DNA of 64,000 bases. Origin: Spartobacteria bacterium LR76 (GTDB lineage: Bacteria; Verrucomicrobiota; Verrucomicrobiia; Chthoniobacterales; Terrimicrobiaceae). The position numbers and the translations under genes were made by a program. A model generated the notes under the pieces. That model ran no database searches. It saw only the letters and a program-made list of their open reading frames with translations, and was not told where the DNA came from. Shown piece by piece: positions 1-64,000 of this stretch (positions within the stretch are counted from its first letter, which is position 1; every line of letters starts with the position of its first letter). Where the stretch lies: NCBI GenBank assembly GCA_003054655.1, contig QAYZ01000016.1, positions 434,001 through 498,000 of the forward strand, given 5' to 3'.

Positions 1-551
1 CCCTCAGTGAGCGGGAGTTTCGACCGCTACGCCGCCAGATGCAGATGATCTTTCAGGATCCTTTTGGTTCGCTCAATCCGCGCCTCACCTGCGGCGCGAT
101 CATCGGCGAGGCACTGACGACGCACTTCAAAGACATGACGGCTGCCCAGCGGCGCGCCCGTGTCTCCGACCTGCTGACTCAGGTGGGGTTGAAGCCCGAG
201 ATGGCGTCACGGTATCCGCACGAGTTCAGCGGCGGCCAGCGGCAGCGCATCGGGATCGCCCGCGCCCTGGCCGTGGAACCCAAGTTCATCGTCTGCGATG
301 AAGCTGTGAGCGCGCTCGACGTGAGTGTGCAGGCGCAGATCGTCAATCTGCTCATGGATTTGCAGGAAAAACTCGGCATCGCCTACCTGTTCATCGCCCA
401 CGATCTCGCGGTGGTTCAGCATATCAGCGACCACGTGCTGGTCATGCACCATGGCCGTATCGTGGAGTCCGCCTCCTCCGACGAGATCTATTCACGCCCC
501 CAGCACGAATACACGAAAACCCTGCTGGCCGCCGTGCCGCAGCTTGCGTAA
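1..551 (+). CDS. Peptide ABC transporter ATP-binding protein, 3' part (DppF/OppF type)
   Basis: This is the carboxy-terminal part of an ABC ATPase; the frame is open from base 3 and the start and Walker A lie outside the window. Visible motifs are the Q-loop with the family-typical [11 protein letters not shown], the signature [14 protein letters not shown], Walker B ([10 protein letters not shown]) and the switch histidine in AHDLAVV. FQDP.GSLNPR is characteristic of the DppF/OppF subfamily, which energises di- and oligopeptide import at the inner face of the membrane. The carboxy-terminal zinc-binding-like tail common in this subfamily (CP..P..E.GH.VAC) is absent, since the protein ends shortly after [16 protein letters not shown]. 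rodA follows 15 bases downstream on the same strand, but no functional link is obvious. Confidence 0.9.
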
Positions 552-566
552 AGATTTTCCGCTTCG

Positions 567-1667
567 ATGCATCCTCTTCTCCGAAAGATTCTGGGCATGA
601 ACTGGTTCGTCATGTTGCTCATGACGGCCTTGATGGCCTACGGCGTCTACTCGATCTACAGTGCCACCTGGATGCGTAACGAGGCCTACTGGTCGTCTCA
701 ACTCATCTGGATCGGCATCTGTCTGCCAGTTTTCTTCGTTACCGCGCTGATCGACTACCGATGGATTCGCTTCGGCGCTGTGCCCATCTACGTGCTGGGT
801 ATCCTCGGGCTGGTGGCGACGATGGTGATCGGTGAGGAGCGCTATGGAGCGAAAAGCTGGCTCGATCTGAAGGTCATGAGCTTTCAACCCTCCCAGCTTG
901 CGATCGTGGCGGGCATCATGACCCTGGCGGTGTATCTGGAGGCGTCGCGCCGCACCATGCCCATCCTGCGCATCCTGGCCTGTGGAGCCATCGTCGGCGC
1001 TCCCTGGCTGATGATTCTCATCCAGCCGGATCTGGGTTCCTGCATCGTCTGGGTGCCGGTGCTCCTGGGTATGATGTTCATCGGCGGCATCCCGAAGCGC
1101 TGGCTCGCCGCCATGCTCATCGTCGGCGTGGCGCTGGTTCCGCTCGTGGTCCACTTTGGACTCAAGCCGTACCAGTACGCGCGTATCACCACTTTCCTGA
1201 ATCCCGACCTCGACCCTCAGGGCGATGGCTGGAATATCAACCAATCTCTCATCGCCATCGGCTCCGGCGGCTTTTATGGCAAGGGCTTCAAAGCTCCCAA
1301 TACCCAGAATGAGCTGGGTTTTCTTCCCGTCACCATCGTCCATAATGACTTCATCTTCTCCGTCATGGGAGAGCAGCATGGGTTCATCGGCGGCGTGATC
1401 CTCATCGGTGTCCTTGCTCTGCTTTTCGTGGGCATCCTGCACATCGGCATGGAGGCGAGTGATGATCTCGGGCGATTATTGTCGATCGGCATATTGCTGC
1501 TGCTGTTTACGCACACTTTCATGAACATCGGCATGACCATTTCCGTGACGCCGATCACCGGTTTGCCCCTGCCTTTTGTGAGCTATGGCGGATCATTCCT
1601 CCTGATCACTCTTTTCAGCATGGGACTCCTCCAGAGCATCTGGATTCACCGCAAGGTGGTGCGATAG
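567..1667 (+). CDS. rodA: Rod shape-determining peptidoglycan polymerase RodA
   Basis: A 366-residue polytopic membrane protein of the SEDS (shape, elongation, division, sporulation) family. RodA polymerises lipid II into glycan strands with a class B penicillin-binding protein during cell elongation. About ten hydrophobic segments are visible, starting with NWFVMLLMTALMAYGVYSIYSA. Family-typical stretches include GAKSWLDL, the GFLPVTIVHNDFIFSVMGEQ segment and the GLPLPFVSYGGS signature near the end. Length fits RodA (about 370) better than FtsW (about 400 or more). The partner PBP2 is not in the window. The 3' end overlaps, antiparallel, a frameshifted gene that comes from the murA side. Confidence 0.93.
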   Translation: MHPLLRKILGMNWFVMLLMTALMAYGVYSIYSATWMRNEAYWSSQLIWIGICLPVFFVTALIDYRWIRFGAVPIYVLGILGLVATMVIGEERYGAKSWLDLKVMSFQPSQLAIVAGIMTLAVYLEASRRTMPILRILACGAIVGAPWLMILIQPDLGSCIVWVPVLLGMMFIGGIPKRWLAAMLIVGVALVPLVVHFGLKPYQYARITTFLNPDLDPQGDGWNINQSLIAIGSGGFYGKGFKAPNTQNELGFLPVTIVHNDFIFSVMGEQHGFIGGVILIGVLALLFVGILHIGMEASDDLGRLLSIGILLLLFTHTFMNIGMTISVTPITGLPLPFVSYGGSFLLITLFSMGLLQSIWIHRKVVR

Positions 1668-2016
1668 TCTGATTCGCTGACCAACCCGACACGGTTTTCG
1701 CGAATGTTCCAACCCTTGGTTGGAAAGATGGGAATCAAGGCCGCAAGGAGCATTCCTACCACGGCAAGTCCGATGAAATGAATCGCTGTGGCGGAGAAGG
1801 CATTGTGCAGCCAGTTCTGCGAGTGGAATCTGGTATGAAATCCGCCGATTCGCTCCGGCAGCAGCTTGTGGCAGATCACATCGGTGAGCGCCCAGGCTGT
1901 GCGCCATCGAGGCTTGTCCAGGGCGCAAATGGCACTGAGTAAAGACGGCGAGTGCGGTACTCTCGTTCCTCCCAAGCCGCTCGAGCTTCGTCTCCGAACT
2001 CGGTATAGCCGCGCAC
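1646..2016 (-). pseudogene. Frameshifted small membrane-protein gene downstream of murA
   Basis: The murA-rodA gap holds what reads as one small gene split over two frames. A GTG at 2016, 12 bases after the murA stop, opens a natural-looking frame (residues GYTEFGDEARAAWEEREYR...YSVPFA). It reaches a CCC run at 1923-1921 and then runs into a stop about 50 bases on. In the adjacent frame coding continues with LDKPRWRTAWALTDVICHKL, then HSQNWLHNAFSATAIHF, a hydrophobic segment (IGLAVVGMLLAALIPIF) and a TGA at 1648-1646. One extra C in the CCC run would join the halves (VPFA-P-LDKPRW) into about 122 residues with one membrane segment. I do not recognise the family. It could be a true pseudogene, a homopolymer sequencing error or, less likely, a programmed shift. 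Confidence 0.5.
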
Positions 2017-2028
2017 GGAAGGAGAATT

Positions 2029-3280
<1,252 letters not shown>

Positions 3281-3288
<8 letters not shown>

Positions 3289-4108
3289 AACTCGCGAAGA
3301 CGAAACGTTCTATACCTTGATAGTCGGGACGTACGGTGATGTCCCGATAATTGTTCCCGGAGAACAACTCGCATACGAGGGCTGCCTGGCCGTGTCCGAT
3401 TTCCAGGCCGATGCGTCCTCCGGTGTTGAGATGAGCAGGCGCGGCGACGATGAGCCGCCGGATGATGTCGAGGCCGTCCGGGCCGCCGTCCAGCGCGGAA
3501 ACAGGATCAAACTGCACCTCGCGTTGCAGGCCAGGGATTTCGCCCGCCGGAATGTACGGCAGGTTGGCCAGGATCAGATCAAAAGGTACTCCCTCCGAAG
3601 GAAGCACGTCGGCCTGAGAAAAATGCACTTTGGCTCCCAGCTTCTCCGCATTTTCGCGGGCGAGGCTCAAGGCTTCCGAATGGAGATCGATGGCAAAGAC
3701 CTCCGCATCGGGAAACTCCAGCGCGAAGGTGACGGCGATCACGCCGCTGCCCGTGCCGATATCGAGGACGCGGGCGGGCTTGGGATATTGCATGGCAAAC
3801 TCGATGAGCTGCTCGGTCTCGGGGCGGGGAATCAGCGCACGGCCATCGCAAATGAAGGTATGGCCAAAAAACTCCGCCGTCCCGAGCAGATGTTGCAACG
3901 GCTTGCCCTGGACGCGCTGGCGGACCAGCTCGCGCAGCGGGGCGCGATCCGCATCGCTCAGGGGACGGTCAAACTCGAGGTAAAGGTCGAGGCGTTTCTT
4001 GCCGAGCGTGTGGGCGAGCAGATGCTCGGCATTGAGACGCGGGCTCTCAACGGAATGCTTGCCGAGGTAATCCGCGGCGGCCGTGAGAGTTTCCAGGACG
4101 GTCATCAC
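3281..4108 (-). CDS. prmC: Release factor glutamine N5-methyltransferase PrmC
   Basis: A 275-residue SAM-dependent methyltransferase that modifies the GGQ glutamine of class I release factors. An N-terminal helical substrate-binding domain (about 1-80) is followed by the Rossmann domain: RPETE at 95-99, motif I DIGTGSG at 116-122 and an acidic ribose-binding residue in AIDLH. The catalytic tetrapeptide, NPPY in most family members, reads NLPY here (182-185); the asparagine and tyrosine are kept. The gene overlaps prfA, its substrate gene, by ATGA at 4105-4108, and overlaps the murA start by 8 bases. The prfA-prmC pairing is widespread in bacteria and supports the assignment. Confidence 0.95.
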
Positions 4109-5184
4109 GCCTCGTTCTGGGCGTCCTTCAGGCGCTGCTCCATGTCACTGGCGAGCAGGGACTCGATCATTTCCTTGATGTCGCCTTCGATGAAGCGATC
4201 GAGACTCTTCAAGGTCATATCGATGCGATGATCGGTCACGCGATTTTGCGGGAAATTGTAGGTGCGGATTTTCTCCTCGCGCCCGCCGCCGCCGATGAGT
4301 TCTTTGCGATGGGCGGAGTATTTTTCCTCCTCCACGCGTCGTTTGTCTTCGAGGAGGCGGGAGCGCATGATTTGCAGCGCGCGCTCCTTGTTCTGCTGCT
4401 GGCTGCGTCCATCCTGGCATCGCACGATGCGGCCCGTGGGAATGTGCAGGATCTGGACGGCGGAGTCTGTCGTATTGACTCCCTGGCCGCCGGGACCGCC
4501 TGCACGGCAAACCTCGATGCGGAGGTCTTCCATCTTCAATTCCACGTCAACCTCTTCGGCCTCGGGGAGCACGGCGACGGTGGCGGTGGAAGTATGGATG
4601 CGCCCCTGCGCCTCGGTGGCGGGCACACGCTGGACGCGATGCACGCCAGACTCATAGCGCATCTTGCGAAACACGCCTTCGCCGGAGAGGCGGAAGGTGA
4701 TTTCCTTCAAACCGCCCAGGTCGGCTTCGCTGGTATCCATCACCTCGATTTTGAGGTTGTTCGCTTCGGCAAAGCGCACGTACATGCGATAGAGGTCGGC
4801 GGCAAAGAGCGCTGCCTCCGTTCCGCCTGTGCCGGCGCGGATTTCCACGATGGCGTCGCGATCTTCATCCGGCTCAGGCGGGAGGAGAGCGATCTGGAGA
4901 CGCTTTTCCAACTCGGGAAGCTTCTGCTCCAGCTCGGGCAACTCGGCCTGCGCCATCTCGGCGATCTCGACGTCATTGTCGGATGCGAGTTCGCGATTCT
5001 CCGCGATCTGCTGCTCGATGCGACGGCATTCGTCCGCGATGCTGAGGAGTTCCTTGAGCCGTGCGTGTTCGCGGAGGATTTCCCGGGCTTTCGCGGGATC
5101 GTCATACAACGACCCACTCGTCACCGCGCTTTCAAGTTCCTCGAAGCGGGCGCGCTTTTTTTCGATCAATCCGGAGAAGTCCAC
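4105..5184 (-). CDS. prfA: Peptide chain release factor 1 (RF1)
   Basis: A 359-residue class I release factor that recognises UAA and UAG and triggers peptidyl-tRNA hydrolysis on the ribosome. The codon-recognition tripeptide is PAT (residues 188-190, in RVPATEAQGRIHTS), which identifies RF1 rather than RF2 (SPF). The catalytic GGQ is at 232-234 in AGGPGGQGVNTTDSAVQ. Length matches E. coli RF1 (360). It lies between rpmE and prmC in the classic rpmE-prfA-prmC order. A strong intrinsic-terminator-like hairpin sits in the 80 bases between rpmE and prfA, so prfA may be partly uncoupled from rpmE by termination or attenuation. Confidence 0.97.
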   Translation of the reverse strand: MDFSGLIEKKRARFEELESAVTSGSLYDDPAKAREILREHARLKELLSIADECRRIEQQIAENRELASDNDVEIAEMAQAELPELEQKLPELEKRLQIALLPPEPDEDRDAIVEIRAGTGGTEAALFAADLYRMYVRFAEANNLKIEVMDTSEADLGGLKEITFRLSGEGVFRKMRYESGVHRVQRVPATEAQGRIHTSTATVAVLPEAEEVDVELKMEDLRIEVCRAGGPGGQGVNTTDSAVQILHIPTGRIVRCQDGRSQQQNKERALQIMRSRLLEDKRRVEEEKYSAHRKELIGGGGREEKIRTYNFPQNRVTDHRIDMTLKSLDRFIEGDIKEMIESLLASDMEQRLKDAQNEA

Positions 5185-5203
5185 AGCAGTACGATTGGGA
5201 TGT

Positions 5204-5248
5204 AAAAACGCGAAACGGTGATGGCGCTTTGGGCGCTATCACCGTTTC
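5204..5248 (-). terminator. Intrinsic terminator or attenuator between rpmE and prfA
   Basis: Read on the minus strand, GAAACGGTGATAGCGC pairs with GCGCCATCACCGTTTC across a 5-base loop (arms 5248-5233 and 5227-5212, one non-canonical pair). It is followed by GCG and five T residues (5208-5204). The hairpin begins about 17 bases after the rpmE stop and ends 20 bases before the prfA start. It can act as the rpmE terminator with read-through into prfA-prmC-murA. Confidence 0.8.
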
Positions 5249-5264
5249 TTGCGGGAGGGGAAAT

Positions 5265-5501
5265 CTAGGCTTTCTTGCCCGGCTTGAGAGCGCGTGCAGC
5301 GCGCACCGTGCCGTAGCGGCGCTTGAATTTGTCAACGCGTCCAGCCGTGTCGACGAATTTCTGTTCGCCGGTGAAAAAGGGATGGCAAGCCGCGCAAATA
5401 CCGATTTTGATGTTGTCGCGCGTAGAACGCGTGCGATACGCCGCACCGCAAGCGCAAGTGATAACGGTCTCGACGTAGTTGGGATGGATATCTGCCTTCA
5501 T
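5265..5501 (-). CDS. rpmE: 50S ribosomal protein L31 (zinc-binding form)
   Basis: A 78-residue large-subunit protein. Four cysteines at 16, 18, 36 and 39 (TCACG and CAACHPF) are the ligands of the zinc-containing C+ form, as opposed to the zinc-free YkgM-like paralogue. The family core is clear: KADIHP at the start, [23 protein letters not shown] in the middle, and a basic tail. L31 bridges the ribosomal subunits. The gene opens the rpmE-prfA-prmC-murA unit; a terminator hairpin follows its stop. Confidence 0.97.
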
Positions 5502-5505
5502 TTCA

Positions 5506-6915
5506 GTGGAAACGAGCCAATTTAGTCAAAATCCCTCCGGACGCAATCTCGAAAAAAACCCAATTCTCGCGAGGTGGTCGGAAATCGTGAGGCGGATGGG
5601 GCCGAAACCGGCCATTTTTTCTCCGGATGGCAAGGTCTTGCGGACTTTTGACGAGGTGGAAAAGGAGGCTCGATTCTGGGGCGGCCGACTGGGCTTTCTC
5701 CCCCCGAGATCCGTGGTTTCCTGCCAGATTGGGAATGCTCCGGAGTTCTTTTCCTTCCTGCTCGCCTGCTGGCGGGCGGACTACTGTTTCCTGCCCTTTG
5801 ACCTGGAACTTGCTAGAGACCGTCGGGACAAGCTGGAAAAAGTCTGTGGCGTCACGATGCGGATGGAGAATGCCAAATCCGGCCAGCGCCTCGTCCCGGT
5901 CAATAATTCCGCCACCTCGCTGATGGCGGCCGACATGCTTAAGGTGACATCGGGCAGTGCCGGGGAGCCGAAGGCGATCCGCTTTTCCTGCGCCCAGTTG
6001 CTGGCCGATTGCGACAATATCTGCGAGACGATGGGAATCGGCGAGGGGGACGTGAATTACGGTGCCATAGCGTTTTCGCACTCCTATGGCTTTAGTAATC
6101 TGGTGACTCCCTTGCTGTGCTGCGGGGTGCCCGTGGTCGTCGCTCGCGACATGATGCCACATGCCCTGCGAGATGGGCTGGCTGCCTCTGGCTCGACGGT
6201 ATTTCCCGGTGTGCCTGCGCTGTTCCGGGCGCTGAGTGCGGTGGGGCCGGGAAGCGCGAAGCCGCGTCTCTGCATCTCCGCCGGGGCACCGCTCACACCG
6301 GAAATCGCAGCCAGATTTGCGGAGACATGGCAGACCAGGATACACACCTTTTATGGAGCCTCGGAATGCGGGGGGATATGCTACGATGCGTCGGGAGATT
6401 CCGGTATCGAAGCGGGATTTGTCGGCGATGCGATGCGCGGCGTCACCTTGGAACTGATGGAAGACGGAGAACCCTCCCGCGCCACAGTGATCAGCAAGGC
6501 GGTGGGAAAGGGGTATCATCCCGCCCGACCCGGCGAGGACTTCGGCGGGCAATACGTTCCCGGGGATTTGTTGGAAAGAGGCGCTGGAGGGTATCGGATC
6601 TGCGGACGCGTATCGGATTTCATCAACGTGGCCGGGCGCAAGGTGAATCCTGTTGAAATCGAGCAGGTGCTCGGGGCCTTGCCGGAGGTGGAGACCGTCG
6701 TGGTGGTCGGGCTGCCGGCTGGCTCCCGGGGGGAGGAGATCGGGGTGTGTTACGTAGGCCGGGCGGAAATTGACGCCCTGCGCAAGGGGTGCGCCCGCAT
6801 CCTGCCTTCCTGGCAGGTGCCTCGGCATTGGCTGCGGCTGGAGGAAATGCCGATTAACTCCCGAGGCAAGATCAGCCGTGCCGACCTGCGCAGGAAGCTG
6901 CTAGCCGAAGGATAG
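5506..6915 (+). CDS. AMP-dependent adenylate-forming ligase (acyl-CoA synthetase-like)
   Basis: An ANL-superfamily adenylating enzyme that activates a carboxylate with ATP; the substrate cannot be told. Core motifs are complete: the phosphate loop [11 protein letters not shown], the aromatic/acidic YGASECGG motif, [17 protein letters not shown] with the hinge aspartate/arginine region, [13 protein letters not shown], and the terminal catalytic lysine in [13 protein letters not shown]. At about 470 residues it is shorter than typical long-chain acyl-CoA ligases. The start is uncertain. An ATG at 5479 would lie inside rpmE, GTG 5506 keeps the conserved NPILARW helix, and ATG 5596 would leave a promoter-sized gap but lose it. 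It heads a same-strand series with the TPR-AAA gene 45 bases downstream. Confidence 0.85.
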
Positions 6916-6960
6916 CCGGATTTCGATTTACTCAGGAAGGGGCTTTCGTACGTTACGCCC

Positions 6961-8346
6961 ATGTCCCAACTGGAATCCCTCCGAGAAGCGGCCCGCGTGT
7001 CGCCCGACAACATCCCTTTGCAGATGCTGTTTGGAGAGGCTTGTCTTAACGAGTTCGCCGCCGACGAAGCCCTGGGAGCATTCCAGCATGTTCTCCGTCT
7101 GAATCCCTCCCATCCCGAGGCGCGCATCGGACTTGCCCGGGCCTTGCATCACACGGGCAGGACTTCCGAAGCAGTCGTGAGACTGGAGGCCCTCGTGGCC
7201 GAGCGTCCGGAGTTGTCGGCAGCATGGTTGCACCTGAGCCGGTTCCTCATGGCGGAAGGCCTGAGAGACCAGGCGAGGACGTGCTATGAGAAGAGTCTCG
7301 TCCTGCCTGGAGGCTTGCCGGATGCTGCGCTCGAGCAGGAGCTTTATCTCCGGGGAGGGGCGGAAAAGCCGTCCGCTGACAGCAGTCGACTGGGCCGTGT
7401 CACCAGCGAAGGGTGGGAGACGCCGGTTGATTCCGGTGATTCCGGATTTCCAAGCGGTTCGCCTGGCGATGGTTTTGATGCCGTCGAACAACCCGACCTG
7501 AGCTTTGAAGACATCGGCGGCATGGAGCCGGTCAAGGAAGAGATCCGGATGAAGATCATTTATCCGTTGAAGAATCCCGACCTGTTTCGCGCCTACGGCA
7601 AAAAGGCGGGAGGCGGTGTGCTGCTCTACGGGCCTCCTGGTTGCGGCAAGACGCTCATCAGCCGGGCCACGGCGGGCGAAATCGAGGCGAATTTTCTCTC
7701 CATCGGCATCCACCAGATCCTCGAACTCTACATCGGGGAAAGTGAGAAAAACCTGCATAAGCTCTTCGAGTTGGCGCGGGATAATGCGCCCGCCATCCTC
7801 TTTTTTGACGAGGTGGACGCTCTGGCTGCGGATCGCCGCGACCTGCGCAAAAGCGCGGGACGGACATTGATCAATCAGTTCCTCGCTGAGATGGATGGCA
7901 ATGTCGCCTCCAATGATGGCCTGCTCATCCTCGGTGCCACGAATGCTCCGTGGCATATCGACCCGGCATTTCGGCGGCCGGGGCGCTTTGATCGCATTCT
8001 CTTTGTGCCGCCGCCGGATGAGGGTGCGCGGGAGGCGATCATTTCGATCCTCGCCAAGGGGAAGCCCGTTTCGCAGCTCGACGCACGTGCCCTCGCGCAA
8101 AAGACCAGGGATTTCTCCGGCGCAGACCTGAAGGCGATTTTTGACACGGCGGTCGAGCGCAGCCTCGCCCAGGCGATGAAGCAGGGGCAGGTGGTGCCGA
8201 TCACGCAGCGCGATCTCATAGAGGTCGCAAAATCCATCAGGCCCTCCACTCAGGCGTGGTTTGAGAGTGCAAAGAACTACGCGCTCTACTCAAATCAAGG
8301 CGGCTTTTACAACGACGTGCTAGCCTTTCTGGGGATCAAGAAATGA
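6961..8346 (+). CDS. TPR-AAA+ ATPase (Cdc48/FtsH-like single AAA module)
   Basis: A 461-residue cytoplasmic protein with two parts. Residues 1-130 are TPR-like helical pairs (PDNIPLQMLFGEACLNE, FQHVLRLNPSHPEARIGLARAL), followed by a linker rich in serine, glycine and aspartate (about 135-175). Residues 180-440 form one AAA+ module: SFEDIGGMEPVKEEI, Walker A GPPGCGKT (224-231), pore-loop aromatic YIG (257-259), Walker B ILFFDEVD (279-286) and arginine fingers in RRPGRFDR (338-345). Conserved pore and finger residues suggest a hexameric substrate-threading or remodelling ATPase. No protease domain is fused, so it is not FtsH. The TPR part presumably selects substrates. It overlaps the next TPR gene by ATGA. 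Function unknown. Confidence 0.88.
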   Translation: MSQLESLREAARVSPDNIPLQMLFGEACLNEFAADEALGAFQHVLRLNPSHPEARIGLARALHHTGRTSEAVVRLEALVAERPELSAAWLHLSRFLMAEGLRDQARTCYEKSLVLPGGLPDAALEQELYLRGGAEKPSADSSRLGRVTSEGWETPVDSGDSGFPSGSPGDGFDAVEQPDLSFEDIGGMEPVKEEIRMKIIYPLKNPDLFRAYGKKAGGGVLLYGPPGCGKTLISRATAGEIEANFLSIGIHQILELYIGESEKNLHKLFELARDNAPAILFFDEVDALAADRRDLRKSAGRTLINQFLAEMDGNVASNDGLLILGATNAPWHIDPAFRRPGRFDRILFVPPPDEGAREAIISILAKGKPVSQLDARALAQKTRDFSGADLKAIFDTAVERSLAQAMKQGQVVPITQRDLIEVAKSIRPSTQAWFESAKNYALYSNQGGFYNDVLAFLGIKK

Positions 8347-9599
8347 CGCCCGACTCCTCCGCCGCCCAACGCGGTTTGATTTTCATCCAGCAGGGCCGCT
8401 ATCGCGATGCCGAGAAGTATCTGCGCGAGGCATTGTCCTCCGATCCGAACAACCCGGCGACATTGTATTACCTCGCTCTGTGCGAGCTGAATCAAGGCAG
8501 GCCGGGAGAGGCTCGGGAGACGATTGAACGAGCTCTGGCCATGGGGCCGGAGGTGGATGGATTCCACGCCTTGCGGGCTTTGTGCCTCCTGCAGATGGGC
8601 AAGCTTGATGAGGCGATGGCATCGGCGAATGAAGCAGTGCGCCTCGGGCCGGACTCCGACTTTGCCTTTGTTGCCATGGCCTCGATTCATCTTGCGAAAA
8701 AGCGGTGGTTCGAGGCGGAAACGGCGGCACGCAAAGCCCTAGATCTCAATCCCGAGAACTCCAACGCATCCAATATCCTCACGACGGCTCTGCGCATGCA
8801 GAACCGCCTTGAAGAAAGCGCCGACCGCGTCGCGTATTCGCTCCAGCAGGACCCGGAGAATCCCGATAACCACGTTTCCGCGGGCTGGACGGCCCTGCAT
8901 CAAGGCAAGGTCAAGAAGGCGGAGGAGCATTTCCTGGAGGCGCTGCGTCTGGAGCCGGGCAACGACCAGGCCAAGGACGGGTTGAAGGAAGCATTCAAGT
9001 CCCGATCCATTATTTACCGGGGGTACCTGCAGTACTGCTTCTTCATGCAGAGGCTCACCACCGCGAACCAATGGCTGATCATCATCGGGCTGCTGGTTGG
9101 CGTGAGACTGGCGCGAGCCTACCTGCCTCTGGCGATTGCGACATTTGTCATCGGTTTGTATTTCCTGCTGGTGCTCTGGGTCCATGTGGCCCGGCCTGTG
9201 GGAAACCTGCAACTCATGCTCGACCGGTTTGCCCGTCATGCCCTGAGCCGCGGCGAGCGCTGGGAGGCCTGTCTGGCCGGAGGAGCGGTGGTGATCGGTG
9301 CTCCCTTGTTTTTTATCGGTTCCATCGGCGGATTTCTGAATCCCCTGATCATTGGCTCGGCCTTGACCTCGGCGGCGTTTCCCCTGGCCTACATCTTCAC
9401 GAATCGATCCCGGGCCGGGCAGGCGGTGTTTGGCCTTGCCGCCATCGGGGCGCTGGTTTGCGGCGGGCTGGCTTACCTGTCGTTTTCTTTCGGACAACCA
9501 CCCAGCCAGCAGGGACCTGAGTACCTGCTCGCCTCGGCCATTATTGCGATGGCGGTGACGTGGCTCTGCAATATTCCGGCCCTCAATCGCCGGTGGTAG
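8343..9599 (+). CDS. TPR protein with C-terminal membrane domain
   Basis: A 418-residue protein. The first about 220 residues are TPR repeats, e.g. GLIFIQQGRYRDAEKYLREA, NPATLYYLALCELNQGRPGE and AGWTALHQGKVKKAEEHFLE. The remainder holds about five hydrophobic segments, including LIIIGLLVGVRLARAYLPL, AVVIGAPLFFIGSIGGF and ASAIIAMAVTWLCNIPAL. It lacks a signal peptide, so the TPR part most likely faces the cytoplasm. The start codon overlaps the stop of the TPR-AAA gene (ATGA, 8343-8346), indicating coupled translation and probably a joint role, for example as the membrane receptor of the ATPase. That role is inference. Confidence 0.8.
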   Translation: MTPDSSAAQRGLIFIQQGRYRDAEKYLREALSSDPNNPATLYYLALCELNQGRPGEARETIERALAMGPEVDGFHALRALCLLQMGKLDEAMASANEAVRLGPDSDFAFVAMASIHLAKKRWFEAETAARKALDLNPENSNASNILTTALRMQNRLEESADRVAYSLQQDPENPDNHVSAGWTALHQGKVKKAEEHFLEALRLEPGNDQAKDGLKEAFKSRSIIYRGYLQYCFFMQRLTTANQWLIIIGLLVGVRLARAYLPLAIATFVIGLYFLLVLWVHVARPVGNLQLMLDRFARHALSRGERWEACLAGGAVVIGAPLFFIGSIGGFLNPLIIGSALTSAAFPLAYIFTNRSRAGQAVFGLAAIGALVCGGLAYLSFSFGQPPSQQGPEYLLASAIIAMAVTWLCNIPALNRRW

Positions 9600-9669
9600 G
9601 GGGAAGGAAGGGAACCTTCCTCCTTGCACCCTGTGAATAACCGGATATACTTGACCTCCCCAGCTGCCT

Positions 9670-11832
9670 ATGCTCCGCGCAGGACAATTTGCCCTCATTG
9701 TTACTGCATCGTTCGCGATGCTCGCATCCGCGCTTGCCCAAGACGCGTCGGATCTCTTTTTGCGTGGATACCAGGAGGTCACGGTCGCCAACAGGCTGGA
9801 GAGTGAGGACAAACCGGCCGAGGCGCTGGAGAGGTATCGCACCGCGGCGAAACTTTTCGAAAAAATCGTCAACGACTCTCCGGACTGGCAGCCGATCGTT
9901 ATCGAGTACCGCCTCAAGAAAACCCGAGAGAGCATCAGCCGCCTGGAGACTCAGGTAGGCTCGGCACCCTTGACTACCGACGGCATAGAGGGCCCTTTGC
10001 CATCCGCTGATCGCTCCCTGCCGGAAATTTCCACCCAGCCGCTCACGGTTGTCACGCCTCCGGTCAGCCCGGCTCCCCGGCAGCAGTCTACGGTGAGGAA
10101 CTCGGATTCAAGCCAGTACGACAACAGCGGCTCCGGCAATTCCGTGATGGCCGAATTGCGCAAACTTCGCCGCCAGTTGGCGCAGGTGCAGGAGGAAAAA
10201 GACACCCTCACGGAGCGTCTTCAGAAGAAAGGAGCGGAACTCCAGAGCGCGATGGTCGAGATCGACCGGATCAAGGTGACTGTCGTCGATCTGAAGTCGC
10301 AGCTTGCCCAGGCCACCGGTGCACTGGAGGACGCCACGCGCGACCAGTCCTCCGATGGTGCCGCCAAGAAAAACTACGAAGCTCGCATCGCCCAATACGC
10401 CCAGAAGCTGAGCGAACTGCAGGCTGATAACGAAGTGCTTGCCGAGGAAAACAGCCGCCTGCTCGGGAAGCTCGACCTTGCCTCGAAGTACATTATCACG
10501 AGCGATACGATCCGGGAGGGACTCCTGAAGGAACGTGTCACCCTGGCCGATGCCCGTGATACAGCGCAGGCAAAGCTCAAAAAGATCAAAGACAACGCAG
10601 CCGAACTCGACAAGGTCGCCAGCGAAAACAAGGCGCTGAAGGCTCGAATCGCCGAGCTTGATGGCGGGGCCGCAGGCAAAAAAGCGCTGGAAAAGATCAA
10701 GGTCGAAAAGGCCGAACTCGAAACGAAGCTGGCGGAGTCCGAAAAAAAACTTCAGGAACTCTCGGGAGCGGGAGCGGAGCGCGACAAGACGGTGCTGGCC
10801 CTGCAGAGCGAACTCAACAGCGTCAACGACAAGCTGCTTGAGGCCCAGACCCAGTTGACCAAGAATCAGGATCAGGTTGCCGACCTTCAGAAGCAGCTCG
10901 ATGAGACATCCGGCGACCTGGCCAAGCTGCGCATCAATGGCTCGCCGGGCCGGGAGCAGCAGACGCTCCTGGCAGAGAATGACATCCTGCGCGGGATCAT
11001 CCTTCGTCAGATCAAGGAGCAGACGGCTCGCGATGAAGCCAAGAAGAAGCTCGAGCAGGAAATCGCCACTTTGCAGCTCCAGTCCGGCACCATCACGGAA
11101 CAACTAAGCGTCCTGGGTGCGCCGATCCTGCAGCTTTCTCCCGAAGAGAAATCGGTCTTCAAGGAGCCAGTGGCACTCCTTTCCGAACCGGGCGCACAGG
11201 CCCTGGATGTGACTCTCGCAATTTCAAAGGATGACAATCGCAATGTGGCGGTCACGTCCCAGGGTCCGGAATCTCTGCCGGATACGGCCCGCGAACTCGT
11301 GAAGACGGCCAAGCAGTTCTTCGATGCGAAGAACTACCTCGAAGCCGAAAAGGTCTACCAGCAGATTGTCGACGAAACGCCGGATAACTATTTTGCCCTT
11401 TCCAACCTGGGCGCGGTGCAGATCGAGGCCGGCAAGCTTTCCGCCGCCGAGGTGGCGCTGAAAAAAGCCATCGAGATCAATCCGGGTGACGCTTTTGCTT
11501 ATACCAATCTCGGCATCGCTTACAGCCGCCAGGGCAAGTTTGATGACGCCATCGCCAATTTGAAAAAGGCGCTAAGCATTAACGACTCGGATGCCGTGGC
11601 GCATAATTACATCGGCGTCTGCCTCGGGCAGAAGGACAATCCTGCCGAAGCCGAGAAAGAGTTGCGCCGTGCGATCGAGCTCAAGCCGGAGTATCCCGAC
11701 GCTCATTTCAATCTGGCAGTGCTTTACGCCACGCTTCAGCCGCCCTCGCTGGATCTGGCCAAGATGCATTATAACAAGGCCACCTCCCTCGGCGCTCCTC
11801 CCGATTCCTCTCTCGAGCGCTTGATTCAGTAA
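9670..11832 (+). CDS. Secreted coiled-coil protein with C-terminal TPR repeats
   Basis: A 720-residue exported protein. A signal peptide of about 24 residues (ALIVTASFAMLASALAQ) precedes a TPR-like helical segment (about 30-95), a proline/serine-rich linker (about 100-150), and a long coiled coil (about 155-470) with heptad-rich stretches such as KLRRQLAQVQEEKDTLTERL. The end (about 545-715) is a set of canonical TPRs (AEKVYQQIVDETPDNYFALS, NLGIAYSRQGKFDDAIANLK). It probably acts in the periplasm as a scaffold. It lies 70 bases after the membrane TPR gene, so it may continue the same transcription unit. Function unknown. Confidence 0.82.
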   Translation: MLRAGQFALIVTASFAMLASALAQDASDLFLRGYQEVTVANRLESEDKPAEALERYRTAAKLFEKIVNDSPDWQPIVIEYRLKKTRESISRLETQVGSAPLTTDGIEGPLPSADRSLPEISTQPLTVVTPPVSPAPRQQSTVRNSDSSQYDNSGSGNSVMAELRKLRRQLAQVQEEKDTLTERLQKKGAELQSAMVEIDRIKVTVVDLKSQLAQATGALEDATRDQSSDGAAKKNYEARIAQYAQKLSELQADNEVLAEENSRLLGKLDLASKYIITSDTIREGLLKERVTLADARDTAQAKLKKIKDNAAELDKVASENKALKARIAELDGGAAGKKALEKIKVEKAELETKLAESEKKLQELSGAGAERDKTVLALQSELNSVNDKLLEAQTQLTKNQDQVADLQKQLDETSGDLAKLRINGSPGREQQTLLAENDILRGIILRQIKEQTARDEAKKKLEQEIATLQLQSGTITEQLSVLGAPILQLSPEEKSVFKEPVALLSEPGAQALDVTLAISKDDNRNVAVTSQGPESLPDTARELVKTAKQFFDAKNYLEAEKVYQQIVDETPDNYFALSNLGAVQIEAGKLSAAEVALKKAIEINPGDAFAYTNLGIAYSRQGKFDDAIANLKKALSINDSDAVAHNYIGVCLGQKDNPAEAEKELRRAIELKPEYPDAHFNLAVLYATLQPPSLDLAKMHYNKATSLGAPPDSSLERLIQ

Positions 11833-11900
11833 GTTTTTCCGTATTCATCCGGTCATTGCCAGATGATGCATGTGTGGTAGCCTCAGGAGGTTCTACCCTG

Positions 11901-14279
11901 ATGATTAGCGAAAAACTGCTCAAGTCTTTGCCTGCGAGCGTTGAACGCTTTCTTAATTCGCAGCCTGTTCTCAATGACATTTTTGACGCGATCCCGGTTC
12001 AGATCGTGGTCAAGAGCCTGCGCCCGGAGAATTTTGGCGAGTTTTTGATCTGGAACAAAATGACAGAGGTGCTGCTGGGCATCTCCGCCGAGGAGGCAAT
12101 TGGCCGAACCGACGAGGATTTTTTTCCGTCGGAGCAGGCTGAGGCTTTTCGGCAGAAAGACCGTGAAGTCGCCGCCAATGGAGTCTCCCTGGTGATTCCT
12201 GCCGAGGTGATCCACAGCCGGACAAAAGGGGTTCGGCTTCTGAGAACGACGAAGACACCCATCTATGACGAGGAAGGTGTGTCGGTCGCGCTGCTCGCCG
12301 TCTCCGAGGATATCACCGAGCGGGAGCAGAGCGAGGCGGAGTTGCGCGGCGCAGTCGAATTCCTGGAAAACGTAAACAGCGAGCTCCCGGGGGCGGTCTT
12401 TCAGTTCCGCGTCGATCGCAACGGGCATCCCTCGTTTCCCTACATCAGCACGGGGATACAGGCGATCACGGGAGACTCCTCGGTCGATGTGCTGAGTGGA
12501 GCGGCGAGTTTGTTCGATCGCATCGTTCCCGAGGACGTATCCTCGTTTTTGCAGGCGGTGGAAATCAGTCAGGAACAGCTATCGACCTGTCGGCAGGAGT
12601 ATCGAATCATCACAACTTCCGGAGATTTGAGGTGGGTCTCCTCCAAGAGCTCCCCGACCGCTCAGGAAGACGGGTCGACCATCTGGCACGGATTTCTCAC
12701 GGATATCACCGAGCAAAAGCGAATCCACGAGGCTCTTGAGCGGGGAAAAGAGCGTTTGCGTAATGCTCTGGATGCGATCCAAGCCTGCGTCTGGGAATAC
12801 GATCTCGCCTCCGGTGAGCTGTACTTGAGTCCCGAGTGGAACTCCTTGTTCGGATTTGAGCCGACGACGGAGAGCTTCGGACTCGATATGCTGATTCGCT
12901 GCGTTCACCCGGAGGATGTCGAAAATGTGTCTCTGTGGTTTGCGCGGATACGGGGAGGGGAGTTCCGAGGGCAGATCGAGTTTCGGCATTTGCGTGGCGA
13001 CGGTCAGTTTTCCTGGGTGCGACTGAGCGGCAAGCCGATATGGGCTGCGGATGGCAGGGTCGCGCGTGAAGTCGGCGCGATCGTCGAGTCCTCCGAGCAG
13101 AAGCGCATGGAGCGGCAGTTGATCGAAGCCAAGGAATCTGCCGAGCGCGCCAGCCAGGCCAAGGGCGACTTCCTGGCCATGATGAGCCACGAGATTCGTA
13201 CGCCGCTCAACGCGGTGCTGGGATTTTCCGATCTGCTGGCAGCTACTCCGCTGAACCCTGAGCAAAGCGACTATTTGCAGACCATCCAGGATAGCAGCAG
13301 TGCGTTGCTGGTCGTGCTGAACGATGTCCTGGACTACTCAAAGATCGAATCCGGCAAACTGGATCTCCAGATCATGCCGATCGACATCACGAAAGTCATT
13401 CGATCATCAATCGACATTTTCCGGGCGCAGGCGGCGGCCAAAGGCCTCAAGATTCACGCGAATTTCTCTCCCTACATCCCGCAGTTGGTCCTCTCGGACG
13501 CCGTGCGGCTCAGCCAGATCGTGCATAATCTCCTGAGCAATGCGGTGAAGTTTACGGAGATGGGAGAGATCATGGTCGATCTCTCCGTGGCTGGCCTGCT
13601 GGTCAACGGGGTGGTGCCGGTTCTGCTGCAGGTGAGGGATACGGGCATCGGCATCGACCTCGAGCAACACAAGGGATTGTTTGATCCTTTCTATCAGGCA
13701 GACAGCAGCACCCGTCGCCGGCGCGGAGGCACCGGTCTCGGCCTGGCCATCGTCCGCCGACTGATCAATCTCCTCGATGGAGATATCGAGGTTCAGAGCG
13801 AGGTTGGACGGGGAACGACATTTCTCATTACCCTTCCGCTCCGTATTCCTGATCAGGAGGAGCCATTGACCGAGGAAGAACGCAAGCGGATGAGCATGAA
13901 TCTCTCCGGACTCCTGCGGCGCATCCTTATTGTTGAGGACAACTCAACCAATCGCAGACTCGTCCGGCTGTTCCTGAAGAAACTGGGATACGATGCGGAC
14001 GAGGCGGAGAACGGCTTCGTCGGGGTGAGCATGGCGAGCAGAGTTCACTACGATGTGATCCTCATGGATCTGGAGATGCCGGGTATGGACGGCTATGAAG
14101 CCGCCCAGCAAATCCGGCAGATTTATGGAGCCGAGGGGCCGTATATCGTGGCGCTGACGGCTCATGCCATGCCCGAGTATCGCGAGCGCAGCTTCAAGGC
14201 CGGCATGCAGGCATACCTGAGCAAGCCGGTGAAGAGCGAAGATCTGGCGAAGGTGCTAAGGCAGGCGCTTAAGCGCTAG
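11901..14279 (+). CDS. PAS-domain hybrid sensor histidine kinase/response regulator
   Basis: A 792-residue hybrid kinase without membrane segments, so cytoplasmic. Three PAS-type sensor modules (about 20-150, 155-280, 285-410) carry PAC-like ends (AVSEDITEREQSE, TDITEQKRIHEA). The HisKA H-box SHEIRTPLNAVLGFSDLLA has the phosphoacceptor His430. The ATPase domain shows the N-box HNLLSNAVKFTE and G-boxes DTGIGID and GGTGLGLAIV. A receiver domain follows with IVEDN, phosphoacceptor Asp723 in LMDLEMPGMDGYEA and the lysine in YLSKPVK. The start at 11901 is chosen because AGGAGG lies at 11885-11890, 10 bases upstream. An in-frame ATG at 11856 has no such site. There is no HPt or DNA-binding output domain. 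The 3' end overlaps convergent glk by 11 bases. Confidence 0.93.
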   Translation: MISEKLLKSLPASVERFLNSQPVLNDIFDAIPVQIVVKSLRPENFGEFLIWNKMTEVLLGISAEEAIGRTDEDFFPSEQAEAFRQKDREVAANGVSLVIPAEVIHSRTKGVRLLRTTKTPIYDEEGVSVALLAVSEDITEREQSEAELRGAVEFLENVNSELPGAVFQFRVDRNGHPSFPYISTGIQAITGDSSVDVLSGAASLFDRIVPEDVSSFLQAVEISQEQLSTCRQEYRIITTSGDLRWVSSKSSPTAQEDGSTIWHGFLTDITEQKRIHEALERGKERLRNALDAIQACVWEYDLASGELYLSPEWNSLFGFEPTTESFGLDMLIRCVHPEDVENVSLWFARIRGGEFRGQIEFRHLRGDGQFSWVRLSGKPIWAADGRVAREVGAIVESSEQKRMERQLIEAKESAERASQAKGDFLAMMSHEIRTPLNAVLGFSDLLAATPLNPEQSDYLQTIQDSSSALLVVLNDVLDYSKIESGKLDLQIMPIDITKVIRSSIDIFRAQAAAKGLKIHANFSPYIPQLVLSDAVRLSQIVHNLLSNAVKFTEMGEIMVDLSVAGLLVNGVVPVLLQVRDTGIGIDLEQHKGLFDPFYQADSSTRRRRGGTGLGLAIVRRLINLLDGDIEVQSEVGRGTTFLITLPLRIPDQEEPLTEEERKRMSMNLSGLLRRILIVEDNSTNRRLVRLFLKKLGYDADEAENGFVGVSMASRVHYDVILMDLEMPGMDGYEAAQQIRQIYGAEGPYIVALTAHAMPEYRERSFKAGMQAYLSKPVKSEDLAKVLRQALKR

Positions 14280-15279
14280 CGGCCTTGGCTCCGTCGAGGG
14301 CGTAGCGGGCTGCACCCATGAGGGCTGCGCTGTCATTCAGGATGACTTTGATCGGCATGCTCTGCATCAAGCCGGAGAGGCGTCCTTTGTCATTGAAGGC
14401 ATGGGTGAAGGCCACGCTCTTGATATGCGAGAGCATCTTGGCCGGGATGCCGCCACCGAGATAGACACCGCCCGTAGCCATGGCTTTCAGGGCCATGTTG
14501 CCTGCCTCTGCCCCGAGACAGCCGAGGAAAATCTCGATGGTCTGCACGCACATCGAGCATTCACCGGAGTCGGCATACTTCGAGATGACCATGTTGGGGT
14601 CCTTGGTCTTCATCTCGTGAACGGCGGCCGGGAGTTCCTTGCCGCGGCCCGTGTCGCGAAGGAACTTGTAGATATTCTCGATGCCCATGCCCGAGGCAAT
14701 GCGTTCATAGCTGACATGGCCGTATTGCTTGATGAGATGCTCCAGCAGGGCGACTTCCAGATCGTTGCGCGGGCCGAAATCCGTGTGACCGCCTTCGCAG
14801 GCCCATACGCCGTAGCGCTTCCCATCCCAATATAAACCCGCCTCGCCGAGGCCGGTGCCGGGCGAGACGATGCAGCGGTTGCCCTCGGCGTCGGGAGCGC
14901 CTTCCTGGATGACGGCGAAATCATCAGGATTCAGCTCCGAGATGCCATAGGCGTTGGCGGCGAGATCGTTGAGGATGCTCACGTAGGGAATTTCGAATTC
15001 CTTCGAGATATCCGCCGCGTCGACGCCCCACGAGAGGTTCGTGGGCTTGGCCCGGCCATGCTTCACCGGACCGGGAACGCCGAAGCAGGCGGCAAGCACC
15101 GGGCGTTTCTCCTTGGCGAGAAACTCGCGGATGATCGCATTCAGACCCGGGTAGGAGGCGCTGGGAAAGCGCTCGTTCCGCTCCAAGCTGAGCGAACCGC
15201 CGATGGTCTTGAAGATGGCGAGATTGGATTTCGTTCCGCCGACATCGCCGGCGAGGATGACATAATTACGATCGGGCAT
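14269..15279 (-). CDS. glk: Glucokinase (Glk family)
   Basis: A 336-residue ATP-dependent glucokinase that phosphorylates glucose to glucose 6-phosphate. The N-terminal phosphate-binding motif LAGDVGGTKSN, the substrate segment FGVPGPVKHGRAKPTNLSW, the catalytic-aspartate motif ILNDLAANAYG, and SPGTGLGEAGL followed by EGGHTDFGPR fit the Glk (Pfam 02685-type) family. The zinc cluster of ROK kinases is missing. The gene lies just downstream of zwf on the same strand (27-base gap), so glucose 6-phosphate formation and oxidation are probably co-transcribed. The end overlaps the convergent histidine kinase by 11 bases. Confidence 0.93.
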   Translation of the reverse strand: MPDRNYVILAGDVGGTKSNLAIFKTIGGSLSLERNERFPSASYPGLNAIIREFLAKEKRPVLAACFGVPGPVKHGRAKPTNLSWGVDAADISKEFEIPYVSILNDLAANAYGISELNPDDFAVIQEGAPDAEGNRCIVSPGTGLGEAGLYWDGKRYGVWACEGGHTDFGPRNDLEVALLEHLIKQYGHVSYERIASGMGIENIYKFLRDTGRGKELPAAVHEMKTKDPNMVISKYADSGECSMCVQTIEIFLGCLGAEAGNMALKAMATGGVYLGGGIPAKMLSHIKSVAFTHAFNDKGRLSGLMQSMPIKVILNDSAALMGAARYALDGAKAASA

Positions 15280-15306
15280 GGAGAGACGGGAGGCTGAAAG
15301 ACAGAC

Positions 15307-16842
15307 CTACAGCTTATGCTGAATCTGGTAGTGGTGCCAAGCATGACCCGTTTTCTGGATCAGATGGTCGGCTGCTTCCGGTCCCCATGAGCCTGCTTCG
15401 TAGTTCGGGAAATCGCGAGCGGGCAGGGCATGCCACACGTCGAGGATCGGGTTCACGATGCGCCACGAAGCATCCACGCTGTCGTAGCGGTGGAAGAGCG
15501 TCGGGTCGCCGACCATGCAATCATAGAGCAGGGTTTCGTAACCGGTGGCGGCGGTGTGTTCGCCAAAGTCCGCGTAGGTGAAGTCCAGCGGCACGTTGGT
15601 GATGTTGATATTCGGCCCCGGGCGCTTGGCGTGAATGTCGAGCGTGATGCCTTCGTCGGGCTGCACGTGGATGACCAGGCGGTTTGGGGTGATGTTATTT
15701 TGCACCTCCTGGCCGAAAAGCATGAGCGGGGCACGACGGAAGCCGATGACGATCTGTGTCGTATGGGCGGCGAGGCGCTTGCCCGAGCGGATGTAGAAGG
15801 GAACCTCGGCCCAGCGCCAGTTGTCGACCTCGAGCTTCATGGCGACAAAGGTCTCGGTGTTGGAGTTCGGGTCCACGTCGGGCTCGGTGCGGTAGGCCGG
15901 GACATTTTTGCCGTCGATGATGCCTGCGCCGTACTGGCCGCGCACGGTGTTGGCGAGAACCTCCTCGGGTTCCATCGGGCGGATGGCCTCCAGGACTTTC
16001 ACCTTTTCGTTGCGCACGCTGTCGCCGGAGATGGAACTCGGCGGCTCCATCGCGATAAGCGAGAGGACGGAAAGGATGTGATTCTGCACCATGTCGCGTA
16101 CCACGCCGGAGTGATCGTAGTACCCTCCGCGAAGCTCGACGCCGAGCTGCTCGGCCACGGTGATCTGGACATACTCGATGTAGCGTCGGTTCCAGATCGG
16201 CTCGAAGACCGAGTTGCCGAAACGGAACACCATGATGTTTTGCACCGTCTCTTTGCCGAGATAATGGTCGATGCGGTAAATCTGGCTCTCGTTGATGTGC
16301 TTGGAGAGATCCTCATTCAACGCGCGGGCGCTGGCGAGATCGTGGCCGAAGGGCTTCTCGATGATGACGCGACGCCAGGCATTCGGAGCCTCCGTCGTTA
16401 GGCCGACGCTGTGGAGCTGCTCGACGACCTTGCCAAAGAAAGTCGGGGAGACCGCGAGGTAAAACAGGACGTTTCCTGGCAGGTTCCAGGTTTTCTGAGC
16501 GTCCGAGATCTTGGCGGCAAGGTGCTCAAAGGTTCCCTGCGAATTGAAATCTCCCTGCACGTAGTAGGAGCGGGCGGCGAAGTCGTTCCAGCAGCCGTCT
16601 TCCACCGGACGAGTGGCAAACTCCTTGATGTCCGCCGTGATCTTCTGGCGATAAAGCTCGTCGTTGCCATCTGTCACAGCCACACCGATGACCGCAAAGT
16701 TATCAGGGAGAAGCTTGAGCGCCTTGAGATTGTAGAGGGCGGGGAGGAGCTTGCGCTTGGTGAGATCGCCGGAGGCGCCGAAGATGACGATGGTACAGGC
16801 GTCGCCGGGACGTTCGTGTCCAGTGAGAGGTTGCTGAGACAT
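15307..16842 (-). CDS. zwf: Glucose-6-phosphate 1-dehydrogenase
   Basis: A 511-residue enzyme that oxidises glucose 6-phosphate to 6-phosphogluconolactone with NAD(P)+, the entry to the oxidative pentose phosphate pathway. The coenzyme fold starts IVIFGASGDLTKRKLLPALY. The active-site signature RIDHYLGKETVQNIMVFRF contains the substrate-binding histidine and lysine, and an EKPFGHD motif precedes it. The start at 16842 (MSQQPLTGHERPGDAC) is preferred. A longer frame reaching 16908 would overlap the end of opgG and adds residues unlike the family. It works with glk downstream and with gnd at 32.4 kb. Confidence 0.95.
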   Translation of the reverse strand: MSQQPLTGHERPGDACTIVIFGASGDLTKRKLLPALYNLKALKLLPDNFAVIGVAVTDGNDELYRQKITADIKEFATRPVEDGCWNDFAARSYYVQGDFNSQGTFEHLAAKISDAQKTWNLPGNVLFYLAVSPTFFGKVVEQLHSVGLTTEAPNAWRRVIIEKPFGHDLASARALNEDLSKHINESQIYRIDHYLGKETVQNIMVFRFGNSVFEPIWNRRYIEYVQITVAEQLGVELRGGYYDHSGVVRDMVQNHILSVLSLIAMEPPSSISGDSVRNEKVKVLEAIRPMEPEEVLANTVRGQYGAGIIDGKNVPAYRTEPDVDPNSNTETFVAMKLEVDNWRWAEVPFYIRSGKRLAAHTTQIVIGFRRAPLMLFGQEVQNNITPNRLVIHVQPDEGITLDIHAKRPGPNINITNVPLDFTYADFGEHTAATGYETLLYDCMVGDPTLFHRYDSVDASWRIVNPILDVWHALPARDFPNYEAGSWGPEAADHLIQKTGHAWHHYQIQHKL

Positions 16843-16891
16843 GGCAGGCCTGATTAAGACAGATTCCGGGCCGCGCACAAGGCCGGAACGG

Positions 16892-18487
16892 CTATTCCTG
16901 CGGCACAAATGTGTAGGTCCATTCCTCGCTGTTCCAACCCTTTGGACCCTTTAGGCGATACCTCAGGACGGCATTCATGTTCTCCGAGGGGAACTTTACG
17001 TCTGTATACAGCCGCCATGACTTGCCGTCCGGGTTTCGGTCGACGCTGTGGCTCAGGACTTTGGCATTGTCGACGGTGATGTCCACGCCAGGCACCTCGC
17101 CCTCGGCAAAAGGCGCAGGCGTGTCGCCATTCCAGGCGAAGTCCACCATGACGATGTACTCATCCTTGCGCCCGTAGGAGGACATAATGTAGGTGGCCTT
17201 GACTTGTCCCTCCGTGGACACGCCCGGAGGGTCCTGCGCGGTCGAGGTCAGGCGGTAGCGGATGGTGTGTTTTTCTCCGGCCTTTGGCGTGGTCTTGGGC
17301 ATCCAGTACGCCACGATGTTGTCATGGTATTCATCGGCCGTCGGGATCTGCCAGAGCACGATCGAGCCATCATTCCAATCCCCGATGGGTTCCACCCAGA
17401 GCGAGGGCCGACGGTGGTATATCGCCCGGATGTCGACGGAGCTGGAGTACTCGCGATCCCGCTGGAGCAGGCCGAAGCCCTGCGGGGATTTCGGCAGGGC
17501 AAAGACATCGACGAGGTCCTTGGTTACCGTCTGGAGCGGCCGCCAGATGCGGGTGCCATAGGAGTCGAGAATCAGGAGGCCGTCCGAGTCGTGCACTTCA
17601 GGGCGATAGTCGGGGAATTTGCGGTAGTTGTTTTCACCATACCAGAACATGCTGGTGATCGGCGCGTAGCCGACCCGCCCGGCCTGCTGGCGGAAGAAGA
17701 GCGTCGCCTTGACCTCGGCCTCCGTTGTCCGGGCGAGAGGCTTGATGATGAATTGATATGCCCCGGTAACCGTGGGGCCGTCGAGCAGGGCGTAAACCGT
17801 GATTTCCTTTGCGCCTTCCTCCGGCTCGACCACCCAAAGCTCGCTAAAAGCGGGAAATTCCTCCGGGGCCTTCGGATCGGCGGTATTGATCGCGATGCCA
17901 CGGGCGGACAACCCGAAGACCTGCCCAGGAGACGGGAAGCGAAAATAACTGGCTCCTTGAAACACAACGAGCTCCTCCCAACTGCGCGGGTAGGGGAAGT
18001 CGTAAAGAAGACGCATCCCGGCGAATCCATAGTCGGACGAGACCTTGGGCACCTTGCCGCTGCCTTCGGTGACCTTGAAGAACTGCGACGAGTACGCCAG
18101 CGGCTGGATGGTTCCGTTGCGGCTGACGAGATTGATCTGGATCTTTTCGGGATAGAGGAAGCCCCGGAAGAAGGCCTCGATGCGAAACTTGAGGTTCGTG
18201 TTGTTCCAGATCGCCTTGTCCCGGTCAAAGGCGATGGCGCGATACTCGCTATAGCTCAGCTTCGCCGCAGCGTCGGGGATCTGGCGGTCGAGCGGCTGAA
18301 AGGGACGCATGCTCAGGGCTTGAGCCTGTTTCTCGATCTCCTCAAAGGTGTTGGTTTGGGCGTGTGCGGTGGAGGCGGCAAGGGCGGCAACTGCCCCCAG
18401 GGCGAAAAGGAATCTCACAACGAGGGGACGTTGCGGGGAATCCCTGCGGGAAACAAGGAGATTTGCGGTCGAGTTTTGCTGAGACAA
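16892..18487 (-). CDS. Periplasmic glucan biosynthesis protein OpgG/OpgD (MdoG)
   Basis: A 531-residue exported protein of the OpgG/OpgD family, needed for backbone structure of osmoregulated periplasmic glucans. A signal peptide (VVRFLFALGAVAALAASTAHA) is followed by the family start FEEIEKQAQALSMRPFQPL and the segments YSEYRAIAFDRDKAIWN, FRIEAFFRGFLYPEKIQINL, SSDYGFAGMRLLYDFPYP and VFGLSARGIAINTA. Length matches (about 510-540). The glucosyltransferase OpgH, its usual partner, is not adjacent or elsewhere in the window. zwf follows 49 bases downstream. It cannot be decided here between OpgG and OpgD, so no symbol is given. Confidence 0.9.
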   Translation of the reverse strand: MSQQNSTANLLVSRRDSPQRPLVVRFLFALGAVAALAASTAHAQTNTFEEIEKQAQALSMRPFQPLDRQIPDAAAKLSYSEYRAIAFDRDKAIWNNTNLKFRIEAFFRGFLYPEKIQINLVSRNGTIQPLAYSSQFFKVTEGSGKVPKVSSDYGFAGMRLLYDFPYPRSWEELVVFQGASYFRFPSPGQVFGLSARGIAINTADPKAPEEFPAFSELWVVEPEEGAKEITVYALLDGPTVTGAYQFIIKPLARTTEAEVKATLFFRQQAGRVGYAPITSMFWYGENNYRKFPDYRPEVHDSDGLLILDSYGTRIWRPLQTVTKDLVDVFALPKSPQGFGLLQRDREYSSSVDIRAIYHRRPSLWVEPIGDWNDGSIVLWQIPTADEYHDNIVAYWMPKTTPKAGEKHTIRYRLTSTAQDPPGVSTEGQVKATYIMSSYGRKDEYIVMVDFAWNGDTPAPFAEGEVPGVDITVDNAKVLSHSVDRNPDGKSWRLYTDVKFPSENMNAVLRYRLKGPKGWNSEEWTYTFVPQE

Positions 18488-18558
18488 TCATCAGGGACTG
18501 GGCGGAGCCGCGGAATTCAGGCTCGCTCTCGCCGCTCGCCCCGGCATCTTTGTCTGGC

Positions 18559-19095
18559 ATGAAGATCTACACCCGCACAGGAGACGATGGGACGACGGGC
18601 ATCATCGGCGGCGCGCGCCTCTCCAAGGCCGACCTCCTCATCGAGGTGATCGGCGAGGTGGATGAACTCAATGCCGCGCTCGGCCTCGCCCGCACCTCGG
18701 TCCTCTCGGATACCGCGCGAACACTGCTGCCCCGCCTGCAGGACCTCCTCTTTCAGGTGGCCGCCATGCTGGCCGATCCCAAGGGCGTCTGCGGGATGAC
18801 CATCGGCGAGGAAAGCGTCGCCTGGATGGAGGGCGAGATGGATTGTCTCACCGCCGAGCTGCCTGAGTTGCGAAACTTTGTCCTGCCCGGCGGCAGCGCC
18901 GCAGCCGCGCAGTTGCATTTCAGCCGGACGGTGTGTCGCCGTGCGGAGCGGCGGCTGACCCAACTCACCCTCGATCACGATGTGGCCCCGGTGCTGCTGC
19001 ATCTGATCAACCGCCTCTCGGATCTGCTCTTCACCCTTGCACGGTACGAAAACAAAGTCTCCGGCACGGACGAAATCCTCTGGTCTGCGAAGTAA
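18559..19095 (+). CDS. Cob(I)alamin adenosyltransferase, PduO type
   Basis: A 178-residue ATP:cob(I)alamin adenosyltransferase that makes adenosylcobalamin. The N-terminal ATP-binding signature IYTRTGDDGTTGIIGG and VIGEVDELNAALGLA are typical of the PduO family, as are the FVLPGGSAAAAQLHFSRTVCRRAER segment with its arginines and the terminal LFTLARYEN. The start at 18559 gives the family-standard MKIYTRTGD beginning; the open frame further upstream is non-homologous. tag begins 21 bases downstream on the same strand. No cobalamin riboswitch is apparent upstream, and no B12-dependent enzyme is in the window. Confidence 0.93.
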   Translation: MKIYTRTGDDGTTGIIGGARLSKADLLIEVIGEVDELNAALGLARTSVLSDTARTLLPRLQDLLFQVAAMLADPKGVCGMTIGEESVAWMEGEMDCLTAELPELRNFVLPGGSAAAAQLHFSRTVCRRAERRLTQLTLDHDVAPVLLHLINRLSDLLFTLARYENKVSGTDEILWSAK

Positions 19096-19116
19096 CGTTC
19101 GGGGCAAACTCGGAGC

Positions 19117-19692
19117 ATGTCTGAGAAGCGCTGCCCCTGGTGTCTGGGTTCCGAGATTTACGAAGCCTATCATGACGAGGAATGGGGCGTGCCGGTGCGG
19201 GACGACCGCGTCCTTTTCGAAATGCTTAATCTCGAGGGTGCCCAGGCCGGGCTTAGCTGGATCACCGTGCTGAAGAAGCGCGAGACATACCGCAAGGCGT
19301 TTCACAATTTCGACCCGAAGCGCATCGTGAAATATACCGACCAGGACGTGGCCCGGCTCATGGCCGATCCCGGGATCGTACGTAATCGGCTGAAAATCCA
19401 CGCCGTGATCGAGAACGCTCGGCTCTATTTGGAAATGCAGAAGCAGGGTATTCCCTTCGGCGCGCACCTCTGGAGCTTCGTCGGCAACAAGCCGATCCAG
19501 AACAAGCTGGAGAGCATGCGCGACGCCCAGGCGAGCACGCCGGAGTCCGACGCGATGAGCAAGGATCTGAAGAAGCGGGGCTTCAAGTTCGTCGGCAGCA
19601 CGATCTGCTACGCCTTCATGCAGGCGGTCGGCATGGTGAATGACCATTTCGTCACCTGCCCGCGCTACAAACAGGTGGCGAAACTCAACTAA
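19117..19692 (+). CDS. tag: DNA-3-methyladenine glycosylase I
   Basis: A 191-residue base-excision repair enzyme that removes 3-methyladenine from alkylated DNA. The family start RCPWCLGSEIYEAYHDEEWG contains one of the zinc-binding cysteines and the substrate-contacting aromatic residues. DDRVLFEMLNLEGAQAGLSW, the helix-hairpin region and the terminal zinc ligands (MVNDHFVTCPRY) follow. Length agrees with E. coli Tag (187). It is downstream of the cobalamin adenosyltransferase. A 109-bp inverted-repeat element begins 2 bases after its stop and may terminate its transcript. Confidence 0.95.
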   Translation: MSEKRCPWCLGSEIYEAYHDEEWGVPVRDDRVLFEMLNLEGAQAGLSWITVLKKRETYRKAFHNFDPKRIVKYTDQDVARLMADPGIVRNRLKIHAVIENARLYLEMQKQGIPFGAHLWSFVGNKPIQNKLESMRDAQASTPESDAMSKDLKKRGFKFVGSTICYAFMQAVGMVNDHFVTCPRYKQVAKLN

Positions 19693-19694
19693 AC

Positions 19695-19803
19695 GTAGGG
19701 CCGGCATCCTGCGGGCCTGCTCGCAGGGCGAGTAGCAAGCGAAGAGGTAACTGCTGGAGTTTTCGCACGCGGTTCTCGCAGGCCGGCAAGATGCCGGCCC
19801 TAC
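19695..19803. repeat. Inverted-repeat element (REP/MITE-like)
   Basis: Two 25-base arms (19695-19719 and 19779-19803) are inverted repeats of each other with two mismatches. The outer ends read GTAGGGCCGGCATC and GATGCCGGCCCTAC. A 59-base centre separates them. The element fills the space between convergent tag and the VWA gene exactly. It has no coding frame. It looks like a non-autonomous palindromic repeat of the REP or MITE kind, and could also form a strong hairpin in both transcripts. Confidence 0.75.
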
Positions 19804-19826
19804 GGGAATCCCAAGCGCCAAGGCGT

Positions 19827-22028
19827 TTATTTTTCCGGCTGCAACCGGGCGGCCTTTTCGATCAGGGTCAGGAACTCGGCACGATAGCTGCCCGGGTCTT
19901 CGCCGAGATTGCGGCGGGCGATCTTCTGGATTTCGCTCCAGGAGAGGTCGCCTGCGTAGGGCGAATTCCGCAGCTTCATGCCGAAGGCGGCCACGGCGGC
20001 GGCGAACTGGAAATCCGGGCTGGCTTCGTCGAAAGCCATAGGTGTGTTTTTCACGGGAACCTCGATGAGCTTGCTCGTATCGCCATCCGGGGCCTTGTAG
20101 CGGAGCTTGACCGTCAGGAGATCGCCGGAGGCTTTCCGGTCGATATTCGCAGTCGGTGACGGCTCGGAATATTTTAGAGGATCAACGCTCGGGCGGTTGG
20201 GCAGGGGCTGGCCTGTGGGAACCACTTCATACAAGGCCGTGACGGTATGACCTGCTCCGATCTCGCCTGCATCCTTGCGGTCATCGTTGAAGTCCTCCTT
20301 TGCGAGGATGCGGTTCTCGTACCCGATGAGCCGGTATCCGGCGACGCGGGCGGGATTGAACTCGACCTGCACCTTCACGTCCTTGGCGATGGTGAAGAGG
20401 GTGGAGTTCATCTGCTCGACGAGCACCTTGCGGCCTTCGGTGAAGGAATCGATGTAGGCGTAGTTGCCATTCCCCTTGTCCGCGAGCTTCTCCATGGTGG
20501 AGTCCTTCAGGTTGCCCTCGCCGAAACCGAGGACGGAGAGAAAGACGCCCGAGGCGCGCTCGCGTTCGATGAGGTCGGTCAGGTCGCTCTGGTTGGTCAC
20601 GCCGACATTGAAGTCGCCGTCCGTGCAGAGGATGACGCGGTTGTTGCCTCCCTTGAGGAGATTCTCGCGGGCCGTTTGGTAGGCGAGGGTGATTCCCTGC
20701 GCGCCGTTGGTCGAGCCGCCTGCTTCCAGGTTGTCGAGCGCTTCCAGGATGCGGGTCTTGTTCTTGCCGGAGGTGGAAGGCAATACAAGTCCGCTTGATC
20801 CGGCGTAGACCACGATGGCCACGCGGTCATCCGGGGCGAGGTTCTCGACCAGGGCCTTCAGGCTGCGCTTGAGGAGCGGCAGCTTGTTTTCCGGCTGCAT
20901 GGAACCCGACACGTCGATGAGAAAGACAAGGTTGGCCGGACCGCGGTCGCCCTTGGGGATTTCCAGCCCTTTCAAGGCGATGCGGACGAGTTCGTGCTGC
21001 GGAGCCCACGGAGCCTTGCTCACCTCCACGTTGACCGAGAACGGCTGGCCGTTGGTCGGCTGCGGGTAATCGTAGCCGAAGTAATTCACCAGCTCCTCGA
21101 TACGCACGGCTCCAGCGGGCGGCAGTTGCTCGCTCTGGAGGAACCTGCGGACATTGGCGTAGCTCGCCGTGTCCACATCGATCGAGAAGGTCGACAGCTC
21201 GTTGCCCTTCGTTTCGCGGAACGGATTGTCCTCGATGGCGTCGTAGGCTTCTGTGTTGTGGTTGGTTTGAGCTGTCGAGCGACTTCTGGCTGTCAGCTCC
21301 TCTCGAGACATGGTTCGACCGTCTTGAAAAATCACTGAGTCCCCGACGACACGATAGATCGTGAAACTCCTGTCCGAGTCTGTGACATGTAAGTATCGCC
21401 CAGACACCGCGACCTCTTGTGATCTTATGTCCTTGGCTTTCTCCAATCTGTCAGGAACCCCGGCCGCAGCGGACAAAGTGGTTGCGGCAACCATGGCAGG
21501 GGCTTCCATGGGAAGGGATGATTGGGTTGCGGCAGCGGCGATATCTCCGATGGGAGTTGCGGGATTTTGAATAGGAGATTGTATCTCTTCGGTGTTTTTG
21601 GCCGGTGCAGAAGACGCAAAAGCTGCGGATGCGATTTTCTCATCCCGTTGCTGAAATTCACGCAGAGCCTTGAGGCGAGCCAGCGTTTCCGGGCTCGCCT
21701 TGCTCAGAGAACTCGTAATAGCTGGAAGACTTAACGAAATGAGTACAAGTGCAGTGCCGCCGTAAATCACAACTCGGCTGGCGAGGGCCCACCAAAAGCG
21801 AGATTTCCGACTGGAGGCGTATTCGTCGAAGATCGCGGAACGTTGGCTGGAGGTTAGGGTATCTTGTGGCTTGGGAAGACTGTTCAGCCGGTCGCACAGG
21901 GCGATGGTCTGCTCCAGCTCCTGCTGGAGTTCCTCGCTGGCGGCGAGTTCGCGCTCGAACTCCTCGCGGTCTTTGCCGTGGAGTTCGCCGAGGGCGTATT
22001 GGGTGATGCGGAAATCTTCAGTCTTCAT
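19827..22028 (-). CDS. Membrane VWA protein with anti-sigma-like N-terminus (YfbK family)
   Basis: A 733-residue protein. Residues 1-55 resemble an anti-sigma-factor cytoplasmic domain without zinc ligands (ITQYALGELHGKDREEFERE). One membrane segment follows (about 80-105). Beyond a low-complexity linker lies the YfbK-type region with FSIDVDTASYANVRRFL and RIEELVNYFGYDYPQP. A von Willebrand factor A domain has the metal site DVSGS starting at Asp372, and a DUF3520-like C-terminus follows. The VWA part is outside the membrane by this topology. The start overlaps the stop of the upstream ECF sigma gene (22025-22028), so it probably binds that sigma factor and transmits an envelope signal. Ligand unknown. 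Confidence 0.85.
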   Translation of the reverse strand: MKTEDFRITQYALGELHGKDREEFERELAASEELQQELEQTIALCDRLNSLPKPQDTLTSSQRSAIFDEYASSRKSRFWWALASRVVIYGGTALVLISLSLPAITSSLSKASPETLARLKALREFQQRDEKIASAAFASSAPAKNTEEIQSPIQNPATPIGDIAAAATQSSLPMEAPAMVAATTLSAAAGVPDRLEKAKDIRSQEVAVSGRYLHVTDSDRSFTIYRVVGDSVIFQDGRTMSREELTARSRSTAQTNHNTEAYDAIEDNPFRETKGNELSTFSIDVDTASYANVRRFLQSEQLPPAGAVRIEELVNYFGYDYPQPTNGQPFSVNVEVSKAPWAPQHELVRIALKGLEIPKGDRGPANLVFLIDVSGSMQPENKLPLLKRSLKALVENLAPDDRVAIVVYAGSSGLVLPSTSGKNKTRILEALDNLEAGGSTNGAQGITLAYQTARENLLKGGNNRVILCTDGDFNVGVTNQSDLTDLIERERASGVFLSVLGFGEGNLKDSTMEKLADKGNGNYAYIDSFTEGRKVLVEQMNSTLFTIAKDVKVQVEFNPARVAGYRLIGYENRILAKEDFNDDRKDAGEIGAGHTVTALYEVVPTGQPLPNRPSVDPLKYSEPSPTANIDRKASGDLLTVKLRYKAPDGDTSKLIEVPVKNTPMAFDEASPDFQFAAAVAAFGMKLRNSPYAGDLSWSEIQKIARRNLGEDPGSYRAEFLTLIEKAARLQPEK

Positions 22029-22534
22029 GATACGGCTTCCGTGTTTTCGCGGTTCCAGAGTTTGCGGAGGGTTTGGATCGCGGTGTGGAGCTGGACGCCC
22101 ACGTTGGAGATGCTCATGCGGGTGGCCTCGCTCATTTCCTTGTAGCTGAGTCCGGCGTCGAATTTCAGTTGGATCAGCTCGCGTTGCTGGGGAGGGAGTT
22201 GGGAGACGAGTTTCTTGAGGAGCACGCCATCCTCATTGGCCGAAACCTCGGCGGCGGGAGAGGGCGAGTCGGAAGGTTGCTCCTCGCTGAGCGCGCCATC
22301 GGGGAAGCGCAGCACCTTTCGCTGGTGGTCGAGCGCGCAGTTGCGGCAGACGAAGAACAGCCAGGGGGCGAGGCGTTTTTCCAGCGCTCGCACGTCCTGT
22401 CTGCTCAAGCGCAGAAGGGTCTCCTGCACCGCATCGCGGGCGGATTCCAGATCACCCGTTATGCCCTTGGCATAGCTGATGAGGGGGCGTTCGTAGCGCT
22501 CCAGAGCGTGGTCGATGATTTCTTCCGGAGACAT
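22025..22534 (-). CDS. ECF-type RNA polymerase sigma factor
   Basis: A 169-residue sigma-70 family protein of the extracytoplasmic-function type. Region 2 (about 10-80) includes the core-binding and -10 recognition helices (ARDAVQETLLRLSRQD, WLFFVCRNCALDHQRK). Region 4 (about 105-160) has the helix-turn-helix LPPQQRELIQLKFDAGLSYKEMSEATRMS. No region 1 or 3 is present. The next gene, overlapping by 4 bases, encodes a membrane protein with an anti-sigma-like cytoplasmic end, its likely regulator. Such sigma factors usually activate their own promoter, but none could be singled out upstream. Confidence 0.92.
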   Translation of the reverse strand: MSPEEIIDHALERYERPLISYAKGITGDLESARDAVQETLLRLSRQDVRALEKRLAPWLFFVCRNCALDHQRKVLRFPDGALSEEQPSDSPSPAAEVSANEDGVLLKKLVSQLPPQQRELIQLKFDAGLSYKEMSEATRMSISNVGVQLHTAIQTLRKLWNRENTEAVS

Positions 22535-22603
22535 GGGTTTCTATCCGGTCAACGCACAGGCCGGATTTTTCTTAATGCCTTTTTGGAAAAAATCCGTGCC
22601 GGG

Positions 22604-24185
<1,582 letters not shown>

Positions 24186-24193
<8 letters not shown>

Positions 24194-25121
24194 GCGCGGC
24201 AGCCTTGCGCAAACGCTCCATGATCGCAACGCCCAAACCCTCCTCGGGAACGGAATCCGCGACGATCAGATCGAGACCGGCTTCATCAAGCCGACGCATT
24301 GCAGCATAAAGATTGGTCGCCGCCTCCTCGAGGCTGGCGGATTTGCTCAGGCGCTCAACTTGCGCATATCCTTCGCCAGAGGAATCCCATGCGAGCAGGC
24401 CATGGCGGTAGCCGGGAGCGGCTGGTCCGAAGACCAGCGGAGTGCTAGGCGCGTAGTGGCTTTTCAAGTTGCCCGGAGCGCTGACATCGGTATTGCCTGT
24501 GACGAGCGGGCCAAAGGCTTTCAACTGTTGATCTGTGATCGGGCCGTGGCGCAAAATGCGCAGCCCGTCGTTCTGCACGAGCACGATGGTGGATTCCACG
24601 CCGTGATTGCACGGGCCGCCATCAACGATGAGCCGGATGCGTCCATTTAACTCGGAGAGCACATGCTCGGGGGCTGTCGGGCTGATGCGGCCAAACCGAT
24701 TGGCGCTCGGCGCGGCGATGGGACGGCCAAATTCCCCGGCCACCTCTTGAAAGACCGGGTGTGCGCTCCATCGAATCGCCACCGTGTCCTGTCCCGCCGT
24801 TACGAGGTCGGGGACAATGGACTTGCGAGGTAATACAAGAGTGAGAGGCCCCGGCCAGAACGCTTCCGCCAAGGCGCGGGCTGCGGGAGAAAGAACGGCG
24901 ATGCGATCCGCCCACGCCCGATCTGGCAGATGAACGATCAGCGGGTCGTAAAGCGGGCGGTCTTTGGCCTGGAAGACCTTCGCGCAGGCGAGGGGAGCGA
25001 GCGCATCGCAGCCCAGCCCGTAAACGGTCTCCGTGGGCAGGGCGACGAGTTCGCCTCGATTGAGTAGGTCCACAGCCTCGGCGACAGCCGTGGGACCACT
25101 GTGGATGCGTGTGATGATCAA
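24186..25121 (-). CDS. Threonylcarbamoyl-AMP synthase (Sua5/YciO/YrdC family)
   Basis: A 311-residue enzyme of the long Sua5 type that makes threonylcarbamoyl-AMP for the t6A37 modification of ANN-decoding tRNAs. The YrdC core includes [61 protein letters not shown] and [21 protein letters not shown]. The Sua5-specific C-terminal domain begins after [16 protein letters not shown]. The start is a TTG at 25121 giving MIITRIHSG. It shares TTGA with the purE stop, and the longer frame upstream simply reads through purE out of phase. The short TsaC form lacks the C-terminal domain seen here. Confidence 0.92.
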
Positions 25122-25678
25122 GGCTCGAGCGTGCTTCCGAGAACGGCGTCGGTTTGATCCTGGCGAAATTTTTCCAGCTTGGCGTCCAATTCGGAAAATT
25201 CGCGAGCCAGCTGTGCCATCGCAAAGAGTGCTGCATTTTTCGCCCCGGCCACGCCGATGGCGAAGGTCGCGACGGGAATTCCCGCCGGCATCTGGACGAT
25301 GGAAAGCAGGGAATCCATGCCGCTCAGGGCTTTGCTTTGAACCGGGACGCCGAGCACGGGAATGATGGTGTGTGCCGCGAGCATGCCGGGCAAATGAGCC
25401 GCTCCGCCTGCTCCGGCGATGATGGCGCGGAGGCCGCGCTCCTTGGCGGTCTTGGCGTACTCTACGAGCAAATCCGGGGTGCGGTGGGCTGAGACCACGC
25501 GCGATTCGTGCGGCACTCCGAAGCTCTCCAGAATCAGCGAAGCTTCCTTCAGAGTCGCCCAATCGGACGTACTTCCCATCACAACTCCAATTAGTGGCGC
25601 TCTTTGGCCCAAAGATTGCTGCATATTTTGACGAAATTGTTGCCAAGTGCCGTTTGACGCACCCTGATGCCGGGCCAT
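25118..25678 (-). CDS. purE: N5-carboxyaminoimidazole ribonucleotide mutase PurE
   Basis: A 186-residue class I PurE that converts N5-CAIR to CAIR in purine synthesis. The active-site loop [10 protein letters not shown], the histidine motif [31 protein letters not shown] and [25 protein letters not shown] are all standard. The first 18 residues are extra compared with most PurE proteins; an internal ATG at 25624 would give 168 residues, the usual length. Neither start has a clear ribosome-binding site. The stop overlaps the tsaC start (TTGA). purK, its usual partner, is not in the window. Confidence 0.94.
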
Positions 25679-25733
25679 TATGCGCCACGGAGCAGGGACT
25701 TCACCCGGATTGGCTCGTAATTAGCAGACGTAT

Positions 25734-25937
25734 ATGGCCAGAGGAACAGTAAAGTGGTTTAACGAGAAGAAGGGCTTCGGGTTCATCGTGGACCCCGCCG
25801 TCAATGGGGATATCTTCGTGCACTTCTCGGTGATTCAGACAAAGGGATTCCGCACACTCAAGGAAGGGGAGGAAGTCGAATACGAACTTTACGAAGATCA
25901 AAAAGGTTCACGCGCCAAGAACGTTGTGAGAGTCTAG
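25734..25937 (+). CDS. Cold-shock-domain protein (CspA family)
   Basis: A 67-residue single-stranded nucleic acid-binding protein with one cold-shock domain. GTVKWFNEKKGFGFIV contains RNP1, and DIFVHFSVI contains RNP2. The protein acts as an RNA chaperone; whether it is cold-induced cannot be read here. The 5' leader before it is only 55 bases (to purE), much shorter than the long leader of E. coli cspA. aroK starts 4 bases after its stop on the same strand, so the two may share a transcript. Confidence 0.95.
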   Translation: MARGTVKWFNEKKGFGFIVDPAVNGDIFVHFSVIQTKGFRTLKEGEEVEYELYEDQKGSRAKNVVRV

Positions 25938-25941
25938 GCGG

Positions 25942-26472
25942 GTGCTACCCAACATTGTCTTGATCGGTTACATGGGCTGCGGAAAGTCCTCGGTCGGCCG
26001 GCGTCTCGCCGGGCTGACCGGACATCGCTTCCTCGATACCGACGACTTGATCGCGCAGGCTGAAGGTCGATCAATACCGGAAATCTTTGCCGCTGAGGGA
26101 GAAACATATTTTCGAGACGTGGAGCACCGGGTGCTTTCCGAGCAGGTCGGCATCTGCGGCGTCGTTTTGTCTACGGGGGGAGGGCTCGTTTTACGCCCGG
26201 AAAATCGCGAGATCCTGCGCCGCCTCGGGGTTGTGGCATGGCTGGATGCGGATCGTGAAGCGCTGTTTGAAAGAGCAACCCGGACGGGGAAGCGCCCGTT
26301 GCTCCAGACCGACAATCCCCGGGAAACCTTTTTTAGTCTGCTCGATCAACGCCTTTCCGTTTACCAGGAAGTGGCCGATTTTCGGGTGGATTCCACCAAA
26401 CTTTCGCACGATGAAGCCGCTCAGAGCCTCTTGGATGGGGCATTGCGAGAGGGTCGACGTTTTGAATGTTGA
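25942..26472 (+). CDS. aroK: Shikimate kinase
   Basis: A 176-residue P-loop kinase that phosphorylates shikimate in aromatic amino acid synthesis. Walker A is GYMGCGKSSVGRRLA near residue 9, followed by the shikimate-binding FLDTDDLIAQAEGRSIPEIF. The next segments are EGETYFRDVEHRVL with its conserved arginine, STGGGLV, and the lid region RTGKRPLLQ. It uses a GTG start 4 bases after the cold-shock gene. The symbol is given in the generic sense (AroK/AroL cannot be separated). Confidence 0.93.
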   Translation: MLPNIVLIGYMGCGKSSVGRRLAGLTGHRFLDTDDLIAQAEGRSIPEIFAAEGETYFRDVEHRVLSEQVGICGVVLSTGGGLVLRPENREILRRLGVVAWLDADREALFERATRTGKRPLLQTDNPRETFFSLLDQRLSVYQEVADFRVDSTKLSHDEAAQSLLDGALREGRRFEC

Positions 26473-26500
26473 CGCTGCTCGGCTCTAACGTGTCTATTAA

Positions 26501-27583
<1,083 letters not shown>

Positions 27584-27598
27584 ATTCTACAATGATTT

Positions 27599-27628
27599 GG
27601 GGCGGCCTTGAGCCGCCCCTTTTCTTTT
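27599..27628 (+). terminator. Terminator-like hairpin between gap and pgk
   Basis: GGGGCGGC (27599-27606) pairs perfectly with GCCGCCCC (27612-27619) around CTTGA. It is followed at once by TTTTCTTTT (27620-27628) and then by the pgk ATG at 27629. It has every feature of an intrinsic terminator, yet no other ribosome-binding site for pgk exists in the gap. It may reduce pgk-tpi expression relative to gap, or stabilise the gap mRNA 3' end. Confidence 0.8.
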
Positions 27629-28873
27629 ATGGCAAAAAAATCGATTACTGACGTCTCCCTCAAAGGCCGTCGCGTGGTCATGCGTGTGGACTTCAATGTC
27701 CCGCAGGACAAGGCGACCGGCGCGATTACGAATCCGGCCCGCATCACCGCGGCCCTGCCGACCATCAACTACATCCTCGACCAGGGCGGCTCCGTCGTCC
27801 TCATGAGCCATCTCGGACGCCCCGATGGCAAGAAGGTCGAGAAATACACTCTCAAGCCCGTGGCGGAGAAGCTCTCCGAGCTCCTCGGCAAGCCGGTCAA
27901 GTTCCTCTCCGACTGCGTCGGACCCGAGGTGGAAAAGGCTGTGTCCGAACTCCAGCCCGGCGAAGTCGCTCTCCTGGAAAACCTCCGCTTCCACATTGAG
28001 GAAGAGGGCAAGGCCAAGAACGAAGACGGCACCTCGACGAAGGCCGATCCGGCCAAGGTCGCGGAATTCCGCGCCTCGCTGACCAAGCTCGGCGACGTTT
28101 ACGCCAATGATGCCTTCGGCACCGCGCACCGCGCCCACTCCTCCGTGGTCGGTGTGAACCTGCCCGACAAGGTGGCCGGTTTCCTCATGCAGAAGGAACT
28201 CGACGCCTTTGCCGCCGTCCTCGACAACCCGAAGCGTCCGCTCCTCGCCATCCTCGGCGGAGCCAAAGTGGCCGACAAGATCCCGCTCATCCGCAACCTC
28301 CTCGACATCGCCGACGAGATCATCATTGGCGGCGGCATGGCTTACACCTTCAAGAAGGTGCTCAACAACATGGAGATCGCGAACAGCCTCTTCGACGCCG
28401 AGGGCGCGAAGATCGTTGCCGAACTCGTGGAGAAGGCCAAGGAAAAGGGCGTGAAGATTCACCTGCCGGTCGATTTCATCGCTGCCTCAAAGTTTGACCC
28501 CGAGGCCGAGTCCAAGGTCGTGACCGAGGCCGAGGGAATCCCGGAAGGCTGGATGGGTCTCGACGTGGGTCCGAAGAGCAACGAACTCTTCACCGAGGTC
28601 ATCCTCGGCGCGAAGACGATCGTGTGGAACGGCCCGGCGGGCGTGTTCGAGTTCGACCGCTTTGCCGAAGGCACCAAGGCCATGGCCGCAGCCATTGCCA
28701 AGGCCACGGAAGCCGGAGCCATCTCGGTGGTGGGCGGTGGCGACACAGCCACGGCCGCCAAGAAATTCAAGGTCGTCGACAAAGTCAGCCACGCCTCGAC
28801 CGGCGGCGGCGCTTCGCTCGAACTCCTCGAGGGCAAGGTCCTTCCGGGCGTTGCCAACCTCAACGACAAATAA
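27629..28873 (+). CDS. pgk: Phosphoglycerate kinase
   Basis: A 414-residue glycolytic kinase that transfers phosphate from 1,3-bisphosphoglycerate to ADP. The N-lobe has [24 protein letters not shown] and [11 protein letters not shown]; the hinge and C-lobe have [45 protein letters not shown] and [11 protein letters not shown]. The ATG at 27629 gives the family-like [14 protein letters not shown] start. A TTG at 27608 would lie inside a terminator-like hairpin and is rejected. There is no Shine-Dalgarno sequence, because the nine bases before the ATG are almost all T. tpiA follows after 64 bases. Confidence 0.96.
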
Positions 28874-28937
28874 TTCCCTGAAAGTTTCTCGATCCGGCAT
28901 TCCTTATGCGGAGTGCCGGTGAGGAAACGCCCTACGC

Positions 28938-29702
28938 ATGCGCAAGAAAATCATCGCAGCCAACTGGAAGATGAACATGACCATCGGAGAAGCCGAGAGC
29001 TTCCTGAAGGACTTTCGTCTTGAGATCGAGGAAGTCACCGGAGTGGAGATCGTCATCGCGCCTCCCTTCACCGCTCTGCCGAAGCTCTCCGAGCTTCTCG
29101 GTGGATCGCAGAAAGTGCGCCTCGGAGCCCAGAACTTCTATTTCGAGAAAAGCGGTGCCTACACGGGCGAGATCAGCGCGGCCATGCTGCGCGACCTCTT
29201 CGTTCGCTACGTCATCATCGGCCACAGCGAGCGTCGCCAGATCTTTGGCGAGACCGATTCCTTCATCAATAAGAAGGTGCTCGCCGCCCACGCTTCCGAG
29301 CTGAAGCCCATCCTCTGCGTCGGTGAGACGCTGGAGGAGCGCGAAGCCGGCAAGGAGAAGCAGGTCCTCGAGACCCAGCTTCGCGGCGGCCTCGCGGGAG
29401 TTTCCGCCGAGCAACTCGTTGAGACCGTGATCGCCTATGAGCCTGTATGGGCCATCGGCACGGGCAAGACGGCCACCTCCGCCCAGGCCCAGGACGCCCA
29501 CGCCCACGTGCGTGCGGTGCTGGCCGAGCTTACCGATGCCGCCACGGCGGACAAGGTGCGCATCCAGTACGGCGGCAGCGTAAAGCCCGCCAACGCCCTG
29601 GAGCTTCTCAGCCAGCCCGACATCGACGGCGCTCTCGTCGGCGGTGCGAGCCTGGAAGCCCGTGGCTTTGCCGAGATCGTGAAGGCCGGAGTCCCGGCCT
29701 AG
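28938..29702 (+). CDS. tpiA: Triosephosphate isomerase
   Basis: A 254-residue TIM-barrel enzyme that interconverts dihydroxyacetone phosphate and glyceraldehyde 3-phosphate. Catalytic residues are visible: Lys11 in AANWKMN, His96 in IIGHSERR, and Glu168 in AYEPVWAIGTG. The phosphate-binding QYGGSVKP and GALVGGASL are also present. It is the third gene of gap-pgk-tpi. A GAGGAAA sequence lies 10 bases upstream of the ATG as a plausible ribosome-binding site. Its terminator appears to lie 28 bases beyond the stop, inside the convergent esterase gene. Confidence 0.97.
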   Translation: MRKKIIAANWKMNMTIGEAESFLKDFRLEIEEVTGVEIVIAPPFTALPKLSELLGGSQKVRLGAQNFYFEKSGAYTGEISAAMLRDLFVRYVIIGHSERRQIFGETDSFINKKVLAAHASELKPILCVGETLEEREAGKEKQVLETQLRGGLAGVSAEQLVETVIAYEPVWAIGTGKTATSAQAQDAHAHVRAVLAELTDAATADKVRIQYGGSVKPANALELLSQPDIDGALVGGASLEARGFAEIVKAGVPA

Positions 29703-29720
29703 GCGGCTTTAGCAGCCAGC

Positions 29721-30578
29721 TTAACTTTTACCCAGATAGCGGGCGAAAAAGTCTGCTATCTGGGTTTCTGTTTTTTGATCGGGAGGGAATCCGTGCCCCG
29801 CGTCGGGGAGGAGGATCATTTCCGACTTCGCTCCTGCTTTTTGGTAAGCGGTGTTCAGCACTGTGCTTTGCCAGACGGGCACCAGCCGGTCTTTTTCTCC
29901 ATGGATCAGGAGAATGGGCGGGCTGTCGGAGTTCACATACTCGATCGGGCTTGCCGCACGTGCCAGGTCGGCCTTTTCGTTGACGGAACCACCCAGGAGT
30001 TTGGCGACCAGGTTGTCGGGCCGGGAACGCAGGGGGAAGGGGACGATAGTGGTGAGATCCGTCGGCGGATAGAGCGCGCAGATGGCTTTGAAGGTGTTTT
30101 TTGGCAAGGCAGTGGATTCACCTCCCGGATAAGCTTGTGATGGTGCCAGTCCCAGCAGGAGCGCAAGGTGTCCTCCCGCAGAGCCTCCTGCCAGTCCGAT
30201 GCGCTGAGGGTTGATCTGAAGTTCCCTGGCATGGGTGATCATCCAGGCTGCGGCATCCCGGACATCGTCGATCTGCGCGGGGAACGTGGCGATATTCGTG
30301 AGCCGGTAATCCGGGCTCACCACGAGGAATCCCGCCTTCACCAAATCCGGTGCCAGCCAGGTGAAGCGACGCGACCCCTGGCTCCATCCGCCGCCGTGAA
30401 TGCACAGGATGGCCGGATAGCCCGCTGCTGGCGGCGGAGTGGCTGGGCGGTAAATGTCGACCCGCAAAGGCTGGCCGGAGCGTTGGGCAAAGATCGCGTC
30501 ACTCGTATCGGCGCGGGCTGCCGTGGAGTACAGGGCGATGAGGGAAAGGACCCAGGGAACGACCCGTCGGCAAGTCAT
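29721..30578 (-). CDS. Exported alpha/beta-hydrolase (esterase/lipase-like)
   Basis: A 285-residue protein with a signal peptide (VVPWVLSLIALYSTAARA) and an alpha/beta-hydrolase fold. The oxyanion motif HGGGW is at 61-65. The nucleophile Ser133 lies in GGSAGG, and an aspartate in HGEKDRLVP and a histidine in DAGHGFPP complete the triad. HGGGW plus a G-x-S-A-G nucleophile elbow is typical of hormone-sensitive-lipase-like and BD-FAE-type carbohydrate esterases. In this phylum a polysaccharide deacylation role is likely but unproven. The last about 20 codons contain, on the other strand, the terminator of tpiA. Confidence 0.85.
   Translation of the reverse strand: MTCRRVVPWVLSLIALYSTAARADTSDAIFAQRSGQPLRVDIYRPATPPPAAGYPAILCIHGGGWSQGSRRFTWLAPDLVKAGFLVVSPDYRLTNIATFPAQIDDVRDAAAWMITHARELQINPQRIGLAGGSAGGHLALLLGLAPSQAYPGGESTALPKNTFKAICALYPPTDLTTIVPFPLRSRPDNLVAKLLGGSVNEKADLARAASPIEYVNSDSPPILLIHGEKDRLVPVWQSTVLNTAYQKAGAKSEMILLPDAGHGFPPDQKTETQIADFFARYLGKS
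29731..29776 (+). terminator. Intrinsic terminator of gap-pgk-tpi inside the convergent gene
   Basis: CCCAGATAGC (29731-29740) pairs perfectly with GCTATCTGGG (29755-29764) across a 14-base loop, followed by TTTCTGTTTTTT (29765-29776). It lies 28 bases downstream of the tpiA stop, wholly within the 3' end of the opposing esterase coding sequence (which ends at 29721). Confidence 0.85.
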
Positions 30579-30620
30579 GCCGGATCTTATGCCATCGCCG
30601 GGCGTTCTTCAAGGCGGGTG

Positions 30621-31112
30621 CTACGGCGTAAAGACCGCCGTGATCGTCTCGCGGGCCAGCTCGCTGGCCACGCTGATGACCTCGGGTTTGCCGTCTACGA
30701 TTGTAATGGCGGTGCGGACATTAGGCGCATGGAGTTCGCTTTGCCCATCGGGCCAGGTGGCGCAGGCTTGGTAGGCTCGCAAAAGATGCGCCCAGCCGAC
30801 GAGAGGCATCGGGGCGGAGGTGAACGGCCCGCTCCAGCCAAACCTCGCGAGTTTGCCGCTGGCAGTCAGGTGGCCATACGGAGCGAGATCCAGGGAGAGG
30901 ATCGGCTTGGGCGTGCCTTTGAACAGATGCACCTGCACCCGTCCATCCACGGCGCGGGCAAAGACGGCCTCGCAATGTAATGTCGTGTCGGCACGCTGCC
31001 AGCGGATGGTGGCATTTTGAGAAACTTCTGCGCGAAAAGGGCGCTCCGGCCTGGTGGAGGCGCAACCTGTCAGCCAGACAGCCGCAATCGCGAAGAGCAC
31101 ACGGGAAATCAT
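30621..31112 (-). CDS. Putative lipoprotein of unknown function
   Basis: A 163-residue protein with a lipoprotein signal: MISRVLFAIAAVWLTGCAST, where LTGC is a good lipobox, so the mature protein would start at Cys17 and be membrane-anchored. The body (about 145 residues) contains QNATIRWQRADTTLHCEAVF and PYGHLTASGKLARFGWSG and is beta-rich by appearance. I do not recognise the family. The start at 31112 overlaps the stop of the flavin-dependent gene (ATGA, 31109-31112), so it is probably co-translated with it. A longer upstream frame is only read-through of that gene. No other domain is visible. Confidence 0.75.
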   Translation of the reverse strand: MISRVLFAIAAVWLTGCASTRPERPFRAEVSQNATIRWQRADTTLHCEAVFARAVDGRVQVHLFKGTPKPILSLDLAPYGHLTASGKLARFGWSGPFTSAPMPLVGWAHLLRAYQACATWPDGQSELHAPNVRTAITIVDGKPEVISVASELARETITAVFTP

Positions 31113-32365
31113 AAGCGCGGGGTGAGCGTCAGGCGCGGGCAGATCGGCACGATGCGCTGCAAGCGCACGATGAGTTGAAACAACCACAGCCGCCAGCGCA
31201 GGCTGAAGGACTTGCCCATGTTGCCAGCCAGAACTGCATTCACGGCGGGAACCACCTCGAAGAACTCGCGTGGAGCCAGGACGGTTTCGACGAATTCCTT
31301 GCGGTACCACGCGAGAACAAACTTAAGGTAGAGTCCCATCACCTTGACCAGATGGCGATCGTAACGAGCAAAGAGACGCTTCGCATCTCTGGGATTGCGG
31401 AGCGCCGAGTCGATGGCATCCGCGGCTTTTTCGCCGCCGAGGATGGCCAGGAAGACGCCGCTGCTAAAGACAGGGTCGATGAATCCCGCCGCATCGCCTG
31501 CAAGGAGCCAGCGGTCTCCATGAAGCGTGCGATGCCGATAGGAATAGTCTCCGCTGGCGTAAACTTTCGTGACGCGCCGGGAACCTGATAGCCGGGTCTG
31601 CATGAGCGGCTGCTCCTGAATGAAGCGTTCCAGCACTTGCTCGGGAGTCGACCGCAGGCTCTTGTACTTTTCGGTGTCCATCACGACGCCGATGCTGAGC
31701 TTGGTGGCGGAAAGAGGAATGATCCAAAACCAGTGGTCGTTTCCGCGCACCATGCGCGTGAGCGTTCCATCGATGCCTTCGGGAATCTGCGCATCCTCGA
31801 AGTGCGCGTAAACTGCGAACTTATGCAGGGAAGGATAGGACTCTTTGAGTCCGAGATGCGTGCCGATCACCGAGTTGCGGCCGCTGCAATCCAGCACATA
31901 TTCGGCTGTAATGGTTTCCGAAGACCCATCGGCTGAAGAAATTGAGAGGGAGGTCGATTCCGCGGAGAGCGCGATGGAGGTGACTGTCGTTTCCTCGCGG
32001 ACGAGAGCGCCACACTCACGGGCGTGGTCGAGCAGGATCTTGTCAAACTCCGAGCGGGTCACCTGAAACGCCGTGGCGCGACGCGAGCGGAAACCGTCCT
32101 TGAAGTAAAATCGGGTTTCGCTCTCGCCGCAGCCCGAGCAGATCTCGGCACCGTGTTTGATAACGAAACCGGCATCCTGGATTTTCTCCAGGATGCCGAG
32201 ACGTTCAAAGGCGTCCATGCTGAACGGAAGCAGCGACTCGCCGATGTGAAATCGGGGGAACTTCTCCCGTTCGATGACCACGACGCTCCGGCCCGCTTTG
32301 GCGAGCAGCGCGGCTGCCGTGCTGCCGGCAGGCCCTCCACCGATGATGGCGACATCGTAGCGCAT
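31109..32365 (-). CDS. FAD-dependent oxidoreductase, flavin halogenase-like
   Basis: A 418-residue flavoprotein. The FAD-binding Rossmann motif IIGGGPAGSTAA is at 8-19, and the second flavin contact is GDAAGFIDPVFSSGV. It carries WFWIIP at 212-217, which matches WxWxIP, the sequence used to distinguish flavin-dependent halogenases from monooxygenases. A lysine at 70 (GFVIKHGAE) falls about where the catalytic lysine of CmlS-type halogenases lies. Related non-halogenating members of the same superfamily (geranylgeranyl reductase-like, aryl-polyene-cluster oxidoreductases) also exist, so substrate and reaction are open. It overlaps a lipoprotein gene downstream; gnd lies 18 bases upstream. No flavin reductase gene is adjacent. 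Confidence 0.8.
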   Translation of the reverse strand: MRYDVAIIGGGPAGSTAAALLAKAGRSVVVIEREKFPRFHIGESLLPFSMDAFERLGILEKIQDAGFVIKHGAEICSGCGESETRFYFKDGFRSRRATAFQVTRSEFDKILLDHARECGALVREETTVTSIALSAESTSLSISSADGSSETITAEYVLDCSGRNSVIGTHLGLKESYPSLHKFAVYAHFEDAQIPEGIDGTLTRMVRGNDHWFWIIPLSATKLSIGVVMDTEKYKSLRSTPEQVLERFIQEQPLMQTRLSGSRRVTKVYASGDYSYRHRTLHGDRWLLAGDAAGFIDPVFSSGVFLAILGGEKAADAIDSALRNPRDAKRLFARYDRHLVKVMGLYLKFVLAWYRKEFVETVLAPREFFEVVPAVNAVLAGNMGKSFSLRWRLWLFQLIVRLQRIVPICPRLTLTPRL

Positions 32366-32383
32366 CGACTTGCAGGAAAAGCC

Positions 32384-33394
32384 TTATGTAATGGGCCTCT
32401 CGAGGTGGCCGCCGAACTGGTAGCGCATGGCGGAGCAAACCTTCTCGGCCATCGTGTGTTCCTTGCGGGAGCGGAAGCGGGCAAAGAGCGCGGCGCTGAG
32501 CACGTCGCAATCCACGGCTTCCTCGATGGCGGCCATGATGGTCCAGCGGCCTTCGCCGGAGTCGGACACGCGGCCGGAGAAGTTCTCCAGGGTCGGGTTT
32601 TCCGCAAAGGCGGCGGCGGCGAGGTCGAGCAGCCAGGAGCTGATCACGCTGCCGCGACGCCAGACCTCGGATACGTCCGCGAGGTTGATGTCATAGACGT
32701 AATCGTCGCCAACCGGAGCGGTCTCCGCATCGGCGGCACCCTTCTTCAGGCTGGCGTTGGCATTGGCAAGAATGTCAAAGCCTTCACCAAAGGCGGCCAT
32801 GATGCCGTACTCGATGCCGTTGTGGATCATCTTGACGAAGTGGCCGGCTCCCGAGGGACCGCAATGCAGGTAGCCGTACTCCGACGTCCCGCCGAGCTTT
32901 TCCCGGCCTGGAGTGCGATCCACGTCGCCCATTCCAGGGGCGAGAGATTTGAAGATGGGATCGAGACGATCCACGGCGACCTTGTCACCGCCGATCATCA
33001 TACAATAGCCGCGCTCCAGTCCCCATACGCCGCCGCTGGTGCCGACGTCGAGATAGTGGATGCCGTCATGGCGCAGGCGCTCGCTGCGGCGGCGGTCGTC
33101 GCGGAAATACGAGTTGCCGCCGTCGATGATGGTGTCATCCGACTGCATGTGAGAGGCGAGTTCGCCGACGACCTTGTCCGTGATGCCTGCGGGCACCATG
33201 ATCCAGGCGTTGCGGGGCGCTTTCAGCTTGCGTGCAAACTCCTCAATAGAGGTCGTGCCGATCGCTCCTTCAGCGACCAACGCGGCGACCGAGTCGGGGT
33301 TTGTGTCGTAAACGACGCATTCGTGTCCGTTCTTGAGAAGGCGGCGAACCATGTTCGCTCCCATCCTGCCGAGGCCGATCATTCCGAGTTGCAT
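32384..33394 (-). CDS. gnd: 6-phosphogluconate dehydrogenase, short type (GndA/YqeC-like)
   Basis: A 336-residue decarboxylating 6-phosphogluconate dehydrogenase that gives ribulose 5-phosphate. The start [23 protein letters not shown] contains the coenzyme motif [52 protein letters not shown] and the catalytic [19 protein letters not shown] (lysine and histidine-asparagine) are clear. About 335 residues matches the NAD-preferring short form rather than the about 470-residue enzyme. The start at 33394 is chosen because everything upstream in the frame is unlike the family. It completes, with zwf and glk, the oxidative pentose phosphate route in this window, though it is 15 kb from zwf. Confidence 0.94.
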
Positions 33395-33467
33395 GTGTTT
33401 TTGAGGAGGTGAGCCGTTAGCTTGTGCCTGCGAGCATGTTGCGGGCAACAAGAATTGCGAAACTTTT

Positions 33468-35312
33468 CTATTTGTTTTCCAGGGCCGCGAGGCGTGAGGA
33501 CTCCGCTTCGTCCTCGGCCAGCCGGTGTTTCCGCCAGAAGACGACCGCCGCGATGGCTCCGCCGATTCCTGCCAGGATGGCCAGCCAGCCGAAAAGTCCC
33601 ATGGACTTGTCGACTTTGGTTGAGATGACGAAAGTCGGCGACGATGCCGACTTTTTGCCGAGTTCATCCACCGTGCGGATGCGGATGTACCAGACCTGAC
33701 CGTCCTTGAGATTGGGGAACCGGGCAATAATCGAGCCATTTTCCTCGCGGGTTTGTACGCCGCGCCACTCGTTCCACTTGATAGTTGGCGGGCCGTCTCG
33801 GGGCGGGATTCCGATCTGGCGCCACTCGATTACGTACGAAATCGCATTCTTTGCCGGGATTTTCCAGCCGACCTCAATCTCATGCGTATCGGCACGAAGG
33901 TGGGTGAGCTGCGTAATAGGGGGGATTTTGTTGCCGGCCGGTTCGGGCGGGTCAAAAGAAAGGGCGGCAACCGGCGTTTCCTGTTTCGGCGGGGAGGTTC
34001 CTTCAGGGATGGCGATGACTCCGGGCTGGGGCGTCTGAGTATTGGCTCTTGCTTCCGCTGTGACCGGGAGAGTCAATGGAGTCGCTCCGCCGTAGTCGAT
34101 GGTAAGGGCATCCTCAAACACTCCCGGCTTGGACAGCTCCAGCGCGGCGGTGAATTTCCGGGATTCACCTGCCGGTATCACGGCAGTCGCCGGGTCGGGG
34201 GAGATGACCAGTTCGCGAGGCGGCGTGACGCGGAGCCTGGCAGGGGACCCCCCGGAGTTAGTCAGCTCCAAGTCCAGTTCCTTGTGATCGCCCGATGCCA
34301 CGTCGCCGAACGACAAGGCGGCTGCCGGGGTCGCGGAGAGGATCGGCTTGACTGCGCTTGCCTTGGCGGGGAGCGAGACGCGATAGCCCTCGCTCTCGAA
34401 TATGATGGCGGAGTCGATGGCACCCAGGAATGTCGGCGCAATCTGAAGGGTGAGGGTTGCGTCTTCGCGCGGTTTGATGAGGAGTTGCTCGGGGCCGCTT
34501 ATGCGGTCCGGATATTCCAAATCCACCGAGCGGACGGCATCGGTCCGATTCAGCAGGGTGACGGTGGCGGTGCGGCGGCTGGCATCGGAACTGCCGGTGA
34601 AGACCAGCTCCTTGGCGGGGTCAAAGGCGAGCGGGGAAAAACCGGTGCCGGTAAGCGTGACGTAGGTCTTGATATCGTGGGAGAAACGCAACTGGCCGGT
34701 AAACTCTTCATCGTCCACCGGGGCAAAAACTACGCGGACTTTTTGTTCCTCCTTGCGGCCGAGGCGATACATGTCGGTCCCGGCAATGCGCCAGGGCGGC
34801 GGCACGGTGATGCGCCCAGTCAGCACTCCGCCTCCGACATTTTGCAGCACGACCTCCTCGGACCGGGTGTTGCCGAGGATGACCGTGCCAAACTCGACTT
34901 CGCGCACCACGCTGAAGGCGGGCGGTTCCTCGGAAATCGTGAGCGAGATGACTCCCGGAGCGGATACCGGGCTGTCCGGCCCCTGCACGGCAAAAGTGAA
35001 CGAATCGCTGGTCACCGAGGATTTTTCGTCGTGGATGTAGGTGACTACGGCATTTTTGCGATCAAGGATCTGTACGGGGCCGAGTTTGCCGTGCTTTGGC
35101 TGGGTCCGGATGAGAAAGCGGAGTTGCCCGGGGCTGCGACCGATGGCGCGGAGCGGAATCTCAACGCTGCGACCGCGATACATCGCGACTGTCTGTGCCT
35201 GCGGCATCGGCGGAGGAGGAGGCATCGTCTCCTTGTCCTTCTTTGCGGCAAAACACATGGTCGCCGTGAGAAACAAAATCGCCACTGCGGGCAGCCAAGG
35301 CCGGAACATCAT
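33468..35312 (-). CDS. Exported Ig-like/fibronectin-type surface protein with C-terminal anchor
   Basis: A 614-residue exported protein. A signal peptide ([20 protein letters not shown]) leads to a proline-rich patch, then a series of beta-sandwich modules. One reads [20 protein letters not shown] and another [20 protein letters not shown], the pattern of ASH/DUF1573-like Ig domains. A fibronectin type III module near 490-585 has [20 protein letters not shown] and [16 protein letters not shown]. The end is a single membrane segment followed by basic residues ([24 protein letters not shown]). It is probably anchored in the inner membrane and facing the periplasm. The start 35312 lies 59 bases from the divergent L,D-transpeptidase start, a likely shared promoter region. 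Function unknown. Confidence 0.75.
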
Positions 35313-35371
35313 TGGAATGTCGTTGCGAAAAATCCTTCCAGAGTTTAAGCGGATGTCACTTGGAAAAGCGA

Positions 35372-36007
35372 ATGACCGTAGCCTTGCCTCACATCCGCGT
35401 AAAGGAAACTGCCGCAATAGTACTCGCAGCAGTGGCTCTCGTGGTTTCGCAGGCCGCGGCACAACAGGGGGGCGCTGCCGCTCCGACTCCCCGCCCGAAA
35501 CAAAAAAAAGCTTCGGAACTCATTTACAAGCAGGAACCTCCGCGGATTTTTGAGCGGGTGCTGAAGGAGTCGACTCCGGAGAATTCCTCCATCGTGATTT
35601 CCCTCGGCAAGCAGCGCGCCTACTTCCTCGTTAACGGTGAGACAGCGATTGATTCTCCCATATCGTCAGGGAAGCGGGCCGGGATGACCCCGAAAGGTAC
35701 GTACAAGATTTCCGAAAAGGACGCCGATCATCGTTCCAGCGTATACGGGGATTTTGTCAGCCAGCGTACGGGAAAGGTGGTCCGGGCCGGTGTGAGCACG
35801 AAGATCGACTCGGCACCGAGCGGCACGATCTATCGAGGAGCTCCCATGCGCTGGTTCATGCGTCTCACCAACGATGGAGTCGGGATGCACACCGGGATAT
35901 TGCCCGGCTACCCGGCCTCGCATGGTTGTATCCGCATGCCGGACGAGATCGCCAAGCTGTTCTATTCGAAGGTGGTTATCGGCACGCAGGTTATTGTTAC
36001 TGATTAG
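35372..36007 (+). CDS. L,D-transpeptidase (YkuD domain)
   Basis: A 211-residue exported enzyme of the YkuD family, which forms 3-3 peptidoglycan cross-links or attaches proteins to the wall. The signal peptide AAIVLAAVALVVSQAAA is followed by a proline/lysine linker. The catalytic domain starts at SSIVISLGKQRAYFLVNGE, and GKRAGMTPKGTYKI is typical. The catalytic cysteine is Cys186 in SHGCIRMP, with its histidines in GVGMHTGILPGYPASHGC. ATG 35372 gives the short positively charged signal start; the frame extends to 35312 but without a signal. It is divergent from the surface-protein gene. Confidence 0.92.
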   Translation: MTVALPHIRVKETAAIVLAAVALVVSQAAAQQGGAAAPTPRPKQKKASELIYKQEPPRIFERVLKESTPENSSIVISLGKQRAYFLVNGETAIDSPISSGKRAGMTPKGTYKISEKDADHRSSVYGDFVSQRTGKVVRAGVSTKIDSAPSGTIYRGAPMRWFMRLTNDGVGMHTGILPGYPASHGCIRMPDEIAKLFYSKVVIGTQVIVTD

Positions 36008-36053
36008 GTCGTCCTTTGACGGGAACGACATTTCCTGCTAATTTTTCGTCTTT

Positions 36054-36518
36054 ATGCAGTTGTCGATGCGCACGGATTACGCCCTGAGGGCTCTTTTCAC
36101 CTTGGTGGCCCATCATGGCGATACCCCCATTCCGATCATTGAGCTTGCTCGAAAAAACGACATACCCAAGCGTTTTTTGGAGCACATCATGCTCGATCTC
36201 AAGGAGCGAGGGTGGGTCGACAGTGTGGCTGGCAAGCGGGGCGGATATCGCCTCGCCAAAGATCCCGCTTCGATCACGATGGGGGAGGTTGTCCGGCATT
36301 TCGACGGTTATCTGGCTCCCATTGCTTGCGTTTCGGTCACGGATTACAAGTGCTGCTCTCAGGAATCCGTTTGCCGGTTTCGGCGCGTAATGCTTCAAGC
36401 CAGAAACATGGTTGCCAAGCTGATGGATACTTCGACCCTTGCGGATGTCATGCTTGGAGCTCCCGTTACCAATCGCGAGGTCAGTTCCGTTCAAGGAATC
36501 GATGGCGAAGGGATATAA
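36054..36518 (+). CDS. Rrf2-family transcriptional regulator
   Basis: A 154-residue winged-helix regulator. The family start MQLSMRTDYALRALFTLV, the recognition region ARKNDIPKRFLEHIMLDLKE and the wing GKRGGYRLAKDP are standard. Four cysteines at 92, 100, 101 and 107 lie where IscR and NsrR carry iron-sulfur ligands, so a cluster is possible. Rrf2 proteins also include CymR, which controls sulfur uptake, and this gene sits 61 bases before a sulfate ABC operon. Two identical-geometry 17-bp dyads lie in and next to its 3' end and are plausible binding sites. The likely role is sulfur- or redox-responsive control of the operon. Confidence 0.92.
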   Translation: MQLSMRTDYALRALFTLVAHHGDTPIPIIELARKNDIPKRFLEHIMLDLKERGWVDSVAGKRGGYRLAKDPASITMGEVVRHFDGYLAPIACVSVTDYKCCSQESVCRFRRVMLQARNMVAKLMDTSTLADVMLGAPVTNREVSSVQGIDGEGI

Positions 36519-36565
36519 CGACAGATAAAGTCGTAATTGCTTTCTTGACCCGTGAATAAAACGGG
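36518..36565 (+). promoter_or_regulatory. Twin dyads (candidate operators) upstream of the sulfate operon
   Basis: Two dyads share a 5-7-5 geometry: ACGAC-agataaa-GTCGT at 36518-36534 and CCCGT-gaataaa-ACGGG at 36549-36565. Their centres are 31 bases apart, about three helical turns, and both spacers end in ATAAA. The second one overlaps TTGACC (36545-36550), a possible -35, with TAAATC at 36567-36572 as a weak -10. They lie between the Rrf2 gene and sbp. Confidence 0.45.
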
Positions 36566-36579
36566 GTAAATCGAAGGAG

Positions 36580-37572
36580 ATGAAAGTATTGGTTCTGCTC
36601 TCTACAGTGCTCGCCATGGCCGCTGCGTCGGCCAGGGAGGTGACACTGTTGAATGCGTCGTATGATCCGACGCGGGAGCTTTATTCGGACCTCAACGCGG
36701 CTTTTTCCAAGTATTGGCAGGGGAAGACCGGGGATACGGTTCGCGTGGACCAGTCCCATGGCGGATCGGGCAAGCAGGCGCGAGCGATCATGGACGGGCT
36801 CAATGCCGATGTCGCGACACTGGCCCTTGCGGCCGATATCGACATCCTGGCGGAGAAGGGTCGTTTACTTCCTTTGGACTGGCAGCAAAAGCTCCCGCAC
36901 AATAGCTCCCCCTACACGTCGACCATCGTATTTCTCGTGCGCAAGGGGAATCCGAAGGGGATCAGGGATTGGAACGATCTGACTCGCAGCGGCGTGGAGG
37001 TTATTACTCCCAATCCCAAGACATCCGGCGGCGCTCGCTGGAATTTCCTTGCGGCCTGGGCCTATGCGCTCAAGCAAAACAACAGGGACGAGGCAAAGGC
37101 TCGTGAGTTTTTGGCCCAGCTTTTCAAAAACGTTCCCGTGCTCGATACCGGAGCCCGCGGCGCGACGATTTCCTTCGCGGAACGCGGCCTGGGCGATGTG
37201 CTGCTGGCATGGGAGGACGAGGCGCATCTGACGCTCAAAAAAAAGCCCGGACAGTTTGAAATCATCAACCCATCGATCAGCATTCTCGCCGAGCCTCCGG
37301 TCGCTGTGATCGAGATGGTGGCGAAAAAGCGCGGCACCCTCGAACTCGCCACGGAGTACCTGAAGTACCTCTATTCTGATGAAGGGCAGGAGATCGTTGC
37401 GCAGCACTACTATCGGCCATCGAGTGAAGCCATCCTTGCCAAATACAGCGACAGGTTTCCGAAGATCGAACTGGCAACAATCGACAAGGATTTTGGCGGA
37501 TGGAAGAAGGCGCAAAGCACCTTCTTTGCCGATGGCGGGGTGTTCGATCAGATTTACCAGCCAGGGCGCTAA
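36580..37572 (+). CDS. Sulfate ABC transporter periplasmic binding protein
   Basis: A 330-residue exported solute-binding protein of the Sbp/CysP family. A signal peptide ([18 protein letters not shown]) is followed by [20 protein letters not shown], the oxyanion-binding [73 protein letters not shown] and [13 protein letters not shown]. These are diagnostic of sulfate/thiosulfate binding proteins. It feeds the CysT-CysW-CysA importer encoded just downstream. AAGGAG directly abuts the ATG, which is too close for a normal ribosome-binding site. Sbp and CysP cannot be distinguished here. Confidence 0.94.
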
Positions 37573-37592
37573 CGGAAAGCGATACTGTAGCA

Positions 37593-38423
37593 TTGAAACC
37601 GCCGTCTACACTCGATTTGCTTGGTGCTGTGACGAATCCCGTCTCGTTTACTCGTGATTTGGAGAAATGGACCGCGCCACTCGATGCTCTGGCCGAAAGC
37701 AATGAACACCTGAGCAGCGAGCATGTTTCCTATCTGAGCAAACACGGAGCGCTGGCAAGCCTGCCGAAATATGTCTTTTCCGGTCCGGGCGACCGGCGCA
37801 GTCATTTGAAAGTCGGCATATTTGCCGGAATACATGGCGACGAGGATAGCGGAGTCGAAGCCATTGGCCGCCTGGTCGAGCTCCTCGGCCGGCAGCCAGA
37901 GATTGCGCGAGGGTATGAACTCTTCCTTTATCCGGTTTGCAACCGGCACGGGTATCTGGCGAACAGCCGCTGGTCGGAGGGCGGGCTGGACTTGAATCGT
38001 GAGTTCTGGAAAGGCTCGGAGGAGCCCGAGGTCCGCGTGCTGGAGCAGGAGCTGGAGGCAAATCGCTTTGACGGCATCGTGGCCCTGCACAGCGACGATA
38101 CGAGCGAGGGACTCTACGGCTTTGTGAAGGGCCATGAATTGACTCGTTACGTGCTGGAACCGGCCCTGGAGGCGGCGGGCATGTTTCTGCCGAGGAACTT
38201 CGACAAGAGCATCGACAATTTTGAGGCCAATAACGGCATCATCACCCAAGGATACGAGGGCATTCTTACCGCGCCGCCGACGCAGAAATTCCGGCCGTTT
38301 GAGATTGTCTTTGAGACTCCCCACCTGGCGGATGCGGAACGGCAGGTGCAGGCGCATCTCGCGGCGATTGCCGTGATCCTTGAGCGGTTCAAGGTTTTGA
38401 TTTCCGAAGGACAGAATATCTAA
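37593..38423 (+). CDS. Zinc hydrolase of the succinylglutamate desuccinylase/aspartoacylase (M14-like) type
   Basis: A 276-residue protein with the metal- and substrate-binding pattern of the AstE/AspA branch of M14 carboxypeptidases. [16 protein letters not shown] supplies the first zinc ligands, [15 protein letters not shown] and [10 protein letters not shown] the substrate arginine region, and ALHSDD the third zinc ligand. No signal peptide is evident, so it is cytoplasmic. A TTG start at 37593, just past the sbp stop, is preferred; the GTG at 37629 is an alternative. The stop overlaps the cysT start (TAATG), embedding it in the sulfate transporter operon. A role for this hydrolase there is not established; removal of an acyl or aminoacyl group from a sulfur compound is a guess. 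Confidence 0.8.
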
Positions 38424-39247
38424 TGGCAGCACGCAGACATGTTTTGCCCGGCTTTGGGCTGACGCTTGGCTACACGCTCGTGTACCTGAGCATCATCGTT
38501 TTGATCCCTCTCAGCGCCCTGTTTCTCAAGTCCTTCTCGGACGGGTGGGAGCATGTCTGGAAGACCATCACCGAGCCGCGTGTGGTGGCTTCGTACTGGG
38601 TGAGCTTCGGGCTTTCCTTTCTGGCTGCGCTGGTCAATGGCTTCTTTGGCGTCATCGCCGCCTGGGTGCTGGCGCGCTACCGGTTTCCGGGTCGCAAGCT
38701 TCTCGATGCCATCGTCGACCTGCCCTTTGCCCTGCCGACCGCCGTGGCGGGCATCGCGCTCACGACGATCTACGCCCGTAATGGCATGATCGGTCATGTG
38801 TTGGAGCCTTACGGCATCAAGGTCGCATTTACCCAACTCGGTGTCTTCATCGCGCTGACCTTCATCGGACTGCCTTTCGTGGTAAGAACCGTGCAGCCGG
38901 TCATTCAGGATTTGTCCGCCGATGTCGAGGAAGCCGCCGCCACGCTCGGCGCCACGCGCTGGCAGACATTCTGGCGGGTGATCTTTCCGGCGCTGCTGCC
39001 TTCGATTCTTACGGGCATCGCGCTGGCCTACGGTCGCGCGGTCGGTGAGTTCGGATCGGTGGTTTTCATCTCGGGCAACCTGCCGTTCAAGACGGAAATC
39101 ACGCCGCTGCTCATCATCACCAAGCTGGAGCAGTACGACTACGCCGGAGCGGCGGCCCTCGGGTTTGTGATGCTCGTGGTGTCTTTCATCATTCTCTTGG
39201 TGAGCAATGGGCTGCAGGCCTGGGATCAGAAAAGGAGGGGAGTCTAG
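38423..39247 (+). CDS. cysT: Sulfate ABC transporter permease CysT (CysU)
   Basis: A 274-residue inner-membrane permease with six hydrophobic segments. [22 protein letters not shown] begins it. [19 protein letters not shown] and the EAA loop [23 protein letters not shown] are standard, and [23 protein letters not shown] is the CysT signature. It pairs with CysW to form the sulfate/thiosulfate pore and contacts CysA through the EAA loop. It starts within the stop of the M14-like gene (TAATG) and lies 3 bases before cysW. Confidence 0.95.
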
Positions 39248-39250
39248 GCC

Positions 39251-40150
39251 ATGGCTGGTGCAGTATCGACATTTCCCACGCGGGTCAGGACTCCGCGCCG
39301 CGCGACGGCGGAGTCGCCGGTCGTCAAGGTGGTGCTCATCACCACGCTGGTGGTCTTCTTTGCCCTCTTCCTCGTGCTGCCGCTCTTCGTGGTTTTCCAG
39401 GAGGCGTTTAGCAAAGGCGTGGAGACGTTCCTGAAGACGTTCGAGGATCGGGCCACTGCGCACGCGGTGAAGCTGACCCTTATCGTGGCTGCTATTTCCG
39501 TGCCGCTGAATACGATCTTTGGCCTCGCCGCAGCGTGGGCCATGACGCGGTTTCAATTCCGCGGCCGCGCCCTGCTCACCTCGCTGATCGACCTTCCGCT
39601 CTGGGTCTCTCCCGTCATCGGCGGTCTGATCTACGTTCTCGTTTTCGGCGCGGGCGGCTGGTTCGGGCCGTGGCTGCGCGCCAATGACATCCAGATCATC
39701 TTTGCCCTGCCGGGTCTGGTGATCGCGACGATCTTTGTCACGTTCCCCTTCGTCGCACGCGGGCTTATCCCACTCATGCAGGCGCAGGGCCACAAGGAAG
39801 AGGAGGCCGCCATGACGCTGGGAGCCAGCGGCTGGCAGATTTTCTGGCGCGTGACGCTGCCCAAGATCAAGTGGGGCCTGCTTTACGGCGTCATTCTGTG
39901 CAATGCCCGGGCCATGGGGGAATTTGGCGCGGTGTCCGTGGTTTCCGGCCACATTCGCAATAAGACGAACACGATGCCCCTCCACATCGAAATCCTTTAT
40001 AACGAATATCAAATCGCAGCGGCTTTCGCCGTCGCCTCCGTCCTCTCGGTGCTCGCCCTTGTCACCCTCGTGGTGAAGGCTTATGCTGAGTGGAGGGCAG
40101 AGCGGCAGTTGATGGAAGCGATGCAGACATCCGAGGGACCAAATCCATGA
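39251..40150 (+). CDS. cysW: Sulfate ABC transporter permease CysW
   Basis: A 299-residue inner-membrane permease with six hydrophobic segments, the second half of the sulfate channel. [21 protein letters not shown] begins it. [20 protein letters not shown], the EAA loop [22 protein letters not shown], and [36 protein letters not shown] are diagnostic of CysW. It overlaps cysA by ATGA (40147-40150). Confidence 0.95.
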
Positions 40151-40881
40151 GCATAACCATCAAAGACATCTCGAAAAACTTCGGCAAATTCGCCGCGCTC
40201 AAGGGCGTGAATTGCGAAGTGCGCACCGGTGAACTCGTGGCATTGCTCGGCCCCAGCGGATCGGGAAAGACCACGCTCCTGCGCATCATCGCGGGGCTGG
40301 AGTTCGCGGAGGAGGGGCAGGTTTTTTTCAGCGGGCGGGATGTGACCGACCACAGCGCCTACCAGCGAAAGGCGGGTTTTGTCTTTCAGCACTACGCCCT
40401 GTTTCAGCATATGAACGTGTTTGAGAATGTCGCCTTCGGGCTTCGCGTCCGGTCGGCACGGTCACGCCCGAAGGAATCCGATATTCGCGCCCGGGTGGAG
40501 AGCCTGCTGGAGACGGTTCAGCTCGCGGACTACGCCAAGCGCCTTCCGTCGCAGCTTTCCGGCGGCCAGCGGCAGCGTGTGGCTTTCGCTCGAGCGCTGG
40601 CGATCGAGCCTGAGGTGCTGCTCCTTGATGAGCCTTTTGGCGCGTTGGATGCCAAGGTGCGTCGCGAACTTCGCACGTGGCTGCGCGAATTCCACAATAC
40701 GGTTCACCTGACCAGTCTCTTCGTCACGCATGACCAGGAGGAGGCCTTTGAGGTGGCGGACCGTGTGGTGATCATCAGCGAGGGACTGATTCAGCAGATC
40801 GGCACGCCTTCTGAGGTTCGTTCCAATCCCGCGAACACATTCGTCGAGGAGTTTCTCGATGTCGCGCAGTTTACGGCCTGA
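40147..40881 (+). CDS. cysA: Sulfate ABC transporter ATP-binding protein CysA, short form
   Basis: A 244-residue ABC ATPase that powers sulfate import. Walker [19 protein letters not shown], the Q-loop [21 protein letters not shown], signature [16 protein letters not shown], Walker [17 protein letters not shown] and switch [18 protein letters not shown] are complete. E. coli CysA has about 365 residues; this protein stops soon after the nucleotide-binding domain and lacks the C-terminal TOBE-like regulatory domain. Such short forms occur in several phyla, and no frameshift is visible after the stop. The start at 40147 overlaps the cysW stop and opens with [12 protein letters not shown] as expected. 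Confidence 0.94.
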
Positions 40882-40921
40882 GGCCTTTACGGGTGGGGCG
40901 CGGTGAGGCACTCTGCGCTCC

Positions 40922-41659
40922 ATGACGATCACCGAGTCCTTTGTTGAGCTGACGACCACTCGCGGCCACATGCGGGTGCATCTCTTTGCACCCACGGGGG
41001 ATAAGAAATACCCGGCGGTCATCTTTTATTCAGAGATTTTCCAGGTGACCGGGCCGATCCGCCGCATTGCGGCGGCCTTGAGTGGGAATGGTTATCTGGT
41101 GGCCGTCCCCGAGGTTTATCACGAGTTTGAACCCGCCGGGACCGTGCTGGCTTACGATCAGGCCGGGTCCGACCGAGGCAATGAGCTGAAGTACGCCAAG
41201 GAACTCGCCTCCTATGACGAAGACGCCCGAGTGACTGCGGAATATCTCAAGAATCACCCGCAATCCACCGGCAGAGTTGGCAGCTATGGCGTATGCCTCG
41301 GCGGCCATCTCGCCATCCGGGCCGGATTTCAGCCCCATGTCGACGCGGTGGCGGCATTCTACGCCACGGACGTGCATACCGGCTCCCTCGGCTCGGGCAA
41401 GAGCGACGATACGCTGGCGCGCTTCAGCGAGACCAAGGCGGCGTTCTTCTTTGTCTGGGGACGCCAGGACCCCCATGTGCCTTTGGAAGGACGCAAGAAA
41501 ATCGCCGACCGTCTGAACGAGGCGCAGGTCGATTTCGAATGGCACGAGTTCAACGGCGCCCATGCCTTTCTCCGGGACGAAGGCCCCCGCTACAACCCCT
41601 CGCTGGCCCGGATTTCGATGGATTTGCTGCTCCGCTTCTTTTCCGAGCGTCTGGGATAA
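40922..41659 (+). CDS. Dienelactone hydrolase family protein
   Basis: A 245-residue alpha/beta-hydrolase of the DLH family. The nucleophile Cys125 is in SYGVCLGGHL, followed by the triad aspartate in FVWGRQDPHVP and histidine in FNGAHAFLRD. A glutamate in FYSEIFQV (residue 38) matches the one that controls the cysteine in true dienelactone hydrolases. The family covers many small ester substrates; no aromatic-degradation genes are nearby, so the substrate is open. It is 40 bases from cysA on the same strand. Confidence 0.88.
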   Translation: MTITESFVELTTTRGHMRVHLFAPTGDKKYPAVIFYSEIFQVTGPIRRIAAALSGNGYLVAVPEVYHEFEPAGTVLAYDQAGSDRGNELKYAKELASYDEDARVTAEYLKNHPQSTGRVGSYGVCLGGHLAIRAGFQPHVDAVAAFYATDVHTGSLGSGKSDDTLARFSETKAAFFFVWGRQDPHVPLEGRKKIADRLNEAQVDFEWHEFNGAHAFLRDEGPRYNPSLARISMDLLLRFFSERLG

Positions 41660-41713
41660 GAGGTAAACATTCCGTGACGAGGGGCTCTTCTCCGTGTACC
41701 GCTGGAGGATTAC

Positions 41714-43552
41714 ATGGATAAGACAGACTTTTCGTCGCTAGGAATTTCCCCCGAGATTCTCAAAGCAGTGGGAGAGCTCGGCTTCGAACAGGCCTCGCCG
41801 ATTCAAGCTGCTGCCATCCCCGTGCTCCTCACCGGACGTGATGTGGTCGGCCAATCACAGACCGGTTCGGGAAAGACCGCGGCATTCGCCATCCCTGCGA
41901 TCGAGATGGCCGACGCGACGGACCGCTCGGTTCAGGTTCTCGTGATGTGCCCCACTCGCGAACTCGCCACTCAGGTCGCTGAGGAGGTGCACAAGCTCGC
42001 CGCTTTCAAGAAGGGAATCCACGCCGTGCCGATCTACGGCGGCGCTTCCTACGAGCGCCAGTTCTTTGAACTCAAGAAGGGCGTCCAGATCGTGATCGGC
42101 ACGCCGGGCCGTCTCATCGATCACATCGACCGCGGTACGCTCGATTTGTCGCAGACCAAGATGGTCATCCTCGACGAGGCCGACCGTATGCTCGACATGG
42201 GCTTCCGCGACGACCTGCGCACGATCCTCGACGCGGTGCCGAAAGAGCGCCAGACCGTGTTCTTCTCGGCGACGCTGTCGAAGCCGATTCGCGAACTCAT
42301 TGATAAATATTCGAAGTCTCCCGAGTTCGTCCAGATCGAGCAAAAAGAGGTCAGCGCCCCGGCCATCGAGCAGTGGTACTACGAGGCTCCGTCCCGCGTG
42401 AAGATGCAGACGCTCATCCGTCTCATCGACTACCATGGCTTCAAGCTCGGCATCATTTTCTGCAACACCCAGCGCATGGTCGACGAACTCGCCGACGCGC
42501 TGGCGGCGCAGGGCTTCTCCGCCGACCGTCTGCATGGCGGTATCGCCCAGGCCCAGCGCACGCGGGTGATGAACAAGTTCAAGAAGTCGGAGTTTGAGTT
42601 TCTCGTCGCCACCGACGTCGCAGCTCGTGGCATCGACGTTGATGATCTGGAACTCGTGGTCAACTACGACCTACCCTACGACGCCGAGGACTACGTCCAC
42701 CGCATCGGCCGTACCGGTCGCGCAGGCAAGCGCGGCATGGCGGTGACGTTCGTCTCCGGACGCGACATCTACAAACTGCAGTTCATCGAGAAGTACACCA
42801 AGTCCAAGATCCGCCGCGGCCAGGTGCCGACGGCTGACGAGGTTGAGGAGCGCCGTACGGAAGGCTTGCTGGAAAAGGTGCGCGAGGTCGTCGATGCGGG
42901 AGAGTTCCGGGATCACGCCTTCCTCGTTGACCGCTTGCTTGAGCAGGGGATCAGCTCTACGGATCTCGCCGCCGCCCTGTTTTACCTGCTGACCGATGCG
43001 GGAAATCCCCCGGCTCGGATGGAGGCTCCCATCGAGGAACCCAAGCGTCGCGAACGCCCGGATCGCGCCGAGCGTGCTGAACGCGGAGACCGCGGCGATC
43101 GTGGAGAGCGCAGCGAACGCCGGGAAAATCCGCTCGCCATTCCAAAAGGCGAGGTGCCCCGGTTGCGCCATCCCGCTCCGGGCATGGAGTGGCTCTGCCT
43201 CAGCGTCGGACGCGGCAGCGATGCCGAGGTGCGCGATGTCATCAACCTGATCGTGCAAAAGACCGGCCTGCCGCCGCGGCAGATCGGCCTCATTCAGCTC
43301 GGCGAGGAGCAGTCCTTTGCCCAGGTGCCGGAAGGCGTCCTCCAGCGCGCTCGCTCCGGCGAGGAAGCCGTGTGGCAGGATCGCACCGTCGACATGTTCG
43401 CCTGGCACTCCGGCGGCCACGGCAAAACCGAGGAAAAGCGAGCTCCGAAGCGCTTCGACAAGCCCTTCGAAAAACGCGGTGGGAAAAGTTTCGAAAAGCG
43501 TCCCGACAAAAAGTTCGTCAAGAAAGACAAGAACCGCCGGGACAGGTACTAA
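41714..43552 (+). CDS. DEAD-box ATP-dependent RNA helicase (DeaD/CsdA type)
   Basis: A 612-residue RNA helicase. The Q motif GFEQASPIQ, motif I SQTGSGKT (48-55), motif Ia PTRELA, motif II DEAD (154-157), SAT in FFSATLSKPI, and HRIGRTGRAGKRG in the second RecA domain are complete. Residues about 435-475 form an arginine/glutamate-rich linker. A DbpA-type RNA-binding domain (about 480-545, WLCLSVGRGSDAEVRDVINL) follows, then a lysine-rich tail. This layout is that of DeaD/CsdA, which acts in ribosome assembly and cold adaptation. The coding sequence ends inside a perfect hairpin, its stop codon lying in the loop. Confidence 0.95.
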   Translation: MDKTDFSSLGISPEILKAVGELGFEQASPIQAAAIPVLLTGRDVVGQSQTGSGKTAAFAIPAIEMADATDRSVQVLVMCPTRELATQVAEEVHKLAAFKKGIHAVPIYGGASYERQFFELKKGVQIVIGTPGRLIDHIDRGTLDLSQTKMVILDEADRMLDMGFRDDLRTILDAVPKERQTVFFSATLSKPIRELIDKYSKSPEFVQIEQKEVSAPAIEQWYYEAPSRVKMQTLIRLIDYHGFKLGIIFCNTQRMVDELADALAAQGFSADRLHGGIAQAQRTRVMNKFKKSEFEFLVATDVAARGIDVDDLELVVNYDLPYDAEDYVHRIGRTGRAGKRGMAVTFVSGRDIYKLQFIEKYTKSKIRRGQVPTADEVEERRTEGLLEKVREVVDAGEFRDHAFLVDRLLEQGISSTDLAAALFYLLTDAGNPPARMEAPIEEPKRRERPDRAERAERGDRGDRGERSERRENPLAIPKGEVPRLRHPAPGMEWLCLSVGRGSDAEVRDVINLIVQKTGLPPRQIGLIQLGEEQSFAQVPEGVLQRARSGEEAVWQDRTVDMFAWHSGGHGKTEEKRAPKRFDKPFEKRGGKSFEKRPDKKFVKKDKNRRDRY

Positions 43553-43562
43553 ACCTGTCCCG
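43538..43562 (+). terminator. Hairpin at the deaD-type gene end (stop codon in the loop)
   Basis: CGGGACAGGT (43538-43547) pairs perfectly with ACCTGTCCCG (43553-43562); the loop ACTAA contains the TAA stop. A weak T-rich tract (TTCCTTTT, 43569-43576) follows. It probably ends the helicase transcript ahead of the convergent DUF2126 gene, though the T-run is imperfect and distant. Confidence 0.55.
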
Positions 43563-43573
43563 CCCGATTCCTT

Positions 43574-45592
43574 TTAGGCCAGACGAAGGTCGCAGGTGAG
43601 ATCGCCCCTGCGGCCGCCCCGGCAGGGCTTGCCGCCCAGAGCGGTGAGGCCCGGCTTGTCGAGAGGTGTGAAATCAATCTCGTCCACGCCCATGACAAAC
43701 TCCGCCACGGCGCGACCGTTTTTGCGGTTCACGATGGTGACCGCCAGCGGGAGCTGGGTGGGGATGCCGGGGTGGAGCGAGGGGTAGAGGTTTGTGCGCC
43801 GATAGCGCAGCCCGGCCAGCGAGGTTTCGTTAGGCTGGGCGGCGAGCGGCAGCGGACGGCCAGCGACGTAAATGTCGTATTGACTGCTAAAGCCGGGCGA
43901 GGTGAGGAATTCCAGCCGCTGCATCGAGGTATCGACGAAGCGGCTTGTGCTGCCGCCCTCCACCGGGGTTTCGCTCAGGAGCGGCCAGCTTTCCAGCGCC
44001 TTGCGCACGGTGAGGCTGGCGCGCCCGGATTTCCATTCGAGCAGGACGGGAAATCTCCAGTCCCAGATGGCCCGATAAGTTTCGCGATCAAGTTTGTACC
44101 CGGTCTTTTCCAAATCGGCGAAGATCTCCTCCAGGTCGTCCCAGAGGCGGCGGGGCAGGAAATACTCGTCGTGGAGCTTGGTGCTGAATCGCTTGAGTGA
44201 GCGCTTCGGCGGATTCTCCAGCAGGTGGGAGGCGAGGCAGGACCAGAGCAGGGCGACCGCGGAGGACCATTCCGACTTTGGCAGGGCCTCGATGGCGCGG
44301 AACTCGATGAGGCCGAGCATGCCGGAGGGGAAGGCTGTGTTCCAGAACTTGTCCAGGCTGATCTCGCTGCGGTGCGAGTTGCCGGTCACGTCGATCTGGA
44401 TGTGGCGCAGCGTTTCATTGATGAGGCTGCGGTGATCTCCCTCCGACAGCGACTCGATGAAGGTGTACGCCATGTCGATGTCGTAGAGGTCGCGGGCGGA
44501 TTCATCGGGGCGCGGGGCCTGGGATGATGCGCCGACGTAGCAGCCGGTGAAAAGGTACGCGAGCGAGGGATGGTGCTGCCAGTAGCGGAGCACGTTCGCG
44601 AGCCAGAGGGGCCTGGTGAAAAACGGATGCTCGTCCAGGCTCGGGCCGCCCCAGAGGAGGTGATTGCCGCCGCCGCTCCCCTGCGGATGCTCCCAGGGGC
44701 TTTCCTTCCACGTCCGCATGCCGGCCCGATGTCCGGAGGCAAAGAGTTCCTCCATCCACTCGGCATAGGCCTGCCAGGATTCGCAGGGCGGCAGATTGAT
44801 CTCCAGCACGCCGGGGTCGGCGGCGAGGCCGAGGACGGACCACTTGCCCTCTTCGTCCTGCGGCGTGTAGCCGTGGAATTCCAGATTGGCGACACCGCGC
44901 GATTTTGCCGCGCGCTCGGTGGCACCGAGCAAATGCAAAAAGGCGTTTTGCAGGAGCGGCGGAACGAAGATCGTGATCGTGCCGCCCTGGCGGTCGATGC
45001 ACAGGACACGGCGAGGGAGGCCTTCCGGCATGAGGTGCAGCGGGAGACGCAGTCCGGCTGGACCTTCGGCGGTGGAGAGCTTGCGGTCGCCCTTGGGCAG
45101 AGGCCAGCGGGCGGAGCGCCAGATGGAGCCGTCGTGATCGAGCGGCATGACGAGCACCTCGATCCCGCTGCCATTCGGGTCGGTGAATCCGATCCAATGC
45201 GAGGGCACGCCGAGTTCCCTGGCCAGGGTGTCGGCGAAATCCTGGAGGCTGGACGGCGTGAGGGCCTTGCCGCGTTTGGGCAGGGTAAAGACGGGAGAGC
45301 CATCGCGATTGGAGATGAGCCGCACGACCCAGCGCGGGTTGGTCTCACCGGGATACAGTTTGCCGGGGCAGTAGAACCTCGCGGCTCCGGCGCACCGCTC
45401 CTTCATCAGCTCGTCGGCGAATCGCTTCGCATAGCTGAGCTTCGTGGGGCCTACGGCGGAGTAGCTCCACTCGGGGCCCTGCGGGTCGTTGGGAATGAAA
45501 GTCGGCTCACCGCCAATGGTGAATCGGATTCCATGATCGGCCAGCGTCTTTTCGGCGCGGGCCGCAGCTTCGTTCATCCAGGGGGAGATCAT
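43574..45592 (-). CDS. DUF2126 family protein
   Basis: A 672-residue protein that matches the C-terminal half of the large transglutaminase-DUF2126 proteins known from proteobacteria. It begins with LADHGIRFTIGGEPTFIPND, then YCPGKLYPGETNPRWVVRLI, DGSIWRSARWPLPKGDRKLS, CIDRQGGTITIFVPPLLQNA, EGKWSVLGLAADPGVLEINL and GGGNHLLWGGPSLDEHPFF. Motifs such as GNHLLWGG and RHIQIDVTGNSHRSEI recall glutamine-synthetase/COOH-amine ligase-like folds, so an amide-bond-forming role has been suggested for the family. Here it is a separate gene overlapping the transglutaminase upstream by 4 bases (45589-45592). Last gene of a four-gene operon. Confidence 0.85.
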   Translation of the reverse strand: MISPWMNEAAARAEKTLADHGIRFTIGGEPTFIPNDPQGPEWSYSAVGPTKLSYAKRFADELMKERCAGAARFYCPGKLYPGETNPRWVVRLISNRDGSPVFTLPKRGKALTPSSLQDFADTLARELGVPSHWIGFTDPNGSGIEVLVMPLDHDGSIWRSARWPLPKGDRKLSTAEGPAGLRLPLHLMPEGLPRRVLCIDRQGGTITIFVPPLLQNAFLHLLGATERAAKSRGVANLEFHGYTPQDEEGKWSVLGLAADPGVLEINLPPCESWQAYAEWMEELFASGHRAGMRTWKESPWEHPQGSGGGNHLLWGGPSLDEHPFFTRPLWLANVLRYWQHHPSLAYLFTGCYVGASSQAPRPDESARDLYDIDMAYTFIESLSEGDHRSLINETLRHIQIDVTGNSHRSEISLDKFWNTAFPSGMLGLIEFRAIEALPKSEWSSAVALLWSCLASHLLENPPKRSLKRFSTKLHDEYFLPRRLWDDLEEIFADLEKTGYKLDRETYRAIWDWRFPVLLEWKSGRASLTVRKALESWPLLSETPVEGGSTSRFVDTSMQRLEFLTSPGFSSQYDIYVAGRPLPLAAQPNETSLAGLRYRRTNLYPSLHPGIPTQLPLAVTIVNRKNGRAVAEFVMGVDEIDFTPLDKPGLTALGGKPCRGGRRGDLTCDLRLA

Positions 45593-46443
45593 TTGCGGCG
45601 GATGCTGAGGTTGGTGGTCAAAGTGCTATTGATGGTCTTCTTGCCGTAATAATGGCCGTGTACGGGGGCGATATGAGCAGGAGTGAGGCCAACCGCGGTG
45701 GCGATGAAGTGGTGGCCGCAAAAAATTCCGTTCGTCGGGTCGATGCCGACCCATCCCGCGCCCGGCAGGTAGGTTTCCACCCAGGCGTGGAGGGCGTTTT
45801 CGGCGCGGCGGTCTTCCTCGGGGAGTTCCTCCTCCCAACTGAAGCCGCTGACGAGCCTCGCCGCGAGACCATGGTGGCGCAGCACCTCGACGGCGAGCAC
45901 GGCGTAGTCGCGGCAGGAGCCTTTCATCAGGGCGAGGGTCTGCTCCGGCGGGTAGGCCTCGCCTTCATCGCGGCGCTCGTACTCGATATTTTCGTGCAGC
46001 CAGGAGTTCAGGCCGACGAGCCAGTCCACGGTAGGGATTTCCTTCGGTGGGCGATCCAAAGCCGCCGGGATGGGGCCGAGCGGCTGGCGGGGCGTAATGT
46101 AGGCGGAAAGAACGGATGCCTCCTCGGGCGAGTAGGTAAAGGGAACGTTGAGCGCGTGGGAAGCGAGCAGGAAGTGGAAGGGGTTCTTTTCCTCCAGCCG
46201 GAGGTCGAGTTCCAGCTTGTAGGTCAGATGATCCAGTTCCTTCGGGTAAAAACAGTAGGCGACGAGGTTGTCAAAAATGTCCTGCCGATACTGGACATCG
46301 GTTCCCTCGTTGGTCGTGATCTTTGAGCGGTCCGTCCTTACCGCAAAGCCATTCCTCGGCAGCAGCCTGACCAGGTGAGGAGAGAAACTGGCCGTGTCTT
46401 CATACTGATACGTCGCCTCATAGCGTATCTCGATCTCGATCAT
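45589..46443 (-). CDS. Transglutaminase-like cysteine protease, copy 1
   Basis: A 284-residue protein. An N-terminal beta domain (YEATYQYEDTASFSPHLVRLLPRN) precedes the transglutaminase core with catalytic cysteine in MKGSCRDYAVLAVEVLR, histidine in NALHAWVETYLPG and aspartate in WVGIDPTNGIF. Bacterial members are usually peptidases or amidases rather than cross-linkers. It corresponds to the N-terminal half of the fused proteobacterial protein, split here from the DUF2126 part by an overlapping stop and start. No signal peptide is seen, so it is cytoplasmic. It overlaps the second transglutaminase gene (46440-46443). Confidence 0.88.
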   Translation of the reverse strand: MIEIEIRYEATYQYEDTASFSPHLVRLLPRNGFAVRTDRSKITTNEGTDVQYRQDIFDNLVAYCFYPKELDHLTYKLELDLRLEEKNPFHFLLASHALNVPFTYSPEEASVLSAYITPRQPLGPIPAALDRPPKEIPTVDWLVGLNSWLHENIEYERRDEGEAYPPEQTLALMKGSCRDYAVLAVEVLRHHGLAARLVSGFSWEEELPEEDRRAENALHAWVETYLPGAGWVGIDPTNGIFCGHHFIATAVGLTPAHIAPVHGHYYGKKTINSTLTTNLSIRRK

Positions 46444-47321
46444 TTTTCACTGAGCCTCCTCATGGTGACTTTTACCTTCATTTGTTGTGACCCTGACGCC
46501 TTGAAGGTGCCCCGCACCGGGGCGGCGTCCTCAAAATCTCTTCCATACGCCATCGTGACATGGCGAACTCCGCACCATTGGTTGTTGGTGGGATCGAGCG
46601 CGATCCACTTCATGCCGGGCGTCATCGCTTCCACCCATGCGTGGGTGGCGACGGAGCCAACCAGCGCAGTCGATCCGTCGCCGTTCTTCGGCGGATCGGA
46701 CTCAATATAGCCGCAGACATACCGGGCGGGTATGCCGGCGGTGCGCAGCACGCTAAGCATGATGTGGGAAAAGTCCTGACAGACACCGGCTTTTTGCTTC
46801 CAGACCGTATGGAGCGGGGTCGAGTTGTCCGTGCTGCCGGAGCGGTAGTCGAACTTCTCGTAGATGGCCTTGTTCAGGTCCTCCAGGCCATCGCCAAGGG
46901 GCAGGTCGGCGGGAAAGAACCTCGTGGCCCATTCCATCGCGGGGCCGCCCGTCGGCACCGCTGCGGTTGGCTGGAGGTAGTCAAAAAGGTCGGTGAGCTT
47001 GGAGGTGAAGATCTGGCGGGCTTCCGCCACGCTCACGCCGAGAGCCGCCTCCGAATGCGCCACCTCTGAGGTGCGGATGGTGGAGCGATGAACGATCGAC
47101 AGACGCTCGTGACGAAGTGTCATCGAGTAAAACGTCACATGATTCCCGAAATAGTCGACGTAACCCGAGACCTTCGCGTCCGGAAGGAACTGGATGGAAT
47201 GATCGACGACCTCCTGCCCGGGCAGGGAGGGCGGGGTCAGCCGGGCTTCGATATACGCCTCGCTCGCGGTGCGACCATAGCGATAGTCCGTGCGATGGAT
47301 GATCTCAAACAGCATGGCCAA
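46440..47321 (-). CDS. Transglutaminase-like cysteine protease, copy 2
   Basis: A 293-residue paralogue of the following gene product. The N-terminal domain starts FEIIHRTDYRYGRTASEAYI. The catalytic cysteine is in KAGVCQDFSHIMLSVLR, histidine in ATHAWVEAMTPG, and aspartate in WIALDPTNNQW. The two copies share the family core but differ around the active site (VCQDFSH against SCRDYAV), which suggests different substrates. The gene overlaps the ATP-grasp/alpha-E gene upstream by 17 bases and the next gene by 4. Confidence 0.9.
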   Translation of the reverse strand: MAMLFEIIHRTDYRYGRTASEAYIEARLTPPSLPGQEVVDHSIQFLPDAKVSGYVDYFGNHVTFYSMTLRHERLSIVHRSTIRTSEVAHSEAALGVSVAEARQIFTSKLTDLFDYLQPTAAVPTGGPAMEWATRFFPADLPLGDGLEDLNKAIYEKFDYRSGSTDNSTPLHTVWKQKAGVCQDFSHIMLSVLRTAGIPARYVCGYIESDPPKNGDGSTALVGSVATHAWVEAMTPGMKWIALDPTNNQWCGVRHVTMAYGRDFEDAAPVRGTFKASGSQQMKVKVTMRRLSEK

Positions 47322-49839
47322 AAAGGGTGGGCTGCGACGCGGGGTTCATCTGGATCTGATGATTGAGAAAGCCGTCCGAGATCAACTGGTGAAGGTCGAG
47401 CGTCTTGTCCAGAAACTCCGCCTGCTTGTCGAGGAGGACGTTTTTGGCGCTGAGGTCGTTTTCCGCCTCGCGGGCCAGCGCCTCCCAGTCTGTCTGCCGG
47501 ATGTGCTGTATGAGCTGCTCCATCGCGATGATGGTGCGATTCGTCGCCGGGGAGACCTCATCACGCAGGCGGGCCACGCACGCCTCCAGGCATCGGGTCA
47601 CCGACCGCGGCGCGACAGGGTTGTTCCAGAGCAGCTCCAGCACGGGGGCGGCCTCGATGCGCATCTGAAAGACGCGTCGGTAAATATCGCGGCTGTTCAG
47701 GAGGCGGAGAAAGGCGGAAAGACGGATCTCCGTCTCATGGTCGGCGGCCGCCTTCGTGCTGCGCCGGACGATCGGGCGCAAGATTGAGCGAATGGCGTTG
47801 CCGGTGATGATGGCGCGCTCCAGGTATTGGCCGATCTCGCAGAAGGCCCAGCCGCCGTCCGCCAGCATGGTGGCCTGGGCGGTGCCGAAAAACTCCGGCG
47901 TAGAGCGGGTGACGAGTTCGCAGCACTTGCGGGTGCTCGTCGCCAGATCCTCGTCAGTCTGCCGGGGCCGGTAGCGGATGCGTTGAAAACGGGTGCGCAG
48001 GGCGCTGATCACGCCCCAGGCCTCAATGCTGACGCACTCGAGGACCGACTCCGCATTGCTGACGGCGCGGAGGACGGCGCGGACGACGGAATCCGGCTCG
48101 TCGAGGTCGAGGGTGAGTCGATACCGTCCCGCCGGGCTGGAGATGTTGCGCCGGGAGACGGTTCCCGGGTTTTCCAGGGGCGGCAGGAGGCGGTTCCAGA
48201 CCGGGCGGTAAAGGGTGCGTTCGGTGGAGTTGAGTTCCTCCAGCTCCAGCGACTCGATCACGCCGATCATGACGGCGAGGCTGTTGGCGCGCTCCAGGTA
48301 GCGGCCCACCCAGTAAAACGACTCCGCCACGCGGCTGGTGACGCTTTGCGGCGGCATGGTCGTCTCGCGGATCGGTGCGCGATTTTCTGGAGGCTCGATG
48401 AAATCGGGGTGGGAAAGCACCCAGGTGTCCTTGCTGCCGCCGCCGAGCTCGTTGGCGGTGTAGGGCGTATCCTCCGTGCTCACGCGGGTGAGCGCGCCGG
48501 GGAAGACGTCGTACCCGCCATCCGGCTTGCGCAGGGCAAAGAGGATGTGGTCCTGGCGGCGATCCACCTTGCGGCCGTCGTGGTAGGTCACCGTGAGAGC
48601 GTCGCAATCCTGCGGCTGAGCGACGTAGGCGCCGGGATTTTGCAGGATGGCCTTGCGGATCGCCTCGGTGTCCGCTCGGGAGGGCGCGAGCCCATTGCCG
48701 CCGTAGTAGATCTTTTCACCGCTCAGGCCGCGAATGGTATAGTCCTCAATCTCGGAAAGGACGTGCTCCCTCTGGTCGATATCACCCATCCAGAAGGTCG
48801 AGAGCCCGCGCAGGATGGGGTTTTCGTTGAGATAGTAGCGGATGATCGCCGGGGCGAGGGGGAGCAGGGCGCGATCGTCGGCCAGTTGGGAACCAATGCC
48901 ATTGACTACCGCGACGCTGCCCTGGCGGATACACTGCACGAGTCCCGGTACGCCGAGGAGCGAATCGCGCCGGAACGCCATGGGATCGAGCCACTGGTCC
49001 GAGATGCGGCTGTAGATGACCTCGACCTTTTCCAGGCCCGAGACCGTCTTGATATACACGGCGTCGTCGAGGACGAGCAGATCGCTGCCTTGCACGACCG
49101 GAATGCCCATGCGCCGGGCAAGGAAGCAGTGCTCAGAGTACACCGCGCTGCCGGGGCCGGAGGAGAGCAGGACGACCGTCGGCTCCGGATCGGCGGAAAA
49201 CGAGCGTAGCATCTCCAGCATGTCGACCGGGGAATCCGCGATCGGGCGCACGTTGAAATCCTGGAACGTCTGCGGGATCACTCGGGCGAGGGCACGCCTG
49301 TTCTGGATCATGTACGAGATGCCGGAGGCGTTGCTGAAATAGTGGTGCTTGATGCCAAACTCCCCATTCGGCAGGCGGCAGACGGCCGCGCCCGAGATAT
49401 GCAGGTAGGCATCGCCCGGCGGTTTTAACCCGCAGGCCGCACGCTGGTAGAAAATACTCCCCAGCACAGGCTGGACAGGAAGCAGTCCGCCGCGAAGGAT
49501 TTCCTTTTTCCCGTAAATATCCTGAAGAAACAGCTCAAAAGCCTTCAGCCGCTGGCGAAAACCCTCCTCCAGCGGCACCCATTCCTCGGGGCGGAAAATC
49601 TGGGGCAGGAGGTCGCAAAACCACGGGCGGCGTCCCCACGGGCGCTCGCGGGAAATGTCAAAGGTCGCGCCCATCTCGCGCATGGTCGCCTCCAGGCGTT
49701 CGTCGAGCACCCGGATCTCGCCGCGAGTGTGCTCATCCATCTTTTGAAAGAGAGGACGATACACCTCACGCAGTTGCCCCGAGTCTCCCTGGATCTCGTG
49801 CCAATGCGTGAAAGGATTCTTTGCACCAACACTTTGCAC
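47305..49839 (-). CDS. Fused circularly permuted ATP-grasp and alpha-E protein
   Basis: An 844-residue fusion. Residues about 1-480 are a circularly permuted type 2 ATP-grasp domain: RPWFCDLLPQIFRPEEW, FELFLQDIYGKKEILRGGLL, LLSSGPGSAVYSEHCFLARR and GIPVVQGSDLLVLDD. Residues about 505-815 are the helical alpha-E domain (TSRVAESFYWVGRYLERANS, WAFCEIGQYLERAIITGNAI). In most genomes these are separate neighbouring genes. The ATP-grasp part probably ligates amino acids or peptides; the alpha-E helper domain, with its conserved glutamates and arginines, has no proven role. First gene of the operon with two transglutaminases and DUF2126. It has a GTG start; rplM diverges 111 bases away. Confidence 0.9.
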   Translation of the reverse strand: MQSVGAKNPFTHWHEIQGDSGQLREVYRPLFQKMDEHTRGEIRVLDERLEATMREMGATFDISRERPWGRRPWFCDLLPQIFRPEEWVPLEEGFRQRLKAFELFLQDIYGKKEILRGGLLPVQPVLGSIFYQRAACGLKPPGDAYLHISGAAVCRLPNGEFGIKHHYFSNASGISYMIQNRRALARVIPQTFQDFNVRPIADSPVDMLEMLRSFSADPEPTVVLLSSGPGSAVYSEHCFLARRMGIPVVQGSDLLVLDDAVYIKTVSGLEKVEVIYSRISDQWLDPMAFRRDSLLGVPGLVQCIRQGSVAVVNGIGSQLADDRALLPLAPAIIRYYLNENPILRGLSTFWMGDIDQREHVLSEIEDYTIRGLSGEKIYYGGNGLAPSRADTEAIRKAILQNPGAYVAQPQDCDALTVTYHDGRKVDRRQDHILFALRKPDGGYDVFPGALTRVSTEDTPYTANELGGGSKDTWVLSHPDFIEPPENRAPIRETTMPPQSVTSRVAESFYWVGRYLERANSLAVMIGVIESLELEELNSTERTLYRPVWNRLLPPLENPGTVSRRNISSPAGRYRLTLDLDEPDSVVRAVLRAVSNAESVLECVSIEAWGVISALRTRFQRIRYRPRQTDEDLATSTRKCCELVTRSTPEFFGTAQATMLADGGWAFCEIGQYLERAIITGNAIRSILRPIVRRSTKAAADHETEIRLSAFLRLLNSRDIYRRVFQMRIEAAPVLELLWNNPVAPRSVTRCLEACVARLRDEVSPATNRTIIAMEQLIQHIRQTDWEALAREAENDLSAKNVLLDKQAEFLDKTLDLHQLISDGFLNHQIQMNPASQPTLFGHAV

Positions 49840-49899
49840 GGCGGTGAAGGCTTGGCCTTACGGAATTTCCGGTCAAGGAAATATGAAGATTCTTTGCAT

Positions 49900-49928
49900 T
49901 TGACAGAAGAGGCAACCTTGGGCATGCT
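49900..49928 (+). promoter_or_regulatory. Candidate promoter of rplM-rpsI
   Basis: A perfect TTGACA (49900-49905) is followed after 17 bases by CATGCT (49923-49928), which keeps the two most conserved -10 positions (A second, T last). The rplM start is 22 bases beyond the -10. A short leader of about 15 bases would result. Confidence 0.45.
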
Positions 49929-49950
49929 CCCCGATTCTCTTAAGTACCAA

Positions 49951-50373
49951 ATGAAGACATTTTCTGCAAAAGCGAGCGAGGTCCAGCGCGATTGGTGGAT
50001 CATCGACGCTGCTGACCAGCATCTCGGCCATGTGGCCGTGAAGGCCGCCAACCTTTTGCGCGGCAAGGGCAAAGCTATTTTCACCCCGCACGTTGATACG
50101 GGTGATTTCGTCGTCGTCATCAACGCTGAAAAGGTTCGCATCGGCGGCAAAAAAGACGTGCAGAAGACCTACATGAGCTTCTCCGGCTACGTCGGTGGTC
50201 ACAAGTCCGAGACTTTCGCCGCCCGCCGCGAGCGCCATCCCGAGCTTCTCGTCGAACGCGCTGTCCGCGGTATGATCCCTCATAACCGCCTCGGCAGCAG
50301 CGTCTACCGTAAGCTGAAAGTTTACAGCGGCTCCGAGCATCCTCACGCCGCCCAGAATCCGAAAACCGCCTGA
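49951..50373 (+). CDS. rplM: 50S ribosomal protein L13
   Basis: A 140-residue early-assembly protein of the large subunit. It starts MKTFSAKASEVQRDWWIIDA and contains LGHVAVKAANLLRGKGKAIF, DTGDFVVVINAEKVRIGGKK, the basic RRERHPELLVERAVRGMIPH and LGSSVYRKLKVYSGSEHPH, all typical. Length agrees with E. coli L13 (142). The start at 49951 is set by this alignment; the frame is open further upstream without homology. rpsI starts 3 bases after its stop, the standard L13-S9 pair. Confidence 0.97.
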   Translation: MKTFSAKASEVQRDWWIIDAADQHLGHVAVKAANLLRGKGKAIFTPHVDTGDFVVVINAEKVRIGGKKDVQKTYMSFSGYVGGHKSETFAARRERHPELLVERAVRGMIPHNRLGSSVYRKLKVYSGSEHPHAAQNPKTA

Positions 50374-50375
50374 TC

Positions 50376-50762
50376 ATGTCCGAAATTACCGCAACCGGCC
50401 GCCGCAAAACCTCCATCGCCCAGCTTCGCATTCGTCAAGGCACGGGCGCCTTCAAGGTCAACGGAAAGGATTTCACCGACTACTTCCCGAGCCTTTCGAT
50501 GCAGAATATCATTCTGCGTCCTCTGGAGATCGCCAACGCCGTTCACGGCTATGATCTTGAGGCCAAGACCTCGGGCGGCGGCATCGTGGGCCAGGCTGGC
50601 GCTCTGCGCCTCGCCATCAGCCGCGCGCTGCTCCAGACCGACGAGAACCTCCGCGGCCCGCTTCGCGAAGAGGGCATGCTGACCCGCGATCCTCGCATGA
50701 AGGAGCGCAAAAAGTCCGGTCAGCCCGGTGCCCGCAAGCGCTTCCAGTTCTCCAAGCGTTAA
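50376..50762 (+). CDS. rpsI: 30S ribosomal protein S9
   Basis: A 128-residue small-subunit protein whose C-terminal tail reaches the P-site tRNA. ATGRRKTSIAQLRIRQG at the start, the central VHGYDLEAKTSGGGIVGQAG with AISRALL, and the basic end MKERKKSGQPGARKRFQFSKR are standard. Translation is probably coupled to rplM. A strong intrinsic terminator follows 25 bases after the stop. Confidence 0.97.
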   Translation: MSEITATGRRKTSIAQLRIRQGTGAFKVNGKDFTDYFPSLSMQNIILRPLEIANAVHGYDLEAKTSGGGIVGQAGALRLAISRALLQTDENLRGPLREEGMLTRDPRMKERKKSGQPGARKRFQFSKR

Positions 50763-50786
50763 TCCGCGAGGTTTACCAAAATTCAC

Positions 50787-50820
50787 GAGCCGTGGTTCTC
50801 CGAGCCACGGCTCTTTTTTT
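50787..50820 (+). terminator. Intrinsic terminator of rplM-rpsI
   Basis: GAGCCGTGG (50787-50795) pairs with CCACGGCTC (50805-50813) around a 9-base loop, followed by seven T residues (50814-50820). Confidence 0.92.
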
Positions 50821-50885
50821 GCCGGGAAAAGGGCAGAATCTGATTGCGATCTTTCCGGATTTATTGTTCTTTTATCGGCTCTCCC

Positions 50886-50960
50886 GCCGACGTAGCACAG
50901 TGGTAGTGCAATCGATTCGTAATCGATAGGTCACGAGTTCGAATCTCGTCGTCGGCTCCA
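50886..50960 (+). tRNA. tRNA-Thr (anticodon CGT)
   Basis: A 75-base tRNA with encoded CCA. The acceptor stem GCCGACG pairs with CGTCGGC (50950-50956), with discriminator T. The D arm is GCACAGTGGTAGTGC. The anticodon stem ATCGA/TCGAT encloses TTCGTAA, so the anticodon is CGT reading ACG threonine codons. The T arm is ACGAG-TTCGAAT-CTCGT. There is no room for a long variable loop. An ISL3 remnant begins about 30 bases downstream. Confidence 0.95.
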
Positions 50961-51036
50961 CTTTCCTGGTTTGGAATAGTGGGTTCTCCGGGTTCTCCGC
51001 CAAAAAATGGGGACGAGGTCAATTGTTGATGTTGTG

Positions 51037-51195
51037 TTATCCGCATTGGGCGATGACGCGCAAGCGGTAGTTGTGAAGTTTTTGAAGCCGTAGGCTCGTC
51101 TTTGGATGAGTTTCATTTTGCGGTGGAACCCTTCGGTGATGATGCCGTTGTTTTTCAGGTGAAGCGCCTTGGTTCTGAGAAACAAGGAGTTCCGG
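51037..51195 (-). pseudogene. ISL3-family transposase, C-terminal remnant with frameshift
   Basis: Only the last about 50 residues of an ISL3 transposase remain. ALHLKNNGI, TEGFHRKMKLIQRRAYGFKN and then, after a one-base shift near 51075, NYRLRVIAQCG and a TAA at 51039-51037. This is the hallmark end of the family (NNGITEGFH.KMK...RAYGFRNF.NYRLRV). An extra ATC codon lies before TEGF. Upstream of about 51195 the sequence is unrelated (a terminator), so the IS is truncated. GGTTCTCCGCCAAAAAATGGGG-like sequence near 50991-51012 resembles an ISL3 terminal inverted repeat; the other end is missing. Confidence 0.8.
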
Positions 51196-51197
51196 GC

Positions 51198-51229
51198 AAA
51201 AAAAAGAGGAGAGACCCGAAGGTCTCTCC
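51198..51229 (-). terminator. Intrinsic terminator of the small outer-membrane protein gene
   Basis: On the minus strand GGAGAGACC (51229-51221) pairs with GGTCTCTCC (51216-51208) around a TTCG tetraloop, followed by a T-rich run (51205-51198, after TC). It lies 37 bases past the stop of the beta-barrel gene. Confidence 0.92.
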
Positions 51230-51265
51230 CCAAACTAGCTAGGAGAACTATCAATAAAGCGTTCT

Positions 51266-51802
51266 TTAGAACGAGAAGCGCAGACCGATGCGGGTCAGGC
51301 TGGAGTTGAGGCTGTTGTTGCCGTAGAGGTAACGCGAGTCAACGAAGGTGCCGATGTTGCGAGTAAAGCGATACTCGATGCCGCCACCGACGCTGCCGTT
51401 GCCCTGACCGAAATGCTTGCCCCAGGTCGCGCCGCCGCCGACGAGGGCGTAAGGAGCGAGGCGGAGGCTGTCGATCGGGTAGCGGAGGATCAGGCTGCCC
51501 TGGAGGCTGTCGAAGGCACCATGGTTGCCGGATCCGACTCCACCGCCGACGGTGTTGTCGACGCCGATGCCGATGTAGCGGGTGAAGAAGTAGTTCAATC
51601 CGAGATTGCCGCCGATTCCGTTGGCATTGTGACCGTTGTAGCGGCCGAGCATTGCTGCGAAGCTGGCGTCGATCTGGAATTCACCAGCACGGAAGAGATC
51701 TTCCTGCACGGGTGGGATTACTGCTTTTTTGCTTTCCGTTCCAGCGAAGGCGGCGGAGGCCGTGAGAATCGCGAGAGCGAGGGTGGAGAGGATTTTCTTC
51801 AT
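51266..51802 (-). CDS. Small outer-membrane beta-barrel protein
   Basis: A 178-residue exported protein. The signal peptide KKILSTLALAILTASAAFA is cleaved before GTESK. The mature part alternates polar and hydrophobic residues in eight or so beta strands: FQIDASFAAMLGRYNG, IGGNLGLNYFFTRYIGIGVD, SLQGSLILRYPI, YALVGGGATWGKHFG and GSVGGGIEYRFTRNIGTFVD. It ends in TRIGLRFSF, with the terminal phenylalanine needed for outer-membrane insertion. It resembles OmpA/OmpX/opacity-type 8-strand barrels. It stands alone with its own terminator. No Shine-Dalgarno sequence precedes the start. Confidence 0.88.
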   Translation of the reverse strand: MKKILSTLALAILTASAAFAGTESKKAVIPPVQEDLFRAGEFQIDASFAAMLGRYNGHNANGIGGNLGLNYFFTRYIGIGVDNTVGGGVGSGNHGAFDSLQGSLILRYPIDSLRLAPYALVGGGATWGKHFGQGNGSVGGGIEYRFTRNIGTFVDSRYLYGNNSLNSSLTRIGLRFSF

Positions 51803-52148
51803 GTTTTGGTTTGTTGGTATCGCCGGTACTCTGGAGAGAGGGACGATATACGCCTTCTACCTAAGTATTGGTGAAATGAACAATCCTATTTGTGCATGAG
51901 TCGGTAGAAATTGCTGTTTTTACGGTATTTCCCCCGAGATTTTGACAAAGGAGAGCGGTTTGCGGCATTTTTTGGAAATTACTTAACGTCATGAAGTAAC
52001 GGAAATGAGATGGGGTCGCAACTGGCAGGGGGATCGCCGGAGATCCCTCGGCGAGGACTGCGTAAGCAAGGACACTAAGCTTAGGGATTGGGCGGGATCT
52101 GGGTCCCTCCTCAAGTGCTTAGATTTCTAGGGCTGTTCCGATGAAAAG
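51803..52148. other. 346-bp non-coding region between two surface-protein genes
   Basis: No gene was found on either strand. It is less GC-rich than its surroundings near 51850-51990 and must hold the promoter of the minus-strand beta-barrel gene; TATATC on the minus strand near 51850 is a possible -10 but without a well-placed -35. A small dyad TTACTT-n9-AAGTAA lies near 51980-52000 and a 10-base palindrome CTAAGCTTAG near 52077. No clear terminator for the upstream PEP-CTERM gene is visible. Confidence 0.6.
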
Positions 52149-55070
52149 TCAGGCGACATTTGCCTGCTTGCGAGCGTGGCGAATCCAGACGATCAAGCCA
52201 ATCGAACCTGCGAGGAGCAGGTTCCAGGCGGACGGCTCGGGGACGGTGTAGACAAGGTTCAGGTGTTGGTCGTCCTGAGCGAGGGAAAAGGAGCCGACGT
52301 AGTCGTTGGCAAATCCGCTGACGTCGAGCACGATCTGGCTCATGCTCCATGCGCCGATGCTTCCGGTGACGGAGAGAATCGTCCAGGAGTAGTTTTGCGT
52401 GTCGGAGAATCCCTGGAGCAGCCCGGCCTGGCCCTCAAGTGTGAGGGTGGATAGGGCGATGGTAAACGGATTCTCCAGCGTGCTCTCGATGGTCAGGTTG
52501 CCGGTGATCTCCAGGAGATCCCACGTGGCCCCGGCCGGGCCGGTGAGACTTTGGATTTCCCAAGCGTAGACGCCCTCGTTTTTCCAGGTCTGCGAACCGG
52601 TAGAGAGCGTGGCCACGCTGCTGTCACCAGGAGAGATGAGTCCGCTGATCTCGACTTCACCGCTCACCGTGCCGGAGCCGATGAGCGAGCCGAGCCGATC
52701 TACGACCACCTTGCCGGAGCCCGTGGCGCTGCCACTGGTATTGCCAACCTTGAGGGTCCCGTCGGCGATGGTGGTGGTGCCGGTGTAGGTATTTTCATAG
52801 TCGAAGACAAGGCGTCCGCTGCCGGACTTGGTCACGGAGAGACTGCCGGAGAGGGTGGGGGTGAAATTCACGGTCGTCGAGTGATTGAATCTCACGCTGG
52901 CTGTGCCGAGGCCTCCTGTGACCGATCCGGCTTGCAGCGTGCCGGCCGTGGTTCCTTCTCCGATCACGAGAGTGCCGACCGAGCCGGAAAACTCGGCCAG
53001 AATGACTGAACCGTTCCCGGTTGCCCCGACCTTCAAAAGCCCGTCACCTGTGAGGTTCAGTGTTCCCTGGCCGGATTTGCCCACGACGAGGGAGCCGGTA
53101 TTGGTCCATGAGCCGCTAAAGACAGTGGCGCTGCCCATGGAGCTGGCCTGATTGCCGAGGATGGCAGAGCCGCTGGAAACCTCTCCTCCAAGCATGCCCA
53201 GCGTACCCTTGCCGAGATTGCCGATGGTGAGAGCGCCCGAGACCTGCCACGAGGAACCGGTGTTGTTGATATTGACTGCCCCGTCCGACGCTGCCGCATT
53301 GCCGAGCACGGCAGAGGCTGAGGAAGCTCCGCCTCCGCTGGTGATGTTGAGCTGTCCTCGGCCGGCGTCTCCGACCAGCACGGACGTGCTGACCTGCCAC
53401 AGGGAATCGTCGCCGGAGATATTGACCTCGCCTTTGCCGGTCGACTCCTCGCCGATCGTGGCAGATCCCGCCGTGGCTGTGGCTCCGGTGCCGACATTGA
53501 CTTTGCCCGACCCGTAGCGCCCGACGTAGAGCGATGAGCGAATGGTCCAGAGCGTGTCCGCTCCGGAAAGGTTCGTCTCTCCGATCCCTGCGGAGGAAAC
53601 GCCGAGCGAGGCGTTCTCGCTGTCCGCCGCTCCACCTTCGCGCAATTTGAGGGTCCCCGTGCCAGCTCCTCCGATGGAGAGATCCCCGGATGCACTCCAG
53701 GCGGACCCGATGCCGGAGATATCCACAAAACCTTTCAAGATCCCGTTGTCTTCGCCGATGAAGCCATCCGTGCTCGTGACGACCGCTCCGGATTGAATGT
53801 TGAGCGTGCCTGCGCCTTGATATCCCACATGGAGGCTGGCTGCGTTGTCCCAACGAGACCCATCGCCGTTGATGGTCGCGGCGCTGGTATTGGTGGCACC
53901 GTATCCGACATAGCCGGAGTCCGATTCCACGACCGCGCCTTCGATCACCGTGAGGTAGCCGGTCCCGGACTTGCCGACGAAAAGATCGTTGCGGTTCGTC
54001 CATTTGGAGCCTACACCGTTGACGGTTACGGACCCGGAACCTGAGGCGTAGTTGCCGATGGTGCCGTAGGAGTTGGATACCTTCCCATTGTTTGCGATCG
54101 AAAGTGTGCCGGAGCCCTGTTCGCCGACACTGAGGTCGTCCTTGATCGCCAAGGTCGAGCCGACGCCGCTGACGTAGACATTGCCGGTTGAGCCGCTCAT
54201 GTGCCCGATGGAGGCGGTCGATCCCGAGGTGGATGTTTCATCGGTGGCAACCTTGCCTCCTGCCGTGATGTCGAGCCGCCCTGTGCCAAAATAGCCGACA
54301 AAGAGATAGCTGCGGAGTTTCCAGATCGACCCGACTCCATCGACAGAGACCGTGCCACGGCCCGAACCGTTGTAGCCGATGAATCCCTGCGTGCTCGTGG
54401 CCGTGGCTGCGCTGGAAACATTGAGGCTTCCTGTTCCGGATTCACCGATGATGATGTCGCCGGAGTTGTTCCAGGCGGATGTCGCCCCGGCGACGGAGAC
54501 GGTGCCGTTGCTGCCTGCGTAGACGCCGACCTTGCCATAGGCATTGGAAACGACACCCCCGGCATTGATATTCAGGAGAGCGGTGCCGCGTTCGCCGACA
54601 GAGATATTGTTGGAAAGGGTGAGGTATGAGCCGCCGCCGTTGACAATGAGGGTTCCGTTTCCGGTCGCTGTATTACCGAGGTATGCGACCGTTGCAACGA
54701 TGCCCCCTCCGGAAACGATGCGAAGCGTGCCGATGCCGCTCACCCCGACATTCAACGTGGAGGCATTGCCCGCGACGCCGGTGTTGTATGGTACCGAGGC
54801 GTCTCCGTTGTTATCGATCGAGGCGTTGTAATAAGACTGGGGGATGTAGTTGTTCCACCAGTTGGCCGGGTCAAACCAACTGCCCTCCGTGTTGTTCTTC
54901 CAGTCCACCGTGGTTTGCGCAGAAACAGGTGCGAGCGATGCGAGGAGGCCGCAGAATCCTGCAAATATAAAATGGAACTGGAAACGTGATGGCAGCACGA
55001 AAATACGGTGTAAGTGGCCACTTATGCGTCTGGTTGCGTGGTGCGTCCAGTGAAATTGATCGACTGCCAT
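52149..55070 (-). CDS. Beta-strand-repeat surface protein with PEP-CTERM sorting tail
   Basis: A 973-residue exported protein. A long signal peptide (about 52 residues, ending [17 protein letters not shown]) leads to about 20 degenerate repeats of about 35-40 residues of the type VG.SGTGTL.I..GG.V......IG, as in passenger domains of autotransporters ([40 protein letters not shown]). These should form a right-handed beta-helix. The end is [20 protein letters not shown] then RHARKQ, a PEP-CTERM signal with motif, membrane segment and basic tail. PEP-CTERM proteins are processed by an exosortase, not visible here. No autotransporter beta-barrel is present. Confidence 0.88.
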
Positions 55071-55137
55071 TTTTTACGAAAAAATAAGTGCCGGGGATTT
55101 GGTGGAAATTGCGGTGGCCGAACGCATTTTTTCCGGT

Positions 55138-56442
55138 ATGACTGAGACCGCCATGACTCCGACCGCAGAACTGAAACTTGACGATAGAGTGGTGAACCTC
55201 CCTGTTCTTGTCGGAACCGAGGGGGAACACGCCGTAGATATTTCCAAGCTCCGTGACCAGACCGGGTACATCACGCTGGATGATGGATATGGAAATACGG
55301 GTTCCTGCAAAAGTGCCATCACCTTTATCGATGGAGATCGCGGCATCCTCAGGTACCGGGGGATTCCCATCGAGCAACTGGCGGAACGCTCGAATTTTGT
55401 CGAGACGGCCTACCTGATCATTTACGGCGAGTTGCCGAGTCATGACCAGCTCCGCAAGTTCTCCGACTTGCTGACCCTGAACCAGATGCTGCACGAGGAC
55501 ATGAAGTTCCACTTCGAGGGGTTCCCTCCGCATGCGCATCCGATGGGCATCCTGTCGTCAATGATCAACGCCTGTGGATGCTTCAATCCGAGCCTCTTCT
55601 CCGACGAAGAGGTGTCGCAGTTCGATCTGCAGGTCGCGCAGCTGATTTCCCAGGTTCGCACGATCGCTGCCTTCTCCTATCGCAAGTCCAAGGGGCTTCC
55701 GATCATTTATCCGAAGAAGGCCTACAAGTACTCGGCCAACTTTCTCCACATGATGTTCTCGGACCCCTACGAGGACTATGAGTTGAAGGTGGAGGTAGTT
55801 CGCGCACTGGACCTGATTTTCCTCCTGCACGCCGACCATGAGCAAAACTGCTCGACCTCGACCGTGCGTATGGTCGCATCAAGCCGGGCCAACCTTTTTG
55901 CCTCTGCGGCGGCGGGTGTGTGTGCGCTTTGGGGTCCGCTCCATGGCGGTGCCAACCAGGCGGTGCTGGAAATGCTGCAGGAGATTCACCAGAGCGGAGA
56001 TGACGGGTCGAAGTTCGTTGAGGCCGCCAAGGACAAGAATAGTGGCAAACGCCTGATGGGTTTCGGCCATCGCGTTTACAAAAATCACGACCCTCGCGCC
56101 AAGATCATCAAGCGGCAGTGCGACATCCTGCTGGAGACGCTGCATATCAAGGATCCGCTCCTCGACATTGCGAAGAAGCTTGAGGAGGCGGCCCTGGGCG
56201 ACAGCTACTTCGTGGAGCGCAAACTGTATCCCAATGTCGACTTTTACAGTGGCATCATCCTGCGCGCCCTGGGCATCCCGACCGAGATGTTTACCGTGAT
56301 GTTCGCCATCGGCCGCATGCCGGGATGGATCGCGAACTTCAAGGAGATCCGCGAGGAGCAGGGGAGCCGCATCTACCGGCCGCGTCAGGTCTATGTCGGC
56401 CCGACGATTCGCTCCTACACTCCGATGGAGGAGAGGAAGTAA
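55138..56442 (+). CDS. gltA: Citrate synthase
   Basis: A 434-residue enzyme that condenses oxaloacetate and acetyl-CoA, the entry step of the TCA cycle. The N-terminal [20 protein letters not shown] and [20 protein letters not shown] are typical of the type II hexameric form. The catalytic histidines lie in [31 protein letters not shown] and [19 protein letters not shown] 55138 is chosen from family length; in-frame TTG and GTG codons start further upstream at 55099 and ATG 55153 is an alternative. It diverges from the PEP-CTERM gene across 67 bases, and a perfect hairpin follows its stop. Confidence 0.96.
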
Positions 56443-56454
56443 GTGTTTTCCGCA

Positions 56455-56484
56455 CAGCCATGCTGCCGGGAGGCAGCATGGCTG
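56455..56484. repeat. Perfect hairpin after gltA
   Basis: CAGCCATGCTGCC (56455-56467) is repeated in inverted form at 56472-56484 around GGGA. The flanks TTTTCC and GGAAAA can extend it. It begins 12 bases after the gltA stop. No T-run follows on the plus strand, so termination would not be of the classic intrinsic kind; mRNA 3'-end protection or bidirectional pausing is possible. Confidence 0.7.
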
Positions 56485-56545
56485 ATGGTGGAAAATGGGA
56501 GAAAACCTCCGGGATGAACGGCCCGGAGTCGTGTTTGGGAAGGGA

Positions 56546-56755
56546 TTACTCGACGGCGAGCAAAACGCTCGAGGCCTTGATTACAGCGTAGGCGGTCGAG
56601 CCTTCCTTGAGGTTGAGTTCTTCTGCGCCTTCGGTCGTGATGCTCGAGGAGATGATCAGGCCGGGAGCCACTTCGATTTTTACGAGAGTGGTGGCAGGGC
56701 CTTCCTTGATGCTGATGACTTTGCCGGGCAGAACGTTGCGGGCACTGAGTTTCAT
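56546..56755 (-). CDS. Molbindin-type Mop (TOBE) domain protein
   Basis: A 69-residue protein consisting of one Mop domain: KLSARNVLPGKVISIKEGPA, then VKIEVAPGLIISSSITTEGA and GSTAYAVIKASSVLLAVE. Free-standing Mop proteins form hexamers that bind molybdate or tungstate and serve as a store; the same fold is the C-terminal sensor of ModE and ModC. No modABC genes are in the window. The start at 56755 is chosen because the homology begins exactly there. It stands between gltA (convergent) and a DUF4159 gene. Confidence 0.92.
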   Translation of the reverse strand: MKLSARNVLPGKVISIKEGPATTLVKIEVAPGLIISSSITTEGAEELNLKEGSTAYAVIKASSVLLAVE

Positions 56756-56908
56756 GATCTTTGATTTTTCTATCTGACGGTTGCTTGCCGGGTCCGTGAT
56801 GCCGGCTGGTACGAAATGCCGGGACGAACTCGATGACGCGACAAGGCTAGACAGAATCCCGACAGTGCTCAAGCTGTCACGAGGCAACGATCCGCGAGCT
56901 TCTCACCT

Positions 56909-57679
56909 CTACCCGGCTTTTCGGACGTCGGAGATGATGCTGCCCTGTTGCGTCATGGCGTACAGGTAGATGTTGCAGCCCATCTTGAAGGCTTCCATCT
57001 GCTTTCCGGTGCCGAACCAGCGGTCGCCATTCGTCCAGCCGCAATGTGTATCCGAAGGAGAGAGCAGCATGACGAGCCGCCCGTTGACGGTGACGCCATG
57101 GAGGCCGTGCTGCTGTCCCTGCATATGGGGCTGCCCCGAGTAAAAGTGATAAAAGCAGTGAAAGACCGGATGGTCGTACGGCAGCCGTTCGAATTTGGCA
57201 TCCGGGAAAATCTTCGGGATCTCGACCTCCGCCATCTGTTTGAAAAACTCGTCGTTCAAGCTGCCATGGTGGCGCTTGCCGTTCACGCAATCCTCCGCAA
57301 AAAGAAAACCGCCGCGGAGAAGGTACTCGCGCAGGTTGGCCCGCTCTGTATCGTCGAGCTCCGGAGCGACATCCCCATGCATGAAGAGAAACGGGAAGGG
57401 TGTGAGCGTTGTCAGCTTGTCCACCTCCGCCACGTTCCAGCGCTTGTCAAAGTTCAAGGTCGTCTGGTCCTGCATGGCGTCGATGAGATTCAGGTCGCCA
57501 TTGGGATGCACGTTCCAGTCATCGTTGTCCCCGTTGCGACCGGGATACTTCAGCCGGGCCCACGGGGAGATCGGGCCTCGGTTCTCCTGGCCAAAAAGCC
57601 CGGCGGACAGACCGAAGAGCGAAGCTCCACCAGCGGAGAGAAGCTTCAGAAATTGCTGACGGCTGATTTCTTCGCTCAT
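56909..57679 (-). CDS. DUF4159 domain protein, copy 1 (exported)
   Basis: A 256-residue protein. The N-terminus SRQQFLKLLSAGGASLFGLSAG resembles a twin-arginine signal (SRRxFLK) but has RQ in place of RR, so the export route is uncertain. The DUF4159 body includes PWARLKYPGRNGDNDDW, FPFLFMHGDVAPELDD, LREYLLRGGFLFAEDCVNGK, and DHPVFHCFYHF. It has the look of a glutamine-amidotransferase-like fold (HGD...LRxYLxxGGF), as proposed for the family, but function is not known. It is 68 bases from the second DUF4159 gene, and both close the VWA/DUF4175 operon. Confidence 0.85.
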   Translation of the reverse strand: MSEEISRQQFLKLLSAGGASLFGLSAGLFGQENRGPISPWARLKYPGRNGDNDDWNVHPNGDLNLIDAMQDQTTLNFDKRWNVAEVDKLTTLTPFPFLFMHGDVAPELDDTERANLREYLLRGGFLFAEDCVNGKRHHGSLNDEFFKQMAEVEIPKIFPDAKFERLPYDHPVFHCFYHFYSGQPHMQGQQHGLHGVTVNGRLVMLLSPSDTHCGWTNGDRWFGTGKQMEAFKMGCNIYLYAMTQQGSIISDVRKAG

Positions 57680-57747
57680 GGTTGGAAAAGTAGCTCGGAT
57701 TTTGTCGAAAACAAGGTGGATGTGAGGGGAAGCTTAGCCCGTTATGC

Positions 57748-58461
57748 TTAGCCTCCCTGGAGCATCGCATAAGTATAGATGTTCACCAGCATGCGCATGC
57801 AGGCCTCCGGCAGGCCCGGGGGAGAGATCATGCGATCCCAGCCGCATTGCAGGCCGCTGAGGCTTATCACGCCAGCCATCCGGGAACCGAGCATGATGGC
57901 GTACAGGCCGTGCCTGGCCCATTGCGCATCGTAGATATTGTTGTAATACATGTGCGGCGGCGTGCCGCCTGGGATCTGGAAATAACAGTGAAAGACGTCG
58001 TGATCGGCTTTGATCGGAACGACCTGGCACTCGGGCAGGATGGTCGTCAATACACGGATCTGGTCGGCCAGGAAGGCGTCGGGATCTGGTGTCACGTTGT
58101 GATTGATGCAGGCATCTATCGTAAGAAAGCCGCCCCTGCGGATATACTCGGCCAGATGGGATCGAGCCGTGCTGCTGCTGACGGTGCCGATGCCTTGGGA
58201 AAACAGCATGGGGTATTTGCAAAGCTCCTGCAAATTTTCCACGTCTGCGGCATACCAGGTCGGGTCGATGTTGAGGCTGGTATTCTCCCGGATGAACTGC
58301 GCGAGCACCGGGTCGCTGCCGGAGTGTCGTTTCCAGTGCGGGCTGGCTGTCTGGAGGCGAGCCCATCCGACGCGGTCCGCTCTCATTTCGGAGAGATCGG
58401 CGGACGACGCGGTGGCGAGAATGACCAGCGGAAGACACAGGGTCGTCAGGAACCGGCTCAT
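57748..58461 (-). CDS. DUF4159 domain protein, copy 2 (exported)
   Basis: A 237-residue protein with a Sec signal (RFLTTLCLPLVILATASSA). The body parallels copy 1: VGWARLQTASPHWKRHS, LNIDPTWYAADVENLQEL, YPMLFSQGIG, LAEYIRRGGFLTIDACIN, DHDVFHCYFQI and YTYAMLQGG at the end. The start at 58461 is preferred over 58479 because it overlaps the stop of the VWA gene as TAATG and gives a standard signal. The two copies are clearly paralogous but far from identical. Last but one gene of the operon. Confidence 0.86.
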   Translation of the reverse strand: MSRFLTTLCLPLVILATASSADLSEMRADRVGWARLQTASPHWKRHSGSDPVLAQFIRENTSLNIDPTWYAADVENLQELCKYPMLFSQGIGTVSSSTARSHLAEYIRRGGFLTIDACINHNVTPDPDAFLADQIRVLTTILPECQVVPIKADHDVFHCYFQIPGGTPPHMYYNNIYDAQWARHGLYAIMLGSRMAGVISLSGLQCGWDRMISPPGLPEACMRMLVNIYTYAMLQGG

Positions 58462-60740
58462 TATAACAGGCGATACCAACGCCGGGTGACCAGTTCCGTA
58501 GCGTAGAAACCGAGAAGCAAAAGGAGCAGCGAGGATTCATCCCAGAGGGGACGGGTCTTCCTTCTTTCGGAAGAGCGAGTCTCGGGAGGCGCGGGGAATG
58601 CCGTGGATTCCTTGTCGATCAAGGCTCCGCCGGTTGCCTCGGCGAGTCGGCGCATGCCTTCGAGGTCGGCCGGGGTGTTCACGGTTTCCACCGTCCTGCT
58701 GTGCTGGGAAACAGGCAGCGAAATGCGGGCCATGTCGCCGGAGCCGTTTTCCGCAGTGATCTCCCAACGGCCTTCCTGATCCGGGGTGAAGCTGACGTCC
58801 CATGCGCCCTTCGTGTTGGTTCCGCGCGGGATGAGCGGGAGCGCAATTCCGCGGGGGGTGGTGGCGGAGATTTTTGGAGATTCCTCATTGGCAGCCCCTT
58901 CGACGCGCACGGTGACCGGGCGGGATAACATGGGGCTTTCTCCGAGTCGGACGATTCGCAATCCCTGCCCCGGAGGCGTGGAGGCGAGAGACAGCATGAA
59001 CTGCTGCCAGAAGGTTTCCGCGTTGCGGGCTGAACTCGGCAGCGAGAGCTTCCATCGCCACAGCAGGTCGGTGGTCATCACGGCGGCAAATCCCCGGCCA
59101 AATTGCTGCCGGGCGATGAGGACGCGCGGTGAACCGTTGGGGGAGCGGTCGCGCGGGTGCACTGCGATGATCTCGGCACCAGGCTTGGCACAGAGCACCT
59201 TGGCGTATTCGCTAAACTGCGGGGCACCGGGTCCGGGCGCAAAGAGCCTGGCCCGAGAGGAGGAACGCAATGCGGCAAACGGAGTGAGCGGCTCCATCTC
59301 CTGCCGACTCATGGCTCCTTGTGCGAACGCGGTTTCATCCGATGATCGCGCTCCGCCGATCGCCTGCATATGAGTTTGAAACGCCCTGGCGGCGGCGTCC
59401 TCCTGGGAGACGCGAGAGCGACGCTCGAAGACCACGGGCAGCATTTCCTCAAGCTCAGTGCCGGCAAAATCCTGTGATGCGTCGCTATCTGGCGTGATGA
59501 AAAGGACGCCGCCGCCAGCCCGCACATACTCGACCAAGGTTAGTTGCTGCTTGGCGGAAAGCTGATCGGCAAAGGCGTGGGCAAGGACGACGATCTGATA
59601 GGATTTGAGGTCGTCGGCGTTTTCCGGAAGGTCGTTGAGGACGGCGTGACCCTGGGCGGGAGCAGTCATCTTCATACCCAGCGCGGGATTGAGAATGCTG
59701 GCCATCTTGAAGCTCGGATCGCTCTGGAGGGCCGCCAGCAGGAAGCGATACCCCCACTGAAGCGCGCCCTGATAGTACAGTATGTCGACGGTCGTCTTGT
59801 CGATGACCCGCGTCGTGCTGGCTGAGAACTCCTGCCGATCGGAGCTTCCCGCTCGAAACTCTAAAGGCATGGGGCCGGTTTCTTCCGCGGAGACCTCCAC
59901 GGTCCATGGGATCGAGTTCCAACCAGTTCGGACCTTGAGCTTTGATTCGGAGAGCTTCTGGTCTCCGCTCCAAAGTTCCACCGGGATCTCTCCATCCCTG
60001 GCGGCAACGGCCTCAATGATGACTCCGGCGGGAAACCGGGTTTGCCGCAATACCTGGGAGGGAGACTTGATTTCCTTGATATTGAGAAACTCGCCCGGCC
60101 GGACTCGATTGTTGGCGGCAACGAAATACAGCGGTATCCCGCAGCGTTGAGCAAGCGCGGTGACTTCCGAAGGGTTTTTCTGCGTGGTATCGAGACCATC
60201 GGTCAGGCAGACGATGGCCGCCGGAGCGCCTGAGAGCGTTTGCTCAAGGGCGTCGAGGAGATGGGTCGCGTCGCCCGGTTGGTTTGAGGCGGCAGCTTCC
60301 TCAAGGGTCGGGAGTGATTCCGTCTTTTTGCTGAATCGGATATACTCGATCTGATCGAATTTCTCCTTCGCCTCCGGGATGTGTTGTCGCCACGTGCGGA
60401 GGGCATTTCCGAGCCGGGTTTCCTGGCGGTTGTCGATTGCGTCCATGCTGGCGGAACGGTCGACCAGCACGGCGAGTTTACGGCTGGATTTCTTTTCCCT
60501 GTCCGACTCCTCGACCCGCACCGGATTCGCAAGGCAAAGCAGCACGCCGGCCAGCAATGCGGTGCGGAGCATGGTCAGGCCCCAGCGGGCGCGGGTCGGG
60601 AGTTTGCGCAGGGTGCGCTGGTAGGAAAGTGCAATCAGCCCGAGACCAACCGCGGCGACCAGGCCGAGCAATCCCCATGCAAGTGCCGGGTGCAGGCCGT
60701 GAAGCCATCCTCCAAAGTGCCATTCCATCCCGGATTTCAC
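58461..60740 (-). CDS. Membrane VWA/glutamine-amidotransferase-like protein
   Basis: A 759-residue protein. Two N-terminal membrane segments (LAWGLLGLVAAVGLGLIAL, LRTALLAGVLLCLANPV) are followed by a VWA domain with an intact metal site DRSAS (94-98) and LTDGLDTTQ. A middle beta region follows, then a class I glutamine-amidotransferase-like domain (VLAHAFADQLSAKQQLTLVE, YVRAGGGVLFIT). The end has a last membrane segment (LLLLLLGFYATELV). This architecture is common in planctomycete and verrucomicrobial MoxR-linked clusters. A GTG start at 60740 overlaps the DUF4175 gene stop; ATG 60728 is an alternative. Confidence 0.85.
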   Translation of the reverse strand: MKSGMEWHFGGWLHGLHPALAWGLLGLVAAVGLGLIALSYQRTLRKLPTRARWGLTMLRTALLAGVLLCLANPVRVEESDREKKSSRKLAVLVDRSASMDAIDNRQETRLGNALRTWRQHIPEAKEKFDQIEYIRFSKKTESLPTLEEAAASNQPGDATHLLDALEQTLSGAPAAIVCLTDGLDTTQKNPSEVTALAQRCGIPLYFVAANNRVRPGEFLNIKEIKSPSQVLRQTRFPAGVIIEAVAARDGEIPVELWSGDQKLSESKLKVRTGWNSIPWTVEVSAEETGPMPLEFRAGSSDRQEFSASTTRVIDKTTVDILYYQGALQWGYRFLLAALQSDPSFKMASILNPALGMKMTAPAQGHAVLNDLPENADDLKSYQIVVLAHAFADQLSAKQQLTLVEYVRAGGGVLFITPDSDASQDFAGTELEEMLPVVFERRSRVSQEDAAARAFQTHMQAIGGARSSDETAFAQGAMSRQEMEPLTPFAALRSSSRARLFAPGPGAPQFSEYAKVLCAKPGAEIIAVHPRDRSPNGSPRVLIARQQFGRGFAAVMTTDLLWRWKLSLPSSARNAETFWQQFMLSLASTPPGQGLRIVRLGESPMLSRPVTVRVEGAANEESPKISATTPRGIALPLIPRGTNTKGAWDVSFTPDQEGRWEITAENGSGDMARISLPVSQHSRTVETVNTPADLEGMRRLAEATGGALIDKESTAFPAPPETRSSERRKTRPLWDESSLLLLLLGFYATELVTRRWYRLL

Positions 60741-63700
60741 TGAGCGGACTCCTTGGATGGCTCGGGCTGCGGAGCGTTCAGGTAATCTCGGGACAGGCGT
60801 TCAAAGTAATCGGCTACGGCATCGCGATAAGCCTCGGGAGCCTTGGCGGGGTCTTGGGATTCGAGCTTATGCTGGCGCTGAGCCTGCTGGAGTTGGGTCC
60901 GCAGCAGGGTGATAATCTCATCCAGCGAACCTTCGATTTTGTCGAACGCTGCTACCACCTGGGCGAACGGCCCGGCATAGGTGTGCGGGTCTTCCCAGAA
61001 GAGCTTATGGACTTCCTTTACAGTGGGATCGAGCGGCAGGATCAGTTCGGCTTCGATCATTTCCTCTCGGAGGTCTTCGAGGACCTCCTTCGCAAGGCGA
61101 TCCTGATTCTGGGTCGCCGCCCCTCCATGGCTGGAAAGGCTCAGCCCATGGCCGCCACCGGAGCTACTGCCTGAAGCTGACGCTGTCGGGGAACCATTGC
61201 TATTTCCCGTTGTCGACGAGCTTGTTTCCGAGGTGGCTGCTTGTTGATTACTGGTGGCCATCATTTCGGCAGACGAACCCTGGCCTTGCTTGTCACCCTG
61301 GCCTTGCTTGTCACCCTGGCCTTGCTTGTCACCCTGGCCTTGCTTGTCACCCTGACCTTGCTTGTCGCCCTGGCCTTGCTTGTCACCCTGGCCTTGCTTG
61401 TCGCCCTGGCCTTGCTTGTCACCCTGGCCTTGCTTGTCACCCTGGCCTTGCTTGTCACCCTGGCCTTGCTTGTCGCCCTGGCCTTGCTTGTCGCCCTGAC
61501 CTTGCTTGTCGCCCTGACCTTGCTTGTCGCCCTGACCTTGCTTGTCGCCCTGGCCCTGCTTGTCGCCCTGGCCCTGCTTGTCACCCTGGCCCTGCTTGTC
61601 ACCCTGACCTTGTTCAGCGTTTCCGACCTTGGAGCCTTCGAGGCACCGGCCTTCGCGTCCCGATGCGGTGTCGTTGGCGCGTTGCGAAGAGGCGAGGCGA
61701 CGCATGTTGGCTGCACTTCGCTCAATGCGCTCGATGAGCTTTGCGATGTCCTCGGACGAAGGGCGCGGTGTTCCGGGAGCGTTGGATAGACGATTGGCGA
61801 CGTTGGCCAGTTGCTCACTTACTTTGCTGGCTTGAGCTTGATCCCGAGGCTGGTCGTACAGCTTCTTCATTTCCTCGCGGAGCTTTCCGTCGTTGAGCGC
61901 GGCCGCCGCTGCAGCAAGGCGCTTCGCAGCTTCGGAAGATCCGGAGTCCTGTTGCTTTTGCGCTTCTTCAGCGAGTTTCTGGCGCGACTGCTCAACCTGC
62001 TCGGCGGCCTTCTTTGCCGCATCCCGGGCGGCATCATCGGAGCTTGCCTGAGGTGCGTTTTTGGCATCGTTGCTTGCCTGGTTCAGCGCCTTCAGGGTGC
62101 TGGCCATGGCGTCTTTCTCGGCCTTCTCTCCGGCTCGGAACATTGCTTCGACGGCAAGCCGCAATTCATGCGCGGCATTCGCCGCAGGGCCTCGGGCCAT
62201 GGGGACATCCTCGGCATCGAGTTGTCTTAGGGAGGACTTCGTTTCCTCATGAGCTTTGGCGAGGCGCTCCATGATCTCAGGTTCAAACGGAGCGAGAGTC
62301 TGGTTTAATAACGCTGCGATGTGCTGGCTGACCTGGGCTTGGCGTTCGACGAACGATCCATCGAAGCGATTTGGGTTGGCTGGCTTGCCATCAGGCATCG
62401 GAGTCGGAGCCGGGGAGTTGCGGCCAGGATCGGAGGCGGCGTCCTTTGTTTGATCGAGATCGGAGGACAGCCGCTGCTGCTCCTTGGCGAGAAGCTCCAG
62501 CTCGCCCGCCTGGGTTTCATAGCGTTGCTTGAGCTCGACCTCCTGCTGTTTTTGGAAGGGATCATTGACGTTCTTGTCCTTGCCAAAGGTCTTGCCATCG
62601 CGGGCGATGGTCTTGATCGCAAATTTCTCGATCTCGGTGATATGACTGAGCGCCTTTCCCTGGAGTTTTGACGCCGGTTCGTTCTGCGTCTCGCCGATCT
62701 TCGAGGAGGCCTGCTGCATGAGCGGCTGGGTCTGGTTCAAGAGATCAACGATTTTAGCGGCTTTGCCCTCCACGATGAACTTCTTGATGACTTCGCCGAC
62801 CTTGCCGGCTAGCTGGGCCTGCTCGCCGGAGACGCGCTGGTTTTCCTTGGTCCAGACAGGATTGGTCCGGGCGAGCTCCGCATTGGCGAGGAAGAAGTTT
62901 TCCTTGAGCAGCCTGAGCTGGGCGACCTTGATCGCCCTGATGAGAGGGAATATTGACTCACCCGTGCCACCCGGCAGCTCCTTGACGTCATCCCGGAATG
63001 GTTTCACCTGAACGAACTGCACGGGGGAAACCGTCGCCGGGAGAGGCATGGGAGCGATCCGTTGCGCCTTGAGGTAATACGATACCATGTCGAAAGGCTC
63101 CACCACGATCTGATCCAGGAAGAGGGACGTGAGCAGCTTCGTGCGGCCCGGCTTTTCCAGTGCCTCGACTGGTACGGGTACGCTGAGACGGGACTCGCCA
63201 TTGACGGAAATCTCGAGAGATAGGTCCTTCAGTCCGCTGGTGGAATCCGCCGTGGCCTCGAGCGGCACTTCCTCAATCGGCGTGGCCTTGGTTTCCGATT
63301 TGGGCGATTTCCAGGTGATCGAGGCTTTGGGTGCGGCGGGTGCGGGAGTGGGTGTCGCGGCAGCGGTCTTGGGCGGCACGGGGATGGTCCATGGCTGAGC
63401 CCAGATGATCAGCGTAACGAAATGCGCGATGATCAGGCCTGCGACGAGGGTAGCCAGAGCAGCCAGCGCACGTCGCGGTGAACGTCGCGGGACGTGCTTC
63501 AGGAAAACCGCAGTTTCCTCACGTTGCGCTCTGGCGATCGGATCGTCCACGCCGCGCAAGGCGGTCACGGTCTCAAGGCGGTTTTTTGCCGAAAGCGTGT
63601 CGTCGAGCTGCCGGGCGGTCTTTAAAAGCGATCGACGACGGAAAAGCCAAAGGGCGATACAGACGATGAAAAGACCAGCGAGAGCCGCACCCCAGTAGAA

Positions 63701-63895
63701 AGGCACATTTCCCCATTTTTCGATCCGGGAGAAAGAGGGATGGGAGATCCAGAGAATGACGAGCAGGACGAACAACCCGGCAACCGCGATGACCAGCGGC
63801 CAGCCAGAGCGCATCCAGCGATATTGCTGGCGCAAGAGCTTGCCTGTCGTTCCTTCCGGAGCGGATGGCGATGAGGAGCTGTCGGGAGTGGTCAT
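60737..63895 (-). CDS. DUF4175-like membrane coiled-coil protein with GQGDKQ repeats
   Basis: A 1052-residue protein. Three N-terminal membrane segments (WPLVIAVAGLFVLLVILWI, FYWGAALAGLFIVCIALWLF and ALATLVAGLIIAHFVTLII) are followed by a proline/alanine linker and a long helical region. The helical region is rich in glutamate, lysine, glutamine and alanine and shows heptads (LELLAKEQQRLSSDLDQTKD). Residues about 765-875 contain 18 copies of GQGDKQ, then a serine/threonine/glycine-rich stretch and a last helical segment (DRLAKEVLEDLREEMIEAEL). It matches the DUF4175 type found next to DUF4159 and BatA genes. The start at 63895 follows 4 bases after the upstream stop. Function unknown. Confidence 0.85.
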   Translation of the reverse strand: MTTPDSSSSPSAPEGTTGKLLRQQYRWMRSGWPLVIAVAGLFVLLVILWISHPSFSRIEKWGNVPFYWGAALAGLFIVCIALWLFRRRSLLKTARQLDDTLSAKNRLETVTALRGVDDPIARAQREETAVFLKHVPRRSPRRALAALATLVAGLIIAHFVTLIIWAQPWTIPVPPKTAAATPTPAPAAPKASITWKSPKSETKATPIEEVPLEATADSTSGLKDLSLEISVNGESRLSVPVPVEALEKPGRTKLLTSLFLDQIVVEPFDMVSYYLKAQRIAPMPLPATVSPVQFVQVKPFRDDVKELPGGTGESIFPLIRAIKVAQLRLLKENFFLANAELARTNPVWTKENQRVSGEQAQLAGKVGEVIKKFIVEGKAAKIVDLLNQTQPLMQQASSKIGETQNEPASKLQGKALSHITEIEKFAIKTIARDGKTFGKDKNVNDPFQKQQEVELKQRYETQAGELELLAKEQQRLSSDLDQTKDAASDPGRNSPAPTPMPDGKPANPNRFDGSFVERQAQVSQHIAALLNQTLAPFEPEIMERLAKAHEETKSSLRQLDAEDVPMARGPAANAAHELRLAVEAMFRAGEKAEKDAMASTLKALNQASNDAKNAPQASSDDAARDAAKKAAEQVEQSRQKLAEEAQKQQDSGSSEAAKRLAAAAAALNDGKLREEMKKLYDQPRDQAQASKVSEQLANVANRLSNAPGTPRPSSEDIAKLIERIERSAANMRRLASSQRANDTASGREGRCLEGSKVGNAEQGQGDKQGQGDKQGQGDKQGQGDKQGQGDKQGQGDKQGQGDKQGQGDKQGQGDKQGQGDKQGQGDKQGQGDKQGQGDKQGQGDKQGQGDKQGQGDKQGQGDKQGQGDKQGQGSSAEMMATSNQQAATSETSSSTTGNSNGSPTASASGSSSGGGHGLSLSSHGGAATQNQDRLAKEVLEDLREEMIEAELILPLDPTVKEVHKLFWEDPHTYAGPFAQVVAAFDKIEGSLDEIITLLRTQLQQAQRQHKLESQDPAKAPEAYRDAVADYFERLSRDYLNAPQPEPSKESAQ
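61278..61601 (-). repeat. 18 x 18-bp coding tandem repeat
   Basis: Eighteen units of 18 bases run without any insertion or deletion (plus-strand form ccctggccttgcttgtca). Variation is limited to a few third positions, e.g. tgacc for tggcc and gtcg for gtca. A partial unit follows to 61612. Each unit encodes GQGDKQ in the DUF4175-like protein. The strong identity points to recent expansion or homogenisation. Confidence 0.95.
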
Positions 63896-63899
63896 GGGA

Positions 63900-64000
63900 T
63901 CAGGCCGAGGTGCGATTTGCGAGGGCGACTTCCGCGAGCAGACCGAGCGCGCAAGCAGCGAGCAGCCACCACCAGATCCGCTGCTGGGATTCCGCAACCT
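63900..64000 (-). CDS. C-terminus of a BatA/VWA-type membrane protein (cut by the window end)
   Basis: The last 32 residues of a gene entering from the right: [20 protein letters not shown] then [10 protein letters not shown] and TGA (63902-63900). A tryptophan-rich membrane segment followed by E..LANR is the usual end of BatA- and VWA-type proteins in MoxR operons. It stops 4 bases before the ATG of the DUF4175-like gene, so both belong to one operon. Product assignment rests on this short tail and context. Confidence 0.6.

Follow-up and report, generated by a model that had tools for sequence, protein, structure and literature searches.

Four overlapping genes of Spartobacteria bacterium LR76 (Chthoniobacterales, Verrucomicrobiota), encoding a fused ATP-grasp/Alpha-E protein, two transglutaminase-like (TG) proteins and a DUF2126 protein, are consistent in their domains and motifs with the DUF2126 branch of a predicted amide-ligase/peptidase system, and it seems that they extend a stand-alone ATP-grasp/Alpha-E (and TG) set of wider distribution. 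We put at roughly even the chances that the operon is a build-and-trim cassette, probably cytoplasmic, for a small peptide-like amide. The system was already known as a prediction; the new elements are the predicted fold of DUF2126, a rule of co-occurrence among three gene modules, a candidate cross-phylum transfer of DUF2126 and nitrogen limitation as the possible condition of use.

Iyer et al. reportedly predicted, in Mol Biosyst in 2009, a system of circularly permuted (CP) ATP-grasp, glutamine synthetase (GS)-like ligase, Alpha-E and peptidase, and the abstract is said to describe the GS-like ligase as circularly permuted. Like that system, the LR76 operon unites a CP ATP-grasp, Alpha-E, TG-like enzymes with an intact Cys-His-Asp triad and a ligase whose predicted model has a GS-like fold (DUF2126). 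Unlike it, there is no NTN-hydrolase (Anbu), ATP-grasp and Alpha-E are fused, there are two TG genes, DUF2126 is separate and short and, in contrast to the reported permutation, the GS motifs stand in their usual order in the DUF2126 model. An earlier note on this DNA had assigned the genes to a group predicted to make and process amide bonds, and the domains, intact motifs and predicted DUF2126 fold bear this out. Literature searches pairing DUF2126 with transglutaminase, or "alpha-E domain" with ATP-grasp, returned no match, and a search on DUF2126, COG4196, COG2307 and COG2308 matched through COG2307 or COG2308 only.

Layout of the Operon

The window, meaning the whole stretch of 64,000 nt that was analysed (contig QAYZ01000016.1, positions 434,001-498,000), holds four consecutive minus-strand ORFs, none of them broken by a stop codon. 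The first encodes an 844-aa fusion of CP_ATPgrasp_2 and Alpha-E, a probable amide ligase (47305-49839); this is followed by TG1 (46440-47321), TG2 (45589-46443), which in many relatives is joined to DUF2126 in one protein, and a 672-aa DUF2126 protein of the short form, a predicted amide ligase of the GS/GCS superfamily (43574-45592). The listed overlaps are 17, 4 and 4 bases. All four genes do overlap, and the two 4-base values stand, but the first overlap is probably 11 bases, since the 17-base figure depends on a TTG start of TG1, whereas its homologues align to an ATG six bases downstream (47315), and a relative that is 65-70% identical (L073) has an 11-base overlap at the same junction. 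A presumed divergent promoter region (49840-49950) separates the operon from an upstream, divergent plus-strand ORF; judged by eye, this ORF encodes ribosomal protein L13 and a convergent one downstream of the operon a DEAD-box helicase, so that by layout the four genes form a closed operon. As the frames lack stops and homologous cassettes occur in many genomes, the arrangement is not due to chance. The nearest relatives are found in the Verrucomicrobiota/Chthoniobacterales, with DUF2126 identities of 95% (L072) and 65% (L073, a Chthoniobacter flavus MAG). In Chthoniobacter flavus Ellin428 (L083) and a relative (L082), the gene immediately upstream of TG1 encodes an M1 aminopeptidase (by Pfam in L083, as a phmmer homologue in L082); in L082 it sits between the ATP-grasp/Alpha-E fusion and TG1, and no adjoining fusion was found in L083. 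Occurring in 2 of 25 verrucomicrobial loci, this neighbour is not general.

Two Predicted Ligases and Two Papain-Like Enzymes

The Pfam scan places CP_ATPgrasp_2 (PF14403) at residues 79-454 of the first protein (about 48478-49605; E 3e-108) and Alpha-E (PF04168) at residues 501-822 of the same frame (about 47374-48339; E 5e-43). The presence of a circularly permuted ATP-grasp domain is further shown by a sequence match to PDB 3n6x (E 1e-85). In a fusion model of moderate confidence (pLDDT 77, pTM 0.58), the ATP-grasp fold matches 3n6x (Z 36.5, 31% identity over 432 residues), glutathione synthetases (Z 21-23) and glutathionylspermidine (GspS)/trypanothione synthetases (Z 18-19). The Alpha-E part has helical-bundle matches only (best Z 9.6, rmsd about 6), a range that is uninformative for helical bundles. 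The E. coli glutathionylspermidine synthetase/amidase, which pairs a GSP_synth-type ligase with a papain-like amidase domain of the CHAP type, and the eukaryotic glutathione synthetase thus resemble the first protein in their ATP-grasp fold (Z 18-23). At the level of protein families the likeness to glutathionylspermidine synthetase/amidase ends with the fold: no GSP_synth-type or CHAP-type family was found in the four proteins (Pfam scan, E 0.01), and the Pfam families are others. Like the E. coli enzyme, the operon sets papain-like enzymes beside a ligase, although its hydrolases are distinct proteins of the transglutaminase-core type and a further ligase, of GS fold, is present. A related ATP-grasp protein is described as releasing phosphate from ATP (PMC6376114).

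The fourth protein matches the DUF2126 family (E 2e-137), the sole family listed for it in the Pfam scan, which thus gives no match to the PafA/Dop sequence family; it has no NCBIfam family. The DUF2126 profile matched nothing meaningful among PDB sequences, and the structure was therefore predicted (AlphaFold, 36 sequences), giving a model with mean pLDDT 88 and pTM 0.89. The top Foldseek matches are YbdK structures (best 1r8g, E 1e-4), whose low TM-scores (0.2-0.4) reflect a match to no more than a portion of the larger model, and VIA-align superposes the model on glutamine synthetases with Z about 16 over 268 residues (rmsd 3.9). The motifs E29-P-T, G307GG.H311 and E430.R432 are invariant in 37/37 DUF2126 sequences and are arranged along the chain as EPE, GSGMH and EVR are in E. 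coli GlnA; motifs of this type are catalytic in GS. DUF2126 is therefore predicted to have the glutamine-synthetase/GCS (YbdK) fold, in common with YbdK/gamma-glutamylcysteine ligase, glutamine synthetase and PafA/Dop, whereas it differs from all of these in lacking significant sequence similarity to them and in having extra parts outside the matched domain. In hhalign against E. coli proteins, local alignments to YbdK (E 0.36) and GlnA (E 0.042) were not significant (probability about 1% or less), and global alignment to either gave nothing useful. The predicted fold lends independent support to a second ligase in the operon. In locus L056 (G085, 8095-10441), DUF2126 is split into two frames of 485 and 263 aa, possibly by a frameshift.

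Both TG1 and TG2 contain Transglut_core and Bact_transglu_N (PF01841/PF08379), and, as the earlier note had observed, their active-site contexts differ (GVCQDF in TG1, GSCRDY in TG2). The C/H/D triad (C181/H227/D243 in TG1) is invariant in 26/26 aligned sequences, so that, together with the DUF2126 motifs, the catalytic residues, whose loss had been raised as grounds for doubt, are kept. TG1 and TG2 are probably papain-like Cys-His-Asp enzymes that hydrolyse or transfer amide bonds; the two cleavage steps previously suggested stay conditional, since TG domains could also transfer acyl groups. The folds and invariant motifs thus point to two papain-like enzymes and a pair of ligases with unrelated folds, all with their catalytic motifs retained.

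Fusion States Across Genomes

The ATP-grasp/Alpha-E fusion and the separation of TG from DUF2126 had both been thought distinctive of this operon; comparison across phyla showed instead that such states are ordinary and fluid. In a phylum sample of 240 genomes, 59 have Alpha-E and 43 have DUF2126, and by hand count 41 of these 43 have Alpha-E in a frame of at least 800 aa, the exceptions being G050 (a 671-aa frame) and G086 (no long frame). DUF2126 occurs in a full-length form in 27 of the 43 (profile 1-826; frames of 1115-1447 aa) and in a short form in 17, with one genome (G078) having both. The 13 of 27 long-form loci that were fetched and scanned (L058 to L070) have a TG domain in every DUF2126 frame, and none of the 17 short-form loci scanned has one there. 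Of 16 other short-form loci, 6 (L050-L055) share the four-gene order in which TG2 and DUF2126 are separate, as do 11 of 25 verrucomicrobial loci; TG2 is fused to a short DUF2126 in 4 of the 25 (L084, L085, L088, L113) and also in L166 and L167, and the two forms alternate even inside Chthoniobacterales. All 55 picocyanobacterial loci have a short DUF2126 apart from TG, and there ATP-grasp (39 loci) and Alpha-E (40 loci) likewise form individual genes. The statement that TG and DUF2126 are fused in proteobacteria holds for Caballeronia and Enterobacter plasmids but not universally, as an 842-aa DUF2126 protein of an Acidithiobacillus plasmid has no TG domain; in annotated Granulicella, Caballeronia and Enterobacter plasmids the TG-DUF2126 fusion adjoins an ATP-grasp gene of 2412-2583 bp. 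Being fluid among relatives, the fusion state by itself points to no special function, and the operon layout is ordinary rather than distinctive. One 90.7-kb IncFII plasmid from a clinical Enterobacter isolate (L155) carries both ATP-grasp types, Alpha-E, TG-DUF2126 and TG, with an arsenate reductase gene adjoining.

A Second ATP-Grasp/Alpha-E Pair Accompanies DUF2126

The LR76 genome encodes one DUF2126, two CP-ATP-grasp genes, two Alpha-E and four Bact_transglu_N proteins. Its second ATP-grasp/Alpha-E pair, absent from the earlier note, consists of stand-alone genes (506 and 329 aa) on another contig (locus L039, 7744-11748; contig C1 of genome G000, about 289.2-293.2 kb), directly followed by an IS481-like transposase. 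The pair lacks an adjoining transglutaminase gene here, unlike in several relatives, and two genomes of the same genus also have this two-gene pair (L164, L165).

Stand-alone-type Alpha-E is present in 43/43 DUF2126 genomes of the phylum sample, against 54/240 genomes overall. In an order sample of 147 genomes, 62 have DUF2126 above the cut-off (a sub-threshold fragment in G246, which is without Alpha-E, was dropped), and 60 of the 62 have the stand-alone type, against 106/147 overall; the two without it are 78% and 84% complete. Alpha-E classes were set by hand from scores and frame lengths, with a contig-end fragment (G368) counted as present, and the hypergeometric values for co-occurrence (1e-37 for the phylum, 1e-9 for the order) ignore kinship and are not proof.

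We propose three modules: A, the stand-alone pair, often with a TG; B, the fusion and TG1; and C, TG2 and DUF2126. Three loci of genus g154 (L159-L161) have only TG2 and DUF2126, with stand-alone Alpha-E on another contig, and several genomes (e.g., G125) have both ATP-grasp/Alpha-E types without DUF2126. These gene contents, together with the co-occurrence of DUF2126 and the stand-alone pair, lead us to propose that module C depends on module A. The pieces lie side by side in L062, L064, L066, L162, L163 and the Caballeronia and Enterobacter plasmids.

DUF2126 in Picocyanobacteria

In a DUF2126 tree of 59 rows, the picocyanobacterial rows (n = 10, support 100/100) nest within the Chthoniobacterales clade, forming with the window's group a set of 17 rows (100/99). 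The ATP-grasp proteins of L087, L092, L104 and L148 score 534-567 bits against module A of the LR76 genome vs. 247-261 against the fusion. Because DUF2126 nests in this way and the ATP-grasp is closer to module A, the sequences fit a transfer of DUF2126 alone, across phyla, into a resident picocyanobacterial core set. Contamination is unlikely, as the cyanobacteria include isolates and one complete genome (L148). A glycogen phosphorylase match occurs in 22 of the 55 picocyanobacterial loci, and in L092, L104 and L148 the gene lies between the ATP-grasp/Alpha-E/TG trio and DUF2126; we regard this neighbour as local synteny.

A Possible Link to Nitrogen Limitation

The cassette is possibly tied to nitrogen limitation, on evidence that concerns the homologous stand-alone set rather than this operon. 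Among the 55 picocyanobacterial loci, 31 have urease alpha and 16 have nitrite/sulphite-reductase-like genes, and neither was found in any of the 25 verrucomicrobial loci; the picocyanobacterial neighbourhood is one inherited synteny and not 55 independent cases. The Anbu operon (Pseudomonas putida PP_2688 to PP_2685; Yersinia bercovieri) shares with ours the ATP-grasp, Alpha-E and transglutaminase families, and it differs in having separate ATP-grasp and Alpha-E, one TG, Anbu itself and no DUF2126 (PMC5666114; PMC6376114; PMC8050072). In the P. putida study, growth on nitrate, a poor nitrogen source, raises PP_2688 (CP ATP-grasp type 2) by log2 3.99 and PP_2685 (proteasome beta subunit) by log2 4.44 over ammonium; of the two promoters, that of PP_2688 alone responds to nitrogen depletion (PMC8050072). 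The abundance of these domains in marine metagenomes is also stated to correlate with that of urea metabolism domains (PMC3597751). No nitrogen genes were found near the operon in the window (by eye) or near the stand-alone locus. Regulatory sites were sought with the recognised NtcA-like and sigma-54 consensus patterns. The NtcA-like GTA-N8-TAC lies upstream of 3/38 cyanobacterial ATP-grasp genes vs. 0.32 expected, too few for a general claim, and the sigma-54 pattern is at chance level in the window (33 vs. 28 expected), with no such site near the operon. An Anbu-type explanation was rejected for LR76: its genome (96% complete; control rings in 10/14) has no match to PF00227, the proteasome-fold NTN hydrolase, and among the phylum sample's 43 genomes with DUF2126 just 3 show such a match.

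A wider proposal, possible but on balance doubtful, joins these observations. TG2-DUF2126 would be an add-on that works only with the stand-alone pair and, with the fusion and TG1, would make up one dispersed pathway of six to seven genes, switched on in nitrogen limitation and both building and recycling a peptide-like amide (a tag, store or signal). DUF2126 of the Chthoniobacterales type would then have passed to freshwater picocyanobacteria and been plugged into their core set.

Proposed Reactions and Alternatives

For the build-and-trim cassette, we infer the reactions and their order, location, substrate and role from the genes, domains, motifs, predicted folds and co-occurrence described above. 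DUF2126, with its GS/GCS fold, would use ATP to activate a carboxylate, which would then be joined to an amine, and the circularly permuted ATP-grasp domain would form a second amide bond, assisted by its Alpha-E domain. TG1 and TG2 would hydrolyse or transfer specific amide bonds through Cys-His-Asp, for which reason we propose that the product is trimmed or recycled. The logic of the scheme resembles that of GshA with GshB/GspS and the Gsp amidase.

It is also conceivable, though unlikely, that the product is a modified protein, tagged by the ligases with a peptide or amino acid that the TG-like enzymes take off again. PafA and Dop, the enzymes of pupylation, share the GS fold, and one fold match of DUF2126, albeit remote, is Dop (7oxv, Foldseek E 2.5e-3). 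Tagging has also been proposed in the literature for the related Anbu-type operon. However, the 1.5-kb flanks of 16 operons, in which stop-to-stop frames of at least 22 aa were compared all vs. all, hold neither a tag protein nor a conserved small ORF; what recurs are larger genes common to relatives and two marginal 22-23-residue matches between relatives. This agrees with the earlier note, which had found no substrate peptide nearby. The lack of a proteasome-family protease in LR76 and in all but three DUF2126 genomes of the phylum sample likewise argues against tagging.

That the cassette belongs to specialised metabolism, making a bioactive oligopeptide or pseudopeptide as a natural product, seems to us quite improbable. 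An antinematode metagenomic clone is tabulated with ATP-grasp, alpha-E, transglutaminase and protease genes (PMC7764037), and Cp1B, structurally related to the ATP-grasp fold (9cjn, Z 21), makes the E-64 pseudodipeptide (PMC12568646). Yet the genes next to the cassette include no conserved transporter, tailoring enzyme or resistance gene, and the set is widespread in the order sample, at 62/147 genomes above the cut-off.

If the TG-like proteins were true acyl transferases (cross-linkers or amine incorporators) and not hydrolases, the pathway would only build. Their fold family and invariant C/H/D are compatible with either activity, and the two PDB relatives point in opposite directions, 6g49 being a protein-glutamine gamma-glutamyltransferase and 3isr being annotated as a putative cysteine protease. 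GspS/amidase, however, sets a precedent for a ligase that works with a papain-like amidase, and we consider pure acyl transfer very unlikely. A degenerate or neutral operon kept by chance is hardly credible: the window's DUF2126 does lack about 20 residues near its C terminus that all 14 other rows of the alignment (A1) possess, but the catalytic motifs are intact, and gene overlaps and order are conserved in relatives at 47-70% identity.

The domains are spread over several bacterial phyla, and a build-and-trim cassette, if real, would reveal a general route to amides alongside those to glutathione or polyamine conjugates. With the predicted DUF2126 fold, the near-constant second pair, and homologous sets that adjoin or are co-regulated with nitrogen-scavenging genes, the search narrows to nitrogen limitation and one gene combination. 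Elsewhere in the window, an 18-bp tandem repeat (61277-61612; 18.7 copies, 95% matches) lies within a 1086-aa minus-strand ORF.
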